From contig NZ_SEWZ01000003.1 in NCBI RefSeq assembly GCF_004307425.1, forward strand, positions 62,001 through 126,000: a stretch of 64,000 bases of DNA, in the 5' to 3' direction. The translations under genes and the position numbers were made by a program. The stretch comes from Aquirufa antheringensis. Its GTDB lineage: Bacteria; Bacteroidota; Bacteroidia; Cytophagales; Spirosomataceae. Shown piece by piece: positions 1 through 64,000 of the stretch. The notes under the pieces are model-generated. The model did no database searches and was not told the origin of the DNA. It worked only from the letters and a program-made list of their open reading frames with translations. Each line of letters starts with the position of its first letter. Within the stretch, counting starts at the first letter, position 1.

Positions 1-1384
1 AGAATGATGGGATGTGGTAAATGCTTATTAACGTATTTTCGTGCATTTCCAATGGATTTACCGAAATCCAAATGAAGAGACTCGCTATGATCAGTATACT
101 GATCGGCAGTGCGAAATCGAAATGGCTTGAGCCCTCTTTCAATGGCCCCATAAAAATCAAATAGAACTGTCGGCTGATGTAGAAACTGGTTAATACCATC
201 CCTAGCGCTAAAACAACTAGCAATTCTACTTGACCTGATGTGTATAAATATCCTGCGATATTTTCCTTGCTAAAAAATCCACCCGTAAGCGGTAATCCCA
301 TTAATCCGGCACCGAAAACGAGGTAGGCTAAAGCCGCCACTGGGGCTTTCTTGCGAAGGCCGCCCATGTCGTTTAGGCTTTGGGAATGTACGGTGTGAAT
401 AACCGCACCGGCCGCTAAAAAGAGGCCCGCTTTGAAAATTCCGTGTGTCAATAAATGAAATAAAGACGCGTCAGAACCCATTCCCATCCACATTAAACCC
501 AGCTGGGAGATGGTGGAATAGGCGAGTGTTTTTTTGATGTCGTTTTGGAATAGAGCGAAAACAGCTCCTGCTAAAAAGGAGATCGCGCCGATGATTCCCA
601 TAAAAAGATGGGTCTCCGGTCCGGTGATGTCGAAAACGCGAACGCCCACAAATACACCCGCGGCCACCATCGTAGCGGCGTGAATTAGAGCGGAGGCTGG
701 CGTAGGCCCTTCCATCGCATCAGGAAGCCAAGACATCAAGGGGAATTGAGCTGATTTAGCCATTCCGCCCGCAATAATCGCGATTCCGATGAGGGCAGGA
801 GCAATGCCATGCATCGCTGAAAATTGCCAGGTATTGAAATGCAATCCGAGGGCAATTAATCCGAACAATAAGACAATATCTCCTAGGCGATTAATTAAAA
901 AAGCTTTTTTAGCGGCTTGTATGGCGGCCGTTTTTTGGTGCCAAAAACTAATCAACAAATACGAACACGCCCCCACTAGTTCCCAAGCCCCGTAGAAAAT
1001 CAGGATGGAATCGGTCAGCAGTAAGAGCGTCATCGAACCCACAAATAGGTGTAAATACAGGTAATATCGACCGATGGAAGGATCGTCTTTTAGATACGAT
1101 TTGGAAAACAGCTGTACACAAAAAGAAACCAGAGCCACTAAGCCCAGGACCAATTGCGCAGAGGCATTCGCCCAAAAACTCGCATTCAGCGACTGCCCAC
1201 CTAGATTAAACCAAGGATAAGCGATTTTGAAATCAATAGCTGCGGTGGTGCAAAAATACAATGCAGCAACGCTAAAAATTGCCGAAAGAGAAATCGAAAA
1301 AAGAGGTTTGGGAAAAAGAGCCACCAACAGCGCGGACGCCCAAGGCAATAAAAGCACTCCAAGAAATAGGAGATTTAATCCCAT
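1..1384 (-). CDS. nuoL: NADH-quinone oxidoreductase subunit L-like protein, 3' end cut by the window
   Basis: Proton-translocating, antiporter-like membrane subunit of respiratory complex I. The gene starts at ATG 1384 on the minus strand and is still open at base 1, so 461 codons of a family usually about 600-650 residues long are visible. It is a chain of hydrophobic helices. The NuoL/Proton_antipo_M hallmarks are visible: a WELVGACSYLLI stretch around residue 130, AKKAFLINRLGD soon after, WLPDAMEGPTPASALIHAATM around residue 220 with the conserved glutamate and histidines, and GFFSKEN near residue 365. moaD lies 34 bp upstream in the same direction. The partner nuoM/nuoN genes would lie outside the window. 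A NuoL-like subunit of another complex (for example DabB) cannot be fully excluded without the C-terminus. Confidence 0.85.
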   Translation of the reverse strand, partial: MGLNLLFLGVLLLPWASALLVALFPKPLFSISLSAIFSVAALYFCTTAAIDFKIAYPWFNLGGQSLNASFWANASAQLVLGLVALVSFCVQLFSKSYLKDDPSIGRYYLYLHLFVGSMTLLLLTDSILIFYGAWELVGACSYLLISFWHQKTAAIQAAKKAFLINRLGDIVLLFGLIALGLHFNTWQFSAMHGIAPALIGIAIIAGGMAKSAQFPLMSWLPDAMEGPTPASALIHAATMVAAGVFVGVRVFDITGPETHLFMGIIGAISFLAGAVFALFQNDIKKTLAYSTISQLGLMWMGMGSDASLFHLLTHGIFKAGLFLAAGAVIHTVHSQSLNDMGGLRKKAPVAALAYLVFGAGLMGLPLTGGFFSKENIAGYLYTSGQVELLVVLALGMVLTSFYISRQFYLIFMGPLKEGSSHFDFALPISILIIASLFIWISVNPLEMHENTLISIYHIPSF

Positions 1385-1418
1385 ATACTTTGTATAGATT
1401 TAAAAACAAATATACGGA

Positions 1419-1664
1419 TTATCCGCCACTCACGGGTGGAATTAAGGCAATTTCCATCGTATCAGATAGGATAAAATCCGGTTCTGGGAACCGATGTTCG
1501 GCTGCAAGACGTAAAGAAGGTAGATTTTTTAAAGCCGGATGCAATGAGCGCAGCGTTTGTAACATTTCCTCCACGGTCACCGAGCCCTCTTTTTCGATCG
1601 AAATCGTGGACGATTTTAATAAATCCCGGCAAATACCGAACAGCAAGATGTGGTAGGTTGACAT
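1419..1664 (-). CDS. moaD: MoaD/ThiS family molybdopterin synthase sulfur carrier
   Basis: Small beta-grasp sulfur carrier of 81 residues. In this family the C-terminal glycine is adenylated and thiocarboxylated, then donates sulfur to cyclic pyranopterin monophosphate together with MoaE. The protein ends in the diagnostic PPVSGG, with the Gly-Gly tail exactly at the stop, and has the expected length. It is divergent from moaA, 37 bp away, and reads in the same direction as the nuoL-like gene 34 bp downstream. moaE, moaC and mobA are not in this window. A ThiS-type role is possible from sequence alone; the adjacent moaA favours molybdenum cofactor synthesis. Confidence 0.82.
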   Translation of the reverse strand: MSTYHILLFGICRDLLKSSTISIEKEGSVTVEEMLQTLRSLHPALKNLPSLRLAAEHRFPEPDFILSDTMEIALIPPVSGG

Positions 1665-1701
1665 CGTTTTTTGTACCTTTGGTAACTATTGAACAAATAT
1701 A

Positions 1702-2694
1702 TTGGATAATCCTCAGCTTTTAGATAATCACGGCCGCGAATTGACGTATTTACGTCTTGCGGTGACAGATCGTTGCAATCTGCGCTGCACCTATTGTATG
1801 CCGGCAGAGGGGATTAACTATATGCCGGAGCGCGAGTTGTTGAGCTGGGAGGAGATGTTTCGCTTGACCCGCATTTTACACGAAATGGGGATTAAAAAGG
1901 TTCGTATTACGGGAGGAGAGCCCTTTGTTCGCAATGGTTTGCTGGATTTTCTAACGAATTTAGCGGGCTTGAAAGACCTAGAAATCTGTTTGACGACGAA
2001 TGGCGTGTTCATTGGTGAGTACATAGAGGCGCTGAAAAAGCTAGGTGTTCGTCACATCAATTTAAGTCTAGATTCGCTCGATCGGGATCGCTTTCATCAG
2101 ATTACCAGGAGAGATGATTTTGCCAAAGTCTATGCAAATCTGATCCGCTTAATCGACGCCGGTTTCAAAGTCAAGATCAATGCGGTCGTGATGCAGGGTA
2201 AAAATGAAGATGATATACTTGCTTTGACGGAGTTCGCTCGTGAGTATCCGGTATCAGTGAGATTCATCGAAGAAATGCCGTTTAATGGTTCCGGACTGGT
2301 AGAAGAAAAGCTATTTTGGGATCACGCCCGCATTTTAGAACGTATCCGTTCGCAATTTCCGGACTTAAAAGCGAGACCCTTTTTGTTCGGGGAAACAGCA
2401 AATACCTATGATATTCCTGGATTTAAGGGTAATGTAGGTATAATCGCGGCCTTTACCCGGACTTTTTGCGGAAGCTGCAATCGCATTCGACTAACGGCCA
2501 AAGGTCAAGTCAAGACTTGCCTCTATGATGATGGCGTTTTTGATATGAAGCCGTATCTTCGTAGTGAAGTGAGCGATGAGGAGGTGAAAGCACAATTTTT
2601 GACATTATTTAAATCGCGTCCTTTGGATGGATTTGAAGCAGAAAATAAACGAAAAGGAGTCATCACCGAATCGATGACGACTATTGGAGGCTAA
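1702..2694 (+). CDS. moaA: GTP 3',8-cyclase MoaA (molybdenum cofactor synthesis)
   Basis: Radical SAM enzyme for the first step of molybdopterin synthesis, converting GTP to 3',8-cyclo-7,8-dihydro-GTP. The N-terminal cluster motif CNLRCTYC (Cys25, 29, 32) binds the SAM 4Fe-4S cluster. A C-terminal set near residues 254-272 (CGSC ... C) binds the second cluster, and the protein ends in the functional Gly-Gly (TTIGG). At 330 residues it has normal length. The start is TTG at 1702: an in-frame TGA at 1690 excludes longer forms, and homology begins within ten residues. A TAccTTTG -7 element at 1674-1681 lies about 20 bp upstream. The heptose kinase gene follows after 15 bp. Confidence 0.93.
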   Translation: MDNPQLLDNHGRELTYLRLAVTDRCNLRCTYCMPAEGINYMPERELLSWEEMFRLTRILHEMGIKKVRITGGEPFVRNGLLDFLTNLAGLKDLEICLTTNGVFIGEYIEALKKLGVRHINLSLDSLDRDRFHQITRRDDFAKVYANLIRLIDAGFKVKINAVVMQGKNEDDILALTEFAREYPVSVRFIEEMPFNGSGLVEEKLFWDHARILERIRSQFPDLKARPFLFGETANTYDIPGFKGNVGIIAAFTRTFCGSCNRIRLTAKGQVKTCLYDDGVFDMKPYLRSEVSDEEVKAQFLTLFKSRPLDGFEAENKRKGVITESMTTIGG

Positions 2695-2709
2695 TTAAGT
2701 AGTAAGTTT

Positions 2710-3687
2710 ATGAATCCATTATCTACTCTGATTGAGAAATTTTCAAGCCTGCGCGTTCTGGTGATAGGTGATTTAATGGTGGATGCCTATACCTGGGGAA
2801 AGGTGAATCGCATTTCGCCGGAAGCACCTGTTCCCGTTGTGAACGTGATTAAGCGTGAATCTCGCTTAGGCGGAGCCGGAAACGTGGTATTAAACATCGC
2901 GAGCCTTGGCGCAAAACCCTACGTTTGTTCGGTCATCGGAGACGATTCCACAGGTGAAACTTTACAAGGAATTTTACAAGCCGCTGGTCTTTCCACTTCA
3001 GGTATCATAACCGAAAAAGGTCGTCCTACGACGGTCAAAGAACGTGTCATCGCTGGATCCCAGCAATTGATTCGTGTGGATTCGGAAACGGAGGCGCCTG
3101 TTTCGCTTGCTTCGTCTAAAGCCTTATTGGAGCAAGTGAAAGCGTGGTTACCAGAGGTCGATGTGATTCTTTTTGAGGATTATGACAAAGGAGTTTTAAG
3201 CACAGAGTTGATTCAGGAAATTATCTTGATGGCCAAAGCGAAGCAAATACCAACCGTCGTAGATCCGAAGAAAAAGAACTTTTTCGCCTATAGCGGAGCC
3301 ACTTTGTTCAAACCCAATTTGAATGAATTACGGGATGGTTTAGGTTTAGATGCCTCAGCCATTGCTCCAGAAGCCATCGCGAAAACAGTGGCGGATTTCA
3401 AAGCTGCGCAATCATTTACGGGTCTATTTGTGACGATGTCTGAACGCGGTGTCTATATGGATTTCGCAACTGACCAAATTCAAATTCCCGCACACATCCG
3501 CCAAATCGCTGATGTATCAGGTGCCGGTGATACCGTAATTTCCATCGCGGCTTGCGCTCTTGCCGCTGGCGGATCTGCTGCGCAAATCGCGGAGCTCGCT
3601 AACTTAGGCGGAGGCTTAGTCTGCGAATCTCTGGGAGTGGTTCCGATTGACGTGGAGTTGCTGAAAAAAGAAGCCGCAAAAATATAA
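2710..3687 (+). CDS. rfaE1: D-glycero-beta-D-manno-heptose-7-phosphate kinase
   Basis: PfkB/ribokinase-family sugar kinase of 325 residues matching the kinase half of HldE (RfaE domain I), which phosphorylates heptose-7-phosphate at C1 for ADP-heptose and LPS core synthesis. Visible motifs are the N-terminal GDLMVDAYTWG, RISPEAPVPVV, the substrate-binding GGAGNV, and the PfkB signature SGAGDTV with the catalytic Asp near residue 273. The nucleotidyltransferase half (RfaE domain II) is absent, so this is the stand-alone form and a partner must lie elsewhere. The gene follows moaA by 15 bp and ends at a strong hairpin terminator. Confidence 0.85.
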   Translation: MNPLSTLIEKFSSLRVLVIGDLMVDAYTWGKVNRISPEAPVPVVNVIKRESRLGGAGNVVLNIASLGAKPYVCSVIGDDSTGETLQGILQAAGLSTSGIITEKGRPTTVKERVIAGSQQLIRVDSETEAPVSLASSKALLEQVKAWLPEVDVILFEDYDKGVLSTELIQEIILMAKAKQIPTVVDPKKKNFFAYSGATLFKPNLNELRDGLGLDASAIAPEAIAKTVADFKAAQSFTGLFVTMSERGVYMDFATDQIQIPAHIRQIADVSGAGDTVISIAACALAAGGSAAQIAELANLGGGLVCESLGVVPIDVELLKKEAAKI

Positions 3688-3688
3688 A

Positions 3689-3720
3689 AAAAAGCCCCGA
3701 ATTTTTGTTCGGGGCTTTTT
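3689..3720. terminator. intrinsic terminator between rfaE1 and the RidA gene
   Basis: AAGCCCCGAA (3692-3701) pairs perfectly with TTCGGGGCTT (3708-3717) around a 6-base loop. There are A-runs on the left and T-runs on the right, so it can serve both convergent genes. Confidence 0.9.
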
Positions 3721-3736
3721 TACGGGCTTATTAAAT

Positions 3737-4123
3737 TTATCCCACCCAAGCCGTAAACTCAATCTCCACTTTATATTGCGGAGCGATCAAGGCTGAAATT
3801 TCATAAATCCCAGTCGTAGGTTTGATGTCTCCAAAGAAATGGGCGTGAGCTCGAGCGATGTCTAAATTCTTGGAAATATCTGTCGTGAAAATACGCGTGC
3901 GGACTACGTCATTAAGAGACGAACCAGCCTCTTCTAAAACCACCGCGATGCGTTCGATGATGTTATAGGTTTGGGCATACAAATCGTCAGCCGTTATTTT
4001 TTCGCCATCCACTAGGGCTACTGTGCCGGAGATTTCTAGCAAGTTTCCTGTCTTTACCGCGCGGCAGTAGCCGAAGGTATCTTCGAAGGGTGAACCGCTG
4101 GAGATGTTAATTCTATTGCTCAT
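3737..4123 (-). CDS. RidA/YjgF family enamine/imine deaminase-like protein
   Basis: Rid-family protein of 128 residues. Members hydrolyse reactive enamine/imine intermediates made by PLP enzymes, but many subfamilies have other substrates. Supporting features are the family length, the ISGT core strand, VVRTRIFTTDI in the middle and the C-terminal KVEIEFTAWVG. The start at ATG 4123 gives the typical length; a longer open frame to 4180 exists but lies inside cobA. The ATG overlaps the 3' end of cobA by 11 bases, implying coupled translation in the reductase-cobA-rid operon. The exact substrate cannot be told. Confidence 0.82.
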   Translation of the reverse strand: MSNRINISSGSPFEDTFGYCRAVKTGNLLEISGTVALVDGEKITADDLYAQTYNIIERIAVVLEEAGSSLNDVVRTRIFTTDISKNLDIARAHAHFFGDIKPTTGIYEISALIAPQYKVEIEFTAWVG

Positions 4124-4907
4124 TTTCTTTACTGATTTTCGTGATTTGTTGCCATAATTCCGGCTTTGCGTGACGCACAACCTCGCCTATGACGATGACA
4201 GCCGGATTGCTCAAGCCTTCTTTCGAAGCCATGGAAGCTAATTCTGCAGCTGAAGATACGCCAATTCGTTGATTTTTCATCGTTCCGTTTTGGATAATGG
4301 CGGCGGAGATGTCACCTTTGCCATATTTTTGGCATAAATCTGAAATCTCTTTTAGCTTATTCATCCCCATGAGAATGACTAAAGTGGCAGAAGATTGCAA
4401 GCCTAAAGCTAGGTCAGCTGTCAAAGAGCCATCCGATTTCGTCCCCGTCATCACCCAAAAGCTCTCGTTCACCCCCCGAATCGTTAAAGGAATTTCCGCG
4501 CTTCCCGCCGCCGCATAAGAGGAGGAAATGCCTGGAATGTAATCCGTTAATAAACCAAAACCACGCGCATATTCGATTTCTTCTTGACCACGGCCAAAGA
4601 CAAAAGGGTCGCCGCCTTTCAAGCGAACCACGTGTCCTAAAGCATAGGCTTTCTCAACAATCAACTTGTTTATAGCCTCTTGGGAATGGCTTTCGCCTGC
4701 ACGCTTACCCACATAAATCTGCTCGCAGGTGGGGGAGCAATGTGCTAACAAGCTTTGGTCAACTAAAGCATCGTATAAAACGGCCTGCGCTGACGCGATA
4801 GCTTTGATGGCTTTCAAGGTGATCAACTCTGGATCGCCGGGGCCAGCACCCACCACCGATAATTTCGGGTGAGGTTCTAATGTTCTGAAATGGCTTAAGT
4901 TCTTCAT
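4113..4907 (-). CDS. cobA: uroporphyrinogen-III C-methyltransferase
   Basis: SAM-dependent methyltransferase (SUMT) of 264 residues that converts uroporphyrinogen III to precorrin-2, the precursor of siroheme. Visible motifs are VGAGPGDPELIT at residues 19-30, VGKRAGE near residue 66, VRLKGGDPFVFGRG near residue 95 (SAM and substrate loops) and YIPGISS near residue 123. The CysG dehydrogenase/ferrochelatase domain is missing, so precorrin-2 must be oxidised and loaded with iron by another protein. It starts 4 bp after the siroheme-dependent reductase and overlaps the RidA gene, so the operon couples siroheme supply to its main user. Confidence 0.92.
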   Translation of the reverse strand: MKNLSHFRTLEPHPKLSVVGAGPGDPELITLKAIKAIASAQAVLYDALVDQSLLAHCSPTCEQIYVGKRAGESHSQEAINKLIVEKAYALGHVVRLKGGDPFVFGRGQEEIEYARGFGLLTDYIPGISSSYAAAGSAEIPLTIRGVNESFWVMTGTKSDGSLTADLALGLQSSATLVILMGMNKLKEISDLCQKYGKGDISAAIIQNGTMKNQRIGVSSAAELASMASKEGLSNPAVIVIGEVVRHAKPELWQQITKISKENEQ

Positions 4908-4911
4908 AGGA

Positions 4912-6987
4912 TTAAGAGCGGGCTATTTTGGCAGATTGTAAAAAGGCGTGGGCTTGCGCTGTATAAGAGGCCGCAAATTCCGCTGACGGTTCGTTTTGAT
5001 TAATCTGTAAGACTAATTCAGCGAAGCTAGGAGCATCTACGGCAAATTCGCCAGTAGCTACAAAGTTTTCATCGAACTTGTTAATGACCGAAGTTTGAGT
5101 AGGGACGGAAATCGATTTATCTAATAAGAGCGCTTTCGCCGCCGAAATAAACACGCTATAGGCATGGTAGATCGCATCTGCATAGCGTTTGTCTTCTAGT
5201 GCCGCCGCTGTCCATTCGTATTTTTCGTCTGATTCAAACAAAAGCGTTGCGACTAAGTCAATCACGACACCCGCACATTCTCCCACCCCGATTTCGGTAG
5301 CGAAGTTTTCTGAGGCGCCCCAGTCGATGAAATCATCATCCACCAGTGTGCTTAGATCTGCGATGGGCTTTAATAAATCGTAGAAGTATTTCTCGCCTTG
5401 GCGATCGTAATAGCTGTGGAAATACTCGTCTGCCAGTGCGTTCTCTTCGAAGTTATTTAATAAGGTGCGCAAGACTTGAGGACCTCTTTTCGATGGAACT
5501 TTAATCACTTTATCCGCGATTTTTCCTTCGCCATTGCCTAGTGTCGCGCCGCCTAATAAGACCTGCAAAGCTGGTAAAACGCGTTTGTCCGCGGCTTTCA
5601 AAGAAGAGCCGTGGAAGCCGATCGACGCCATACTGTGTTGTCCACAAGCGTTCATGCAGCCGGAAATTTTGATCTTCATCGCGCTGTCGTGAATCAAGGA
5701 TGGGAATTCTTCGGTGATGACCGCCTCTAATTTCGAGGTGATATTCGTCGAATCAGAGATCGCTAAATTACACGTGTCCGTTCCCGGGCAAGCCGTGATG
5801 TTCGCGATGGAATTAGCGCCCGGAGCCGCTAATCCGTGTGCGTCTAATACGGAGTAGACGTAGGCCAAATTCGCGGTAGGCACATATTTTAGCATCAAGC
5901 CTTGGTTAATCGTGATGCGAATATCATCGCCGATATAGCCAGTAAATGCCTCGATTAATGAGCGAGATGTTGTACTGGAAATATTGCCGTTCAGGATGCG
6001 CACATAGACCGCGTGGAATCCTTTTTGCTTTTGTTCAAAGGTGTTGGTCGCTAACCAAGTGGCGTAGTCTTCAGTAGCTGGTGTGGCAACGTTTGCTACT
6101 AAAGTAGGCGGAGTAACCTCCCAAGCCGTAGCCGATGGAATCTCGAAAGAATGATTTTTTAAGGCTTTCGATTCAGCTTTTACTAGGTCCATAAAGGCCT
6201 CGAAACCGATCTTTTGGATCAAGAATTTCATACGCGCCTTGTGGCGGGAATTGCGTTCGCCGTGGCGATCGAATACCCGTAAAATCGCTTCGATGAAGGG
6301 GATTACGTTGTTTTCTGCTAGGAATTCGTGTGCCACGTGAGCCAGCATCGGTTGTGCACCTAAGCCACCACCCACGACTACTTTGAAGCCGCGTTTGCCG
6401 TCCACGATTTTGGGAATAAAACCCACATCATGTAAATAGGCCAAAGACGTATCTTCATCTGTATTCGAGAAAGACATCTTGATTTTACGACCCATTTCTT
6501 GGCAGATCGGGTTACGCAAAAAGTAACGGAACGCCGCATCGGCGTGCGGGCTTACGTCAAAAAGTTCTTTCGGATCAATTCCCGAAGTAGGGGAGGCCGT
6601 GATGTTTCGCACGGTGTTTCCACAAGCCTCGCGCAAGGTGATATCGTCCTGCTCTAATTTTGCCCAAAGTTCCGGCGTACGGTCCAGCGACACGTAGTGA
6701 ATTTGGATATCTTGACGTGTTGTTAAATGAAGGTTGCCGGTCGAGTATTCATCTGAAATATTTGAAATGCGCTTCCATTGGTGGAATTGAATCTTGCCAT
6801 AGGGCAATTTAATACGGATCATTTGCACTCCCTGCTGGCGTTGTCCATAGACGCCGCGCGCCAGGCGAAGACTTCTGAATTTTTCCTCATGAATCTCGCC
6901 AGCCTTGAATTGAGCGATTTTTTTCGCTAAATCCAGGATGTCTTTTTCAACAACGGGGTTTTCTATCTCAGAGCGGAAACTTTGCAT
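4912..6987 (-). CDS. siroheme 4Fe-4S sulfite/nitrite reductase with helical C-terminal extension
   Basis: Ferredoxin-type assimilatory reductase of 691 residues making sulfide from sulfite or ammonia from nitrite. The duplicated ferredoxin-like and reductase domains are visible (STGNLHLTTRQDIQIHYV near residue 85, ACGNTVRNITASP near 123). The cluster/siroheme cysteines appear as CPGTDTC near residue 400 and CMNAC near residue 445. The core family is about 550 residues. The last ~135 residues form a helical extension around AIYHAYSVFISAAKALLL, which resembles a HEPN domain as in other Bacteroidota reductases of this type; that assignment is by pattern only. Sulfite and nitrite cannot be separated by eye. 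It leads an operon with cobA and RidA under the promoter at 7037-7067. Confidence 0.88.
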   Translation of the reverse strand: MQSFRSEIENPVVEKDILDLAKKIAQFKAGEIHEEKFRSLRLARGVYGQRQQGVQMIRIKLPYGKIQFHQWKRISNISDEYSTGNLHLTTRQDIQIHYVSLDRTPELWAKLEQDDITLREACGNTVRNITASPTSGIDPKELFDVSPHADAAFRYFLRNPICQEMGRKIKMSFSNTDEDTSLAYLHDVGFIPKIVDGKRGFKVVVGGGLGAQPMLAHVAHEFLAENNVIPFIEAILRVFDRHGERNSRHKARMKFLIQKIGFEAFMDLVKAESKALKNHSFEIPSATAWEVTPPTLVANVATPATEDYATWLATNTFEQKQKGFHAVYVRILNGNISSTTSRSLIEAFTGYIGDDIRITINQGLMLKYVPTANLAYVYSVLDAHGLAAPGANSIANITACPGTDTCNLAISDSTNITSKLEAVITEEFPSLIHDSAMKIKISGCMNACGQHSMASIGFHGSSLKAADKRVLPALQVLLGGATLGNGEGKIADKVIKVPSKRGPQVLRTLLNNFEENALADEYFHSYYDRQGEKYFYDLLKPIADLSTLVDDDFIDWGASENFATEIGVGECAGVVIDLVATLLFESDEKYEWTAAALEDKRYADAIYHAYSVFISAAKALLLDKSISVPTQTSVINKFDENFVATGEFAVDAPSFAELVLQINQNEPSAEFAASYTAQAHAFLQSAKIARS

Positions 6988-7012
6988 AATTTATTCTTAA
7001 TTGTTTATAAAG

Positions 7013-7029
7013 TCTATATAATATATAGA
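7013..7029. promoter_or_regulatory. palindromic operator candidate of the reductase operon
   Basis: TCTATATAATATATAGA is a 17-base palindrome with a central A. It lies at about +1 to +17 of transcription predicted from the minus-strand promoter at 7037-7067 and 26 bp before the reductase ATG. This is a typical place for a repressor site. The cognate regulator is unknown. Confidence 0.5.
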
Positions 7030-7036
7030 GTAGGTG

Positions 7037-7067
7037 CAAATCTACGAAATAACCTTTTATTGCCAAA
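7037..7067 (-). promoter_or_regulatory. Bacteroidota-type promoter of the reductase-cobA-rid operon
   Basis: On the minus strand TTTG (7067-7064) is followed after 19 bases by TAgaTTTG (7044-7037), an exact fit to the TTTG-N19-TAnnTTTG consensus of the primary sigma factor of this phylum. Confidence 0.65.
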
Positions 7068-7102
7068 GAATTTTTATATTCGTTTTCATAAATCTTCTAT
7101 CG

Positions 7103-8584
7103 ATGAAAAAATTATTGACGATTCTTTTTTGTGCACTTACGCTTAGCATGTATGCTCAAACAAATGCGCAAATCGGGAAAGACCCGGCTGGCGTACAGGT
7201 TGTGAAGACGAAGCACTCGATTACGATCGCCGGCAAGGTGATTAACTACACGGCGACCACGGGTTACATGCATATGAAGGCGGATACGGGTAAGGTTTTG
7301 GCCAAAATCTTCTTCACCTACTACGCTAAAGACGACGAAGACGGCGCCAAACGCCCTGTCACATTCACTTTCAACGGTGGCCCAGGCTCAGCCTCTTTAT
7401 GGTTACACATGGGCGGCGTAGGTCCCAAGCGCGTAGTCTTGAAAGACGACGGCACCGCCACCGCAGCCCCTTATTCCTACATTCCCAACGAATTTTCTTG
7501 GTTAGACAAAACGGATTTAGTCTTCATCGACCCCGTTTCCACCGGCTATTCCCGCGCTGTGGGCGAGTCCGCAAGCAAATACCACGGTTATGTCGAGGAC
7601 ATTAAATCCGTGGGCGACTTCGTGCGCAACTTCCTGAGCCGCTACGACCGCTGGGCCTCGCCTAAATTCTTAGCCGGCGAAAGCTACGGAACCACTCGTG
7701 CCGCCGGATTATCGAAATTCTTGCAAGACGAACACCGCATCTACATCAATGGCGTCATCTTAATCTCGGCGGTATTAAACTTTGGCACAAACGATTACAA
7801 CATCGGAAACGATCTACCTCGTGCGCTATATATCCCTTCTTACACAGCCGCAGCCTGGTACCACAAAAAATTAGCGCCAGCCTTACAGGCGAGACCCATC
7901 GCAGACGTATTAAAGGAATCCGAGCAATGGGCGATCGGGCCCTATGCCACCGCATTAATCAAAGGCGGTTGGATGTCTGATGCAGAAAAAACGGCCATTG
8001 CTGAGAAGATGGCCTACTATACGGGCCTTTCTAAAGAGCTTTGCCTTCAAGCAAACCTTCGCCTCGACGAAAACCGTTTCTACAAGGCTCTACGCCGCGC
8101 GGACGGACTTTCGATCGGTCGTTTGGATGCTCGTTTCACTGGCCGTAACCTAGACGACGCTGGCGAATACGTCGATTTCGATCCCTCATTCACAAACATC
8201 GACGGACCTTTCACCGCCACGATCAACGACTATTTATCTAAAGAATTGAAGTTCACGGAGGAGAAAGGCTACAACGTCTTCGGCGAAGTATACCCTTGGT
8301 CTTACAAAAACGTCCAAAACAAATACCTGAACGTCGCGGAAAGTCTTCGGGATGCGATGGCCAAAAACCCGAACCTAAAAGTCTACCTCGGCTGCGGCTA
8401 CTACGATTTCGCGACCCCGTACTTCACGGCGGTCTACGACATCGAGCACATGTTTTTGCGCCCGGAGCAACGCTCCCGCGTAGACATTAAATACTACGAA
8501 TCAGGCCACATGTACTATATCCACAAACCATCCTTGATCCAATTCAAGAAGGATATCGATTCCTTTTTCGATTCGTCGAAATAA
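7103..8584 (+). CDS. secreted S10 family serine carboxypeptidase-like peptidase
   Basis: Exported alpha/beta-hydrolase peptidase of 493 residues that probably removes C-terminal residues from peptides in the periplasm. The start at ATG 7103 gives a clean signal peptide (MKKLLTILFCALTLSMYAQ); the frame is open upstream to 7034 but that part is not signal-like. Family marks are NGGPGSAS (oxyanion loop, near residue 93), GESYG with the nucleophile Ser near residue 193, GYYDFATPY with the Asp near residue 434 and ESGHMYYIH with the His near residue 468. The gene is divergent from the reductase operon. Its codons are markedly richer in C-ending forms than those of its neighbours. Confidence 0.88.
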   Translation: MKKLLTILFCALTLSMYAQTNAQIGKDPAGVQVVKTKHSITIAGKVINYTATTGYMHMKADTGKVLAKIFFTYYAKDDEDGAKRPVTFTFNGGPGSASLWLHMGGVGPKRVVLKDDGTATAAPYSYIPNEFSWLDKTDLVFIDPVSTGYSRAVGESASKYHGYVEDIKSVGDFVRNFLSRYDRWASPKFLAGESYGTTRAAGLSKFLQDEHRIYINGVILISAVLNFGTNDYNIGNDLPRALYIPSYTAAAWYHKKLAPALQARPIADVLKESEQWAIGPYATALIKGGWMSDAEKTAIAEKMAYYTGLSKELCLQANLRLDENRFYKALRRADGLSIGRLDARFTGRNLDDAGEYVDFDPSFTNIDGPFTATINDYLSKELKFTEEKGYNVFGEVYPWSYKNVQNKYLNVAESLRDAMAKNPNLKVYLGCGYYDFATPYFTAVYDIEHMFLRPEQRSRVDIKYYESGHMYYIHKPSLIQFKKDIDSFFDSSK

Positions 8585-8616
8585 TTTGCTATTTTTGCAA
8601 CCCCACGGACTCATCT

Positions 8617-8704
8617 AGAGGGGTGTCCGAGTGGTTTAAGGAGCACGCTTGGAAAGCGTGTGTAGGTCTCAAGCTTACCGAGGGTTCGAATCCCTTCCCC
8701 TCTA
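8617..8704 (+). tRNA. tRNA-Ser (anticodon GGA)
   Basis: An 88-base class II tRNA. The acceptor stem AGAGGGG (8617-8623) pairs with CCCCTCT (8697-8703). The anticodon stem CACGC/GCGTG holds GGA at 8651-8653. A long variable arm follows, as expected for serine, then the T arm GAGGG-TTCGAAT-CCCTT (8680-8696). CCA is not encoded. A TAttTTTG -7 element lies at 8590-8597. Confidence 0.96.
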
Positions 8705-8705
8705 C

Positions 8706-8739
8706 AAAGCCTCTCAGCGTTAGCTGAGGGGCTTTTTTT
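8706..8739 (+). terminator. intrinsic terminator after tRNA-Ser
   Basis: AAGCCTCTCAGC pairs with GCTGAGGGGCTT around the loop GTTA with one mismatch/wobble, followed by a T-run. Confidence 0.85.
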
Positions 8740-8882
8740 ATATGGGGCCGAGTAATGTGCTTGCATAGTTAATCGGCCCCATATGAAAAAAGAACAGGAT
8801 TCGCGAAGCGAATGCTGTAGGCTTTGTGCTAGATGCCCTGCGGGCTGACAGCGGAACGGAGTGGAGCTGTCACTCCCTGTTG
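8740..8882. other. gene-free, strongly structured stretch downstream of tRNA-Ser
   Basis: No credible gene lies in 8740-9049. Two structures are visible. First, a perfect 12-base inverted repeat ATATGGGGCCGA (8740-8751) / TCGGCCCCATAT (8773-8784). Second, a multi-branched element closed by AACAGG (8793-8798) / CCTGTT (8876-8881) that contains three hairpins: ATTCGC-GAA-GCGAAT (8799-8813), GCCC-TGC-GGGC (8835-8845) and TGACAGC/GCTGTCA (8846-8872). It could be a small structured RNA, a dispersed intergenic element or a MITE remnant. The stretch 8883-8995 shows nothing clear. Confidence 0.45.
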
Positions 8883-8995
8883 CAAATATCAAGTAACTGA
8901 TAATCTGATCAAGATATCATCCCCTTTCTTGTTGTTCTAGATCTCATCGGCTACTTTCACGGCAGATTAATTTAATCTTCTAAAAGAGCGTCTTT

Positions 8996-9036
8996 TTGAA
9001 AATTATACGTACAAATTAATTATATTTGCACGTATA
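8996..9036 (+). promoter_or_regulatory. promoter and inverted-repeat operator of the toxin-antitoxin pair
   Basis: TTG (8996-8998), then 22 bases, then TAtaTTTG (9021-9028). The inverted repeat TATACGT (9004-9010) / ACGTATA (9030-9036) brackets the -7 element, a layout that fits autoregulation by antitoxin or toxin-antitoxin complex. Confidence 0.5.
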
Positions 9037-9049
9037 AAATCTAAAAGCT

Positions 9050-9295
9050 ATGGATGCTAAACTAACTTTAAAGCTAAATCAAGACATAATTGAGCAAGCA
9101 AAAAACTATGCTAAAATGAAAAATACAAGTCTTTCTCAGCTAATTGAGTCTTATCTAGGGATGTTAGTGGAGCCTCGACCTATTCACGAGGTCACCCCCT
9201 TTGTCAAAAGTTTATCAGGAATAGTCAATCTTCCTGAGAATTTTGATTCAAAAGAGGCATACAAAAAATATATCCAAAACAAATATTCGCAATAG
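9050..9295 (+). CDS. DUF6364-like antitoxin of a PIN toxin-antitoxin pair
   Basis: Small protein of 81 residues. The N-terminal strand TLKLNQDIIEQAKNYAK and the helix that follows look like a ribbon-helix-helix DNA-binding fold. The C-terminal part (EVTPFVKSLSGIV onward) is typical of DUF6364-type antitoxins, where it would cover the toxin. It is the first gene of a two-gene unit: the PIN toxin ATG follows its stop after one base. An inverted repeat around the promoter suggests autorepression. It is richer in A+T than its neighbours. Confidence 0.75.
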   Translation: MDAKLTLKLNQDIIEQAKNYAKMKNTSLSQLIESYLGMLVEPRPIHEVTPFVKSLSGIVNLPENFDSKEAYKKYIQNKYSQ

Positions 9296-9296
9296 A

Positions 9297-9710
9297 ATGA
9301 CAAACGTATTTGTTGACACGGATGTATGTATTGACCTCTTGTCTGGGCGGCAACCCTTTGCTAAACCGGCAGAAATTTTATTTTCACTTGCCGATTTAGG
9401 TAAGATTAAATTACATGTATCCTCTCTTACTTTCTCCAATATTGATTATGTCTTAAGGTCTCAATATTCTAGTAGTCAGTCTCGACTCACTTTGTTGAAA
9501 TTTAAAACACTTGTTCATGTTTTGACAGTTGATAGCAAGACCATAGACTTAGCTATTGCTTCCGATTTTACTGATTTTGAAGACGCGATACAATATTGTT
9601 GTGCATTGGAAAATTACCTGAAAATCATTGTGACGAGAAATCTGAAAGACTTTAAAAAGGCTAACATTCTAGTAGTAAATCCCGAAACTTTTATCGCATT
9701 AGAATTATAA
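9297..9710 (+). CDS. PIN-domain (VapC-like) ribonuclease toxin
   Basis: Protein of 137 residues with the PIN nuclease pattern: N-terminal VFVDTDVCIDLL giving the first acidic residues (Asp7, Asp9), a central FEDAIQYCCALE acidic pair and the C-terminal IIVTRNLKDF typical of Bacteroidota PIN toxins. Members cut RNA using Mg2+ and are neutralised by the adjacent antitoxin. ATG 9297 was chosen because it sits one base after the antitoxin stop; the frame is open upstream to 9243 but that overlaps the antitoxin. The RNA target is unknown. Confidence 0.8.
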   Translation: MTNVFVDTDVCIDLLSGRQPFAKPAEILFSLADLGKIKLHVSSLTFSNIDYVLRSQYSSSQSRLTLLKFKTLVHVLTVDSKTIDLAIASDFTDFEDAIQYCCALENYLKIIVTRNLKDFKKANILVVNPETFIALEL

Positions 9711-9775
9711 TTTACCTTTCATTTTTAAACTTTTAAGTTCATATTTACCTCCATAAATTAAACCTATAAGTTAAC

Positions 9776-10360
9776 ATGAAGAACCTTTTTCTCCTTCTCC
9801 TCTTACTAAACTTCTCCGCCCACGCCCAATGGGTCGAACTATTCAACGGCCGCGACTTAACAGGCTGGAAAGCCAGTGAAAATCCAAGTTCATTCCAAGT
9901 AAAGGACGGCGAATTACGCATCGAAGGCCCCCGCGGACATCTTTTCTATGATGGACCTGTTGGAGACCATTCCTTTAAAAACTTCGAAGTAAAAGCCCTG
10001 ATTAAAACCTATCCTGGAGCGAACTCTGGCTTATATGTTTGCACGGCATTTCAACCCAGCGACTGGCCCTCTCAAGGCCACGAAATACAAGTCAATAATT
10101 CCCACACGGATTGGCGCAGAACGGGTAGTCTCTATGGCATTATCGACACCGCGGAAAAATTAGTGCACGACGAAGAATGGTTCGAATTATACATAAAAGT
10201 AGAGGGGAAACACATCACCACGAAGATCAATGGGAGAACCGTAGTCGAATACGATGAGCCAGCAGATAAGAAAAGAATTCAACCCGGAACGATCGCCATT
10301 CAGGCTCACGATCCTAAAAGTAAGATTGACTACAAAAGCATTCAGGTGCGTCTGAATTGA
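9776..10360 (+). CDS. secreted DUF1080 (3-keto-disaccharide hydrolase-like) protein
   Basis: Protein of 194 residues with a signal peptide (MKNLFLLLLLLNFSAHAQ) and one concanavalin-like DUF1080 jelly roll. The family signature WVELFNGRDLTGWKAS opens the mature protein; SGLYVCT and GHEIQVNN near the middle are the usual substrate-face strands. Some members hydrolyse 3-keto-glycosides, but most are uncharacterised and often act in periplasmic sugar breakdown. It stands alone here; the rhodanese gene follows 49 bp later. Confidence 0.85.
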   Translation: MKNLFLLLLLLNFSAHAQWVELFNGRDLTGWKASENPSSFQVKDGELRIEGPRGHLFYDGPVGDHSFKNFEVKALIKTYPGANSGLYVCTAFQPSDWPSQGHEIQVNNSHTDWRRTGSLYGIIDTAEKLVHDEEWFELYIKVEGKHITTKINGRTVVEYDEPADKKRIQPGTIAIQAHDPKSKIDYKSIQVRLN

Positions 10361-10409
10361 TTTTTACATTTGTTAAATTTTTTTGCTGAAAAAATGTCCA
10401 ACTTGGGTC

Positions 10410-10682
10410 ATGATCACGCAAAAAGAAGTAAAATCCAATTTGAATACTGATCGCATTATTCTTGTGGACGTTCGTTCAAAGGAAGAATACGATGCGAAAC
10501 ATATCCCGTCAGCCTTACACATTCCTCTCACGGAATTAGCCGAGCGGATGAATGAAATTCCGACCTCCCGAAAAGTGGTAACGGTCTGTGGAAAAGGAGG
10601 AGGCAGATCCGCTGATGCTGCAAAACTTATTCCAGGTGCCGATTGGCTAGAAGGAGGAACAGAGGCCTATTTCCAGCCATAA
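10410..10682 (+). CDS. single-domain rhodanese-like sulfurtransferase
   Basis: Cytoplasmic protein of 90 residues consisting of one rhodanese domain. The fold marks are VDVRSKEEYDAKHIPSALHIPL and the active-site loop CGKGGGRS, with the catalytic Cys near residue 62. Such proteins carry persulfide sulfur between donors and acceptors; the partner is unknown. ATG 10410 was chosen; a TTG at 10383 would add nine residues of no visible homology. It faces lpdA across a bidirectional terminator. Confidence 0.85.
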   Translation: MITQKEVKSNLNTDRIILVDVRSKEEYDAKHIPSALHIPLTELAERMNEIPTSRKVVTVCGKGGGRSADAAKLIPGADWLEGGTEAYFQP

Positions 10683-10685
10683 AAA

Positions 10686-10714
10686 AAAGAGGAGCCTTTT
10701 GAGCTCCTCTTTCT
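10686..10714. terminator. bidirectional terminator between rhodanese and lpdA
   Basis: AAAGAGGAGC (10686-10695) pairs perfectly with GCTCCTCTTT (10703-10712), with A- and T-runs at either side. Confidence 0.88.
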
Positions 10715-10733
10715 ATTTATACAATGCTGTAGA

Positions 10734-12128
10734 TTACAAATCCACTGCCTCTCCATAAGCCGCTTCTGTCGCGCCTTTGAAGGCCTCTGACATCGTCGGG
10801 TGAGGGTGAACTGTTTTCATAATCTCGTAAGCCGTGCTTTCTAACTTGCGAACCACAACCGCCTCAGCGATCAATTCTGTTACGTTGTAACCGATCATGT
10901 GAGCGCCTAATAATTCACCGTATTTGGCATCATAAATAACTTTTACGAAACCATCACGAGCACCGGCAGCCGTTGCTTTTCCAGACGCTACGAATGGGAA
11001 TTTACCCACTTTGATATCGTAACCTGCTTCTTTGGCCTTCTTCTCCGTCATACCTACCGAAGAAATTTCCGGGTTGCAATACGTACAGCCTGGGATGTTT
11101 GTGTAGTCCAAAGCCTCTGTCTTGTGACCCGCCATTTTCTCTGCACAAATAATCGCTTCTGCTGAGGCAACGTGTGCCAAAGCCGGACCCGGAGTCACAT
11201 CGCCAATCGCGAAATAACCAGGGATATTCGTTTCGTACCAAGCGTTTACTGGAATACGGCCTTTGTCTACGATAATACCCACTTCTTCTAAACCGATGTT
11301 TTCTAAGTTACAGATCACACCCGCTGCAGAAAGAACGATATCGCATTGGATTTCTTGGTTACCTGTTGGAGTTTTGATGCTCACTTTGCAACCTTTCCCT
11401 TTCGTATCCACTGACTCCACGCTCGAAGACGTCAAGATGTCGATACCCATTTTCTTGTATTGCTTCGCTAATTCTTTCGAAACATCTTTGTCCTCTACAG
11501 GAACGATGTTTGGCATGAATTCTACGATCGTTACTTTCGTTCCCATCGCCGCATAAACGTAGGCAAATTCAACACCGATCGCACCTGAACCGATCACGAC
11601 CATCGAATCTGGACGTTTTTCTAAGCTCATCGCCTTGCGGTATTCGATTACTTTTTCGCCATCAATAGGCACATTAGGCAATGCACGAGCGCGAGCACCC
11701 GTTGCAATCATGATATTTTTTCCTTCGTAAACGGTTTTCTTTCCGTCTGCGTCTGTTACTTCGACTTTCTTACCAGGTTGGATTTTTCCAAAACCCATAA
11801 TTACGTCAATCTTATTTTTCTTCATCAAAAACTGAACGCCTTTGCTCATGCTATCCGCCACGCCACGAGAACGGGAAATAACCGCAGAGAAATCAGCTTC
11901 AGCGCCTTTTACGGTAATTCCGTAATCAGCCGCGTGCTTGATGTATTCGAAAACTTGGGCAGATTTCAAAAGGGCTTTGGTAGGAATACATCCCCAGTTT
12001 AGGCAAATACCACCTAAGGATTCTTTCTCTACAATTGCACATTTTAAACCTAATTGAGAAGCTCGGATAGCTGCTACATAACCCCCCGGGCCTGAGCCTA
12101 CCACGATCAAATCGTATTGTTGCGCCAT
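10734..12128 (-). CDS. lpdA: dihydrolipoyl dehydrogenase (E3)
   Basis: FAD flavoprotein of 464 residues that reoxidises dihydrolipoamide in 2-oxoacid dehydrogenase complexes or the glycine cleavage system. Visible are the FAD-binding VVGSGPGGYVAA at the N-terminus, the redox disulfide CLNWGC near residues 41-46, the NAD-binding GSGAIGVEFAYVYAAMG, the second FAD motif FAIGDVTPG and the C-terminal HPHPTMSE that gives the catalytic His-Glu pair. ATG 12128 is used because homology starts there; the frame is open to 12209. The E1 and E2 genes are not adjacent. Divergent from prfB. Confidence 0.95.
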   Translation of the reverse strand: MAQQYDLIVVGSGPGGYVAAIRASQLGLKCAIVEKESLGGICLNWGCIPTKALLKSAQVFEYIKHAADYGITVKGAEADFSAVISRSRGVADSMSKGVQFLMKKNKIDVIMGFGKIQPGKKVEVTDADGKKTVYEGKNIMIATGARARALPNVPIDGEKVIEYRKAMSLEKRPDSMVVIGSGAIGVEFAYVYAAMGTKVTIVEFMPNIVPVEDKDVSKELAKQYKKMGIDILTSSSVESVDTKGKGCKVSIKTPTGNQEIQCDIVLSAAGVICNLENIGLEEVGIIVDKGRIPVNAWYETNIPGYFAIGDVTPGPALAHVASAEAIICAEKMAGHKTEALDYTNIPGCTYCNPEISSVGMTEKKAKEAGYDIKVGKFPFVASGKATAAGARDGFVKVIYDAKYGELLGAHMIGYNVTELIAEAVVVRKLESTAYEIMKTVHPHPTMSEAFKGATEAAYGEAVDL

Positions 12129-12209
12129 TTTATTGCTTGATTTAAATGAATGAGGCCGCAATTTAGCACAAAATCGGGTATATTTGCACTTTATTAAGTA
12201 GAAAAACAC

Positions 12210-13284
12210 ATGACTAAAGACAGGTTCAATGACCTGAAAGCCAGAATAGAGGCTTTAAGGAGGTATCTTTGACTACGATCACAAGAAATATTTAATCTCT
12301 GAATTAGAGACGGTCACCTTGGATCCCGAATTTTGGAACAATCCTGACAAAGCCGAAGGCACGATGCGCGAGATGCGTGGGCTGAAGTTTTGGACAGATG
12401 GGTTCGATAAACTCGCGAACGCACAGGGTGATTTAGAAACCATCTGGGAATTTTACGAAATGGGTGAAGCCACCGAGGCGGAAGTGGATGCAGAAGGCGA
12501 AAAGCTGGAGGCAAACCTGGAGGCTTTGGAATTCCGCAAAATGATGTCTGACGAAGGCGACAATATGAGCGCCGTATTAGAAATCAATGCGGGTGCTGGT
12601 GGAACCGAATCCCAAGACTGGGCAGCCATGTTATTGCGCATGTACCACATGTGGGCAGAAAAGAACGGCTTCAAGGTACGTTTAGTGGATGAAAATCCGG
12701 GGGACGTAGCTGGAATCAAATCCGTAACCATCGAGGTCGATGGTGAATTTGCCTACGGTAATTTAAAATCAGAAAACGGTGTGCACCGCTTAGTGCGTAT
12801 TTCTCCTTTCGACTCGAATGCGCGTCGTCACACGTCGTTTGCCTCGGTCTACATCTGTCCTCTAGCGGATGATACCATCGAAATTGAAATCAATCCAGCC
12901 GACATCGATTGGGATACCTTCCGTTCCGGTGGCGCAGGAGGCCAAAACGTGAACAAAGTCGAAACCGCGGTTCGTTTAACTCACAAACCTTCTGGAATCA
13001 TCATCGCTTGCCAGCAAGAACGTTCGCAATTAATGAACAAAGAAGTGGCATTGCGCCTTTTGAAGTCCAAATTATACCAAATCGAAATTGATAAACGCAA
13101 CGCTGCGCGCGCCGAAGTGGAGGCTGGCAAGAAGAAGATTGAGTGGGGTTCGCAGATCCGTTCCTATGTATTAGACGATCGCCGCGTGAAAGATCACCGC
13201 ACGAATTACCAAACATCAAATACTGATGCGGTGTTAGACGGGGAGATTAATGAGTTTATTAAGGCGTATTTGATGGAGAATTAA
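12210..13284 (+). CDS. prfB: peptide chain release factor 2 with programmed +1 frameshift
   Basis: RF2 recognises UAA and UGA. Translation begins at ATG 12210, reads 20 codons to CTT (12267-12269) and meets an in-frame TGA at 12270-12272. A +1 slip on CTT-T continues at 12271 to the stop at 13284, about 357 residues in all. The slip site has the Shine-Dalgarno-like AGGAGG just upstream, then TAT CTT TGA C, which is the conserved autoregulatory device of RF2. The long second frame carries [13 protein letters not shown] (SPF discriminator loop) and [10 protein letters not shown] (catalytic GGQ). A -7 element TAtaTTTG lies at 12179-12186. The stop codon is the first base of the heptamer array. 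Confidence 0.96.
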
Positions 13285-13423
13285 GTCGGGAGTCGCTAGT
13301 CGATAGTCACTAGTCGGGAGTCGATAGTCGCTAGTCGATAGTCGGGAGTCGATAGTCGATAGTCACTAGTCACTAGTCGGGAGTCGATAGTCACTAGTCG
13401 ATAGTCACTAGTCGGGAGTCGTT
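13284..13423. repeat. array of 20 perfect-register AGTCNNN heptamers filling a convergent junction
   Basis: Twenty contiguous 7-base units, each AGTC plus three bases: GGG (5), GCT (2), GAT (7), ACT (5), GTT (1), with no interruption. The first base is the last A of the prfB TAA. The last two bases belong to the stop (TTA on this strand) of the convergent gene at 13422-13742. The order of endings is irregular (GGG recurs after 4, 4, 5 and 5 units), unlike the coding array at 50948. No hairpin terminator is present at this junction. Confidence 0.95.
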
Positions 13424-13742
13424 AGGCTTTGTCTGATGATTCTTCTACTACCGCGGTTTCGGTTTCTGCTTCCAATGACGCCAGGTAATCTACTAGTAAG
13501 TCCTTTGCGTAGGAAAGTGCTAGCGCCAGGGCGTAAGATTTAATGGCATCGCTCACGAAGGAGCCTTTCTTTTTCGAGCCCGAGAACATGGAATAAAGTA
13601 AATAGCCACCTGCTACGATGCCGCCTGCGATTAACAGCTGGTTGCCTACCTTTTTGTATTCAGTAACGGTCTCAGTTAATTGCTCTTGAATTTCAGCCGC
13701 TTGGCTTTCTAATTCTGCTCTCTTTTCTTTATTCTGACTCAT
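13422..13742 (-). CDS. small single-pass membrane protein, unknown function
   Basis: Protein of 106 residues not recognised as a named family. The N-terminal 35 residues are charged and helical (SQNKEKRAELESQAAEIQEQ), a single membrane helix follows (LLIAGGIVAGGYLLYSMF), and the C-terminus is acidic. It overlaps the upstream Holin-X-like gene by 14 bases and reads in the same direction, with the DksA-like gene before that, so the three probably form one operon. Its stop codon lies at the edge of the heptamer array. Envelope or stress-related work is a guess from context only. Confidence 0.7.
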   Translation of the reverse strand: MSQNKEKRAELESQAAEIQEQLTETVTEYKKVGNQLLIAGGIVAGGYLLYSMFSGSKKKGSFVSDAIKSYALALALSYAKDLLVDYLASLEAETETAVVEESSDKA

Positions 13743-14034
13743 TTTCGCTCGGTTTTAGGGATAAGAAAAGAAATAGGCTGGCTAGGCCCATAATGCCAGC
13801 CATGATGAAATAGCCGATAAAACGGCTCTCTAAAACTTGGTTGATCCACTCCGATCCTCCTAAAAGAAGGAAAAATAGGGTAATTGTGAAACCCGCTGCC
13901 ACAAAAATAAGTTTGAAAATTCGAACAAGAATCTCCTCTAATTTTTCCTGAATGTCTAACTTGATAAGCTCAAATTGCGTTTTGAGATAATCCGTTATCA
14001 ATTCTACAAGGCGGTTATTTTCGAAAAAACCCAT
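13729..14034 (-). CDS. Holin-X (Phage_holin_3_6) family membrane protein
   Basis: Protein of 101 residues with an amphipathic N-terminal helix (residues ~1-35, ELITDYLKTQFELIKLDIQEK) and two membrane helices (~40-60 and ~72-93). It matches the PF07332-type 'phage holin family' proteins that are ordinary chromosomal genes in Bacteroidota. No phage gene is nearby, so a lysis role is not supported. It overlaps the next small membrane-protein gene by 14 bases and starts 3 bp after the DksA-like stop. Confidence 0.75.
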   Translation of the reverse strand: MGFFENNRLVELITDYLKTQFELIKLDIQEKLEEILVRIFKLIFVAAGFTITLFFLLLGGSEWINQVLESRFIGYFIMAGIMGLASLFLFLSLKPSENESE

Positions 14035-14037
14035 GGT

Positions 14038-14421
14038 TTATTTTTGCTTTAACTTCGCTTCAATCGAGTGTTGCGTGTGCGGTACTAAACGCAAACGTTC
14101 TTTGGAAATTAACTTTCCTGAATCAATACATATCCCGTAAGTCCCATTCTTAATGCGCATTAAGGCATTTTCCAGGTTCTTCGCGAACTTTTGCTGACGA
14201 ACAGCTAATTGATTTAAGTTTTCTTTCTCTGCGGTGTCAGCCCCGTCTTCCATCACTTTCGAGTTTCCGGAGGTAGCGTCTGTACCCGTATCATTCTTTT
14301 TATTCAATGACTCGCGTAAATACTTTAATTCAGCATTCGTATCATCTAATTTAGCACGGATAATTTCTTCAAACTCTTTTAATTCTTCGGCAGAATATCT
14401 TTGTTTTTCTTCGTTGGCCAT
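14038..14421 (-). CDS. TraR/DksA-like protein with incomplete zinc finger
   Basis: Protein of 127 residues with a long helical hairpin (residues ~8-80) and the C-terminal GTYGIC...SGKLISKERLRLVPHTQHSIEAK block of the DksA/TraR zinc-finger family. Classical members bind the secondary channel of RNA polymerase and use four cysteines for zinc. Only one cysteine (in GICIDSG) is seen here, so zinc binding is probably lost, as in other Bacteroidota members. It heads a probable operon with two small membrane-protein genes. Its regulatory target is unknown. Confidence 0.8.
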   Translation of the reverse strand: MANEEKQRYSAEELKEFEEIIRAKLDDTNAELKYLRESLNKKNDTGTDATSGNSKVMEDGADTAEKENLNQLAVRQQKFAKNLENALMRIKNGTYGICIDSGKLISKERLRLVPHTQHSIEAKLKQK

Positions 14422-14516
14422 AAATCTATCTAAATTGTAGTCTTTTACCTAAACACAAATATAAAAAGGCTGAGCTTAATAAGGTAATGAATCCGATAAA
14501 ATCTCTGACAAATTTT

Positions 14517-15077
14517 TTAGTCCCTGTTTTTCAGGGGCTTAAGCCAGTCGATGTAGCCTTTTAAGGCCAAAGCAATAAAGACAAGGTAAAGTGCCGCCGT
14601 GCCCCATAACCCTTTGTTTACATACATTCCCACGTAGACGATGTCCACTCCGATCCAGACAATCCAGTTTTCTATTTTACGTCGCGTTGCCAGCCAAGTC
14701 CCGTAAATACTTAGCCCAGTAAGGGTCGCATCTAGAAACGGAAAACTGACCGAGAGGAAATACTGCTGATGTAAAAAGCCGGATCCTGCACCGAAAAGCA
14801 AGGCCACCGCTAATCCCGTAAATAAGGTGCTGCGCCTCGATTTTTCAGGCACCCAATCTGGCTCGGATCTCGACCAAGTCCACCAGCCATAGATGGCCAT
14901 TAGGATAAAGAAACCCTGTAATTCCATGTCGGAATACAGACCATTTTGATAAAAAATGTACCCGTAAAGACCTGAGGCAATGATGTTGCAAACCCAAGCA
15001 AGGTTTTTCTTCGCCATGCTGAGAAGCACGCCAGCTAATGAGGCAATGATCGCTAAAATTTCGACCAAGCTCATCAT
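14517..15077 (-). CDS. pnuC: nicotinamide mononucleotide/riboside transporter PnuC
   Basis: Integral membrane protein of 187 residues with about seven helices. The PnuC family facilitates uptake of nicotinamide riboside or related vitamins, driven by intracellular phosphorylation. Recognisable elements are the WVCNIIASGLYGYIFYQNGLYSDMELQ region and GWWTW, with IENWIVWIGVDIVYVGMYV in the last third. The start ATG 15077 overlaps the nth stop as ATGA, so the two are translationally coupled; a second ATG follows directly. Some PnuC relatives carry riboflavin or thiamine, so the substrate is probable, not certain. Confidence 0.88.
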   Translation of the reverse strand: MMSLVEILAIIASLAGVLLSMAKKNLAWVCNIIASGLYGYIFYQNGLYSDMELQGFFILMAIYGWWTWSRSEPDWVPEKSRRSTLFTGLAVALLFGAGSGFLHQQYFLSVSFPFLDATLTGLSIYGTWLATRRKIENWIVWIGVDIVYVGMYVNKGLWGTAALYLVFIALALKGYIDWLKPLKNRD

Positions 15078-15718
15078 TTGTGGTTTTTCTGGTAAAAGGC
15101 GCAGAAATGCGTGATATCGCATTTCGCGCACTGAGGTGTCCTAGCTAAACAGACATAGCGTCCATGTAAAATCAACCAGTGGTGGGCCGTTGCGATGACT
15201 TCGTTAGGTAAATTTTTAATTAAGGCCATCTCTACTTTTAGCGGTGTATTGGCTGTTTTGGGGACTAAGCCCAGTCGCTGAGATACCCGAAAAACGTGCG
15301 TGTCCACCGCCATGGCGGGCTGGTTGTAGATGACGGAAGCAAAAACGTTCGCCGTTTTTCTGCCCACGCCGGGTAAACTTTGCAAGTCTTCCATCGTTTC
15401 AGGCACTTCGCCTGCGAATTGGTCGGTAATCTTTTGGCCTAAACCTAAAAGGTGTTTGGCCTTATTATTCGGATAGGAAACGGAGCGGATGTAGGAGAAA
15501 ATTTCTTCTACGCTCGAATCTGCGAGGGCTTTTGCATCCGGATACCGCTGAAATAGGGCAGGAGTAACTTGGTTGATACGTTTATCCGTGCATTGCGCGG
15601 ACAATACCACCGCGACTAATAGTTCGAATGGGTTCGAATAATGCAACTCGGTTTCCGCTTCTGGAAAACGAGTGGAAAAGTGCTCCACAAATGCCTGAAA
15701 TCGCTCTTTTTTTAACAT
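15074..15718 (-). CDS. nth: endonuclease III
   Basis: Base-excision repair DNA glycosylase/AP lyase of 214 residues that removes oxidised pyrimidines. The helix-hairpin-helix LPGVGRKTANVF carries the catalytic Lys, VDTHVFRVSQRLG carries the catalytic Asp, and C-terminal cysteines in C-x6-C-x2-C-x5-C (VCLARTPQCAKCDITHFC) bind the 4Fe-4S cluster. The length is normal. It lies in a tight run with the DUF2752 gene, whose 3' end touches its start (15718), and with pnuC. Confidence 0.95.
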   Translation of the reverse strand: MLKKERFQAFVEHFSTRFPEAETELHYSNPFELLVAVVLSAQCTDKRINQVTPALFQRYPDAKALADSSVEEIFSYIRSVSYPNNKAKHLLGLGQKITDQFAGEVPETMEDLQSLPGVGRKTANVFASVIYNQPAMAVDTHVFRVSQRLGLVPKTANTPLKVEMALIKNLPNEVIATAHHWLILHGRYVCLARTPQCAKCDITHFCAFYQKNHK

Positions 15719-16077
15719 TATAATCCCTTAGATATTGACCAAACCCAATTTAATACAAGCAATACAATCAAAATAACTGCCACCACGGGCTGTCGAAATT
15801 TTTCCTCTAGCCAAATATACATCCGAAATACCCGATCACCACGCGTAAATAGGTCAAAAATGACAAGAATGGGTAATAACATGGTTGCCCCTACGATAAT
15901 CCCAAGCGGGTTTCCATGAGTGAAATCGCCCAGGATAAAGCGCGTCGTTCCGCAAGCGGGACAAGGAATGCCGGTGATGGTTTTGAAAAAACAGGTAAAG
16001 GCAAATCCTGTCCACAGGTAGAAAAAACCGGCACTACAAGAAAGTAGAATGATGAAATAGAGCTTCTTCCGGCTCAT
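15718..16077 (-). CDS. DUF2752 membrane protein
   Basis: Protein of 119 residues with three or four membrane helices and the DUF2752 signature GIPCPACGTTR near residue 39, where the two cysteines and the Thr-Arg are conserved in the family. Function is unknown. It overlaps the TM2 gene upstream and the nth gene downstream by one base each, so it belongs to a tightly packed operon; DUF2752 and TM2 genes are often neighbours in this phylum. Confidence 0.85.
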   Translation of the reverse strand: MSRKKLYFIILLSCSAGFFYLWTGFAFTCFFKTITGIPCPACGTTRFILGDFTHGNPLGIIVGATMLLPILVIFDLFTRGDRVFRMYIWLEEKFRQPVVAVILIVLLVLNWVWSISKGL

Positions 16078-16415
16078 TAAACTAGATATGGTTGCAGTGT
16101 TTTGAAATTGTGTTCACGGGTGGCATCCATAATGAGAAACCAATCGATAATGGTCCAAATACCCAATCCTCCGCACGTAATCAGCTTTCCGACGCCTAGA
16201 CCAATGTCTCCCAGGAGAATACGGTCTACACCGAAATGACCACCCACAATAGATACAATCAGTGAAACGGTAGGGTCTTTTATGTTTATGCTTTGGAGGA
16301 TAATCCATTGTGAATCATCTAGAGCAAGCAATCTCTCACGTATATAGGACAAATGATGCGTTTCGAAGCTCTTCGCATGTGTCATGATGAATAAGTCAAC
16401 TTTAGCTGCGTCCAT
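16077..16415 (-). CDS. TM2 domain membrane protein
   Basis: Protein of 112 residues with a soluble N-terminal half and a C-terminal TM2 domain: a glycine-rich first helix (SLIVSIVGGHFGVDRILLG), a short turn, and a second helix (GGLGIWTIIDWFLIM) with the conserved Asp. TM2 proteins are small, widespread and of unknown role. It is the first gene of the TM2-DUF2752-nth-pnuC run. Confidence 0.83.
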   Translation of the reverse strand: MDAAKVDLFIMTHAKSFETHHLSYIRERLLALDDSQWIILQSINIKDPTVSLIVSIVGGHFGVDRILLGDIGLGVGKLITCGGLGIWTIIDWFLIMDATREHNFKTLQPYLV

Positions 16416-16456
16416 AGGATTTGATTTTTGCTAAAATTACCCAGAATTTTCGAATA

Positions 16457-16488
16457 AAAAAGCCCCTAGTGTGCTAGGGGCTTTTTAG
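16457..16488. terminator. hairpin terminator overlapping the 3' end of the small gene at 16466
   Basis: AAGCCCCTAG (16460-16469) pairs with CTAGGGGCTT (16474-16483) around TGTG, with A- and T-runs at the ends. The last codons and the stop of the minus-strand gene 16466-16681 lie inside the stem, so its RNA hairpin begins within the coding sequence. Confidence 0.85.
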
Positions 16489-16681
16489 AAGTACGCGCGT
16501 GCTCGAGAATTTTCTCGAGGCTCCTTTCGGAGGGCTCTGTGTAAGCCGAATTCAGCAAGTTTTGGACCTGTTTTAAACGAGCAAGTTCTTGCTTCTCGTC
16601 TTCATTTAATGTTTGCTGGAACCCTGTTTCAGGTTCATAAAGGTGTTTAATCAGGTCATTTGGGGTAGAGCTTTTTGTCAT
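16466..16681 (-). CDS. small protein encoded after the ECF sigma gene, unknown function
   Basis: Protein of 71 residues, highly charged and helical (LNEDEKQELARLKQVQNLLNSA), without signal peptide or membrane helix. Not recognised. Its start lies 26 bases inside the 3' end of the ECF sigma gene, so the two are translated from one message and it may modulate that sigma factor. It is too small and lacks a membrane segment for a classical anti-sigma factor. The stop codon is buried in the terminator stem. Confidence 0.65.
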   Translation of the reverse strand: MTKSSTPNDLIKHLYEPETGFQQTLNEDEKQELARLKQVQNLLNSAYTEPSERSLEKILEHARTSKKPLAH

Positions 16682-17255
16682 AGGCTAACTCTTGTTTGTC
16701 TAACATTTTACGAAGGTTAATTAAAGCGTAACGCATACGCCCTAATGCGGTATTGATACTAACTTGGGTTAATTCGGCGATTTCTTGGAAGCTTAATTCT
16801 TCGTAATGGCGCATCACGAGGACCTCGCGTTGCTCAGTAGGAAGTTTTTTTATCAAGTCCCTGATATTAACGATCATATCTTCTTTTAATTGTTTGTCCT
16901 CCGAACTTTCTTCTGCAAATTGAAAACTGTTCCACAGCGGCGAGCCATCGTCTAACACAATTTTGGGATAGCGCTTCTCTTTCCGGAAGTGATCGATCGC
17001 CATATTGTGTGCGATGCGGACGATCCAAGGAAGGAATTTGCCTTCTTCGTTATACTTGCCTTGGTTGATGACGTCCAAAGCTTTGATATAGGTCTCCTGC
17101 AAAAGGTCTTCCGCGATGTAGCGGTCCTTTACAATTAAATAAATAGTCGTGTATACTTTTGATTTACTACGATTTAGTAGTGTTTCGAATGCCTTAGAAT
17201 CACCTTGTATGTAGGCAGAAATTAACGCTGCATCATTAACGGGTATTTTGCTCAT
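16656..17255 (-). CDS. ECF-type RNA polymerase sigma factor
   Basis: Sigma-70 family protein of 199 residues. Region 2 is seen at residues ~22-90 (IAEDLLQETYIKALD and FLPWIVRIAHNMAIDHFRK), region 4 at ~135-185 (LPTEQREVLVMRHYEELSFQEIAELTQVSINTALGRMRYAL), with a helix-turn-helix for the -35 element. It lacks sigma-1 and sigma-3 regions as ECF factors do. No recognisable anti-sigma gene is adjacent; a 71-residue gene overlaps its 3' end. Target genes are unknown. Confidence 0.9.
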   Translation of the reverse strand: MSKIPVNDAALISAYIQGDSKAFETLLNRSKSKVYTTIYLIVKDRYIAEDLLQETYIKALDVINQGKYNEEGKFLPWIVRIAHNMAIDHFRKEKRYPKIVLDDGSPLWNSFQFAEESSEDKQLKEDMIVNIRDLIKKLPTEQREVLVMRHYEELSFQEIAELTQVSINTALGRMRYALINLRKMLDKQELAYDKKLYPK

Positions 17256-17447
17256 AAAAAAGTAAAATGGTTAATGTAGAGGTTTATCTCATGCAATAGG
17301 GTCTAAATGGGCGAATTGATTGTGACGCAATATGATAGAAATCTTTTTTACATCCAAAATTTTAATCGATTTTGAATAAAATTGAGTGACAAAATTTGGA
17401 AGCTCATTTAAATCCTTAATTTTGGACTCCTAAACTTTAAAGAAAAA

Positions 17448-18065
17448 ATGAAAAATCTACGTTCTATTGTGTCAGCTTTGGCCCTGACTTGTTTGGCCTT
17501 CGTTTCCAATGCTCAAAAAGCCGCTGATTATGCTGGTGAATACACCATGAGCGATAATCCTTACGTGAAAGTCTTGAAATTAGCGGACAAAGAAGGTAAG
17601 TTAATCATGTCTGCAGAAGGTTTTCCAGATACGGAATTAACGGCTGGAGCGAAAGCAGATGCGTTTGTATTAGGTGGAATGGGTGGAGATATCGTCTTTA
17701 CACGTGAAGGTGGTGCAGTGACTAAATTAAAGATTGAAGCGCAAGGTCAAACCTTAGAAGGCGTGAAAGCAGGTGCAGCTGCATCAGCAGGTGGATCTGA
17801 ATACGCAGCTTCTTATAAGATGGCTGATAACGAATACGTGAAGAAAATGATTGTCGTTTCTAAAGACGGTAAATTATTAATCTCATCTGATTCCAATCCA
17901 TCTGAAGGCGCTGTTCTAATAGCGGCATCTACGCCAGATACGTTTGCTACAACCTTGCAAGGCTATGAGGCAGAAATTACGTTCGGTCGTGCGGCTGGAA
18001 AAGTAAAAACGATCAAATTATCTGTTGCTGGTGGTGCTGTGGTATTAACTGGTGATGTAGAGTAA
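17448..18065 (+). CDS. secreted protein with two tandem ~80-residue repeats, unknown function
   Basis: Protein of 205 residues with a signal peptide (cleavage after FVSNAQ). The mature part is an internal duplication: residues ~27-105 begin YAGEYTMSDNPYVKVLKLADKEGKLIMSA and ~118-203 begin YAASYKMADNEYVKKMIVVSKDGKLLISS, joined by an Ala/Gly-rich linker. Each half resembles the small beta-barrel DUF3471-like modules found after beta-lactamase-like proteins; this match is weak. It stands alone between the ECF sigma gene and pdxJ and ends at a strong terminator. Confidence 0.75.
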   Translation: MKNLRSIVSALALTCLAFVSNAQKAADYAGEYTMSDNPYVKVLKLADKEGKLIMSAEGFPDTELTAGAKADAFVLGGMGGDIVFTREGGAVTKLKIEAQGQTLEGVKAGAAASAGGSEYAASYKMADNEYVKKMIVVSKDGKLLISSDSNPSEGAVLIAASTPDTFATTLQGYEAEITFGRAAGKVKTIKLSVAGGAVVLTGDVE

Positions 18066-18080
18066 ATAATTCTTCCTTCA

Positions 18081-18118
18081 AAAAAAAGGGCTTCGTTAGA
18101 TAACGAAGCCCTTTTTTT
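18081..18118. terminator. bidirectional terminator before pdxJ
   Basis: An 18-base perfect stem, A-run plus GGGCTTCGTTA (18081-18098) with TAACGAAGCCC plus T-run (18101-18118), around a 2-base centre. The pdxJ stop codon touches its right edge. Confidence 0.92.
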
Positions 18119-18833
18119 ATTTCAATTGTCTGCGGTAGAGTTGAATCGTATTCTCTAATCCGTAATAAAGTGCATCGCAAATGAGTGCGTGTCCGATGGA
18201 GACTTCGTCCAGAGGATTGACGTTTGCCTGGAAAAAGGCTAAGTTTTCTAGACTTAAATCGTGGCCGGCATTAATGCCTAAACCTAATTGATGGGCTCTA
18301 AAAGCAGCTTTTCGGTATGCGGCAACAGCTTGCGTCGGATTGGTAGGGAAATCATTCGCATAAGGTTCCGTATATAGTTCGATGCGATCAGTGCCTGTAG
18401 TGGCAGCGGCCTCGACCATTTCTAAAACAGGGTCCACGAAAATGGAGGTGCGAATGCCCGCTTCCTTAAAGGGAGCAATCAGGCGCTTCAATAATTCTTG
18501 GTGTTCGATGGTATCCCAGCCGTGGTTGGAGGTGATTTGGCCTAAAGCATCAGGGACTAAGGTCACTTGCTCCGGTTTAACCGCTAAGACCAATTCCACA
18601 AAAGAGGCTTCTAATGGATTTCCTTCGATATTAAACTCCGTCTTCACCGCTTTTCTCAAGGCATACACATCCGCGTAGCGAATATGGCGTTCATCTGGTC
18701 GCGGGTGCACCGTGATGCCCTGAGCACCAAAACGTTCGCAATCCAACGCCACCTGGATCAGATCCGGGTTATTACCACCTCGCGAGTTACGCAAGGTGGC
18801 AATTTTATTAATATTGACGCTGAGTCTAGTCAT
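18117..18833 (-). CDS. pdxJ: pyridoxine 5'-phosphate synthase
   Basis: TIM-barrel enzyme of 238 residues that condenses 3-amino-1-hydroxyacetone phosphate with deoxyxylulose 5-phosphate to pyridoxine 5'-phosphate. It has the N-terminal [29 protein letters not shown] near residue 40 (catalytic His and phosphate contacts), FVDP near 131 and [14 protein letters not shown] near 185 (second catalytic His). Its ATG overlaps the asd stop as TAATG, indicating an asd-pdxJ operon. Confidence 0.95.
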
Positions 18834-19825
18834 TAGATCAAGTGGTTTGCCGCTAAGTATTCGGCGATCTGAACCGCGTTTGTAGCCGCTCCTTTACGCA
18901 AGTTATCGGCAACAATCCAAAGGTTTAACGAGTTCTTTTGAGATTCATCGCGGCGGATACGACCTACGAAAACCTCATCTTTACCGTGTGCCGTGATCGG
19001 CATTGGATACACTAAGTTCTTCGGATCGTCTTGAACGATAATTCCCTCTTCTTTTTCTAAGATGGCACGAACTTCCGCTAAATCGAAATCGTTCTCGAAC
19101 TCGATGTTCACCGCTTCGGAGTGTCCTCCGATGGTAGGAATACGAACCGTGGTGGCTGTCACCTTGATGGAGTCGTCCATCATGATTTTATTTGTTTCTA
19201 AAATCATCTTCATCTCCTCTTTCGTGTAGCCGTTTTCTAAGAACACGTCGATTTGAGGAAGAACGTTTAAATCGATTTTGTAAGGATATACTTTCGCGTA
19301 ATCCGTCTTTCCAGCGCGCTCATCAAATAATTGATCGACAGCTGCTTTACCCGTTCCTGTTACGGATTGGTAAGTAGAAACGACCACACGCTTGATTTTG
19401 TATTTTTTGTGCAAGGGATTTAACACGACTACCATTTGGATGGTCGAGCAATTCGGGTTTGCAATGATTTTGTCCTCTGGAGTTAAGGTGCTCGCATTGA
19501 TCTCTGGAACGACTAATTTCTTAGTAGGGTCCATACGCCAAGCGGAAGAGTTGTCTACTACGGTGATGCCGGCAGCCGCAAATTTGGGAGCCATCTCTAA
19601 TGAGCTGCTTCCACCAGCAGAGAAAATAGCCACGTTTGGTTTCATCGAAATCGCTGTTTCGTAGCCTACCACCGTGAAGTCTTGGCCCTTAAAATTCACC
19701 TTTTTACCGATCGAACGCTCGGATGCTACCGGGATTAACTCCGTGACAGGAAAATTTCTTTCCGCTAATACTTTCAAAATTTCTCCGCCTACTAGTCCAG
19801 TGGCGCCTACAACTGCAACTTTCAT
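18833..19825 (-). CDS. asd: aspartate-semialdehyde dehydrogenase
   Basis: NADPH-dependent enzyme of 330 residues that reduces aspartyl phosphate to the semialdehyde for lysine/diaminopimelate, threonine and methionine synthesis. N-terminal [15 protein letters not shown] binds [14 protein letters not shown] near residue 128 holds the catalytic Cys, and the Gly-His of [12 protein letters not shown] near residue 234 the catalytic His. The length is normal. It overlaps pdxJ by one base; a small secreted-protein gene ends 10 bp upstream of its start. Confidence 0.95.
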
Positions 19826-19835
19826 TCTGTTTATT

Positions 19836-20318
19836 TTATAATGGATATGTGATTCCTACTGATACTCCTGTTTGCCCCGAAGAGCTTAATTTTAGGCCCA
19901 TTTGAGCCTTACTTAATTCATTATATCGTTTTAACGCTTTGTTGAAGTGTCTGTTACTCACGGCTCCGATGTAGACGTTTGCTAAAGCCACGCCGCCCAC
20001 CGCTGACCAATAAAAGCCCTCTGATATGCTTCCTTTACTCAAATAGGTAGAAAAAGCGAATACAGTAGAGAAACCGGCTAACCAGCCAGAAAGTTTATGC
20101 TGACGTTTGAATTTCAAGAATTCGACATTGACTTCTGGGTCTCTGGCCTCCATTAAAGGTATTTGTAAGGCCAAAGGATGGTCAACTAACTGCCTGTCAT
20201 ACATAAATCTCCTCGTCCAAACCCCTTGCACTTCTTCAATGGGAATTAATTTCTTTTCCTGCGCCATAGCGCCGCCTGAGGCCAATAGTAGAAAGAAAAG
20301 TAAGCTCCTGATTTTCAA
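19836..20318 (-). CDS. small exported protein with two membrane helices, unknown function
   Basis: Protein of 160 residues with a signal peptide (MKIRSLLFFLLLASGGAMAQ) followed by a polar region and two hydrophobic segments (~LAGFSTVFAFSTYL and ~WSAVGGVALANVYIGAV). No family recognised. It reads in the same direction as asd, whose start is 10 bp downstream, and may be the first gene of that operon. Confidence 0.7.
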   Translation of the reverse strand: MKIRSLLFFLLLASGGAMAQEKKLIPIEEVQGVWTRRFMYDRQLVDHPLALQIPLMEARDPEVNVEFLKFKRQHKLSGWLAGFSTVFAFSTYLSKGSISEGFYWSAVGGVALANVYIGAVSNRHFNKALKRYNELSKAQMGLKLSSSGQTGVSVGITYPL

Positions 20319-20378
20319 AGCAAAGCTGGGATTTAAGCCTACAAAATTAGGGCTTAAAATGGGGAATCGAAAGGAAAA

Positions 20379-20915
20379 TCAGCGAAAATCGTACAATTTC
20401 GCTGGGCAAATCGCAATGTCCAAGGGTATATCATGGCTTTCCACCTCCTCGATCAAGTCAACTGGATCGAACAGGCTGATGCCTATTTTAAGGCAATCTG
20501 GCCTACATAAAGCTAGGTAACGATCATAAAAACCTTTGCCATAACCTACCCGGTTGCCATTAAGATCAAAGGTTAAAAGGGGCAATAGGACAATATCGAA
20601 ATCGGTCGGTTTTACCACGGTCCCGCCCACTGGTTCGGGAATGCCCCAGTCCGAGTTAGCAAATTCTGCCGCCAGCAACATCTCCATCGAACCCTCCGCG
20701 TCTGAAATAACGCGCGGAAAAGCAAAGTCGCCTTCGAGTGAATCTAAACTAATTTCATTGCGATGGGGGATGGCTTTGAAGCTGGCGATGGTTTTCGCGG
20801 GATTTAAAAAAGGAGCCAAAGTTTCGATGACGCGCTGGGAGCGCTCACGGAATTCTTTTTCTGTAAGTTCTGTGCGCTGCGCCAACACTATTTTTCGAAT
20901 CTCGGCCTTCTTCAT
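20379..20915 (-). CDS. 5-formyltetrahydrofolate cyclo-ligase
   Basis: Protein of 178 residues (MTHFS/YgfA family) that uses ATP to convert 5-formyl-THF to 5,10-methenyl-THF, recycling folate. Visible marks are the N-terminal Lys/Arg-rich helix KKAEIRKIVLAQR, IPHRNEISL near residue 48, and the ATP/Mg loop NRVGYGKGFYDRYLA near residue 134. ATG 20915 was taken as start; a TTG two codons upstream is also open. Divergent from ileS. Confidence 0.9.
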   Translation of the reverse strand: MKKAEIRKIVLAQRTELTEKEFRERSQRVIETLAPFLNPAKTIASFKAIPHRNEISLDSLEGDFAFPRVISDAEGSMEMLLAAEFANSDWGIPEPVGGTVVKPTDFDIVLLPLLTFDLNGNRVGYGKGFYDRYLALCRPDCLKIGISLFDPVDLIEEVESHDIPLDIAICPAKLYDFR

Positions 20916-21028
20916 ATTCAAACCTAGTTAATTGCGTTCGGAATACAAATCTTCACGTGAGATGTTCCGTATAATTTTGTATTTTTGCCTCAATTTTGCC
21001 AATTTTTTCATTTTAACCCCACACGTCT

Positions 21029-24000
21029 GTGAGCTTTAAGGAATACAAAAATTTAGATTACGCCGCTTTGGCAGATGAAATTCTAGATTTCTGGAACGCG
21101 AATAACATCTTTGAAAAATCCATCTCCACCAGAGAGGGACAGCCTACGTTTACGTTTTTTGAAGGACCTCCTTCTGCTAACGGAACGCCGGGGATCCACC
21201 ACGTGATGGCGCGGGCGATTAAGGATATTTTTTGCCGCTACCAAACCCTAAAAGGGAAGCAGGTAAAGCGTAAAGGGGGCTGGGATACACACGGTTTGCC
21301 GGTGGAATTGCAGGTGGAGAAGGAATTAGGCATTACAAAAGAGGATATTGGTAAGAGCATTTCGGTCGAAGAATATAACAAAAAGTGCCGCGAGACGGTG
21401 ATGAAATTCACCGATCAATGGAATAGTTTGACGGAGAAGATGGGCTACTGGGTGGATCTTGAAAACCCCTACGTGACTTACCAGGCGAACTATATTGAGA
21501 GTGTTTGGAACTTATTGAAGCGTTTATACGATCAAGGATTATTATATAAAGGTTACACGATTCAGCCTTATTCGCCAGCGGCGGGAACGGGTCTTTCGTC
21601 CCACGAATTGAACCAGCCGGGTTGCTACCGCGATGTGAAGGATACGTCCTTGACGGCGCAATTTAAGGCGATCAAGAACGCGAAATCGGAATTTTTATTT
21701 AAGGCTTCAGGCGATGCACCGGTCTATTTATTGGCTTGGACGACCACGCCTTGGACCTTGCCATCGAACACCGCTTTGACGGCTGGAAAGAATATTACGT
21801 ATGTATTGGTGAAGACCTTTAATCCCTACACCTACGTGCCGGTGTATGTGGTGCTAGCCAAAGACTTAGTCAAAAACTACTTCCAAGCAGCCGCTGAAAA
21901 CAGCGACTTTGCCGCTTACGAAGCAGCGGAGAAAAAGCCACAAGCGATTCCTTATGAGATCGTTGCGACTTGCAAAGGATCGGATTTGGAAGGAGTAGAA
22001 TACGAGCAATTAATGCCGTATGTACAGCCATCGGCGCCCGCATTCCGTGTGATTTTAGGGGATTTTGTGACGACTGAAGATGGGACGGGTATGGTGCACA
22101 CCGCGCCGACTTTTGGAGCAGATGACTTTAGAGTGGCTGCCCAAAACAACATTCCAGCGCTTTTAATTACCGATGAAAACGGCAAAGAAGTGCCATTAGT
22201 AAATCGCCAAGGCCGTTTTGTGGCTCAGGTGACGGACTATGCTTTGGAACCCGTAAAAGAAGCTTACTTAACGGATGAGGAGAAAGAAGCGGAGCGCGTG
22301 AAGCAAGGCCGCGACAAATATTTGTCCGTGGATGAGCGTATTGCGATTCAATTAAAGACCGAAAATAAAGCGTTTAACGTTCAGAAATTTGATCACCCGT
22401 ATCCACATTGCTGGAGAACGGACAAGCCGGTCTTGTATTATCCATTGGATTCTTGGTTCATCAAGACGACGGCGGTAAAAGATAAATTAATCGCCTTAAA
22501 TAAGACGATTCAGTGGAAACCGGAGTCGACAGGAACGGGTCGTTTCGGGAACTGGTTAGAGAATTTAGTGGACTGGAATTTGTCTCGTTCTCGCTATTGG
22601 GGAACGCCATTGCCTATTTGGCGGACGGAAGATGGCTCGGAGGAAATCTGTATCGGTTCTTTAGAGCAATTGAAAACGGAGATTGAGAAGGCGCAGGCTT
22701 CTGGGACTTTGACTGACGTTCAGACCAAAGGTAACGCAGCGTTTTTAAAGGCTTTAGCGGCTGGCGAGGCAGACTTGCACCGCCCATTTGTGGATGAGGT
22801 ATTCTTGCTTTCAGCGACAGGCAATGTATTAACAAGGGAATTGGATTTGATCGACGTTTGGTTCGATTCAGGTGCGATGCCGTTTGCCCAGTGGCACTAT
22901 CCATTTGAAAATCAAGATGTATTCAAGCAGAGTTATCCGGCGGATTTCATCTCGGAAGGGGTGGATCAGACACGTGGTTGGTTCTTTACGCTGCACGCGA
23001 TTTCGAGCATGGTGGAAGATTCTGTGGCGTTCAAGAATGTCGTTTCGACGGGATTGGTGTTAGACAAAAATGGAAACAAGATGTCCAAACGCCTAGGCAA
23101 CGCCATCGATCCATTCGAGACCCTGAAAGCTTACGGAGCGGATCCGACGCGTTGGTACATGATCACGAATGCGCAGCCTTGGGATAACTTGAAATTTGAT
23201 TTAGCTGGGATTACGGAGGTGCGCAACAAGTTCTTTGGCACACTGACAAATACCTATAATTTCTTCGCTCTTTATGCTAATCTCGATGGGTTTGAGCAAA
23301 AAGGCATTAAAGAGGAAGATTTAACGGAATTAGACCGTTGGATTCTATCCAAATTAATGAATTTGATCGCGGAGGTCGATGAGGCTTTTGAGACCTACGA
23401 GCCTACAAAAGCAGGTCGTGCGATCCAAGATTTCGTGTGTGATCATTTGTCTAACTGGTATGTTCGTTTGTCACGCCGTCGCTTCTGGAATCCAGAAACG
23501 GCGAATCAGGTGATCACCGCGGACAAGCAAGCGGCTTACGAGACTTTATACCACTGTTTAGAGACGGTGGCGCAATTAATGTCGCCGATCGCGCCGTTCT
23601 ACGGAGAATGGTTGTACAAGAATTTGACGGGCAAAGAATCGGTTCACTTGACGCATTTCGCGAAAGTAAATCCGAGCCTACAAAACCCAGCCTTAGAAAC
23701 GTCGATGGAATTAGCGCAAGGTATTTGTTCGCTGGTTCACTCGATTCGCAAGGTACACCGCCTGAAAGTGCGTCAGCCTTTAGCGCAAGTCTTAGTGCCG
23801 GTTTTGCAAGAGTCCGTGAGAGACCAAATTCGTCGCGTGGAAGATCTGATCAAATCAGAGGTAAACGTGAAGGAGGTTAATTATTTAAATGACGCTTCTG
23901 GGGTATTGAACAAGAAAGTGAAACCTAATTTCAAGGCTTTAGGCCCTAAGTTCGGGAAAGATATGAAAGTGGTCGCGGAGGCCATCACGGGAATGTCTTC

Positions 24001-24415
24001 GGAGGATTTAGCGTTGATCGAATCAGCTGGATCTGCGAAGATTCAAGGTTTTGAGATCGCACTAGCGGACATTGAAATCTTGACAGAGGATATGCCGGGT
24101 TATTTGACGGCAAGCGAGGGTGGATTGACGATCGCGTTAGATAATACCTTAACGCCAGAATTAGTTCGTGAGGGGAACGCACGTGAATTTGTGAATCGTA
24201 TCCAAAACTTACGTAAAGATTCTGGTTTCGATGTGACAGACAAAATATATATCCAAGTGCAGCGTTCGGACGAAGAATGGACGGCCAGCTTGAACGAATT
24301 CAAAGCCTATATCTCGCAGGAGGTGCAAGCCTTGAGTTTGGAATGGGTGGATTCGGCTTCGACGGAACTTACTTTTGAGGAGTCTAACTTGTTCGTGAAT
24401 GTCACGGTAGCTTAA
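21029..24415 (+). CDS. ileS: isoleucyl-tRNA synthetase, long eukaryote-like type
   Basis: Class I synthetase of 1128 residues that charges tRNA-Ile. The HIGH-type ATP loop is PPSANGTPGIHH near residue 50; WDTHGLPVEL follows; the CP1 editing domain lies at about 190-400 (TTPWTLPSNTAL); NKMSKRLG near residue 682 is the KMSKS loop; a DALR-like anticodon-binding domain and a C-terminal extension follow. Length and the GIHH form place it in the longer eukaryote-like group (IleRS type 2), members of which are often less sensitive to mupirocin; resistance here is inference. It starts at GTG 21029. The TPR gene follows 1 bp after its stop. Confidence 0.96.
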   Translation: MSFKEYKNLDYAALADEILDFWNANNIFEKSISTREGQPTFTFFEGPPSANGTPGIHHVMARAIKDIFCRYQTLKGKQVKRKGGWDTHGLPVELQVEKELGITKEDIGKSISVEEYNKKCRETVMKFTDQWNSLTEKMGYWVDLENPYVTYQANYIESVWNLLKRLYDQGLLYKGYTIQPYSPAAGTGLSSHELNQPGCYRDVKDTSLTAQFKAIKNAKSEFLFKASGDAPVYLLAWTTTPWTLPSNTALTAGKNITYVLVKTFNPYTYVPVYVVLAKDLVKNYFQAAAENSDFAAYEAAEKKPQAIPYEIVATCKGSDLEGVEYEQLMPYVQPSAPAFRVILGDFVTTEDGTGMVHTAPTFGADDFRVAAQNNIPALLITDENGKEVPLVNRQGRFVAQVTDYALEPVKEAYLTDEEKEAERVKQGRDKYLSVDERIAIQLKTENKAFNVQKFDHPYPHCWRTDKPVLYYPLDSWFIKTTAVKDKLIALNKTIQWKPESTGTGRFGNWLENLVDWNLSRSRYWGTPLPIWRTEDGSEEICIGSLEQLKTEIEKAQASGTLTDVQTKGNAAFLKALAAGEADLHRPFVDEVFLLSATGNVLTRELDLIDVWFDSGAMPFAQWHYPFENQDVFKQSYPADFISEGVDQTRGWFFTLHAISSMVEDSVAFKNVVSTGLVLDKNGNKMSKRLGNAIDPFETLKAYGADPTRWYMITNAQPWDNLKFDLAGITEVRNKFFGTLTNTYNFFALYANLDGFEQKGIKEEDLTELDRWILSKLMNLIAEVDEAFETYEPTKAGRAIQDFVCDHLSNWYVRLSRRRFWNPETANQVITADKQAAYETLYHCLETVAQLMSPIAPFYGEWLYKNLTGKESVHLTHFAKVNPSLQNPALETSMELAQGICSLVHSIRKVHRLKVRQPLAQVLVPVLQESVRDQIRRVEDLIKSEVNVKEVNYLNDASGVLNKKVKPNFKALGPKFGKDMKVVAEAITGMSSEDLALIESAGSAKIQGFEIALADIEILTEDMPGYLTASEGGLTIALDNTLTPELVREGNAREFVNRIQNLRKDSGFDVTDKIYIQVQRSDEEWTASLNEFKAYISQEVQALSLEWVDSASTELTFEESNLFVNVTVA

Positions 24416-24416
24416 A

Positions 24417-25478
24417 ATGATGCGAAAACTCACTTATTTGATTTTACTTTTAGGGGGGTTTTTTTCTGTGGCTGCGCAGTCTGAAGAACTCATGGTGGAT
24501 GGGATGCGGGCGTATATGAAGGAGGATTTTGGCGAGGCAATTCTTGTTTTCGAGAAGCTCGCGAAAGTGAAGTCGCAGGAGCCGGCGGTCTTCTATTATT
24601 TGGCCAAAAGCTATCTGTCCGACAAACAACTCACCTCAGCCCGCTCAAACGCGGAGAAAGCACATCTGTTATCGCCTTACTCGTTTGATTATGGTCTTTT
24701 ATATGGAGACTTGCTTTTAGCGAACAAGGAATACAAAAAGGCATTGGAATGCTTCGAAAAACTGCTGGCCTACGACGACCATCGCTTCGATGCAGAACCC
24801 GACATGATTCGGGTGAAGCAATTCGTCTTTTTGTCTAAAGGCGATGAGTCGAAAGACCTCGCCGATAAAAATACCTACTATCTACAAGCAGCGAATTTAG
24901 GGCCTGTTCAAGAAGAACTTTGGGTGCGCATCATTCAACTGGACTGGGAATTAAATCGAAAAGAGGCCGTGGTGGAACACGCCTTAGAGGCTTTAGAAAA
25001 TTACCCTCGAATGGCTCCCTGGGTGTTTCCTATTTTAGGAGATGCTTACCAGGCTTTAGGCAATCATGCAGCGTCCGATGCCGCTTTCGATAAAGCCTTA
25101 GCTGCGAATCCGAAAGATGACCATGTGCTCAATAATTACAGCTATTTCTTGTCAATCAGGAAGGAGAAATTAGCCTTAGCCGATTCGCTTTCTGCCCGTT
25201 TAGTGGCGGATCACCCGCGTAACGGCACCTATTTAGACACGCGGGCATGGGTGTTGTTTGAACTGAAACGTTATCCGGAAGCGCGCGTGGCGATGGAGGC
25301 GGCTTTGAAAGATAAAGAAAATGCGTCTGCCACCTTATGGGAACATTATGGCGATGTGCTTTTTCGCTTGAAATTAGTGGAAAAAGCACTAGAGGCTTGG
25401 AAGGAGGCACTTCGCTTAGATCCGGCTCGTGAATCTGTAGATAAAAAGATTCGAATGCGTCAAATTCCCGAAAATTGA
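24417..25478 (+). CDS. exported TPR-repeat protein
   Basis: Protein of 353 residues with a signal peptide (cleaved near SVAAQ) and about seven tetratricopeptide repeats through residues ~25-340, seen as recurring A..Y...G / A...A...P patterns such as ALECFEKLLAYDDHRFDAEP and ALEAWKEALRLDPARES. TPRs act as protein-binding scaffolds. It begins 1 bp after ileS and is followed after 28 bp by the DUF4292 lipoprotein and the LytM-like protein, an order conserved in Bacteroidota that suggests joint work at the envelope. Confidence 0.85.
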   Translation: MMRKLTYLILLLGGFFSVAAQSEELMVDGMRAYMKEDFGEAILVFEKLAKVKSQEPAVFYYLAKSYLSDKQLTSARSNAEKAHLLSPYSFDYGLLYGDLLLANKEYKKALECFEKLLAYDDHRFDAEPDMIRVKQFVFLSKGDESKDLADKNTYYLQAANLGPVQEELWVRIIQLDWELNRKEAVVEHALEALENYPRMAPWVFPILGDAYQALGNHAASDAAFDKALAANPKDDHVLNNYSYFLSIRKEKLALADSLSARLVADHPRNGTYLDTRAWVLFELKRYPEARVAMEAALKDKENASATLWEHYGDVLFRLKLVEKALEAWKEALRLDPARESVDKKIRMRQIPEN

Positions 25479-25506
25479 GCTATTTTTGTTTCCAAAATTC
25501 CTTCCT

Positions 25507-26316
25507 ATGCGGATTCTTTTCAGTCTAGTTTTTCTTTCTCTGCTGGGTGCCTGCGCACCTAAAGCGACAGTGGCTACGACAAATCCGGTGCAGGGGGATA
25601 CCATACAGGTAGATTCTGTTCCCGTCGTGGCGGCGCTTTCCCAGGCAGATGTCCTTGATCAACAGTCCACTTCTGATGATTTGAATTTTACCTATTTAAA
25701 GGCGAAATCGAAGGTGATGTGGAAAACGCGCACGAACACGGATAATTACATCGTAGATATTCGGATGAAGAAGGACAGTATTATTTGGGCGAATATTTCC
25801 GTTTCGATGATTTCTGGTGCTGCTGTTTTGTTCACTAAAGAACGCGTTCAATTCTACCATAAGATTAACAACGAATACACGAATCTGACTTACGATAGTT
25901 TGAGCACAAGTTTGGGCTTTAAAGTAAGTTATGATTTGATTCAAAATATGATTGTAGGCGACCAGCCCTACAAGAAAAATAATACGCGCCGTGTCGTTCG
26001 AGAGAACGAAAATTTCTTAGTCAAACAGCAAGAGGGGCACGTGGAGGTGAATAATTGGGTGGGGCCTAATCGGAAATTAAAGAAATTGTCCGTGAGTGAT
26101 TTACCTTCATCGAACAAGTTAACCTTAGATTACGAGGATTTTGCGAGTTTAAATTCAGCGATTTTCCCGTTCTCTAGCTCGATTACCTTAGATGTAAAGA
26201 ACAAAGAAAATCAGGTGAATCAGACCTTGATATCTATTAAATATTCCAAAGTAGAGTTGTTAGATACCCCTTTGGAATTCCCTTTTAAAGTGCCAGCCAA
26301 ACTCTTAAAGCCTTGA
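25507..26316 (+). CDS. DUF4292 lipoprotein
   Basis: Predicted lipoprotein of 269 residues. ATG 25507 gives a type II signal peptide with the lipobox LLGAC (Cys at about 16). An open frame upstream to 25486 would place a less typical N-terminus. The mature part is strand-rich, with patterns like KSKVMWKTRTNTDNYIVDIRMKKDSIIWANIS typical of DUF4292, a fold related to LolA/LolB lipoprotein carriers (family knowledge). The next gene starts with TTG overlapping this stop (TTGA), so coupling is likely. Confidence 0.82.
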   Translation: MRILFSLVFLSLLGACAPKATVATTNPVQGDTIQVDSVPVVAALSQADVLDQQSTSDDLNFTYLKAKSKVMWKTRTNTDNYIVDIRMKKDSIIWANISVSMISGAAVLFTKERVQFYHKINNEYTNLTYDSLSTSLGFKVSYDLIQNMIVGDQPYKKNNTRRVVRENENFLVKQQEGHVEVNNWVGPNRKLKKLSVSDLPSSNKLTLDYEDFASLNSAIFPFSSSITLDVKNKENQVNQTLISIKYSKVELLDTPLEFPFKVPAKLLKP

Positions 26317-27716
26317 AATACCTTTTCCTTCTATTCGCGTTCCTATTTACGAGTTCGTCTTTCGCTCAGGCAGACAAGAAAGCCGCTTTAGAGCAGCAGA
26401 AGAAAGATAATTTGTCCAAAATTAAGGAGCTGAATTCCATCATTTCGCGAACATCCAAGAAGAAAAAAGCCTCGATTGGGAAACTCAATGTACTGAAAGA
26501 ACAGATCGGAGTGCAGAAAAAGCAGATTTCAGTTTTGGAACAAAATCAACAAATTTTAGCAGAGGAGGCACAGAAATTGCGAAATGAAGGCGATGTGTTA
26601 AAGGCAAAATTAGAGCGATTGAAGAAGCAATACGCTTTGATGATTTATGAGGCTCAAAAAACATCCTCTGTGTACAATAAGATGAGTTTCTTGTTATTGT
26701 CGAATGATTTAGGGGAATTTGTTCGACGTTTTGATTACCTACGTCACTATTCCACGAATCGAAAGAAACAGGCAGATTTGATCTTTAAGACTCGTCAAGA
26801 TTTGATGACGAAAGAGCAAAAAGTGGTCTTCAAGAAACAAGAGGAGCAAAAGGTCATTGTAGAGAAGGAAGGGGAGAAGAAGAAGTTAGAGGTCTTGAAA
26901 ACCAAAGAAGACCAAGTAGTCACAGTCTTAACCCAACAAGAGAAGAAATTAAAAATTGAATTAGAAAAAAAGAAATTATCCGTTCGCAAATTGGATAATT
27001 TAATTGCAGGAATTGTACAGCGGGAGATCCAAAAAAGTATTGAAAGGGAGCGCAAGCTTCGTCAAGCACGTCAAGTGAAGAAAGTGGAGGTAGCTAAACC
27101 TACTTTACCGGAACTAAAGAAAGGGGAGACGACGAAGATCTTGGCTGAAAAACAAGTAGAAAAGAAGGAGTCTCCTAAAGAAGAAAAGAAGGCAGCTGTT
27201 GCGGAGGCTAAAAAGTCGAAAGCGGAACCCGCTCCAGCGGCAGCGGTCGAGGAGAAAAAGATCGAAAGCAATACCTATTATATGAATGCGGATGAAGCAA
27301 AATTAGCTAGTTCCTTTGCGGCACTGCGCGGTCGAATGCCATTCCCGGTTCCATCGGGTTTTATTTCGGATCACTTTGGCGTTCATAAACATCCCCTGTT
27401 AAAAGGGGTGATGATCAATAACAATGGAATTGATATTCAAACTTCCCCTGGTTCTCCGGTACACTCCGTGTACGATGGCGTAGTACAATCCGTGGTCAAT
27501 ATTCCGGGGATTAATATGGTGGTGGCGATTCAACACGGTGACTATTTTACCGTCTATAGTAAGCTGGCGAATGTATCTGTGAGTGTAGGAACGCGGGTGA
27601 GAACGGGTCAACGCATCGGTTCTGTAGCCTCGGATGAGGATGGAACGGCAGAGATTAATTTCCAGGTTTGGAAAAATACGGTGCGCCAAAATCCAGAATC
27701 CTGGCTTCGTCGCTAA
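26313..27716 (+). CDS. EnvC-like coiled-coil LytM protein with degenerate active site
   Basis: Exported protein of 467 residues, starting at TTG 26313. After the signal peptide (to SSFAQ) comes a long coiled coil (~20-250), a Lys/Glu/Ala-rich linker (~250-315) and a C-terminal LytM/M23 domain (~335-467). The zinc ligands are lost: the usual HxGxD region reads NNGIDI, the YxHL region reads VYSKL and the HFE region reads INFQVW. It is therefore more likely an activator of amidases, as EnvC is in proteobacteria, than a peptidase. Third gene of the TPR-DUF4292-LytM unit; a 12-base direct repeat straddles its stop. Confidence 0.85.
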   Translation: MKYLFLLFAFLFTSSSFAQADKKAALEQQKKDNLSKIKELNSIISRTSKKKKASIGKLNVLKEQIGVQKKQISVLEQNQQILAEEAQKLRNEGDVLKAKLERLKKQYALMIYEAQKTSSVYNKMSFLLLSNDLGEFVRRFDYLRHYSTNRKKQADLIFKTRQDLMTKEQKVVFKKQEEQKVIVEKEGEKKKLEVLKTKEDQVVTVLTQQEKKLKIELEKKKLSVRKLDNLIAGIVQREIQKSIERERKLRQARQVKKVEVAKPTLPELKKGETTKILAEKQVEKKESPKEEKKAAVAEAKKSKAEPAPAAAVEEKKIESNTYYMNADEAKLASSFAALRGRMPFPVPSGFISDHFGVHKHPLLKGVMINNNGIDIQTSPGSPVHSVYDGVVQSVVNIPGINMVVAIQHGDYFTVYSKLANVSVSVGTRVRTGQRIGSVASDEDGTAEINFQVWKNTVRQNPESWLRR

Positions 27717-27729
27717 AGCTTCGTCGCTA
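27704..27729. repeat. 12-base direct repeat straddling a stop codon
   Basis: GCTTCGTCGCTA occurs at 27704-27715 and again at 27718-27729, a 14-base period (two heptamers). The first copy covers the last codons and most of the TAA of the LytM-like gene; the second ends inside the convergent TonB receptor stop region. Confidence 0.8.
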
Positions 27730-30045
27730 GATCGAATACGAAACTTTTAAGCTGATATTTCTACCTTGATCATCTGCATAATAGCGGAATCGATTAAGGT
27801 AATCGCGGTAAGCGGCGTTTAACGCATTGGAAACGCTCAGGTTTACTTCTAGCTTTTTATACGTCATCCCCCCATTCACCTGTACTAAAAAGTACCCTGC
27901 AGGCGGGACAGCATAATCAGAGCCCCCTTCCACCCGTGTCTGTTTGGACACCTGAGTAATTCCACCGCTCACATAGGCCTTATTCGATTTAAAAGCATAC
28001 CGGAGGAGGTATTCAAATCGATCAGCTGGTATATTGACCAGGTATTGTTCGTTTAGGGTGTCAAAAGCCCGTACGATACTCGTCTTTTGTTGCACCGTTA
28101 GTCGCGGACTAAGCGAATAAGTCGCTTGGAAATCTATTCCTTGAAAACGAGCATCGATTTGCTGGTAGCTGAAAATGGGGAAGACCCCTCTAACCGTGGT
28201 CGCATATACGGCATTCAAATTGATCACAGAAGGGCGTAAATAGATGAAATTGCGGATGTGATTCGAATACAATCCCACTTCAATGTCCCAACGCTCCGGC
28301 TTGTAATTCGTTGAAAAGCTGAAGTTCGTTCCTGTTTCTCCTTCTAAAGTAGGATCCCCTATTTCATAGGCTCCGGCACCGTGGTGAACGCCGTTTGAGA
28401 ATAATTCATTCGCACCGGGTGCCCGGAAGGCACGCGAAATAGTGAATAGCGATTCCGTCAAGGGATTCCAATGGTAAGTCAAGCCTAGACTGCCCGAAAC
28501 GCCTGCAAAATGGTGTTTGCTTCGAAGAATACTTTGGGAGAAATTGGCTTTGGGGCGATGCGTTTCTATTTCTTTTATATCATACCGCAGACCCGCTTCT
28601 AGTTCCCACTTTTCTGTTACTCTTCTTTCGATGGCGAAAACACCTAGATTTTGTAAGGAATAATTAGGAAGAAGGCTGGTGGTTAAGACAGGGTTTTGGA
28701 CTTTATTGCCGGAAGTGATGTTGCCTTGATCCAGAAAGGTGAAACCAACCTGTCCCTTCCAGCGCTTATTCGTGTTCGTTTCATCATACACGAGCTCTCC
28801 GCTATGCGTATTTAAATTAAAACGGAGTGTATTGATGTTTTTTCCTGCCCTTAATACATCTAATTCCCAGCGTTCATCTGATTGTGCCGCAACGGTCGCT
28901 CGTAAAGTAGCTTGATTAGGGAGGTGGTAGAAGGCTTTGACTTTGGCCAAATCATGCCACACATCCTGATTAGGGCGATCAATTCGACGGATAAATTCAG
29001 CCGGTGTAAAGGCCGCTAAAGGTCGAGACAGCGTAATGGATCGCTCTAAATCCGAAATATTTCCAATATGAGAACCCTCGTAGATACCGATGACCGTATG
29101 GAATCGGCTGACGAAAAAATCCGCTCCGAATCCAGCGGATTTATAGCCTATGGCCATCGAAACATTTTCTTCTTTCACCCCCGTATTGCTGAGGTAGTAA
29201 TCAGCTGTTCGGACGTTTCCGCCATCCTTTAAAGTACCTTGAATGCGCCAGCCCCAGCCTTTCAGTCGAGGGATTCCTCCTTCTAAGAGTCCGGAAATAA
29301 CGCCCTGCCGACCATTGCTAAAATAGATACTTTGAACGGATCCATGAATGACAGAGCTGTCAGGTAGCGCATTGGGTTCCAGCATGACAATGCCACCAAT
29401 AGCATCTCCACCATAGCGAAGTCCACCAGGACCTTTGATTACTTGAATGTTTTTAGATACGAAGGGGTCGATTTCAGGCGCGTGTTCGCTGCCCCAGTTT
29501 TGGCCTTCTTGTCTGACTCCTTGATTTAAAATGATCACGCGACTGGAGTGCAAGCCATGAATCACGGGTTTAGAAACGGAACTTCCCGTTTGTAGACTCT
29601 GAACGCCTGTCAGTCCTTTTAGCATTTCTCCCAGGGACAAACCTTCTTTTTGAGAGCGTTCCTCCGCGCTCAAGGCTGACTTCATTTGAGACGTAATTTC
29701 TTGCTTTCTTCCTTGGACAAAAACCTCCTGCAAATGTTCGTCGTGCGTACTTAATAGAAAATCTTCTTCTTTTTCGTCTTCTAGATAAATTTCTGTTTCG
29801 ATCAGGTCAAAACTGGCCATTTGGCAGACGAGCGTGTATTTTCCGGGACAAAGATCTTTTAAAATGAACTGTCCTTTAGCATCCGAAGTCGTTGATTTCT
29901 TCGTGCCTTTCAGGTAGACATAGGCGCCAGGAACCTTTTCTTTATTCTCTTTCGATGCCACAATACCTTTTAAGGTGCAGTGGCAATTCGTTTGCGAAAA
30001 GCTTGAAAACGAATAGAGTACAAGAAGTAGGTAAAGGTATTTCAT
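27727..30045 (-). CDS. ZnuD-like TonB-dependent outer-membrane receptor
   Basis: Outer-membrane receptor of 772 residues. After a signal peptide (to SSFSQ) there is a carboxypeptidase-regulatory-like beta domain (~25-105, VPGAYVYLKGTKKSTTSDAKGQF), a plug domain (~130-240) and a 22-strand barrel ending in the aromatic-type C-terminus. HGLHSSRVIILNQGVRQ followed by GSEHAPEIDP matches the plug of ZnuD-type receptors, which take up zinc or haem; the ligand here is inferred. Its 3' end converges with the LytM-like gene, 10 bp apart. Upstream lie the palindromes of the ECF sigma gene. Confidence 0.85.
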   Translation of the reverse strand: MKYLYLLLVLYSFSSFSQTNCHCTLKGIVASKENKEKVPGAYVYLKGTKKSTTSDAKGQFILKDLCPGKYTLVCQMASFDLIETEIYLEDEKEEDFLLSTHDEHLQEVFVQGRKQEITSQMKSALSAEERSQKEGLSLGEMLKGLTGVQSLQTGSSVSKPVIHGLHSSRVIILNQGVRQEGQNWGSEHAPEIDPFVSKNIQVIKGPGGLRYGGDAIGGIVMLEPNALPDSSVIHGSVQSIYFSNGRQGVISGLLEGGIPRLKGWGWRIQGTLKDGGNVRTADYYLSNTGVKEENVSMAIGYKSAGFGADFFVSRFHTVIGIYEGSHIGNISDLERSITLSRPLAAFTPAEFIRRIDRPNQDVWHDLAKVKAFYHLPNQATLRATVAAQSDERWELDVLRAGKNINTLRFNLNTHSGELVYDETNTNKRWKGQVGFTFLDQGNITSGNKVQNPVLTTSLLPNYSLQNLGVFAIERRVTEKWELEAGLRYDIKEIETHRPKANFSQSILRSKHHFAGVSGSLGLTYHWNPLTESLFTISRAFRAPGANELFSNGVHHGAGAYEIGDPTLEGETGTNFSFSTNYKPERWDIEVGLYSNHIRNFIYLRPSVINLNAVYATTVRGVFPIFSYQQIDARFQGIDFQATYSLSPRLTVQQKTSIVRAFDTLNEQYLVNIPADRFEYLLRYAFKSNKAYVSGGITQVSKQTRVEGGSDYAVPPAGYFLVQVNGGMTYKKLEVNLSVSNALNAAYRDYLNRFRYYADDQGRNISLKVSYSI

Positions 30046-30160
30046 GGGAATAAGAGGGTTAAAGATAGGTTAAAACCTGCTTTTATGCGAATCTTCCTTT
30101 GCTTAAAAGATGAATGGATTTTCTCTATCGATGAACGCGACTTTTTTGGCAACTAAAATT

Positions 30161-30236
30161 TTTGTTTAATTTTTTTTGAAATTTTTTAAACAAAGTATTT
30201 GTTTTGTTTAATCTTTTTATAAATTTGTTGAACAAA
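30161..30236 (+). promoter_or_regulatory. promoter and nested palindromes of the carotenoid-cluster sigma gene
   Basis: TTTG (30198-30201), 18 bases, TAaaTTTG (30220-30227) form a good promoter. Around it are an inverted pair TTTGTTTAA (30161-30169) / TTAAACAAA (30186-30194), a further TTTTGTTTAA (30202-30211) and the perfect palindrome TTTGTTGAACAAA (30224-30236), which overlaps the -7 element. These are candidate binding sites for a dimeric repressor. Confidence 0.6.
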
Positions 30237-30249
30237 ATAGAACATCGAT

Positions 30250-30753
30250 ATGACAGCTCTTGAGTTTACTTACCAAATAGGCACTTTTTCAAAGTTTTTA
30301 CGCCCATTCGCGCTTCGTTTGACGAAAGACGGAGATGATGCAAATGACCTGGTGCAAGATACTTTAGTGAAGGCTTTCACGAATCGGGATAAATACCAAG
30401 ACGGGACAAACCTGAAAGCTTGGTTATTTACGATTATGAAAAACACCTTTATCACCCAATACCAACGTATGGTGAGACGTAACACCTTTATCGACACGAC
30501 TGATAATTTACATTACATTAACTCGATGGAATCATTGCAGGAAAACAAAGCAGTGAATTCCTTTATCAATGAAGATATCCAAAGTGCTTTGTCGAAAATA
30601 GATTCGATGTACAGAGTCCCTTTTATGCTTTACTTCGAGGGATTTAAATACCACGAGATTGCAGAAGAATTGCAGTTACCTATTGGTACTGTTAAAAATA
30701 GAATATTTATGGCGAGACGTGATTTGAAGAACCATCTTCACATGTACGCTTAG
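30250..30753 (+). CDS. ECF sigma factor of the carotenoid cluster
   Basis: Sigma-70 family protein of 167 residues. Region 2 spans ~10-80 (DDANDLVQDTLVKAFTN, LKAWLFTIMKNTFITQYQR) and region 4 ~110-165 (YRVPFMLYFEGFKYHEIAEELQLPIGTVKNRIFMARRDLK). A close neighbour of crtI/crtB in many Bacteroidota, it is a candidate activator of pigment genes; that role is inferred from position. A terminator separates it from crtI, which has its own promoter. The palindromic promoter suggests tight, possibly light- or stress-responsive control by a regulator not in this window. Confidence 0.88.
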   Translation: MTALEFTYQIGTFSKFLRPFALRLTKDGDDANDLVQDTLVKAFTNRDKYQDGTNLKAWLFTIMKNTFITQYQRMVRRNTFIDTTDNLHYINSMESLQENKAVNSFINEDIQSALSKIDSMYRVPFMLYFEGFKYHEIAEELQLPIGTVKNRIFMARRDLKNHLHMYA

Positions 30754-30802
30754 GTTAGTATTAATAGGTTTTGATTAGTTTTTTGGTTAACAGAAGGAGG
30801 TT

Positions 30803-30834
30803 AAAAAGTCAGATTTTATCTGACTTTTTCTTTT
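30803..30834 (+). terminator. terminator between the ECF sigma gene and crtI
   Basis: AAAAAGTCAGA (30803-30813) pairs perfectly with TCTGACTTTTT (30819-30829) around TTTTA, followed by T-rich sequence. Confidence 0.88.
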
Positions 30835-30839
30835 TAGGC

Positions 30840-30869
30840 TTTGGGCCAAAAGAAAGATCGGTATATTTG
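30840..30869 (+). promoter_or_regulatory. promoter of the crtI-crtB-TSUP-KirBac run
   Basis: TTTG (30840-30843), 18 bases, TAtaTTTG (30862-30869), 16 bp before the crtI ATG, implying a very short leader. Confidence 0.6.
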
Positions 30870-30885
30870 TTAAATTAGCGTAATT

Positions 30886-32355
30886 ATGAAGAAAGTAATC
30901 GTCATAGGAGCAGGTTTTTCTGGGCTTTCAGCAGCGACAGAATTAGCTTCAAAAGGATATGAAGTCCAAATTTTAGAAAAGAATGATCACGCAGGTGGCC
31001 GTGCTCGTGTTTTCCAATCGGAAGGTTTTACTTTTGATATGGGGCCGTCTTGGTATTGGATGCCGGATATTTTTGAGACTTATTTTAATCGTTTCGGGAA
31101 AAAACCAGCGGATTATTATGATTTAGTTCGCTTGGATCCATCCTATTCAGTGATCTTGTCAGAGACGGAAAAAATCGATCTTCCAGCTAATTATGCGGAT
31201 TTGAAAACCTTATTCGAGTCCTATGAACCGGGTGCTGCAGCGCAATTAGATGCGTTTATGGAACAGGCGGCCTATAAGTACAAAGTGGGTATTCAAGAAT
31301 TTGTATGGAAACCTTCCCGCAAAATCACCGAATTTCTCAGCCTGAAATTACTCATTGACGCGATTCGTATTGATGTCTTTTCTTCGTTTTACAAGCACAT
31401 TCGCAAGTTCTTCACCTCGCCTACTTTGTTGAAATTGATGGAATTCCCTATTTTATTTTTAGGGGCGATTTCACAAAATACACCCGCGATGTACTCGCTG
31501 ATGAATTATGCAGAAATCAAATTAGGTACATGGTATCCAATGGGGGGCATGCACCATATCGTCAAAGGGATGGTGGCCTTGGCAGAGGAAAAAGGGGTCA
31601 AGATTACGTATAACGCTGAAGTGCAAGGATTCGAAATCGTCAAAGGAAAAGTAATAGGAGTTAAGACGGCTGCCGGATTACAAAAGGCGGATGCTTTCGT
31701 GGCTGGCGCAGATTACCACCACGTAGAAGAATTACTAGGCGATGGATTGCGTAATTACGATGAGGCTTATTGGGATAAGCGCGTGATGGCACCTTCCTCT
31801 TTGTTGTTTTATCTAGGAATCTCGAAGCGCTTACCTAATTTAAAGCACCACAACTTATTCTTTGATCGTGATTTTACCGTGCATTCGCACGAAATTTATA
31901 CCGATCCGGCTTGGCCTTCCGATCCCTTATTTTATGCCTCAGCACCATCGGTGACTGATCCATCTGTCGCTCCGGAAGGATGTGAAAATATCTTTTTATT
32001 GATTCCAGTGGCTCCAGATTTAGAGGATACAGAAGAAGGTAGAGAGAAGTATTTCGAACAATTAATGGATCGATTAGAAGCACATTGTGGCGTCTCTATT
32101 CGCGATTCAATCCTATACAAACGTTCGTATGCACACCGGGATTTCAAATCGGATTACCACGCCTACAAAGGCAATGCCTATGGCTTAGCGAACACGCTGA
32201 TGCAGACGGCAATTTTGAAGCCTACCTTGAAAAACAAGCACCTAGATAACCTGTATTATACAGGTCAATTAACGGTTCCAGGTCCTGGCGTGCCGCCATC
32301 CTTGATTTCAGGGATTGTGGTGGCCACTGAGGTCGATAAAGAATTAAAAGGATAA
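30886..32355 (+). CDS. crtI: phytoene desaturase (CrtI type)
   Basis: FAD-dependent carotenoid desaturase of 489 residues, turning colourless phytoene into lycopene or an intermediate. It begins with the dinucleotide-binding motif VIGAGFSGLSAATEL followed by LEKNDHAGGRARVF. FDMGPSWYWMPD is a CrtI-type substrate-domain mark, and the C-terminal FAD motif YYTGQLTVPGPGVPPSLISG closes the protein. crtB follows after 1 bp. crtE, crtY and crtZ are not in the window, so the end pigment cannot be named. Confidence 0.95.
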   Translation: MKKVIVIGAGFSGLSAATELASKGYEVQILEKNDHAGGRARVFQSEGFTFDMGPSWYWMPDIFETYFNRFGKKPADYYDLVRLDPSYSVILSETEKIDLPANYADLKTLFESYEPGAAAQLDAFMEQAAYKYKVGIQEFVWKPSRKITEFLSLKLLIDAIRIDVFSSFYKHIRKFFTSPTLLKLMEFPILFLGAISQNTPAMYSLMNYAEIKLGTWYPMGGMHHIVKGMVALAEEKGVKITYNAEVQGFEIVKGKVIGVKTAAGLQKADAFVAGADYHHVEELLGDGLRNYDEAYWDKRVMAPSSLLFYLGISKRLPNLKHHNLFFDRDFTVHSHEIYTDPAWPSDPLFYASAPSVTDPSVAPEGCENIFLLIPVAPDLEDTEEGREKYFEQLMDRLEAHCGVSIRDSILYKRSYAHRDFKSDYHAYKGNAYGLANTLMQTAILKPTLKNKHLDNLYYTGQLTVPGPGVPPSLISGIVVATEVDKELKG

Positions 32356-32356
32356 T

Positions 32357-33175
32357 ATGGATTTATACTTACAAGTTTCCCTTGCCTCGAGTAAGTTATT
32401 GACGAAGGCCTATTCGACGTCCTTTTCGTTAGGTATTCGAACGCTGGATGAAAAAGTGCACGATCCCATTTATGCCATCTATGGTTTTGTTCGATTAGCG
32501 GATGAAATTGTGGATACCTTTCACGATCAGGACAAAGCTGCCTTATTGCAGCGTTTTCGCGAAGATACTTACCGCGCCATTGAGGAGCGAATTAGTTTAA
32601 ATCCCATACTTCATTCTTTTCAATGGGCGGTGAACAAGTTCGGGATGGAACGGGAATTGATTGACGCTTTTTTGTACTCGATGGAGTTAGATTTAACAAA
32701 ACGCGATTATAATCCAGAAGAGTACAAGCAATACATTTATGGTTCAGCGGAAGTAGTCGGTTTGATGTGCTTGCGTGTTTTCTGTGAAGGAGATACAGCA
32801 GAATACGAGTCTTTGAAGGCGGATGCGTGCGCCTTAGGTTCTGCCTTCCAAAAAATCAACTTCCTCCGAGATATCCGTTCTGATTACGACGAACGAGGTC
32901 GGGTGTATTTCCCGGGAGTCGATTTTACGACTTTCACGGATGCGGAGAAAAAGGAAATCGAAGCAGATATTCAATTGGATTTTGACGCGGGTCTACGTGG
33001 TATTCACCGCTTACCTACCGTCGCCCGTAAAGGCTGTTTGTTAGCCTATGAGTATTATATTCGCCTTTTTGAAAAGATTAAAGATTTGCCTGCCTCTCGC
33101 ATCAAAGAAGAGCGTATTCGCGTAGCAGACTGGGAAAAGATGTTTATTTATTTCCAATTAGCCATCCGAAAATAG
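32357..33175 (+). CDS. crtB: phytoene synthase
   Basis: Trans-isoprenyl diphosphate synthase of the squalene/phytoene family, 272 residues, condensing two geranylgeranyl diphosphates. Two Asp-rich Mg-binding motifs are visible: RLADEIVD near residue 48 and FLRDIRSDYDERGRVYFP near residue 170. LGSAFQKINFLRD is the usual lead-in to the second. ATG 32357 is 1 bp after the crtI stop and the TSUP gene starts 1 bp after its own stop, so all are co-transcribed. Confidence 0.94.
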   Translation: MDLYLQVSLASSKLLTKAYSTSFSLGIRTLDEKVHDPIYAIYGFVRLADEIVDTFHDQDKAALLQRFREDTYRAIEERISLNPILHSFQWAVNKFGMERELIDAFLYSMELDLTKRDYNPEEYKQYIYGSAEVVGLMCLRVFCEGDTAEYESLKADACALGSAFQKINFLRDIRSDYDERGRVYFPGVDFTTFTDAEKKEIEADIQLDFDAGLRGIHRLPTVARKGCLLAYEYYIRLFEKIKDLPASRIKEERIRVADWEKMFIYFQLAIRK

Positions 33176-33176
33176 T

Positions 33177-33890
33177 GTGGAATTAATTATACTATTGGCC
33201 ATCATGGCCTTTTTATATGCCTCCGTGGGACACGGTGGCGCTAGCGGCTACCTTGCTGTGATGGCTCTATTTGCTATCGCACCGCCGCTCATGAAACAAA
33301 CGGCTTTGTTATTAAATCTGGGTGTTTCGTTGATGTCATTTCTTGCCTTTTATCGGCAAGGCTTCTTTAGATGGACTTTGTTTTGGCCTTTTGCCCTCGG
33401 ATCCATTCCGGCCGCTTTTTTAGGCGCACGTATTCCATTGACTGATTCGACGTATAAACAGATTTTAGGGGCCTGTCTTTTTTTAGCAGTTATTCGAATG
33501 GTGATTTCGTTGAAAGAGGCTACTCAAAGGAGTTTGCCTGCTGTCTTAGGCATTTTCACGGGAGCGGCTATCGGTTTACTCTCCGGTATGATTGGAATTG
33601 GCGGAGGAATTATCTTAAGTCCACTGTTATTACTTTTCCGCTGGGCTTCGTTGAAAGAAGCGGCAGCCGTTTCAGCTCTATTTATTTTCGTAAATTCCGT
33701 GTCAGGTTTAGCCGGTTTGAAAACCTGGATTCCGCTAGATCAATCTCAACTGTTGTATTGGCTGTTTGCCTCCCTGGTGGGCGGTTTTTTGGGTGCGCGT
33801 TGGGGAGCAGGCATCGCATCGTACGCGAAAGTGAAATGGATATTGGCTTTGGTTCTTGTGATTGCATCGCTTAAATTGTGGTTCATATAA
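33177..33890 (+). CDS. TSUP (TauE/SafE) family anion permease
   Basis: Integral membrane protein of 237 residues with about eight helices in two inverted halves. Each half starts with a glycine-rich motif, VGHGGASGYLAVM near residue 17 and GMIGIGGGIILSP near residue 138, typical of the sulfite/organosulfonate exporter family. It starts at GTG 33177, directly behind crtB. The substrate cannot be told; position in the carotenoid run is not evidence of a pigment role. Confidence 0.85.
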   Translation: MELIILLAIMAFLYASVGHGGASGYLAVMALFAIAPPLMKQTALLLNLGVSLMSFLAFYRQGFFRWTLFWPFALGSIPAAFLGARIPLTDSTYKQILGACLFLAVIRMVISLKEATQRSLPAVLGIFTGAAIGLLSGMIGIGGGIILSPLLLLFRWASLKEAAAVSALFIFVNSVSGLAGLKTWIPLDQSQLLYWLFASLVGGFLGARWGAGIASYAKVKWILALVLVIASLKLWFI

Positions 33891-33898
33891 AGAGCGCT

Positions 33899-34813
33899 AT
33901 GAAAGAAAATGTGAATCAGGACACGGGATTTGGAGAAAAAAGCACCGATATGGGTGGCCGAATGGTCAATAAAGATGGATCATTTAATATCAAGCGGAAA
34001 GGGATTAGTGTAAAAGATCGAGCCAGTGGATACCAAAGTATGCTGACGATGTCGCGCCCGCGATTTTTAGCCACTATCTTTTTGTTTTATTTTTTAATGA
34101 ATTGTTTTTTTACGGCTTTGTATTGGCTTGCGGGCCCTTCAGGGTTAGAAGGAGTGCAGAAAGTTGAATTTTGGGATAGAATAAAAGAATTGTTTTTCTT
34201 TTCCACTCAAACATTAACCACCGTAGGTTATGGAAGAATTAACCCCATCAGTGAGGCTGCGAATTGGATTGCTGCAGTCGAATCTCTAATCGGATTTCTT
34301 TCCCTTGCCATAGCTACGGGTCTATTGTATGGTCGTTTTTCTCGACCAAGAGCCTTTATTCGGTTTTCGGATTTTCTAGTATATACCCACTATAAAGGAA
34401 CTAAAGCGTTGATGTTTCGGCTGGTTTGTTACAAGGATGATCACCTGTTAATGAATGCTGAAATTAAAGTGAACGTACGTATTGTTACGAATGATCATTC
34501 CTATCGATTTTTCAATCTAAAATTAGAGCGGAGTAGAGTGGATAGTTTAGTTTTAAATTGGACAGTGGTTCATCCAATTGATGAAGAAAGTCCTTTTTAT
34601 GGTTTATCCCAAAAAGAAATTGTGAATCTTCAGCCTGAAATTTCGGCCTATCTGACGGGCTTTGATGAGGTATATTCCTCTATTGTAGTGGCTCGTATTT
34701 CGTATGCGATTCAAGATTTTAAGTTCGGATTCAAGTTTTTACCTATGTATTTCAGTAAATCGATGCGGACGGATTTGGACTTATCCAAACTGAACTTAAT
34801 TGACCAAGAGTAA
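33899..34813 (+). CDS. KirBac-type inward-rectifier potassium channel
   Basis: Inner-membrane channel subunit of 304 residues. A short polar N-terminus with a slide helix (RASGYQSMLTMSRPRF) leads to the first membrane helix (~FLATIFLFYFLMNCFFTALY), a pore helix with the K+ selectivity filter TLTTVGYG, a second membrane helix (WIAAVESLIGFLSLAIATGLLYGRFSRP) and a cytoplasmic immunoglobulin-like domain of ~150 residues. Four subunits form the pore. ATG 33899 is preferred to the upstream in-frame start at 33878, which overlaps the TSUP gene. It is last in the crtI run and ends at a terminator. Confidence 0.92.
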   Translation: MKENVNQDTGFGEKSTDMGGRMVNKDGSFNIKRKGISVKDRASGYQSMLTMSRPRFLATIFLFYFLMNCFFTALYWLAGPSGLEGVQKVEFWDRIKELFFFSTQTLTTVGYGRINPISEAANWIAAVESLIGFLSLAIATGLLYGRFSRPRAFIRFSDFLVYTHYKGTKALMFRLVCYKDDHLLMNAEIKVNVRIVTNDHSYRFFNLKLERSRVDSLVLNWTVVHPIDEESPFYGLSQKEIVNLQPEISAYLTGFDEVYSSIVVARISYAIQDFKFGFKFLPMYFSKSMRTDLDLSKLNLIDQE

Positions 34814-34842
34814 AAAAAGCCCCGATTGCTCGGGGCTTTTTA
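34814..34842. terminator. bidirectional terminator after the KirBac gene
   Basis: AAAAGCCCCGA (34815-34825) pairs with TCGGGGCTTTT (34830-34840) around TTGC; serves the convergent M1 peptidase gene as well. Confidence 0.9.
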
Positions 34843-34844
34843 AT

Positions 34845-37187
34845 TTAATTTTTAGATCCAGTGACCGCACCCGCCTTTTTGGCATTTTGTGCTTCTTGCA
34901 TTGGATTAACTCCTCCGCTGTAGGTTCTTCCCTGCATCTTGAATAACTGAACCTTCGTAGGTTGTGCTGGTTCCCGAGGGAAAGCATTGTCTTCCGTATC
35001 AATATCCGCGATTTCAAAGAATGGATCTAATGTCCACTTTACGACTTTCTTAGACGTTGGGATGATTTTCTTTGCTGTCACATCGTTCAAACGCCAAACC
35101 TCCGCCGGGAAACGCAATACCTCTTCTGTACCATCTTCATAGTTCAAGCGAACGATCACAGGCATGGGTAAACCGCCTTTGTTCTTGAAGTTCACCACAT
35201 AGAAGTTTTTACCCTCTGACACTAATTTCTTCTCGTCGTCATTTAAGGACGCCATGTAGTCTTGGTATTTCTTTTTATCGGCCTCCGTAGGAGCGAAGCG
35301 ATCGTAGGTATTATAGAAGTCCGTCAAATCAGGATTTTCCTCCACAACCGTGCGCTTGATATCTGTTTTGTTGCGAATCGCAGACATCGTTTTGCCTTTT
35401 GCTTCCGCCACTGCTTTTTCTCCTGCCTTTTTGATGGCCGGATCTTGCGTATCGATTCCGAACCATTCCACCGTCTCAATCGACTGATTCACGGGCTCCG
35501 TTCCGTAGAACCAACCTCTCCAGAACCAATCCAAATCCACACCTGACGCATCTTCCAACGTACGGAAGAAGTCAGCTGGATACGGTTGTTTGAACGCCCA
35601 ACGACGCGCATATTCTTTGAAGGCATAATCAAATAATTCGCGACCCATCACGGTTTCGCGTAGGATATTTAAGGCCGTTGCTGGTTTGGCATACGCATTA
35701 TTTCCAAAATCCATGATATTCTCCGAGTTCGCCATAATAGGCACCTGGTTCTTCGAATCTAAACGCATGTAGGGAACAATCGATTGAGGCTCGCCACGAC
35801 GTGCCGGGAAGTTGCGATCCCATTCTTGCTCCGCTAAGTACTGGCAGAAGGTATTTAAACCCTCATCCATCCAAGACCATTGGCGCTCATCAGAGTTAAT
35901 AATCATCGGGAAGAAGTTGTGACCCACTTCGTGGATAATCACCCCAATCATCCCGTTTTTCACGTTCTCCGTATACGTTCCATCTGCTTCTGGACGACCG
36001 CCATTAAAGGAAATCATCGGATACTCCATTCCACCACCCGCTGTGGCGTGGCAAGAAATCGCTACTGGATACGGATATGCGACCGTTCTTTTCGAGTACG
36101 AACGAAGCGTGTGCGCTACGACCATCGTCGAATATTTACCCCAAAGTGGATTTCCCTCTTTCGAATAGTAGGACATCGCCCATACTTTCTTGCCTTCCAC
36201 ATCCACTTGCATCGCATCCCAAATAAACTTGCGAGATGCGGTGAAAGCAAAGTCACGCACATTATCCGCTTTGAATACCCACGTCTTTTTTCCTGTTGGA
36301 ACACTTTTCTCTGCTTTGATCGCTTCGTCTTGTGTTACAATTTCCACCGGGCGAGTCGCCGTTTTGGCTTGCTCCCAACGCTTTAATTGCGTCGCAGTCA
36401 TCACCTGATTAGGGTTCAATAATTCCCCGCCCGCACCTACGACGATGTCATTTGGCGCTGTGATGGCTACTTTATAATTGCCAAAATTCAATGTAAATTC
36501 ACCTTGGCCCATGAACTGCTTGTGCTGCCAGCCATATACGTCATTGTATACCGCTAAGCGAGGGAACCAGTGTGCGATAAAGTAGTTTGCAATATTGTCT
36601 TTGCCTAGAATTTCTAAACCAGAGCGACCATAGTAGGCTGTGATCAAATAATTCCAATCAATACCAAAGCTCACCGAAGCACCCGATTTCAACGGAGTGG
36701 GTAAGTCTATACGCATCATTGTTTGATTGATCGTGTGACGCAATGGATTACCTTTTGCATCTTTTACAGCTGTGATTTTGTAGCCGTAATCTTTCGGGTC
36801 TGTCAATTCTTGGAAGGCACCAGCGCTGATGCCATTCTTGATTTCACCCGTCTTAGTCGTTTTACCTGGGGAGTTTTTTTCAAATAGATTTTGGTCTAAT
36901 TGAATCCATAAATACGGTAAATCATCCGGTGAATTGTTGTAATACGTGATCGTTTCTGATCCAATGATCTTGCGATTAATGTCATCTAGTTCCACTTTGA
37001 TGTCATAATCCGCACGTTGTTGCCAATAATCTTTACCTGGAGAACCACTCGCGGTCCGGTAGGAATTAGGCGTAGGCAAAGTCGATTCTAATTGCTCGAA
37101 TCGGTTGTTTGCGTTAAATGAGGTTTGAGCTTTCGCGGGCAGCAAGAAGACTGACAGCGCGATTAGCTGGAGTAGTTTTTTAAGCAT
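34845..37187 (-). CDS. secreted M1 family zinc metallopeptidase
   Basis: Exported aminopeptidase-like protein of 780 residues with a signal peptide (cleaved near LLPAKAQ). An N-terminal beta domain precedes the gluzincin catalytic domain: HEVGHNFFP near residues 417-425 gives two zinc His and the catalytic Glu, and the third ligand lies in WMDEGLNTF about 20 residues on. GGGMEYPMIS is the exopeptidase GxMEN-like loop, here changed to GGMEYP, which is common in the Bacteroidota group. The C-terminal ~200 residues are of unclear role. Divergent from xylA. Confidence 0.9.
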   Translation of the reverse strand: MLKKLLQLIALSVFLLPAKAQTSFNANNRFEQLESTLPTPNSYRTASGSPGKDYWQQRADYDIKVELDDINRKIIGSETITYYNNSPDDLPYLWIQLDQNLFEKNSPGKTTKTGEIKNGISAGAFQELTDPKDYGYKITAVKDAKGNPLRHTINQTMMRIDLPTPLKSGASVSFGIDWNYLITAYYGRSGLEILGKDNIANYFIAHWFPRLAVYNDVYGWQHKQFMGQGEFTLNFGNYKVAITAPNDIVVGAGGELLNPNQVMTATQLKRWEQAKTATRPVEIVTQDEAIKAEKSVPTGKKTWVFKADNVRDFAFTASRKFIWDAMQVDVEGKKVWAMSYYSKEGNPLWGKYSTMVVAHTLRSYSKRTVAYPYPVAISCHATAGGGMEYPMISFNGGRPEADGTYTENVKNGMIGVIIHEVGHNFFPMIINSDERQWSWMDEGLNTFCQYLAEQEWDRNFPARRGEPQSIVPYMRLDSKNQVPIMANSENIMDFGNNAYAKPATALNILRETVMGRELFDYAFKEYARRWAFKQPYPADFFRTLEDASGVDLDWFWRGWFYGTEPVNQSIETVEWFGIDTQDPAIKKAGEKAVAEAKGKTMSAIRNKTDIKRTVVEENPDLTDFYNTYDRFAPTEADKKKYQDYMASLNDDEKKLVSEGKNFYVVNFKNKGGLPMPVIVRLNYEDGTEEVLRFPAEVWRLNDVTAKKIIPTSKKVVKWTLDPFFEIADIDTEDNAFPREPAQPTKVQLFKMQGRTYSGGVNPMQEAQNAKKAGAVTGSKN

Positions 37188-37230
37188 GTTGAAAAGGTTA
37201 TTTAATGCAAAATAGTAAATTTATTTCAAT

Positions 37231-37266
37231 TTTGTAGCTGTGCTAATCTGTGCTAAAATATATTTG
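37231..37266 (+). promoter_or_regulatory. xylA upstream region with direct repeats
   Basis: A TAtaTTTG -7 element lies at 37259-37266 and TTTG at 37231-37234, though the 24-base spacing is long. Between them CTGTGCTAA occurs twice, at 37238-37246 and 37248-37256, one helical turn apart, as expected for a tandem activator or repressor site. Confidence 0.4.
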
Positions 37267-37331
37267 TATATAATAGGTATAATATGTAGTTTTGGGACTT
37301 TAAGAAGAAACAACATTAAGCATTATATATC

Positions 37332-38660
37332 ATGAGTGTAATCATTGGTCAAAAAGAGTATTTCAAAGGCATTGGTCAAATCAAATTTGAAGGTGCAGAA
37401 TCAGATAATCCTTTCGCATTCCGTTACTACGATGAGAATCGCATCGTTGCCGGCAAGAGCATGAAGGAGCACCTTCGTTTTGCGATTGCGTATTGGCATT
37501 CGTTTTGCGGTGACGGAGCGGATCCTTTTGGACCAGGAACACACCACTACCCTTGGGATGTGGCTTCAGATGCACGTCAGCGTGCGGCAGACAAAGCCGA
37601 TGCAGCATTCGAATTCATCACGAAGATGGGTGCGCCATACTATTGTTTCCACGATGTGGATGCGATTGATGGGCATAATGATCCCAAAGAATTTGGTGAT
37701 CGCGTGAAATTCATCACGGATATATTTGCTAAAAAACAAGCAGAAAGCGGCGTAAAGCTTTTGTGGGGAACAGCGAACTTGTTCTCGAATGAGCGCTACA
37801 TGAACGGCGCGTCTACGAACCCGAACTTTGAAGTAGTGGCTCACGCAGGTGCGCAATTAAAAGGCGCTATTGATGCGACGATTACCTTAGGTGGCGAAGG
37901 CTATGTGTTCTGGGGAGGTCGCGAAGGCTATATGAGCTTATTGAATACCGATATGAAGCGTGAGCGCGAAAACTTCGCTCGCATGTTACATACCTGTGTG
38001 GAATATGCGCGTCGCAATGGTTTCAAAGGTAAGTTCTTCATCGAACCTAAGCCTTGTGAGCCTACGAAACACCAATACGATTATGATGCGGCAACGGTGA
38101 TTGGTTTCTTACGCGAGTTCGATTTATTATCAGAATTTGGCCTAAACTTAGAAGTAAACCACGCCACTTTAGCTGGACACACCTTTGCACACGAATGCCA
38201 AGTGGCTTCAGACGCAGGTATGTTAGCGTCTATCGATGCGAACCGCGGAGATACGCAAAACGGCTGGGATACGGATCAATTCCCGACGGACATTTACGAA
38301 TGGGCGGAGGCGATGTCAATCATCTTGAAGCAAGGCGGATTAGCCGGTGGTGGAATTAACTTTGACGCAAAACGTCGCCGTAATTCAACGGATATGGCGG
38401 ATTTATTCTATGCACACATTGGTGGTATGGATACGATTGCACGTTCTTTATTGATCGCAGAGAAAATCGCGAAACATGGCGAGATGGATCGCTTGAAAGC
38501 GGAGCGTTATGCAAGCTTTAACTCGGGTAAAGGAGCGGATTATGCAGCGGGCAAATTGAAATTAGAAGATTTATACAAAATCGCGATCGAGGTAGGGGAA
38601 CCAGCTCAGATCTCTGGCAAGCAAGAATACTTAGAGAATTTGTTAGGCCGTTTTGTTTAA
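37332..38660 (+). CDS. xylA: xylose isomerase
   Basis: TIM-barrel sugar isomerase of 442 residues converting D-xylose to D-xylulose (and in vitro glucose to fructose). It has the class II features: N-terminal extension, [14 protein letters not shown] near residue 97 with the catalytic His-Asp, [17 protein letters not shown] near residue 236 with a metal Glu, and NHATLAGH near residue 276. Xylulose kinase and a transporter are not adjacent. The GH106-like gene follows after 18 bp, suggesting joint plant-polysaccharide use. Confidence 0.95.
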
Positions 38661-38678
38661 AAATACGTAATTCGAGGT

Positions 38679-41177
38679 ATGAAAAGAATTGTTTTTCTCC
38701 TCCTGTTATTTACCTCTAGATTTATAGCGACAGCAGGGTCATCTGATCCTGCTGTTTTTTCTACCGCTAAACCCTGGGCTTATTGGTGGTGGCCGGGGAG
38801 CGCTGTAACGGAGAAAGGGATCACGCATAATCTGGAGAATTTTGCCAAAGCGGGTTTTGGCGGTCTCCACATCATTCCCATCTACGGGGCGAAGGGCTCA
38901 GAAGCCTTATTTCAAAATTATTTAAGTTCGGGCTGGCAAGCGAAATTCTTCTTTACGTTGAAAGAGGCGAAGCGTTTAGGTCTTGGAATCGATATGACGA
39001 TGGGGACGGGCTGGCCTTTAGGTGGACCAACGATCACAGAAAAAGAGGCGGCCAAAAAATACCAATTCGTAGATGGCGTATTTAAGACAGGATTAACCGG
39101 CCAAAAAGTTAAACGCGCCGCTCCCGGAGGAGAGGGATTCGTCCTTGATCACTTCGACATGAAGGCCTTCGCCAAATACAGTCACACTTTTGTTCCCCTT
39201 TTAAAGAAGTCACATTCTCCCTTACGAGCTATTTATAACGACTCTTACGAGGCTTATGGGTCGAATTATACACCGGATTTGTTTTCTGCTTTTCAACGAT
39301 TGAACGGTTATGATCTGCGCAAACACTTCGATGTGCTAGCTAAGAAAAAGTCTGAATCAGAAGAAGAGAACCAGATTTTCGCGGATTACCACCGGACGAT
39401 GTCCACCTTGTTGCAAAACAACTTTGTGTTGCCATTTGATCATTGGATTAATTCGATGGGCTTTACCTCCCGAAATCAGGCCCACGGTTCCCCTGGTAAT
39501 TTGCTGGATATTTATGCGGCGGCGGATATTCCGGAGGCGGAGTTTTTTGGTTCGAAACCTTTCGATATTCCAGGCTACCGCGTGGATCCGGAATATGATT
39601 CCACCACGTTTGGGATTCCGGATATTCGGGCGTTGAAATTGGCGAGCTCGGCGGCGAATTTGACCGGGAAGAAATTAGTTTCGGCGGAAACGGCGACTTG
39701 GTTAGGCAATCACTTCAAGGTTTCGATCGCACAAGTGAAACCGGTATTGGACCAAGTTTTTGTGGGTGGGGTGAATCACGTGTTCTTCCATGGGGCTACC
39801 TATTCGCCACCTGAGGTTGCGTGGCCGGGTTGGTTGTTTTATGCGAGTACGAACTTTAATCCCCAAAGTCACTTTTGGGAGGCGATGCCTGCGCTGAATA
39901 AATACATTGAAAATGTGCAGACGATGTTACAGGCGAATCCGACGGATAGCGACGCCTTATTGTATTTCCCGATGGAGGATGTGTGGCACAACAATAACGG
40001 ATCAGGCAAATTGCATACGCTGGAATTGCACGCGAATAGCAGGGAATGGTTGAAGAATACGTCCTTCGGTCATTGGGCAGGATTATTACAGGACAAAGGT
40101 TTCTCGGTGGATTATATTTCGGATGACTTGTTGGCTGATTTGGAATTGACACCTGCGAAAACCTTTAAAACGAAGTCGGGCGGGAATTATAAAGTCTTGT
40201 TAATTCCGGCGGCACATTATGTTTCGGTGGAGACTTTAGAGCGTTTAGCGAAATGGGTGAAACAAGGTTATCCCGTGTATTTTTTAGAACATTTACCCCT
40301 TCATTTGAATACATTTCATCAAACGAAAGAGGCCAAAGAACGTTGGGAGTCTGCCCGCAGCGCCTTAATCATGCGCGTGCTTTCAGACCCGGCAGATCAG
40401 CTCGCTCGTTTAGGAGTTTCTACCGAGCCGATGGCCGCTAAAGGCTTATCTTTTATTCGAAAGAAGACTCCAAAGGGCGCCGCCTACTTCGTGACTAATT
40501 TGAACGCTCGATTCACAGAAGGAAGTATTTCCTTGAAGAAATTATCGGGTAATGTAGAGATCTGGGACCCTTTAACGGATTCGAAATCGTATGGAAAAAA
40601 AGGTTCGGATGTCTGGCTATCTTTAGCACCTGGCCAAAGTGTGATCATTCAGCCTGTGGTTAAAATTCCTTCTTTAATTGTTCCAGCGGCTCTTAAAGTT
40701 AGAACAGAAATCGAACCTACCAATCTGCGCGTTCAGATCGATTCTAAAACGATCGCATTGCCAGATTTTAACTATTATACCTCGCTAGACACCTCGCTGG
40801 CCGCAACTCCATCAGCCCGCTATACTTTCGATCTGACCTTATCAGCCGATCAAATCGCTAACGCGAAAGTGCTTCATTTATCTGAATTGCGCGATATGGC
40901 AAAAGTGCGAATCAATGGGAAAGACATCGGGATGATCTGGTCTCTTCCTTTCCAACTTACCATTCCTGACGGAATCTTGCAGGAGCAAAATCAAGTGGAG
41001 ATAGAGGTTATTTCAAATTCCGCGAATCGAATCCGGAAGATGGATCAGCAAGGAGTGGTGTGGAAGAACTTTTATGAAATCAATTTTGTGGATATCCGCT
41101 ACAAGCCTTTTGATGCTTCTAAGTGGGCTATTGAGGATGGAGGAATGAAAGGTAAACTCTATTTGACGAACCGATGA
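38679..41177 (+). CDS. exported GH106-like glycoside hydrolase (alpha-L-rhamnosidase family)
   Basis: Protein of 832 residues with a signal peptide (MKRIVFLLLLFTSRFIATA). The start of the mature part, PWAYWWWPGSAVTEKGITHNLENFAKAGFGGLHIIPIYG, is the typical opening of the GH106 barrel, and GIDMTMGTGWPLGGP follows as in the family. C-terminal beta-sandwich regions (~700-832) would bind carbohydrate. GH106 enzymes remove L-rhamnose from plant glycosides and pectins; substrate here is inferred. It is shorter than the best-known Bacteroides enzymes. xylA precedes it and the alkD-like gene overlaps its stop by four bases (ATGA). Confidence 0.8.
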   Translation: MKRIVFLLLLFTSRFIATAGSSDPAVFSTAKPWAYWWWPGSAVTEKGITHNLENFAKAGFGGLHIIPIYGAKGSEALFQNYLSSGWQAKFFFTLKEAKRLGLGIDMTMGTGWPLGGPTITEKEAAKKYQFVDGVFKTGLTGQKVKRAAPGGEGFVLDHFDMKAFAKYSHTFVPLLKKSHSPLRAIYNDSYEAYGSNYTPDLFSAFQRLNGYDLRKHFDVLAKKKSESEEENQIFADYHRTMSTLLQNNFVLPFDHWINSMGFTSRNQAHGSPGNLLDIYAAADIPEAEFFGSKPFDIPGYRVDPEYDSTTFGIPDIRALKLASSAANLTGKKLVSAETATWLGNHFKVSIAQVKPVLDQVFVGGVNHVFFHGATYSPPEVAWPGWLFYASTNFNPQSHFWEAMPALNKYIENVQTMLQANPTDSDALLYFPMEDVWHNNNGSGKLHTLELHANSREWLKNTSFGHWAGLLQDKGFSVDYISDDLLADLELTPAKTFKTKSGGNYKVLLIPAAHYVSVETLERLAKWVKQGYPVYFLEHLPLHLNTFHQTKEAKERWESARSALIMRVLSDPADQLARLGVSTEPMAAKGLSFIRKKTPKGAAYFVTNLNARFTEGSISLKKLSGNVEIWDPLTDSKSYGKKGSDVWLSLAPGQSVIIQPVVKIPSLIVPAALKVRTEIEPTNLRVQIDSKTIALPDFNYYTSLDTSLAATPSARYTFDLTLSADQIANAKVLHLSELRDMAKVRINGKDIGMIWSLPFQLTIPDGILQEQNQVEIEVISNSANRIRKMDQQGVVWKNFYEINFVDIRYKPFDASKWAIEDGGMKGKLYLTNR

Positions 41178-41833
41178 AGCCCTTCGTTAAAGCCATAGCA
41201 GAAGCCTTACACGACCTAGCGGATGCAGATAACGCGTTTTGGATGTGCAAATACATGCGTGAAAAATACCCTTTTCTGGGGGTGAAAAAACCAGAGCGTC
41301 ACGAGGTTTTTAAGGCCTTGTACAAGCAATACGGATCTTCTGAAGATTGGTTTGAAGTTTCCACACAACTATTTGCGATGCCAGAACGCGAGTTTCAGTA
41401 TGTGGCGATGGACTATGTGATGAAGGCCAAAAAATCCTGGGACAACCGCGTGCCTGCCTTGTGCGAACAATGGATAGGCCAGGAATCTTGGTGGGATGTG
41501 GTGGATAATTTAGCGCCTAAGATCCTTGGGCCTTATTTTCTGCAATTTCCAGCGGAGCGTGATTTCTGGATTCAGCGCTGGATGGATTCTGGGAACTTCT
41601 GGTTGCAACGGGTATGCTTAGTTTTCTCTTTAGGTTATAAAGACAAAACAGATACCGTTTTGCTGGCGAAAACCATTCAGGCATTGAGCTCTTCCAAGGA
41701 ATTTTTTATTCAAAAAGCCATCGGCTGGGCACTTCGCCAATATGCGCGAACGGATGCGGAATGGGTATTGGATTTTGTCGAGAACAATGCGTTGGCCCCG
41801 CTGAGTAAACGCGAGGCCTTGAAGCATCTCTAA
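41174..41833 (+). CDS. AlkD-like DNA alkylation repair glycosylase
   Basis: All-helical HEAT-like protein of 219 residues. AlkD enzymes excise bulky or cationic N3/N7-alkylated purines. Family features are FWMCKYMREKYPFLGVKKPERHEVFK near the N-terminus, ESWWDVVDNLAPKIL near residue 103 and FIQKAIGWALRQYAR near residue 175. It overlaps the end of the GH106-like gene, although the functions look unrelated. Convergent with the glycogen synthase gene. Confidence 0.9.
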   Translation: MKPFVKAIAEALHDLADADNAFWMCKYMREKYPFLGVKKPERHEVFKALYKQYGSSEDWFEVSTQLFAMPEREFQYVAMDYVMKAKKSWDNRVPALCEQWIGQESWWDVVDNLAPKILGPYFLQFPAERDFWIQRWMDSGNFWLQRVCLVFSLGYKDKTDTVLLAKTIQALSSSKEFFIQKAIGWALRQYARTDAEWVLDFVENNALAPLSKREALKHL

Positions 41834-41848
41834 GTATCTTTTTAGGAA

Positions 41849-43651
41849 TTATCTCTTCTTTTTAATGATCGCTAGTTCGTGCGCCGTGTCATAATACGAG
41901 CGCAGGTTCGACCAGTCAAATGTATCCGCGATACTCTCTACGCGGTTACGCTGAGTGATGCGATCGCGCTGGGATTGCTGAACGAATTTGAATAACAGAT
42001 TCGCTAATTGCTCCGCCGCTTCTTGGTATGATTGCGTCTTGCGATTCACCACGCTCACGCCCCATTGTTCGTAATCGCGCATAATCTGCATCATATAATC
42101 GCCAAAACCCGATAGATCCGACGTCACCGTAGGTACCCCGCGCGCCATACATTCCAGCGGTGTATAGCCCCAAGGTTCGTAGTAGCTAGGGAAAACGCCT
42201 AAGTGGCAACCGCGCACGAATTGGCCATAATCTAAGCCGAAAAGCGGATTCGTGGAAACGATAAAGTCTGGGTGGTATACCACTTTAACCTTGTCGTCTG
42301 GGTTATTCAATAGATTCGTCCGGTGTAAATTCCGGATGATATCGTCCTCTTGTTTTAATAAGTGGGTGACCACTTTTGGTCGCGCATTCGTTTTCCAAGT
42401 CTGCACCGTTCTACGCAAACGCATCCGCCAATATTCATCCACAAAGGCGTTCAAATCCGGCATCTGTAGATCGCTGGATGAAGCGGAGGCCTTGAATAAA
42501 TGTTCTCCTACTTCTTTCTCGATCGCGTGGCAGTTCTCTCTAATTTCATCTAACACAGCGCGGGAATGCAAGACCTCGGGATCAATGGAATGATAGGGTT
42601 GCTTGGTCACAAAGAACATCACCACCGTTTTCTTCGATCCCGCCTCTTTCATCTTGCGATTCAAAATCGCCAAGGCATCTAAGGTAATATCGTATCCTTT
42701 GTTCGAATATTCGAAACGTCCGGAGGTGAATAGGTAGAGTGTTTGATCTAGGTCAAAAGGCTGGCTTTGGAAGAAATGCCCCATCACGAAGTTCGAAATG
42801 CTCTCTTTGTATTTTGAGTGCAGGTTCTGGTGTTCGTGCAAAGCGGCAAAACGTTGGATGTTTAAGCCGTTTGGCAAAATTAATTCCGGAATGCGGCCTA
42901 AGAAATACTGGCATTCTTTCGCTGTAATATCGCTGACGGTGGTTAGCACATCGGCTTTTTGGGCTGCGGCGCGTTCGAAACAAGCTTGAGCCTCGATGCC
43001 ATAGTGTTTCGCCTCTTTGTGCCAATCAAAGTTCTCGATGACATCATAGAAGTTAGGTACATTGCCCGCTAAATAGCGGCCTAACATAGTCGCGTGCGTG
43101 GTGAAGACGGTTGAAATTTTGACCTTGTCCTTCTTCAGGTCGGGTAAGCCAGTAGACGCCATCCACTCATGGAAATGCGCCACCAATTGGGTTTTATTTT
43201 TATTTTCTTCGGCCACCTCGGTTAAAAGGAGGCGAATCATTTCACCAAAAACAATCGTTTGGTCCACTAAATCCTCTACCCCTAAGGTCGAGATCTTGTG
43301 ATTATCCCAAATACGTCCTTTGATCTCATTGACATTAGGCAATAAGGTTTCCAGTTCAAAGAGTACGATTTTAGGCTTTCCCGTGATCAACCAATAGCCA
43401 TAATGAATGCCTAAACCTTTTTGGCGCAAGCTACTAATCGCGCGACCCAGCGGCGTTTCATCGGTAACTGGAATGGGCTCAAATTCTGCGGAGGCAGTTT
43501 GGGGAAAATAGGGTCCTAATAAGGCGTAATCTTCGCCCCATTTTTCGACCATCGAGGGAACTTTGGTCCGAATTACCGTGTAAATTCCGCCTACTTGATT
43601 ACAGGTTTCCCACGCAATCTCAAACAAATATTTTTTCTTCTCTGCTGCCAT
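41849..43651 (-). CDS. GT3 family glycogen synthase
   Basis: Glycosyltransferase of 600 residues resembling animal/fungal glycogen synthase (GT3) rather than bacterial GlgA (GT5). It begins FEIAWETCNQVGGIYTVIRTK, the sugar-nucleotide loop of the family. HFHEWMASTGL near residue 160, FTTHATMLGR near 207 and the C-terminal FPSYYEPWGYTPLECMARGVPTVTSD near 490-515 (retaining GT-B donor site with E-x7-E) are diagnostic. It extends alpha-1,4-glucan from NDP-glucose. It starts 5 bp after the asparaginase gene. Confidence 0.93.
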   Translation of the reverse strand: MAAEKKKYLFEIAWETCNQVGGIYTVIRTKVPSMVEKWGEDYALLGPYFPQTASAEFEPIPVTDETPLGRAISSLRQKGLGIHYGYWLITGKPKIVLFELETLLPNVNEIKGRIWDNHKISTLGVEDLVDQTIVFGEMIRLLLTEVAEENKNKTQLVAHFHEWMASTGLPDLKKDKVKISTVFTTHATMLGRYLAGNVPNFYDVIENFDWHKEAKHYGIEAQACFERAAAQKADVLTTVSDITAKECQYFLGRIPELILPNGLNIQRFAALHEHQNLHSKYKESISNFVMGHFFQSQPFDLDQTLYLFTSGRFEYSNKGYDITLDALAILNRKMKEAGSKKTVVMFFVTKQPYHSIDPEVLHSRAVLDEIRENCHAIEKEVGEHLFKASASSSDLQMPDLNAFVDEYWRMRLRRTVQTWKTNARPKVVTHLLKQEDDIIRNLHRTNLLNNPDDKVKVVYHPDFIVSTNPLFGLDYGQFVRGCHLGVFPSYYEPWGYTPLECMARGVPTVTSDLSGFGDYMMQIMRDYEQWGVSVVNRKTQSYQEAAEQLANLLFKFVQQSQRDRITQRNRVESIADTFDWSNLRSYYDTAHELAIIKKKR

Positions 43652-43656
43652 AAAAA

Positions 43657-44592
43657 TTACATGTAGGACGCACTTTCAATTACCTGCGTTTTTCCGTTTT
43701 TCGTGATGGTGTAATTAAATCCTTTTTGGATGGCATAAGCGCCATATTCTCCTTTTTTATTGAGGGCCAAATACCCGATTTGGAATTCCTTGTATTTATA
43801 GCGTTTCACAATCCGCATCACAGCCTCTTCACACGCTTTTTGAGGGGACATGCCCTGTCTCATTAATTCGACAATCAAGAAGGATCCTAAGGTTTTCATT
43901 ACAAATTCGCCTAATCCGGTCGCACACGCACCACCTACCTCATCGTCACAAAAAACAGCTCCACCGATGATGGGGGAGTCGCCTACACGTCCATGCATTT
44001 TGAAAGCCAATCCGCTCGTTGTACAAGCGCCAGCAATTTCTCCTGCTTTTCCGATGCCCAATAAACCGATGGTGTCGTGTCTTTCAATATTAATGACAGG
44101 TTCGTACTTGGATTCTTTTTTCCACTCTTCCCAAGCCTTTTTAGAGCTTTCTGTTAACAGATTCTCCACTTTAAATCCTTGGTCTAAGGCGAATTTTAAA
44201 GCACCAGCGCCTGACAACATGACGTGTGGTGTTTTTTCCATCACGGCTCTAGCCACAGAAATGGGGTGCATGATGCCCTCAAGAAAGGTAACAGATCCTG
44301 CATTTCCTACATGGTCCATGATGCAAGCATCCAAGGTCACATGGCCGTCGCGATCTGGATAGCCACCGTAACCTACAGACGTATCGTTCGGATCTGCTTC
44401 AGGAATGCGCGCACCGGCTTCAACACCATCGAGCGCTTTGCCCGTTTCCATCAATTTATTCCAACCCGCGATGGTCGCTTTTTCGTTTTTCCAAGTCGCA
44501 ATGATGAGCGGTTCAGAGCTGGCCGCTTTTGCGGTGGCACCTAAGCTGGCGCCTAATAGGGTGGATGTTTGAAGGAAGGTACGTCTTTTCAT
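43657..44592 (-). CDS. secreted N4-(beta-N-acetylglucosaminyl)-L-asparaginase (glycosylasparaginase)
   Basis: Ntn-hydrolase of 311 residues that cleaves GlcNAc-Asn linkages of glycoprotein remnants. A signal with twin arginines (MKRRTFLQTSTLLGASLGATAKA) suggests Tat export. The autocatalytic cleavage site lies before the Thr in HDTIGLLGIGKAGEIAG near residue 173, with MHGRVGDSPIIGGAVFCDD and ATGLGEFVMK downstream as in the family. Both halves have full length. It lies 5 bp upstream of the glycogen synthase gene. Confidence 0.93.
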   Translation of the reverse strand: MKRRTFLQTSTLLGASLGATAKAASSEPLIIATWKNEKATIAGWNKLMETGKALDGVEAGARIPEADPNDTSVGYGGYPDRDGHVTLDACIMDHVGNAGSVTFLEGIMHPISVARAVMEKTPHVMLSGAGALKFALDQGFKVENLLTESSKKAWEEWKKESKYEPVINIERHDTIGLLGIGKAGEIAGACTTSGLAFKMHGRVGDSPIIGGAVFCDDEVGGACATGLGEFVMKTLGSFLIVELMRQGMSPQKACEEAVMRIVKRYKYKEFQIGYLALNKKGEYGAYAIQKGFNYTITKNGKTQVIESASYM

Positions 44593-44702
44593 ATCGCTTT
44601 AAAGATAATTTATTTGGGCTTAAAGGAACAATTTTGTAAAATTGTCTTTCTAAAATAGAAAAAAATCTTCGGATATTTCATTTATCTCCCTCTATTTCAT
44701 CA

Positions 44703-47138
44703 ATGAAAATCATAAAATCTGCTTTTCCTTTGGTAATCGCCCTGTTTTTAACCTATGCGATGAACCAAAGCTGGGGAACTTTGCCTCCCCTCGGTAAATT
44801 ATTTAGTCCTTTCCACGGCTTTTGGATGAATGCAGAAAGCCCGGAATCAGGTGAACCCACAGAAGAAACCTTGCAAATCGCGGGTTTACATCAACCCGTT
44901 CAAGTCGTGTACGACGAAATGGGTGTGCCGCATGTTTTTGCACAGGATGACCACGATTTGTTTTTAGCGCAAGGGTATTTGACGGCCAAAGACCGTTTAT
45001 GGCAAATGGAATTCCAAACGCATTTCGCAGGTGGTCGCATCTCTGAGATCGTAGGCGAAAAAGGTATCGCATCTGATCAGTTCCAACGGAGAATGGGTTC
45101 AGTTTATGGTGCGGAGAAATCCTATGAAGGAATGAAAGAAGATCCCATGGCTAAAAACGCTTTGGAAGCTTATTCTGCGGGGGTTAATGCCTACATCAAT
45201 TCCTTATCTGATCGTGAATTACCTTTAGAATACAAATTATTAAACTACCGCCCGGAGCCTTGGACGCCTATTAAGAGCGCCTTGTTCTTAAAGAATATGT
45301 CCTTCGTGCTAGCTTCAGGAACCGACGATTTGAAGATGACGAACATCTTGCGCAAATACGGCCGTGAGGTGGCAGAAGACCTTTTCCCTAATTACCCTTT
45401 CCAAGAGAGTCCGATCATTCCCGTAGGATCGCCAGTCGATTTCAAACCGGTACCTATTCCAGCGGGTCCTGCAGACTTTACCGGTTTAGGTAGCTCCATG
45501 ACGACACCAGAAAAAGATCCGAACATCGGTTCGAATAACTGGGCGGTAGCCGGAAATAAAACGGTTTCGGGTTTGCCTATTTTAGCCAATGACCCACACT
45601 TGACTTTGTCATTACCATCGATTTGGTACCAAATGCAATTAGTCGCTCCAGGGGTGAATGTCTATGGTTCAACGATGCCGGGAACACCCAATGTGATCAT
45701 TGGATTTAATAAAAATGTTGCTTGGGGAGTGACAAATGTAGGTTCTGATGTTTTGGACTGGTACCAAGTGAAGTTCAAAGATGCCTCAAAGCAGGAATAT
45801 TGGCACGATGGGAAATGGAAGAAAACCACCATGCGCATCGAAACCTTCAAGATCAAAGGAAAGAAAGAGATGGTAGATACCATCTTCTTTACACACCACG
45901 GACCTGTCGTGTATTTATCCCACGAAAAACCGTTTCGTTCGAACATTCCGGTAGGCCACGCCTTGCGTTGGATCGCCCACGAAAAATCACAAGAACTAAC
46001 GACGTTCTACCAATTGAATCGCGCGAAAAATTACGAGGATTACCAGAAGGCCTTGACCTTCTATTCTGCACCGGCTCAAAACTTCGTGTTTGCTAGTAAT
46101 GAAGGCGATATCGCTTTATGGGTGAACGGTAAGTTCCCGTTGAAGTCGAAACAGCAAGGAAAGTATTTATTAGATGGAACGGATGCGGCGGCTGATTGGC
46201 AAGGATTTATCCCTCAGGCGCACAATCCGCACGTGAAGAATCCGGTTCGAGGTTTCGTGAGTTCGGCGAATCAATTCTCAACAGATCCTTCTTATCCGTA
46301 TTACTTAGGTTGGCAATATGCGCCATCTGAGCGTGGCCGTCGCATTAATGAGCGTTTAGCGGTGATGGAGAAGATTACGATGGATTCTTTACGAGGTCTC
46401 CAAAACGATAATTACAACATCCGTGCCCGCGAGTTATTGCCTTTGCTTTTCGCTCAAGTGAAATCACCTACATCGGCTCAATCAAAAGCTATTGCAGCTT
46501 TAAAATCTTGGAATTTAGTGAATAGTCCAGAGTCTGTGGGAGCCACTATTTTCGAAAACTGGGTCTTGACTTTGCAGTCTTGTCTTTGGGATGATGAATT
46601 CGCAGCAGATGAAAAAGCACCGATGAATCGTCCATCGATGGATCGCACGATTCAATTAATCAAATCGGAGCCTAGTGCGCGCTGGTGGGATGACATTAAG
46701 ACAAAGTCTAAAGAGTCGATGTCTGATATCGTCATGAAGTCATTGCAAGCGAATGTGGACACCTTGGTGAAACAACACGGACCTCAGGGGCCTGAGTGGG
46801 CTTGGTACAAACACAAGCAAACGGGGGTTCGTCACTTGATCCCAGGAATGGATGCTTTATCTCGCTTGAATATCCCGATCGGTGGGGGAGGAACCATCGT
46901 GAATGCGGCTACGACGAAGACGGGGCCTTCTTGGCGTTTAGTGGTGGAGCTTTCGAAGGAGGGGAAACCTAGAGCCTATGGCGTTTACCCGGGTGGTCAA
47001 TCGGGTAATCCGGGAAGTAGTCATTATGATGATTTGATTGATACGTGGGCCAAAGGTGAGCTAAAGCCACTCTTATACCTCGAATCAGCCGATCAAAAAT
47101 CGAATCGTTTACGCAAGAAAATCACTTTATCGAAATAA
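44703..47138 (+). CDS. penicillin acylase family Ntn-hydrolase
   Basis: Large exported or membrane-anchored amidase of 811 residues. The N-terminal hydrophobic stretch is followed by the alpha-chain pattern DEMGVPHVFAQDDHDLFLAQGYLTAKDRLWQ. The new N-terminus of the beta chain would be the Ser of GSNNWAVAGNKT near residue 276, followed by PILANDPHL. Family members hydrolyse beta-lactam side chains, acyl-homoserine lactones or other N-acyl compounds; the substrate cannot be told. A small membrane-protein gene starts 3 bp after the stop. Confidence 0.92.
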   Translation: MKIIKSAFPLVIALFLTYAMNQSWGTLPPLGKLFSPFHGFWMNAESPESGEPTEETLQIAGLHQPVQVVYDEMGVPHVFAQDDHDLFLAQGYLTAKDRLWQMEFQTHFAGGRISEIVGEKGIASDQFQRRMGSVYGAEKSYEGMKEDPMAKNALEAYSAGVNAYINSLSDRELPLEYKLLNYRPEPWTPIKSALFLKNMSFVLASGTDDLKMTNILRKYGREVAEDLFPNYPFQESPIIPVGSPVDFKPVPIPAGPADFTGLGSSMTTPEKDPNIGSNNWAVAGNKTVSGLPILANDPHLTLSLPSIWYQMQLVAPGVNVYGSTMPGTPNVIIGFNKNVAWGVTNVGSDVLDWYQVKFKDASKQEYWHDGKWKKTTMRIETFKIKGKKEMVDTIFFTHHGPVVYLSHEKPFRSNIPVGHALRWIAHEKSQELTTFYQLNRAKNYEDYQKALTFYSAPAQNFVFASNEGDIALWVNGKFPLKSKQQGKYLLDGTDAAADWQGFIPQAHNPHVKNPVRGFVSSANQFSTDPSYPYYLGWQYAPSERGRRINERLAVMEKITMDSLRGLQNDNYNIRARELLPLLFAQVKSPTSAQSKAIAALKSWNLVNSPESVGATIFENWVLTLQSCLWDDEFAADEKAPMNRPSMDRTIQLIKSEPSARWWDDIKTKSKESMSDIVMKSLQANVDTLVKQHGPQGPEWAWYKHKQTGVRHLIPGMDALSRLNIPIGGGGTIVNAATTKTGPSWRLVVELSKEGKPRAYGVYPGGQSGNPGSSHYDDLIDTWAKGELKPLLYLESADQKSNRLRKKITLSK

Positions 47139-47141
47139 GCT

Positions 47142-47483
47142 ATGAGTAAGTTAATCTATAGTATCATTTTAGTCGTTATTGGCGCTTTGGTAGGCATTTA
47201 CCTGCCTTGGTATGCGATGGGCGTGGCTTTTGGGCTGGTGGCTTTCGTATTAAATATGCCCTTGAAATCGAGTTTTTTGACTGGTTTCTTAGCAGGATTC
47301 GTCTTGTGGGTGCTTTCAGCCTTGTGGCTTGATTTACAGCATCCTAGTACGTTACCTAGTCGGATGGCTCAAGTTTTCCCTCTAAAAGGAAATGTGTTCG
47401 CTTTATTTGTTCTGACTGGCGTGCTAGGAGGCTTATTTAGTGGCATTTGGACCTGGGCTGGAGCCAGATTAAGACAGAAATAA
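47142..47483 (+). CDS. small polytopic membrane protein, unknown function
   Basis: Protein of 113 residues with about four membrane helices (~5-25, 28-45, 47-63, 86-108) and no soluble domain. Not recognised. It follows the penicillin acylase-like gene after 3 bp and probably shares its message. Confidence 0.7.
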   Translation: MSKLIYSIILVVIGALVGIYLPWYAMGVAFGLVAFVLNMPLKSSFLTGFLAGFVLWVLSALWLDLQHPSTLPSRMAQVFPLKGNVFALFVLTGVLGGLFSGIWTWAGARLRQK

Positions 47484-47551
47484 TAATTTTTTAGGACAAA
47501 CGATACAGACCTTGTATATTTGCCGTCAATCCAATAAACAAAATTAAACAC

Positions 47552-48148
47552 GTGAAAAATTTACCATACGCTTGGTTGGGCGTTTTAACCATCGCAATTG
47601 CCTTTTTATTTTACCAAAATTCAGGTAGCTCGTCTGCAGGCTTAGGTGCCTCGACAGCTGATGGAAGAAGTATCGTATTCGTAAATTCAGATTCGTTATT
47701 AACGAATTACCAGTTTTACAAAGACGCTCAAAAAGAGTTCGAGAACAAAGGATACCGTTTACAAGTAGACTTAGGTCAAAAAGAGCAATCACTTCAAGCA
47801 GAGTTACAAGCGATTCAACAACGTGCCTCAGCTATGACTCAAGCAGAATTGCAAGCAGCTGATATGACGTTGAAGAAGAAAGGTGCTGAATTGCAGCAAT
47901 ATTCTCAACAAAAGCAAGCGGAGTTAGGACAAGAGCAAGCAAAGAAAAACGAAGAGTTGTATAACAACATTCGTGATTACATCTCGAAGACAAACAAGGC
48001 TAACAAATATGAATTCGTTTTAGGATATTCTAAAGTAGGTGGTGGAATTTTATTCGCTGATCCATCTGTCGATGTTACAAACAAAATCATCGAAGGATTA
48101 AACAAAGAGTACGCTGCTACAAAAGGCGAAAAGAAAGAAGATAAATAA
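47552..48148 (+). CDS. OmpH/Skp family periplasmic chaperone
   Basis: Protein of 198 residues starting at GTG 47552. An N-terminal membrane/signal segment (LGVLTIAIAFLFYQNSG) is followed by IVFVNSDSLLTNYQFYKDA, the usual OmpH/Skp opening, and a long Gln/Glu/Ala-rich coiled coil (~65-140) that forms the tentacles of the trimer, with the C-terminal strand FVLGYSKVGGGILFAD closing the body. Skp holds unfolded outer-membrane proteins during transit. A terminator separates it from smpB. Confidence 0.85.
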   Translation: MKNLPYAWLGVLTIAIAFLFYQNSGSSSAGLGASTADGRSIVFVNSDSLLTNYQFYKDAQKEFENKGYRLQVDLGQKEQSLQAELQAIQQRASAMTQAELQAADMTLKKKGAELQQYSQQKQAELGQEQAKKNEELYNNIRDYISKTNKANKYEFVLGYSKVGGGILFADPSVDVTNKIIEGLNKEYAATKGEKKEDK

Positions 48149-48165
48149 GAGCAATAAGCTATATT

Positions 48166-48200
48166 TAGCCACGCAGTGATTCGCTGTGTGGCTTTTTTTA
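48166..48200 (+). terminator. terminator between skp-like gene and smpB
   Basis: AGCCACGCAG (48167-48176) pairs with CTGTGTGGCT (48184-48193) with one wobble, followed by seven T. Confidence 0.82.
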
Positions 48201-48205
48201 TTCCA

Positions 48206-48667
48206 ATGGCAAAAGAAAAAATCCAAAAGACAGTTGAAATTAAGAACCGTAGGGCTTCCTTTGAATACGCATTCATGGATACCTTCACGGCTGGCTTGGT
48301 ATTGACAGGTACGGAGATTAAATCGATCCGCCAAGGGAAAGCCAATCTGACTGATGCCTACTGCGTATTCTTTCAAGAAGAATTATTTGTTCGCAATATG
48401 CACATTTCGGCCTACGACGAAGGAACCCATTACAATCACGATCCCTTACGTGATCGTAAGTTATTGCTATCTAAGCGTGAGTTAGGGAAACTGCAGAAGG
48501 AATTGAAGAACGTGGGTTTGACGATTATTCCTACCCGTCTTTTTATTTCAGACAAAGGCTATGCTAAGTTAAACATCGCACTCGCGAAGGGAAAGAAGAC
48601 CTTTGATAAACGAGATGACATTAAAGAAAAAGATGTGAAGCGGGATCTGGATCGATCTATGTCTTAA
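48206..48667 (+). CDS. smpB: SsrA-binding protein
   Basis: OB-fold RNA-binding protein of 153 residues that brings tmRNA to stalled ribosomes. Marks are KNRRASFEYAFMDTFTAGLVLTGTEIKSIRQGKANLTDAY at the N-terminus, HDPLRDRKLLLSKRE in the middle and the basic C-terminal tail DIKEKDVKRDLDR. ATG 48206 is used; the frame is open to 48176 but that lies in the terminator. The tmRNA gene (ssrA) was not seen in this window. Convergent with hemJ, stops adjacent. Confidence 0.95.
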   Translation: MAKEKIQKTVEIKNRRASFEYAFMDTFTAGLVLTGTEIKSIRQGKANLTDAYCVFFQEELFVRNMHISAYDEGTHYNHDPLRDRKLLLSKRELGKLQKELKNVGLTIIPTRLFISDKGYAKLNIALAKGKKTFDKRDDIKEKDVKRDLDRSMS

Positions 48668-49210
48668 TTAAGCCTTGTTTCGGATTTTTTTGACGATCGT
48701 AACCGCCGCCATAATCACAATCGCAAAAACCACAAACCCTCCTAATCCATACATCCAGTCTAGTGTATTTTTAGCCACTACTAAGAAAACGACCGCAACT
48801 AATAGAATCGTCGCAATTTCATTATAAAGCCTTAGTTGTGTTCCAGATAGGATGAAATTCCCTTTTCTGAATTGAAGAATCAAATACCGGCAAACAAAAT
48901 GGTAAACCGTGATGGCTACCACGAAGCCTAATTTCAAATGCAACCAGCCTTGAGATCCGAAACTACTCAACCAAGCTACGTAGATTAAAGACAAGCCGGT
49001 GATCCAAGTCAAGAACATGGCCGGAATCATAATCGCATTAAAGAGGATCTTTTCCATCTTTTCGAATTGCTTCGATAAAATACCTTTTTCGGGTTCTCCC
49101 TTTGCTTGTGCTTCCGCGTGGTAGACCAGCAAACGGGGAAGGTAGAATAAGCCAGCAAACCAGCTGACAACGAAGATAATATGGATGGATTTTAAGACCG
49201 TATAGCTCAT
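48668..49210 (-). CDS. hemJ: HemJ-type protoporphyrinogen IX oxidase
   Basis: Membrane protein of 180 residues with about four or five helices. The opening SIHIIFVVSWFAGLFYLPRLLVYHAEA carries the conserved His and the Arg/His typical of HemJ, the haem-dependent oxidase replacing HemG/HemY in many bacteria; HLKLGFVVAITVYH holds another conserved His. It is third in a compact run tag - polyprenol-P-mannose synthase - hemJ, 1 bp after the glycosyltransferase gene. Confidence 0.88.
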   Translation of the reverse strand: MSYTVLKSIHIIFVVSWFAGLFYLPRLLVYHAEAQAKGEPEKGILSKQFEKMEKILFNAIMIPAMFLTWITGLSLIYVAWLSSFGSQGWLHLKLGFVVAITVYHFVCRYLILQFRKGNFILSGTQLRLYNEIATILLVAVVFLVVAKNTLDWMYGLGGFVVFAIVIMAAVTIVKKIRNKA

Positions 49211-49211
49211 G

Positions 49212-49985
49212 TTAGGCTTGGTAACGCTTGAACAAACTATTGACTTTCATTTGGATTACCCCGAAAATCGCTTCTTTAAAAATATTCGCGGACATCTTAC
49301 TCGTCCCTTTCGTGCGATCCGTGAAAATTATGGGTACCTCGACTAGCTTAAAGCCATACTTCCAGGTGGTAAATTTCATTTCGACTTGGAAGGCATAACC
49401 GATAAATTTGATTTGGTCCAAAGGAATAGTTTCTAACGTCTTTCTGCGGTAACAAACAAATCCAGCGGTCGCATCTTGTACATTCATTCCGGTGATAAAG
49501 CGAACATAAAATCCTGCAAAATAGGACATTAGTACACGTCCCATAGGCCAATTGACCACGTTTACGCCATTAATGTAGCGGGATCCGATAGACATATCGC
49601 CATTTCCAGCCTCTTCTTCAGGTAGGTTTTCCTCCTTTAACTCTGCGGGTGTCGCACAGGCTTTGAACAGGCGAATTAAATCATCCGGGTTATGGGAAAA
49701 GTCTGCATCCATCTCAAAGATGAAGTCGTAGCCTTTAGAAAGGGCGATTTTAAAGCCTTCAATGTAGGCGGTACCTAATCCTAATTTGCCTTTTCTCTCG
49801 AGTAGGTGAATACGTCCTTCATTTGCTTGTTGTAGGCGTTTTACTTGTAGCGCAGTGCCGTCAGGAGAACCATCATCCACAATCAAGACATCAAAAACAA
49901 GGTCTAGGCTCAAGACCTTCAAAAGGATGGCTTCGATGTTTTCAATCTCGTTGTAGGTGGGGATAATGACTATCCGTTTGTTCAT
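49212..49985 (-). CDS. polyprenol monophosphomannose synthase (GT2)
   Basis: Cytoplasmic-face GT2 glycosyltransferase of 257 residues similar to dolichol-phosphate mannosyltransferase. It transfers a hexose from a nucleotide sugar to a polyprenyl phosphate. Typical motifs are VIIPTYNEIENIE, the Asp pair VDDGSPDGT near 38, FEMDADFSHNPDD near 90, and YAFQVEMKFTTWKYGFKLVEVPI near 205. An acidic insert (~ELKEENLPEEEAG) lies between the donor and acceptor regions. No extra membrane helices follow. It directly abuts tag (0 bp) and hemJ (1 bp). Confidence 0.9.
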   Translation of the reverse strand: MNKRIVIIPTYNEIENIEAILLKVLSLDLVFDVLIVDDGSPDGTALQVKRLQQANEGRIHLLERKGKLGLGTAYIEGFKIALSKGYDFIFEMDADFSHNPDDLIRLFKACATPAELKEENLPEEEAGNGDMSIGSRYINGVNVVNWPMGRVLMSYFAGFYVRFITGMNVQDATAGFVCYRRKTLETIPLDQIKFIGYAFQVEMKFTTWKYGFKLVEVPIIFTDRTKGTSKMSANIFKEAIFGVIQMKVNSLFKRYQA

Positions 49986-50558
49986 TTAGCTATTATTAGG
50001 ATGGCGAAAGCATTCGGTGGTATGATCGTTCACTAATCCAGCGGCCTGCATCAACGCATAACAAATGGTAGGGCCGACAAATCGGAATCCATTCTTCTTT
50101 AGAGATTTGCTCAAAAGGACAGAAATTTCTGTGCTGGCGGGTAAGTCTCCGTGTTGGGCAAAGTGGTTTAGGATGGGCTCATGGCCCACAAACTCCCAAA
50201 TATATTGGTTAAAGCTACCAAATTTTTCCTGAATTTTAATAAAAGCCAGCGCATTCGTTCGAACGGAACTGATTTTCAGGCGATTTCTGATGATGTGTTC
50301 GTTCTGCATTTGGGCTTCGAGCTGCGCATCTGTCCAGTTTGCTAACAGGTGGTAGTCGAATTGCGCGAAGGCTTCTCTGAAGGCTTCGCGTCGTTTCAAA
50401 ATGGTAATCCAGGAGAGGCCGGCTTGGAAGCCTTCAAGGATGAGGAGCTCAAAAAGTGCTTCATCGCGGTGTTCCGGATTACCCCATTCAAGGTCGTGGT
50501 AGGTTTGGTATAATTCATCTGAACCACACCAGCGGCAGCGTATTTTGTTGTCCATCAT
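49986..50558 (-). CDS. tag: DNA-3-methyladenine glycosylase I
   Basis: Repair glycosylase of 190 residues that removes 3-methyladenine. The N-terminal IRCRWCGSDELYQTYHDLEWG and the C-terminal NDHTTECFRH supply the Cys/His zinc-snap ligands; LEGFQAGLSWITILKRREAFREAF carries the helix-hairpin-helix region and the family's Glu. GFRFVGPTICYALMQAAGLVNDH is diagnostic. Two adjacent ATG codons begin the frame; the first is used. First gene of the tag - GT2 - hemJ run. Confidence 0.95.
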   Translation of the reverse strand: MMDNKIRCRWCGSDELYQTYHDLEWGNPEHRDEALFELLILEGFQAGLSWITILKRREAFREAFAQFDYHLLANWTDAQLEAQMQNEHIIRNRLKISSVRTNALAFIKIQEKFGSFNQYIWEFVGHEPILNHFAQHGDLPASTEISVLLSKSLKKNGFRFVGPTICYALMQAAGLVNDHTTECFRHPNNS

Positions 50559-50613
50559 TTGAGTTTCTTTTTACAAAATAGGAGAATATATTTCGAATCT
50601 TTGGCCCAACAAA

Positions 50614-50642
50614 TTGATAAAATAGAAATTGAACTACCTTTG
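50614..50642 (+). promoter_or_regulatory. promoter of the cobalamin-riboswitch/btuB unit
   Basis: TTG (50614-50616), 18 bases, TAccTTTG (50635-50642), just upstream of the riboswitch. Confidence 0.55.
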
Positions 50643-50648
50643 TGGTAG

Positions 50649-50812
50649 CGAAAGGTTCTGCGCCGCTTCGAACGGCGTTGATTAATAGGGAATTTGGTGA
50701 AAATCCGAAACTGTCCCCGCAACTGTAAATTTTCAAAAAGCTTTTCAATCTAGGGTCACTGGCGTCGCTGGGAAGGCCGAAAAGCAAGGGAAATGAGTCA
50801 GGAGACCTGCCT
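50649..50812 (+). promoter_or_regulatory. cobalamin (AdoCbl) riboswitch
   Basis: Class marks occur in the right order: GGGAATTTGGTGAAAATCC near 50688-50706, then CTGTCCCCGCAACTGTAA (50711-50728), then the B12 box with GAGTCAGGAGACCTGCC (50795-50811). A GC-rich stem CGCCG..CGGCG precedes the core. In this class bound adenosylcobalamin lowers expression. The stretch 50813-50903 joins it to the receptor ATG and holds an imperfect GACCT/AGGTC hairpin that could be the switching element. Confidence 0.93.
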
Positions 50813-50903
50813 TTTACTATTCTTGACCTTGTTTTACGGAGGATGATCCGAGGTCGAGCGTTCGATTACCTTTTTATTTCACAGGCCCAGATGGGCAAAA
50901 AAC

Positions 50904-53033
50904 ATGTTAAACGTATTAATTGTCGCTGGCGCGTTAGCTTCAGTGGGAGTCACTAGTCGGGAGTCGCTAGTCGATAGTCGGGAGTCGCTAGTCGCTAGTC
51001 GGGAGTCAATAGTCGACAGTCGGGAGTCAATAGTCGCTAGTCGGGAGTCAATAGTCGATAGTCGGGAGTCGCTAGTCGCTAGTCGGGAGTCGCTAGTCGA
51101 TAGTCGGGAGTCGCTAGTCGCTAGTCGGGAGGGTTCATCCACCATTCAGGAATCATCCACCATTAACCATTCACCATTCACCATTCAAAAAGATTCTACG
51201 CTCGCAGAGGTCACCATCTCCGCTCCCAAGTACCCAGAAAAACTGGATCGCTCGGGGAAAGTGGTTTCGGTGATTTCGGCCGAAATGATCCAGGCCAATC
51301 AGGGGAAAAGTCTAGGTGAATTACTCCAGCAAAGTGTAGGTGTCGCAGTAGTAGGCGCGCGCAGCGCGCCGGGGACAAACCAGGAGATTTATGTGAGGGG
51401 TGCGAATACGGGCCACGTTCTGTTGTTGATGGACGGATTTCCACTGAATGACCCATCCCATATTTCGTCGGTGATGGATTGGAACTTGATTTCTTTGGCA
51501 AACATCGAACGCATCGAAATCCTGAAAGGAGGCCAATCTACGCTGTATGGATCAGATGCGATGGCGGCTGTCATCAATTTAGTGACAAAGAAAAATGCGA
51601 AAGGATTGAATGTCGTACTTCAAGGTGGCGGCCTGGGGACTCATCAAGAACAAATTTCTTGGTCTACAACTCGAGGGAATAACCAGTTTCAAATACAGGC
51701 CCAAAATTACGCGACGGATGGTTTTTCTTCGGCCAAAATAGCTCAAGGAAAAGCGGAGGCCGATGGATTTAAGCAGCAAAGTTGGGGGTTGAAATGGGGG
51801 CGTGATATGGGAAAATTAGGTAACCTAGATTTCTCCTATTCGTCACAGTTGTATCAAGGGAATGTAGATAATGGTCCCTTTGTCGATGATCGAGATTACA
51901 CTTCGGAGGCCGTAAGTCATTCGTTCAGAGCGCAATACCAGGTGAGTAAATTCACAATTCGTGCCTTTCAAGATCTAATTCATCGGGAGTTTCGTAACGA
52001 TTCTTCGGATGTCGCTGCAAATGCTTGGTCGAAATTTAGTCTTTCGAGTTATGTAGGTTTAAATCAAGGATTGGAAGCTTTTGTGAAGATTCCCGTAATG
52101 GAAAATGCCACTTTGTTAATTGGTTCTGAATATAGACGCCAAAAAACGGAGCAAAGCGATCTTTCCATCAGCGACTATGGTCCTTACGTTTCACCTGATT
52201 TAGCAGAGAAACAAAAGACTCAGCAAATTGTGGGAACTTATGCGACCTGGCAGCAGAGTTGGGGTAAATTTGGTTACGAGGTGGGGGCGCGATGGAATGC
52301 GCAATCGACTTTTGGAAACTATTTTACCTATAATCTGAATCCGTATTGGGCTATTTCGCAGACAGCGAAATTCTTTGGGAATTATTATACGAGTTTTAAA
52401 ACTCCTTCGATTTATCAATTAGCGTCTCCTTATGGCAACTTGGATTTACAACCAGAACAAGGGAAAACGATCGAATTTGGGGCAGAGAAGAAGTTGAAAG
52501 CTTGGAGAATTCGTGCTGTTGCCTTTGAAAATCAAGTCAATCAGGGTATTATTTTTCAGGCGATGGATATCGAGCCTTTTGGCAAATACCAAAATATCTC
52601 CCAGCAGCAAACCCGCGGAATCGAATTCGAGATTAGCTACCAGACTTCGAAATTTCAAGCGGATTTCAATTATACCTATTTGAAAGGGGAGATGATCGAC
52701 CGCGATTCGACTTATTCGTCCTTGATTCGCCGCCCAACGAATGCCTGGAATCTGTATTTGCAGGCAAAGTTGACGAATAAATGGTCGGTGGGAATATCAA
52801 ATCAATTGGTAGGCCAAAGAGCGGATTACTTCTACGACGAGTCCACCTACTCCGTTCAACCGAACCCTATGGCTGCTTATATCTGGACTGATATTTCGGT
52901 TCATTATCAAATCAATACCAAATGGAAGGTTTCAGCCGTGTTAAAAAATGCGCTGAATCAAGAAATAATGGAGATTACGGGGTATAGCGGGCAACCGAGG
53001 AATTTACAGATTTCCCTACTGGGAAATTTGTAA
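50904..53033 (+). CDS. BtuB-like TonB-dependent cobalamin receptor with a heptamer-encoded N-terminus
   Basis: Outer-membrane receptor of 709 residues, taken as a vitamin B12 transporter because a cobalamin riboswitch lies directly upstream. Residues 1-15 look like a short signal peptide (MLNVLIVAGALASVG) without the usual basic start. Residues ~17-76 are eight and a half copies of a 7-residue unit SRES-L/I-V-D/A encoded by the DNA array. A TonB-box-like DSTLAEVTISAPK (97-109), plug (~110-225, RGANTGHVLLLMDGFPL) and barrel follow. Array length sets the frame, so the gene may be phase variable. How well the array-bearing N-terminus is processed is unclear. Confidence 0.85.
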   Translation: MLNVLIVAGALASVGVTSRESLVDSRESLVASRESIVDSRESIVASRESIVDSRESLVASRESLVDSRESLVASREGSSTIQESSTINHSPFTIQKDSTLAEVTISAPKYPEKLDRSGKVVSVISAEMIQANQGKSLGELLQQSVGVAVVGARSAPGTNQEIYVRGANTGHVLLLMDGFPLNDPSHISSVMDWNLISLANIERIEILKGGQSTLYGSDAMAAVINLVTKKNAKGLNVVLQGGGLGTHQEQISWSTTRGNNQFQIQAQNYATDGFSSAKIAQGKAEADGFKQQSWGLKWGRDMGKLGNLDFSYSSQLYQGNVDNGPFVDDRDYTSEAVSHSFRAQYQVSKFTIRAFQDLIHREFRNDSSDVAANAWSKFSLSSYVGLNQGLEAFVKIPVMENATLLIGSEYRRQKTEQSDLSISDYGPYVSPDLAEKQKTQQIVGTYATWQQSWGKFGYEVGARWNAQSTFGNYFTYNLNPYWAISQTAKFFGNYYTSFKTPSIYQLASPYGNLDLQPEQGKTIEFGAEKKLKAWRIRAVAFENQVNQGIIFQAMDIEPFGKYQNISQQQTRGIEFEISYQTSKFQADFNYTYLKGEMIDRDSTYSSLIRRPTNAWNLYLQAKLTNKWSVGISNQLVGQRADYFYDESTYSVQPNPMAAYIWTDISVHYQINTKWKVSAVLKNALNQEIMEITGYSGQPRNLQISLLGNL
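50948..51185 (+). repeat. 34-unit heptamer register inside the B12 receptor gene
   Basis: Twenty-six contiguous AGTCNNN units run from 50948 to 51129. Nine end in GGG, at 50955, 50976 and every 21 bases to 51123, each starting on a codon boundary; the two between end in GCT, GAT, AAT or GAC. The same 7-base register continues through four less regular units and then CACCATT, AACCATT, CACCATT, CACCATT (51158-51185). TCATCCACCATT also repeats with an 18-base period (51135, 51153). Out-of-frame reading meets TAG within the array. Confidence 0.95.
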
Positions 53034-53117
53034 ATTTCAAAGCTCAAATTTCAAAGATCAAAGTTCAGAGTAAGCCTATTTGAACTTTGCTCTTTGGTTT
53101 TTGAAATTTGAGCTTTG
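53032..53117. repeat. facing A-rich heptamer arrays forming an inverted repeat at convergent gene ends
   Basis: On the plus strand five heptamers, AAATTTC, AAAGCTC, AAATTTC, AAAGATC, AAAGTTC, run from 53032 to 53066, starting inside the TAA of the receptor gene. On the minus strand AAAGCTC, AAATTTC, AAAAACC, AAAGAGC, AAAGTTC, AAATAGG run from 53116 to 53075 behind the DUF4833 gene. CAAAGCTCAAATTTCAAA (53038-53055) is therefore perfectly complementary to 53100-53117, and AAAGTTCA (53060-53067) to 53081-53088, giving a long hairpin that may act as a bidirectional terminator. Confidence 0.88.
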
Positions 53118-53128
53118 CTCCGCAAAGC

Positions 53129-53644
53129 CTATGGCTTAAACTTCTCATACACATCCCTCCCCGTCACCGGGTCCTTCCCAAAAAGTTCGATGTAGTTCAC
53201 GGTGGTCATGAATTTCGAATCGTCCACACTGACGAAGACACGCTTGAGGATTTGCATCTTTCCGTTGATGGGAAATAACGCGATAGGGTCACCGGTTGCG
53301 TCTTGTTTGACCATAAACTTCCGTTTTCTGTAAGCTAAGAAATGTCCTTCGTAGGTATTAGGTATTCCTGTTACTGCGCTAGTATATAAACCATAGGCCA
53401 ATGTTCGCTGGATAGCTGTTAATTCCTCTTTTTGGCCTTTTTCTCCAAAACGATACCAATACGTGTGAACCGGGTCTTTCGCGTTCAATTTTCCTGCGAT
53501 CACGTTAGCGTCGTAGACTACTACATTCGCATTTGTGCTTCGCTGTATGAAGAAAAGGCGGTTAGGGGAATCAGGAGGGCTCGGGAATCGGTCGCCGCCA
53601 AGGCTACAAAAGGTAATTAGAAGAAGGAGCGACGTCAGTTTCAT
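53129..53644 (-). CDS. exported DUF4833 protein
   Basis: Protein of 171 residues with a signal peptide beginning at ATG 53644 (MKLTSLLLLITFCSLGG); the longer frame to 53719 adds a non-signal stretch. The DUF4833 pattern is visible: NRLFFIQRSTNANVVVYDANV near residue 26, PVHTYWYRFGEKGQKEELTAIQRTLAYGL near 58, ending in YIELFGKDPVTGRDVYEKF. The function of the family is unknown. It converges on the B12 receptor gene and is followed by its own heptamer array. Confidence 0.82.
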   Translation of the reverse strand: MKLTSLLLLITFCSLGGDRFPSPPDSPNRLFFIQRSTNANVVVYDANVIAGKLNAKDPVHTYWYRFGEKGQKEELTAIQRTLAYGLYTSAVTGIPNTYEGHFLAYRKRKFMVKQDATGDPIALFPINGKMQILKRVFVSVDDSKFMTTVNYIELFGKDPVTGRDVYEKFKP

Positions 53645-53723
53645 TGGAAATAATTTGAACCTGCAAATAACGAAAAAAAATGCAATGTGATTTGCTGCTG
53701 ACTTTCTATCCTGCATCAAATGC

Positions 53724-53753
53724 TTGTTTTTACCAAGTTTATGCGTATCTTTG
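53724..53753 (+). promoter_or_regulatory. promoter of rimP-nusA-infB
   Basis: TTG (53724-53726), 19 bases, TAtcTTTG (53746-53753), giving a leader of about 60 bases before rimP. Confidence 0.6.
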
Positions 53754-53771
53754 TGGAGAATTAAGGAAAAG

Positions 53772-53797
53772 AAGAGGGGTTTTAATCCCTCTTTTTG
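53772..53797 (+). terminator. terminator-like hairpin in the rimP leader
   Basis: AAGAGGG (53772-53778) pairs with CCCTCTT (53787-53793) around an 8-base loop and is followed by T-rich sequence, between the promoter and the rimP start. It could act as an attenuator of the nusA operon. Confidence 0.6.
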
Positions 53798-53818
53798 TTT
53801 TCATAGCCCTGTAGAAAG

Positions 53819-54298
53819 ATGGATTTAACGAGTAAACTAAAAGATTGGACATTGGAGTATATCGGCGATGGCCCTTTGCTTCTGGTCGATTTTTCGGTGT
53901 CTCAGGGTGCTAAAAGAACCTTAATAACGATTCTGGTGGATACACTGGAAGGGGTAACTATTGATCAATGTGCCTTAATGAGCCGTAAATTAGCTCACTT
54001 CATTGAAGAGGGCGTGCTGATTGAAGAAGCCTATAATTTAGAAGTATCTTCGCCGGGTTTAGACTTTCCATTAAGCCAAGGCTGGCAATTTCAGAAGAAT
54101 CTGGGCCGCAAGGTGAAGGTTTGGATGAAAAATAAAGACGCAGAAAATGTAGAAGGGACTTTGGTTTCGAATACAGAAGAGGCGGTGGAAATCTTAACAG
54201 AGAAGACCGTCAAGCATAGAAAAATCGTTGCAAAAGAGGCCACATGGTTTCCGTTAGCAGAGGTAGATAAAATAAAAGTACAAGTGTCATTTCAATAA
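53819..54298 (+). CDS. rimP: ribosome maturation factor RimP
   Basis: Protein of 159 residues needed for 30S subunit assembly. The N-terminal RimP domain has LVDFSVSQGAKRTLITILVDTLEGVTIDQCALMSRKL, then LEVSSPGLDFPL near residue 79, the family signature, and a small C-terminal SH3-like barrel. It is first in the classical rimP-nusA-infB operon; nusA starts 17 bp later. Confidence 0.94.
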   Translation: MDLTSKLKDWTLEYIGDGPLLLVDFSVSQGAKRTLITILVDTLEGVTIDQCALMSRKLAHFIEEGVLIEEAYNLEVSSPGLDFPLSQGWQFQKNLGRKVKVWMKNKDAENVEGTLVSNTEEAVEILTEKTVKHRKIVAKEATWFPLAEVDKIKVQVSFQ

Positions 54299-54315
54299 AC
54301 AAAGAAGAGATAGCA

Positions 54316-55563
54316 ATGAACAGTGTTGAATTAATTTCGTCATTTTCAGACTTTGCTCGGGAGAAAAACATTGACAAGCCGACGATGATCGCGGTTTTAG
54401 AAGAGGTTTTTCGTACCATGATTCGCAAGAAATTCGGGGCAGACGAAAATTTTAATGTCATTATCAATGCCGAAAGCGGCGACTTAGAGATGTGGCGTAG
54501 CCGCGAGATCGTAGACGATAACTCAGAAGATATCTGGGATTTCGATAAAATACCTTTGAGCGAAGCGAAGTTAATCGAGCCCGATTTTGAAATCGGTGAA
54601 GAGGTAGCTGAGTTAGTGAAATTAGAGGATTTTGGTCGTCGTGTTGTTCAAACTGCTCGTCAAACATTGATTCAAAAGATCAAGGATATTGAAAAAGAAG
54701 GTTTGTACGAAAAATACAAAGACTTAGTAGGTGAATTAGTGACTTCAGAGGTATACCAAATCCTAGGTCGCGAATTGATCTTATTAGATAGCGATGATAA
54801 CGAATTAGTCTTGCCTAAGACAGAGATGATCTCGAAGGATCGTTTCAAGAAAGGGGAGACAATCAAGGCCATCATCCACAAAGTGGAAATGGCCAATGGT
54901 ACTCCTCGTATCATTTTATCTCGTGTTTCTCCGGTATTCTTAGAGCGTTTATTCGAACAAGAAATTCCTGAGATTTATGACGGTACGATTACCATTCGTA
55001 AGATTGTTCGTGAACCAGGTGAGCGTGCGAAAGTGGCTGTAGAGTCATTTGACGACCGTATCGATCCAGTAGGTGCTTGCGTAGGTATGAAAGGTTCTCG
55101 TATTCACGGTATTGTTCGTGAATTACAAAACGAAAATATTGACGTGATTAACTTCACGGATAATTTAGAATTATTAGTAGCGCGTACGTTAAGTCCAGCG
55201 AAATTGAATTCAATGGCGATTGACAAAGAGCGTCGCCGTATTTCGGTGTATTTAAATTCAGATCAGGTTTCTATGGCGATCGGTCGTGGAGGTCAAAACA
55301 TCAAGTTAGCGGGTAAATTAGTAGGTTATGAAATCGATGTATTCCGTGATGTGCCTAAGGATGAGCTAGATGATGAGGATGTGGAATTGACAGAATTCTC
55401 TAACGAGATTGAGGCTTGGATCTTAGATGAGCTTCACAAAATCGGTTTAGATACGGCGAAACAAGTTTTGGCCTTATCTAAAGAAGAGTTAGAGCGTAGA
55501 ACGGAATTAGAAGAAGGTACGATCGATGAGATCCTAGCGGTATTGCGTTCTGAGTTTGAGTAG
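54316..55563 (+). CDS. nusA: transcription termination/antitermination factor NusA
   Basis: RNA polymerase-binding factor of 415 residues controlling pausing, termination and antitermination. It contains the N-terminal polymerase-binding domain (~1-130), an S1 domain (~135-200, FKKGETIKAIIHKVEM), KH domains (~230-345; CVGMKGSRIHGIVRELQNENIDV and AIGRGGQNIKLAGKLVGYEIDV), and a short helical C-terminal end. The two acidic repeats of gamma-proteobacterial NusA are absent, as is usual here. Between rimP and infB. Confidence 0.96.
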   Translation: MNSVELISSFSDFAREKNIDKPTMIAVLEEVFRTMIRKKFGADENFNVIINAESGDLEMWRSREIVDDNSEDIWDFDKIPLSEAKLIEPDFEIGEEVAELVKLEDFGRRVVQTARQTLIQKIKDIEKEGLYEKYKDLVGELVTSEVYQILGRELILLDSDDNELVLPKTEMISKDRFKKGETIKAIIHKVEMANGTPRIILSRVSPVFLERLFEQEIPEIYDGTITIRKIVREPGERAKVAVESFDDRIDPVGACVGMKGSRIHGIVRELQNENIDVINFTDNLELLVARTLSPAKLNSMAIDKERRRISVYLNSDQVSMAIGRGGQNIKLAGKLVGYEIDVFRDVPKDELDDEDVELTEFSNEIEAWILDELHKIGLDTAKQVLALSKEELERRTELEEGTIDEILAVLRSEFE

Positions 55564-55602
55564 TTTATTTAAATAAAAAGAATTTAGTTTTTTGTAATTT
55601 TT

Positions 55603-58347
55603 ATGGCAGAAGAAAAAACAATGCGGTTGAGCCTTGTAGCAAAGCAAATAAACGTGGGAACGTCTACGATCCTACAGTTTCTCTCTGCGAAAGGTCACAA
55701 AATTGACAATAACCCCAACGCCAAACTGAACTTTGAGCAGTTGACCTTGTTAGCGAAGGAATATGGTGCGAACCATATTTTGGAATCCTCTGTAGAGGCT
55801 CCTAAGCCAGCACCAGCACCAGAACCGGTTGTTGCTGCTGCACCTGCGCCTACACCAGCACCCGCTCCAGAGCCAGTGGTGGAAAAGCCAGCTCCTGTAG
55901 TGGAGGCTCCTAAAGCGGCAGAAGCACCAGCTCCTGTGGCCGAGGCTCCTGTCGAAGAGAAGCAGATGGGATTGAAGATTTTGGGAAAAATCGAATTGGA
56001 TAAAAAGGGTAATCCAGTCGCTCCTAAGGCGGAAAAGGCTCCAGAGCCAACTCCTGCTCCAGCGCCTGCACCCACTCCGGCTCCAGCTCCAACGCCTAGC
56101 CCAGAGCCAGTGGCTGAAAAGCCGGCTCCAACTCCTGCTCAAGCGCCAGTGGTGCCTGTAGCACCCGTGGTTCCTCCTGTTGCTGAGGTAGCAGATATTC
56201 AATTAATTGAGGCCAAAGGCGAGACCCTTAAAGGATTAACCGTTCTAGGTAAAATTGAATTGCCTGCCGCAGGTGATCGCGGAAATAACGCGAAACACAA
56301 GCGCAAGCGTATCATCAAGGAGGAGAAAAAACCAGCTCCATCTGTTCCTGGAACAGGCGGACGTCCAGGTGATAAAAAGGATTTCAATAAGAAACCAGCT
56401 CCGGGTGCTAAACCAGCACCGAAAGGAGAATTGTCAGATAAAGACATCCAAGAGCAAATCAAAGCCACGATGGCTCGCTTGCAAGGTGCGACCAATAAGC
56501 AAAGTTTCGGTGCAGATAAGCGCCGCGAGAAGCGTAAGGGTCGTGCAGAGGCAGAAGAGGCACGTATGATGGCGGAAGATGAGGAAGCAAAAGTACTGAA
56601 GGTGACGGAATTTATTTCTGCATCGGATTTAGCTTCCTTAATGGATACTTCTGTGAACGAGGTAATCTCGGCTTGTATGAGCTTAGGTATGTTCGTTTCC
56701 ATTAACCAACGTTTGGATGCGGAAGCCATTACGGTGATCGCGGATGAATTTGGATTCGAGGTGAGCTTTGTTTCAGCAGAAGAGGAAATCGACGTTGTTG
56801 AGGTAGAAGTAGAGGATTCTCCAGAGGATTTAGTGCCGCGTGCGCCTATCGTTACGATTATGGGTCACGTCGATCACGGTAAAACTTCCTTACTAGATTA
56901 TATTCGTAGGGCTAAAGTAGCCGCAGGTGAAGCGGGTGGTATCACCCAACACATTGGTGCTTACTCAGTAGAAACGAAATCAGGTAAGAAAGTTACTTTC
57001 TTAGATACACCTGGTCACGAAGCCTTTACAGCGATGCGTGCCCGTGGTGCGAAAGTAACCGATATTGTTATCATCGTAATCGCAGCGGACGACTCTGTGA
57101 TGCCTCAAACAAAAGAGGCTATCAACCACTCCATGGTGGCTGGTGTTCCAATCGTTTTTGCTTTCTCTAAGATTGATAAAGACGGTGCAAATTCAGACAA
57201 AGTACGTGAGGAGTTAGCAGCCATGAATATGCTTGTAGAGGATTGGGGTGGTAAATACCAATGCCAAGAAATCTCGTCTAAGTCTGGTCAAGGTATCGAT
57301 GATTTATTAGAAAAAGTATTATTAGAAGCGGAGATGCTTGAATTAACGGCTAACCCTAAGAAGAAAGCGGTAGGTTCGGTTATTGAAGCAGAATTAGATA
57401 AAGGACGTGGTTATGTAACTACCTTGTTAGTTCAAGCAGGTACATTAAACGTGGGTGATATGATGTTAGCGGGTGATAATTACGGTCGTGTGAAAGCGAT
57501 GTTTGACCACCACGGTAACAAAATTAAAAAAGCAGGTCCATCTACTCCAGTTCAAGTGTTAGGCTTAAACGGAGCGCCACAAGCAGGTGATAAATTACTT
57601 TGCTTAGAAAACGAGCGTGAGGCACGTGAGATTGCGAACAAGCGGGAGCAAATTCTACGGGAACAAACGTTGCGTACCCGTAAACACATCACTTTGGAGG
57701 AGATTGGTCGTCGTAAGGCAATCGGTACTTTCCGTGAGTTGAACGTGATCGTAAAAGGTGACGTGGATGGTTCAGTAGAGGCTCTTTCGGATTCCTTGAT
57801 GAAGTTATCGACCGAGGAGGTTCAAGTACGAATCATTCACAGAGGTGTAGGTCAGGTTTCTGAATCCGATGTGGCTTTAGCGTCTACTTCTGATGCGGTT
57901 ATCATCGCGTTCCAAGTTCGTCCATCACAAAACGCTCGTCGTTTAGCTGATACAGAACAAATCGAAATCCGTAACTACTCGATCATCTACCAGGCTATCG
58001 ACGAAATTAAAGCTGCGATGGAAGGTCTATTAGCTCCTTCATTCGAAGAGGTAATTACATCGAACATCGAAATTCGTGACGTATTTAAGATCACCAAAAT
58101 CGGTACAGTAGCTGGTTGCTACGTATTAGACGGTACGGTGAAACGTGCTCACAAGATTCGTGTCATCCGTGATTTCGTGGTTGTACACGACGGAGAAATC
58201 TCTGCCTTGAAGCGTTTCAAAGACGATGTGGCTGAAGTTAAATTCGGTTACGAGTGCGGTCTATCTGTCAAGAACTTCAACGATTTAGAAGTAGGCGATA
58301 TGTTAGAGTGCTATGAAATGAAAGAAGTAAAAAGAACGCTGAAATAA
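55603..58347 (+). CDS. infB: translation initiation factor IF-2
   Basis: GTPase of 914 residues that places initiator tRNA on the 30S subunit. The N-terminal IF2 helix bundle (~1-55) is followed by a long Pro/Ala/Glu-rich linker (~65-200) built from short PAPAPEP-like repeats, a basic stretch (~225-320), then the G domain: [13 protein letters not shown] near residue 422 (P-loop), DTPGHEAF near 469, and FSKIDKD near 523. Domains II-IV follow to the end, with IRDVFK and [17 protein letters not shown] in the C2 region. The linker is low-complexity in both DNA and protein. A hairpin and a terminator follow. Confidence 0.97.
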
Positions 58348-58349
58348 TC

Positions 58350-58395
58350 TTTCAAATCAGAAAATGGCCTTCGGCATATTTTCTATGATTTGAAA
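58350..58395 (+). other. long hairpin just after infB
   Basis: TTTCAAATCA (58350-58359) with GAAAAT pairs with ATTTTC and TGATTTGAAA (58386-58395), interrupted by a small bulge, around a 12-base loop. No T-run follows directly, so it may stabilise the 3' end of the mRNA. Confidence 0.6.
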
Positions 58396-58426
58396 TCTCA
58401 TTTCAGTGTCTATCTGAAAATAAGTC

Positions 58427-58455
58427 AAAAAAGGGAGCATTTGCTCCCTTTTTTG
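58427..58455. terminator. intrinsic terminator downstream of infB
   Basis: AAAAAAGGGAGCA (58427-58439) pairs with TGCTCCCTTTTTT (58442-58454) around a 2-base loop. Confidence 0.9.
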
Positions 58456-58502
58456 TATTTATAACAATAGTAATAAAACATTTCTGAACGTATCCCCGCA
58501 GG

Positions 58503-58600
58503 GGATTCCAACTTTATTCTTTGTGCTCTATGCTTTATTCTTTGTGCTCTCTACTCTTCTCCACTTCAGACTAGTGACTAGTGACTAGCGACTAGCGACT
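58503..58600 (-). repeat. heptamer register behind the PorP/SprF gene
   Basis: Read on the minus strand from 58600: AGTCGCT, AGTCGCT, AGTCACT, AGTCACT, AGTCTGA, then less regular units, then GAGAGCA, CAAAGAA, TAAAGCA, TAGAGCA, CAAAGAA, TAAAGTT down to 58510. The first AG is the end of the gene's TAG stop. The middle part is also a 21-base direct repeat (three heptamers), seen on the plus strand as two copies of CTTTATTCTTTGTGCTCT. Confidence 0.88.
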
Positions 58601-59615
58601 AAAATTTCGGACAAGCGAAACTTTGGCGGTAGCGTTGGAAGGATTTTCTTTGGCCAAAATCCCAGTTTAAGACATAGGAGAAGCTCAATTCGTGTGCTCC
58701 TCCGGAACCCAAACCTAAACCTGAGACCGTAAAATCATAGGAATAGCCAAAGGAGTACCGATTGTTTTGATAGCCAACTAATCCAATGAGAGATTCTCGA
58801 CTCGTCGAGGATTCAGAAGTACCTTTATTCAAGGGCAATCCGCGGTACCACAAACCAATAACTAAGGGGTCTAATTGCAGATAAGTCCCTAGGTCTAGTT
58901 GGCTAAAGGTGCCTTGATTTTTAACGTAAAGGGCCGGTTTAAGGCTTTTTCCTTCAGAGATTGGTAGGCTGAGGCCTGCCATGAGCGCGTATTTAGGGGC
59001 GATTAAATCATCGCTAGAGCGGATGAGGGATTGGTTAGGTCGGTTTAAATGGTGCACAGATGCTCCGAGCCAGTAATTGGAATGGTTCAATACCAAGCCG
59101 GCTGAAATGTCCATATAACTCACGCGGTTCACAAAGGAAAGGGCAGTAGGGTCAAACGTATTTCCTAAGGTACCGTTGACTAAAAATTGGCCTAATTGAT
59201 CTCCGTAGGTTAAATGGCTATAATCTAAACTGCGGAAAACGCCTGAACCTTGGATGCCCATGGAAAGTAAAGTATTCTCATTTAGGTTTGCGTGGTAGGC
59301 GTATTGAAGGCTGATGGAGTTCGTTTGGAGGCTAGAAAATTGCTTGTCTGAGGAGAAAAGTAGTCCGATGCCACTGTTGATTTTTCCCAAGCTGACTTCT
59401 ACTGCTGCGGCAGAATACTGGTAATTAGCCGATTGATTCGGCCATTGGTTTCGATGCGTTAAATAGACTTTGTTTTGATCTTGCAAACCGGCGAAGGCGG
59501 GGGAGTTGAGTAGGGGGTTCGCTAGGTTTTGGGATAATTGCGGATCTTGCGCTGAGAGCGAAAGGGCGCTCAGTAAAAATAAGAAAGTAGAAAAAATGGA
59601 TAAACGAGTCCACAT
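58599..59615 (-). CDS. PorP/SprF family type IX secretion membrane protein
   Basis: Outer-membrane beta-barrel-like protein of 338 residues with a signal peptide (cleaved near LSLSAQ). DPQLSQNLANPLLNSPAFAGLQDQNKVYLTHRNQWP is the classical PorP/SprF opening, and the C-terminal NNRYSFGYSYDFTVSGLGLGSGGAHELSFSYVLNW is its ending. SprF-type partners are needed to export adjacent large proteins through the type IX system and anchor them. The divergent neighbour at 59687 carries the matching type B C-terminal domain, so the two are a likely carrier/cargo pair. Confidence 0.92.
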   Translation of the reverse strand: MWTRLSIFSTFLFLLSALSLSAQDPQLSQNLANPLLNSPAFAGLQDQNKVYLTHRNQWPNQSANYQYSAAAVEVSLGKINSGIGLLFSSDKQFSSLQTNSISLQYAYHANLNENTLLSMGIQGSGVFRSLDYSHLTYGDQLGQFLVNGTLGNTFDPTALSFVNRVSYMDISAGLVLNHSNYWLGASVHHLNRPNQSLIRSSDDLIAPKYALMAGLSLPISEGKSLKPALYVKNQGTFSQLDLGTYLQLDPLVIGLWYRGLPLNKGTSESSTSRESLIGLVGYQNNRYSFGYSYDFTVSGLGLGSGGAHELSFSYVLNWDFGQRKSFQRYRQSFACPKF

Positions 59616-59686
59616 AGCTCAGCAATTTACATTCATGCAACGCAATAACCAATTTATTGACTTATTTTGTGGTTGATTCTAAAACC

Positions 59687-62440
59687 ATGTACCGGACCTT
59701 ATTATTTCTCTTCCTATCCCTGACGGCATTCGCTCAAGTTCCCAGAACGATTGAGGTGAGAAACAATTGTATCACTCAATGCAATAATTGTACGGATGCG
59801 CCGGCCGGAACGGTTTTTGAAATTCGTGATCATTATCCGTTGTCAGCGACTTATTTATGGGATTTTGGTGAAGCCGGTGCGACCTCTACTGCGCGAACAG
59901 GAGTATATCAATATTGTAATCCGGGCGTTAAACGAGTGTCATTGCAAGTCACATCCGGTGGAGTGACTACCGTTTATGGCCCTCAAGACGTGAAAATAGG
60001 GGCATTGCCTGATTTTATTTTGGGAAAAGATTCGAATGACACGACCCTAATGATTTGTAAAGGGGATCCGGTGGTGTTGAATGCGTTTGGGTCTGTATCT
60101 AAACCGGCCTTTCCGGTGGGCGTTTCTTGGTTCCCGAAAGGTCAGACGACGGACACTATTCGCGTCTCGGAATCAGGGTGCTACTCGGTAGTCGTGACGG
60201 ATTTAAGTTCGGGCTGTACGGCAGAGGCAAAAATGGAGGTGAAGATCTGCGGGGAGCAACCGAAGGCAGGGGGAGAGGATGGCTGGAATTTTGGCACTAA
60301 CGTTTCCTTAAAATTTACGGGTGGATCATCCACGCCTTCAGCAGGCAGAGGACCGATGACAACGCCGGAAGGGGTGGCCAAAATGACGGATGAAAATAAT
60401 GATCTCATTTTCTATACGAACGGTTCGCGTGTATATGCCAAAGATAATTCCCTCGTAGCGCAAGGACTTAATGGAGATACCACACAGATTCAAGGGGTGG
60501 CCATTTTGCCTAAAACGACGTGCAAAGGCTGTCAGGCCGAATATTATATCTTTACCCTGCGCAAGAATGCAGCTGGAGAAAACCAGGTGTATTATAGTAT
60601 CTACGATCGGAAGCTGAATGGTGGTAAGGGTGGTGTCTCCATCAAAAATCAATTCCTGAGTCCAGCGCCGTCTGCGGAACGCTTTGGCGTCGCTGTCAGT
60701 GGGGGAGATTATTATTGGTTGCAAACGCAAGATGCAGATTCAACTATTTTAAGAACATTTAAAGTATCTAAAGCGGGCATTGGTGCGCCCATAGAATCCG
60801 TTGCTAATTCTCCCGTCAAAGGGCCTTCGGCCTCATCCCATTTTTCTCGGGATGGAAAAGTCTTAGCTATCGCCTATGTAAGTCCACCTTCGAATCAGGT
60901 GGATATCTATGATTTTGATGTGGCCACAGGGAAAACTACTTTTCGGTATCGAATTCCCTTAGCGAACAGTCCGTATGGCGTGGAGTTTTCGGCTGATGGT
61001 AAAATAGTGTATGCCTCAACGAATGTGGGTCCGAATGCCCAGATTTGGCAATATTCCATCGCATCTAAAGATTCGAGTGCCATGCAAAGATCCCAAAGTC
61101 TTTTGTGGTCTGGCCCCGGTAAAATAGGGGCTCTTCAGGGAGATCCATCGAGTGGTTCGATTATTTATGCGGCGTTTCAGGGAAGTTCGAGTCTAGGGAA
61201 AATTGTCAATCCGGATATTTCGCTGAAAGATTCAACACGGACGATTAGAGCGACCTTTGTTCGAAATGGGTTGAATTTAGCGGCTGGAACGACCAGTGGT
61301 TTGGGCTTGCCTCTATCGATTGTATTAACACCCAAACCTAATTCTACGCCCAGTATTCAGCAAAGTTGTGATGGAACAACCTATCATTTTAAGGTGAGTC
61401 AAGATTTGTGCGACCCGATTAAGAATGATCGTTTGGACTGGAAGATTTACCAAAGTACGCTGGATCCGACGCGCAATGCAGACGGGCTACTCGTTCCTTT
61501 GAATCCGGCTGGAACCTTGTTGTATTCGTATACAGGAACAGAAATGACCTATGATTTCAAGAAGGCTGGAGATTATGTGGTAACCGTGGCGATTTCTAAT
61601 GCGTGTTTGACGAATTATATGCTAGATGCTTCCGCCTATCACGTGGAGTTATTGGATCCTTTTGTACTACCTGCTACGTATACCTTAATTTGCAAGGAAG
61701 ATGCGTTGATAGGTCCTACAGCCATACCTCCGGTCGCTTCTTTCACCTATGCTTGGAGTACGGGAGAGTCCTCGCGTTTTATTACTGTGCCCAAGCCGAG
61801 CGGAAACTATACCCTAGAAATTAAGGAGGATGCCTCCGGTTGCTCTATTAAAAAGGAAACGCAAGTCAATTTTACGACGAATCCTTTAGCCGTGAAAAAG
61901 GCCGATGGAATTATTTGCAATGATAAACCGCTATCACCTTATTTAGTAACCTTAGTTCCTTCTCCTGCTAATTTACAGGTTTCTTGGCAGGCTAATCCGG
62001 GAATTGTTTCGGGTTGGAATTCGAAAGAGCTACAAATCAATCGCAGCGGAATTTACCCGTTTACCCTGCGCGATAGTGATGGATGCGAGCTACAAGATAG
62101 CGTGAAGATCGAGGATAAATGTGATGCAGTTTTGATCGCCCCTACCGTATTTACGCCTAATGGCGATGGGCAAAATGATGTTTTTGAGCCGTCCTATAAC
62201 TGGAATGAACCGAATGCGACCTATCCTAAATCGAGAACGCAGGTGATTTCCTTAGAGATTTATAACCGCTGGGGAGAGCAACTGTATCGCACGAAAGGCC
62301 CTGTTTTTAGCTGGGATGGAACCTATAATGGGGCCAAAGTTCCGCAAGAAACCTACGCCTACATCATACGCTACCAAGCGATCGATTATCCTGAAAAGGG
62401 AGTGCAAGAAAAACGCGGAGCGGTCGTCGTCGTATATTAA
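59687..62440 (+). CDS. large secreted protein with PKD domain and type B T9SS sorting domain
   Basis: Cell-surface or secreted protein of 917 residues (ATG 59687; signal peptide MYRTLLFLFLSLTAFAQ). A PKD-like domain (~LSATYLWDFGEAGATSTARTG) lies near residue 40, a beta-propeller-like region spans ~170-520 (FSRDGKVLAIAYVSPPSNQVDIYDFDV and similar blades), Ig-like regions follow, and the gliding-motility-type C-terminal domain (~815-917) starts APTVFTPNGDGQNDVF and contains YNRWGEQLY. That domain targets the type IX system. The ligand is unknown. Its stop overlaps the purF stop on the other strand. Confidence 0.88.
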   Translation: MYRTLLFLFLSLTAFAQVPRTIEVRNNCITQCNNCTDAPAGTVFEIRDHYPLSATYLWDFGEAGATSTARTGVYQYCNPGVKRVSLQVTSGGVTTVYGPQDVKIGALPDFILGKDSNDTTLMICKGDPVVLNAFGSVSKPAFPVGVSWFPKGQTTDTIRVSESGCYSVVVTDLSSGCTAEAKMEVKICGEQPKAGGEDGWNFGTNVSLKFTGGSSTPSAGRGPMTTPEGVAKMTDENNDLIFYTNGSRVYAKDNSLVAQGLNGDTTQIQGVAILPKTTCKGCQAEYYIFTLRKNAAGENQVYYSIYDRKLNGGKGGVSIKNQFLSPAPSAERFGVAVSGGDYYWLQTQDADSTILRTFKVSKAGIGAPIESVANSPVKGPSASSHFSRDGKVLAIAYVSPPSNQVDIYDFDVATGKTTFRYRIPLANSPYGVEFSADGKIVYASTNVGPNAQIWQYSIASKDSSAMQRSQSLLWSGPGKIGALQGDPSSGSIIYAAFQGSSSLGKIVNPDISLKDSTRTIRATFVRNGLNLAAGTTSGLGLPLSIVLTPKPNSTPSIQQSCDGTTYHFKVSQDLCDPIKNDRLDWKIYQSTLDPTRNADGLLVPLNPAGTLLYSYTGTEMTYDFKKAGDYVVTVAISNACLTNYMLDASAYHVELLDPFVLPATYTLICKEDALIGPTAIPPVASFTYAWSTGESSRFITVPKPSGNYTLEIKEDASGCSIKKETQVNFTTNPLAVKKADGIICNDKPLSPYLVTLVPSPANLQVSWQANPGIVSGWNSKELQINRSGIYPFTLRDSDGCELQDSVKIEDKCDAVLIAPTVFTPNGDGQNDVFEPSYNWNEPNATYPKSRTQVISLEIYNRWGEQLYRTKGPVFSWDGTYNGAKVPQETYAYIIRYQAIDYPEKGVQEKRGAVVVVY

Positions 62441-64000
62441 TACGCGCGAACTTCGATCCCCTTCATAAAGTTAACGAATGATTTATTCACCACTTGATTA
62501 CCTCCCGGTGTGGGGAAGTTTCCGGTGAAATACCAATCGCCAAGGTGATCTGGGCAGGCTACGTTCAGGTTCGCTACGGTTTGGTAAACGATCGAAAGTT
62601 CTGCTTTTAAGCCTTTAGGACGTACGATTTCTGCGATTTTATTCGAGATTTCTTCGTCTGTGAAGGGTGCATAGATCGCTTTCACAAAGTTCTCTTCTGA
62701 CGCTGTGCCATTTTCCAAAGCATTCAAGCAACGTAAATTTACTTCGTCTAAGATATTTTCTAAGCCGCGTTCTTTTAAAAGGGCTAATGCCGCACGGAAA
62801 GCAACAAATTCCTTCATTTTCGACATATCGATACCGTAGCAATCTGGGTAGCGAATTTGGGGAGCAGAAGAAACAATAACGATTTTCTTAGGGGATAATT
62901 TATCCAATAATTTCAGGATACTTTTCTCTAAAGTGGTTCCACGAACGATGGAATCGTCGATAATCACCACGGAATCAACTTCTTTATTGATTACCTCATA
63001 GGTGGTGTCATATACATGCGCCACCATGTCGTCGCGCTGAGCGTCAGAGGTGATGAAGGTACGCACTTTCACGTCCTTGGAGATTAATTTCTCGACACGT
63101 GGACGGAAGGTTAATAATTCTTCGAGTTCTTGTTCGAAAAGGATGCCTTCCATGATGGCATTCTTCCGTTCTTTGGCCAAATGATCTTCAAGACCATCAA
63201 TCATGCCTAGGAATGCCGTTTCTGCCGTGTTCGGAATGTAAGAGAATACCGTGTTTTTCAGGTCGTGATGTACCTCCTCTAATATTTGAGGGATTAACAA
63301 CTGGCCTAATTTCTTACGCTCATGGTAGATATCTGGATCGGAACCGCGAGAGAAATAGATGCGTTCGAATGAACACGATTTTTGCTCTAAACGGTCGATG
63401 AATGGTACTTCATTTACATTGCCTTCGATGTCGATGATCAGGGCGTGGCCCGGAGTAATCTCCTTGATTTGATCGTAGGCGCAGTTAAAAGACGTCTTGA
63501 TGGCTTGTTTTTCAGAAGCCACAACGGCCACTTCCTCATCTACATAATAGAAGGCTGGGCGAATGCCCGCTGGGTCACGCGCCACAAAAGAGGCACCATA
63601 TCCAGTCATTCCCACCATCGCGTATCCACCGTCAAAATCCTTGCAAGAACGCTCTAAAACGCGTTTTAAGTCAATCTCTTGGGCAATTATATCCGATAAT
63701 TCTGGGTTCTCGTATTGGTCTTTGTATTTGCCAAATTGGCGTTGATTCTCTTCGTCTAAAAAGTGACCGATCTTTTCCATCACGGTAACGGTGTCCACTT
63801 TCTCTTTCGGGTGCTGACCTAAGGAAACTAATTTATCGAATAAATCGTCCACATTGGTCATATTGAAATTACCCGCCATCACGAGGTTACGGCTTCTCCA
63901 GTTGTTTTGACGCAACATGGGGTGGCAGTTTTCGATCTCGTTTTGACCGTGTGTTCCGTAGCGTAAATGGCCTAATAGTACCTCACCGGTGAAAGCGACA
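62437..64000 (-). CDS. purF: amidophosphoribosyltransferase, 5' end cut by the window
   Basis: First enzyme of de novo purine synthesis, making phosphoribosylamine from PRPP and glutamine. The frame is open through base 64000, so 520 codons of the protein are seen; the N-terminal Cys of the glutaminase domain is outside. LLGHLRYGTHGQ near the window edge belongs to that domain. The PRPP loop VVIIDDSIVRGTTLEKSI near 63000-62940 and SSAPQIRYPDCYGIDM are diagnostic. The long C-terminal region (to GNQVVNKSFVNFMKGIEVRAY) fits the longer Bacteroidota form. The first ATG at 63918 is not the real start. Confidence 0.9.
   Translation of the reverse strand, partial: VAFTGEVLLGHLRYGTHGQNEIENCHPMLRQNNWRSRNLVMAGNFNMTNVDDLFDKLVSLGQHPKEKVDTVTVMEKIGHFLDEENQRQFGKYKDQYENPELSDIIAQEIDLKRVLERSCKDFDGGYAMVGMTGYGASFVARDPAGIRPAFYYVDEEVAVVASEKQAIKTSFNCAYDQIKEITPGHALIIDIEGNVNEVPFIDRLEQKSCSFERIYFSRGSDPDIYHERKKLGQLLIPQILEEVHHDLKNTVFSYIPNTAETAFLGMIDGLEDHLAKERKNAIMEGILFEQELEELLTFRPRVEKLISKDVKVRTFITSDAQRDDMVAHVYDTTYEVINKEVDSVVIIDDSIVRGTTLEKSILKLLDKLSPKKIVIVSSAPQIRYPDCYGIDMSKMKEFVAFRAALALLKERGLENILDEVNLRCLNALENGTASEENFVKAIYAPFTDEEISNKIAEIVRPKGLKAELSIVYQTVANLNVACPDHLGDWYFTGNFPTPGGNQVVNKSFVNFMKGIEVRAY

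Follow-up and report, generated by a model that had tools for sequence, protein, structure and literature searches.

A heptamer array in the coding sequence of a BtuB-type TonB-dependent receptor gene of Aquirufa antheringensis, and the differing repeat families of its relatives

In the freshwater bacterium Aquirufa antheringensis, the 5' part of a gene for a BtuB-type TonB-dependent receptor contains 26 tandem AGTCnnn heptamers. The array probably belongs to a set of 7-bp repeats found throughout the genome (AGTCnnn in this one), usually in intergenic DNA, and has come to lie in frame within a disordered, tolerant tail, where repeats turn over fast and selection removes stops and frame shifts. 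What argues for selection is comparative sequence data: pooled over 24 linkers of the clade (10 of the receptor, nine of an RND pump and five of an AMP-binding enzyme), 1031 in-frame codons hold no stop, while the other two frames hold 67 and 90 stops in 1007 codons each (157/2014).

Heptamer arrays of the clade would grow, shrink and switch family quickly, both within and between genes, with slippage or recombination as the presumed mode of duplication and replacement. Disordered chain segments may tolerate such arrays in proteins, the receptor array sitting in a tail that follows the signal peptide, precedes the TonB box and would tolerate sequence change, and purifying selection would discard coding variants that acquire a stop or shift the frame. 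The survivors would be stop-free in the translated frame, the two longest cases repeating at 21 or 42 bp, and further slippage or recombination at these lengths would keep the frame. Since self-identity peaks at 42 bp in the receptor and RND arrays, the likeliest length changes are expected to be frame-preserving. The array is presumably translated in the cell, and its tail presumably lacks a sequence-specific function.

Such loci offer a natural experiment on non-coding repeats becoming protein, because the same protein loops carry different 7-bp families in sister species, read from either strand, and have the open frame in common. They also show how higher-order repetition can render a unit frame-safe even though its length is no multiple of three.

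The receptor gene and the order of its repeat units

Coordinates refer to the window, that is, the whole stretch of 64,000 nucleotides that was analysed (Table 1). Sequence and structure comparisons assign the receptor ORF to the BtuB type, with vitamin B12 transport as its predicted function: the protein combines a plug and a beta-barrel with solved BtuB as the closest structures, vitamin B12 receptors are its top PDB sequence matches (E 1.8e-32), Foldseek likewise places BtuB first, and a cobalamin riboswitch is recognised upstream by sequence match. From the N-terminus, a short hydrophobic segment is followed by the AGTCnnn array of tandem 7-bp units, a CCATTCA-type stretch, the conserved DSTLAEVTISAP, which we take to be the TonB box, and the plug. 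The hydrophobic segment is probably a signal peptide, as suggested by an AF2 helix over residues 2-17, a part modelled with low confidence. Residues 14-115 have a pLDDT below 50 (AF2 model from 17 sequences, mean pLDDT 66), and the tail before the TonB box is predicted to be disordered. No RNA structure was found in the coding array when its first 143 bases were folded (z 0.31).

Table 1. Features of the receptor locus and the intergenic control array
Feature	Position in window	Strand	Basis or remark
Intergenic control array, 20 AGTCnnn units	13284..13423	+	No open frame on either strand
Cobalamin riboswitch, upstream of receptor gene	50636..50828	+	Rfam RF00174, 113.4 bits
BtuB-type TonB-dependent receptor gene, 709 aa	50904..53033	+	Pfam Plug + TonB_dep_Rec_b-barrel
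Short hydrophobic N-terminus, probable signal peptide	50904..50954	+	AF2 helix and position in relatives
Coding array, 26 AGTCnnn heptamers	50948..51129	+	21/42-bp higher-order period, GGG every third unit
Second coding heptamer stretch of the linker, CCATTCA-type	51131..51187	+	TRF 51154-51187, period 7
Conserved DSTLAEVTISAP, putative TonB box, before plug	51192..51227	+	Alignment of relatives

At the other end of the gene, two hairpins lie at the gene end and 3' of it (53006-53130), the second of which is long, contains CAAAGnn/CAAATTT heptamer-like units, stands between convergent ORFs and is terminator-like (-54.9 kcal/mol, z -10.3). In relatives, the region 3' of the receptor gene shows, by eye, heptamer-like sequence belonging to other families.

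The first-pass annotation had drawn attention to nine units ending in GGG, exactly 21 bases apart and all starting on a codon boundary, and a listing of all 26 units confirms this to the base (AGTCGGG at 50955, 50976, 50997, 51018, 51039, 51060, 51081, 51102 and 51123). Codons in this phase read AGT CGN NAG, so that a unit ending in T would create an in-frame TAG, which happens at no other phase. Units ending in T number 0/9 at the GGG phase against 16/17 at the other two phases (Fisher p 3.2e-6, a value that holds for shuffled unit order), the sole exception at the latter being a GAC unit at 51011. The accompanying statement that T is harmless at these other phases is right for the units present, but endings TA or TG at one of them would also give a stop.

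This order cannot by itself be read as proof of selection. The array matches itself best at shifts of 21 bp (self-identity 0.91) and 42 bp (0.92), whereas shifts of 7, 14, 28 and 35 bp give 0.73-0.74; because the array is thus a 21/42-bp higher-order repeat, its 26 units are not independent, and within-array statistics were rejected as proof. In 22 non-coding arrays of the same genome, 32/144 units have non-T endings, so that a single founding unit would pass the stop test by chance at ~0.22, and one founding stop-free 21-mer suffices. Thus, of the earlier claim of direct evidence that selection or 21-base expansion kept the array open, the stop-free coding frame and the fit to growth in 21/42-bp steps stand, but the unit order is insufficient, as the expansion of one stop-free triplet explains it (p ~0.22). 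Since the units are heterogeneous and the longest identical run is 12 nt at shift 7 versus 37 nt at shift 42, changes that preserve the frame should be favoured.

A pure 21-bp expansion, in which one stop-free 21-mer entered and multiplied and the GGG units were inherited with no added selection on their order, is a possible, if rather unlikely, account of the whole. The 21/42-bp period with its identity of 0.91-0.92 agrees with it, as does the chance of ~0.22 for the founding unit; however, the absence of 7- or 14-bp steps would still require selection against frame shifts, and differing families have been kept open in 10 species.

Linkers of related species and non-coding controls

The receptor was matched in 37/38 genomes of the genus at E 1e-60, and the 10 closest species were compared: G000 (the window's genome, 2.5 Mb in 11 contigs), G030, G007, G002, G015, G021, G027, G013, G023 and G008. 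All comparisons use one genome per species, with completeness of 73-99.6%; nine of the 10 are in several contigs and at least eight match MAG records, repeats being prone to misassembly in such data. In 10/10 species the linker consists mostly of heptamer-type stretches, with families and mixtures that differ (AGTCGnn, CAGTnnn, AGTCCGG with spacers, CCATTnA and CTCTACT types) and a length of 24-92 codons counted after the first 12. All 10 linkers are open, with 0 stops in 587 in-frame codons as opposed to 45 and 40 when the alternative frames are read; the linker of the window's receptor has 17 out-of-frame stops. When 7-base blocks are shuffled, the probability of staying open is 0.0002 for the receptor linker of the window's species and below 0.035 in six of the 10 species, whereas it reaches 0.31-0.70 in the short linkers of G021, G023 and G030, whose open frame is not surprising. 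G008 and G023 are 97% identical in barrel DNA and 99.4% in the 5' UTR, yet their linkers measure 225 and 72 nt, the shorter aligning at 90% to parts of the longer.

The comparison of sister strains that the first-pass annotation had called for was made here at the species level. The GGG order is not a general rule, as the nine sister species stay open with other units and heptamer families. As an outgroup served the 27 other matched genomes, in which the start could be read in 18 (the motif found no match in L046, and L058 is truncated); by eye, a heptamer array was seen in none of these 18 receptor starts. Some outgroup N-termini are short, and others are longer with a coarser VAFMLQSGSVLA-like repeat. 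The G002 assembly also contains another receptor fragment (L149, contig CAILUB010000187.1) whose start resembles that of the G027 receptor; it is probably mis-binned and was not counted. Small palindromes, CCGCTTCGCGG and GTTGCTTCGCAAC, occur inside coding heptamer stretches of the receptor linkers of G013 (L038) and G015 (L035).

A search for further coding heptamer arrays, also suggested earlier, was successful: the window's genome has two more of the AGTC family, both read from the opposite strand and internal to long ORFs, with domains flanking or surrounding them. One, in a 1485-aa RND-OEP fusion, comprises 22 units with a 42-bp period (self-identity 0.96) and links ACR_tran (residues 5-1032) to OEP (best stretch 1313-1476); as it is read from the other strand, different units are stop-prone than in the receptor array. 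The other covers ~100 bases in the gene of an AMP-binding enzyme, a short distance ahead of its YTSGTT motif. At both sites (nine species for RND, five for the AMP-ligase) the stretches differ between clade species, and by eye no heptamer stretches were seen in 11 RND and 15 AMP-ligase outgroup loci. RND was left out for G027, which gave no match at 1e-20, and the AMP-ligase for four species without a match at 1e-30 (G002, G015, G023 and G027). In G021 the AMP-ligase homologue seemed to be split into two frames, but its linker is a run of N; it is therefore uninformative and was not counted. The shuffled-block probability is 0.02-0.68 for RND and 0.12-0.44 for the five AMP loops, and no combined p is claimed for these mutually dependent linkers, those of related species sharing ancestry. 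The pooled stop counts demonstrate a coding frame and not a special mechanism, as any coding sequence has fewer in-frame stops. Two further cases of coding repeats were observed in passing. A 220-aa protein owes the front of its probable signal peptide (MKRIFTIHHLPFTILLFCSIAVFGQ) to a CCATTnA array (L188 reverse 1478-1552, G000:C2 near 294009), and the C-terminal tail of the L280 protein (G012:C1:119269-122293) consists largely of CAGTnnn-type stretches; from its two CxxCxxCxxxCP iron-sulphur motifs, we take the latter protein to be NuoI-like.

Non-coding arrays served as controls. In the intergenic array at 13284, GGG falls on units 1, 5, 9, 14 and 19, which agrees with the earlier remark that it recurs there every 4-5 units. 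Among the 15 arrays of at least five units in the window's genome, six have no open frame on either strand (L062, L064, L068, L081, L082 and the one at 13284), three lie in the coding genes described above and six have at least one open frame, in ORFs of 14-87 codons. Of six non-coding arrays compared for self-identity, two have their maximum at 7 bp and the remaining four at 14, 21, 35 and 70 bp, respectively, five of the six peaking at frame-breaking shifts and one not; the two long coding arrays peak at 42 bp, with 21 bp nearly equal in the receptor but not in RND. A neat divide between coding and non-coding arrays is countered by the non-coding L068, with its peak of 0.84 at 21 bp. In a best-lag test of 31 arrays of at least eight units, 28 of them taken as non-coding, the best unit lag was 6 in both long coding arrays and a multiple of 3 in 7/28 non-coding ones; the arrays are too few to carry weight, and the test was rejected as evidence. 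The 31st array (L068 reverse, AGTCGGT x12) was set aside, since an ATG follows closely on its open frame. Its twelve identical AGTCGGT units (L068, G000:C2:148060-148140) stop a few bases short of this ATG, which belongs to a presumed pirin gene.

A selected function of the repeat-coded tail, for instance as a spacer whose length is tuned so that the TonB box can reach TonB, would suit its presence in 10/10 clade species (24-92 codons after the first 12). Nevertheless, we consider it unlikely, since length and sequence vary widely and other members of the genus carry other N-termini without heptamer arrays.

Phase variation by a 7-bp slip near the 5' end, toggling the surface receptor in order to escape phages, for example, is a serious rival to the in-frame member reading but a weaker one, and appears quite improbable. 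The 5' location, the unit that is not a multiple of three and the 17 out-of-frame stops in the linker speak in its favour. In Neisseria meningitidis, the phase variation of two TonB-dependent haemoglobin receptors has a repeat basis. These two receptors are described as phase variable in PMC3352162, and the receptor class is common to both systems; unlike them, however, the receptor studied here shows no closed frame in 10 species and has heterogeneous units. Closed-frame (OFF) alleles of the kind that mark a contingency locus were found in 0/10 receptor linkers, at one genome per species, the frame being open in all 10. Nor are there near-identical units that could slip by one, self-identity being 0.74 at shift 7 with a longest identical run of 12 nt there against 37 at shift 42, and like arrays also occur in the RND pump, in the AMP-binding enzyme and between genes.

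That the array is untranslated, with the true start 3' of it and a frame open by chance, is highly improbable given the ATG with MLN or MLK after a conserved 5' UTR and the open frame in 10/10 species, the next in-frame Met of the window's protein, which lies within the plug domain, and the location of the RND and AMP-ligase arrays inside long ORFs, where domains flank or surround them.

Known heptamer repeats

Rickettsia palindromic elements are another case of repeats within proteins. Heptamer arrays, coding cases included, are an already known class of bacterial repeats, as described in PMC4679880, PMC4692102 and PMC6749651, the last of which treats satellites as coding repeats. The TAACTGA direct repeats of Beggiatoaceae, Cyanobacteria and some Bacteroidetes (MacGregor 2015, PMC4679880) resemble the present ones in forming 7-bp tandem arrays that are mostly intergenic, with some within ORFs, where they are placed mainly at the protein periphery and where reading-frame stops were reasoned about. 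In contrast to this one fixed unit, the units studied here vary in their last three bases and belong to several families in each genome; sister species differ in the repeats found at the same protein site, and the order of the units by phase avoids stops. The heptameric G-rich repeats of Xanthomonas and Nostoc, of 2-26 units, also form genome-wide arrays, perfect or heterogeneous, and are described in PMC4692102 as under-represented in coding regions and linked to G-quadruplexes. As summarised in PMC4679880, heptamers are the commonest long repeat unit in most genomes and multiples of 3 the likeliest repeat units in genes (Mrazek et al. 2007); compared with these long simple sequence repeats, the 7-bp unit here becomes a 21/42-bp coding unit by higher-order repetition. 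The literature searched yielded no report of heptamer arrays in Aquirufa, nor of one heptamer family standing in for another in the coding linkers of sister species.

Dominant families and their exchange

When the family of a genome is measured by 4-unit matches, AGTC outnumbers CAGT in G000 (220 vs 14), G015, G013 and G023, CAGT outnumbers AGTC in G008 (138 vs 1), G007, G021 and G030, and the two tie in G002 and G027. The linker family follows the dominant family of its genome, albeit imperfectly: r is 0.72 (permutation p 0.0008) over 21 of the 24 linkers with their own matches subtracted, three RND linkers with neither type in tandem being left out, and the per-gene p values are 0.036 for the receptor, 0.030 for RND and 0.024 for AMP. 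The signs agree in seven of the 10 species and disagree in G002, G013 and G027. Plain inheritance is not an easy answer to this signal, as the dominant family is unclustered on the receptor-barrel tree (3 changes vs a shuffled mean of 3.3), a gene tree with weak branches, five of its 10 inner branches being open.

These observations make it conceivable, although somewhat short of probable, that a clade-wide process keeps rewriting coding and intergenic heptamer arrays on either strand, so that the linker family tracks the dominant family of the genome; non-coding satellites would then evolve in concert and overwrite parts of conserved proteins, frame survival being the main filter. Its basis is the linker-genome family correlation, the mechanism not being demonstrated. 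If concerted replacement holds true, bacteria would have a mutational process by which coding linkers are edited wholesale, and freshwater bacteria would lend themselves to testing it.

Two arrangements of arrays in the window's genome were observed besides. In the listed part of the genome, arrays on opposite strands occur in pairs ~55-460 bases apart (G000:C1:330611/331171, C1:498198/498278 and C2:147807/148060). Finally, at 58569-58601 of the window, a GACTAGC array of 4.7 copies directly follows TTTATTC/CTTTGTGCTC heptamer-like sequence, two families thus adjoining each other.
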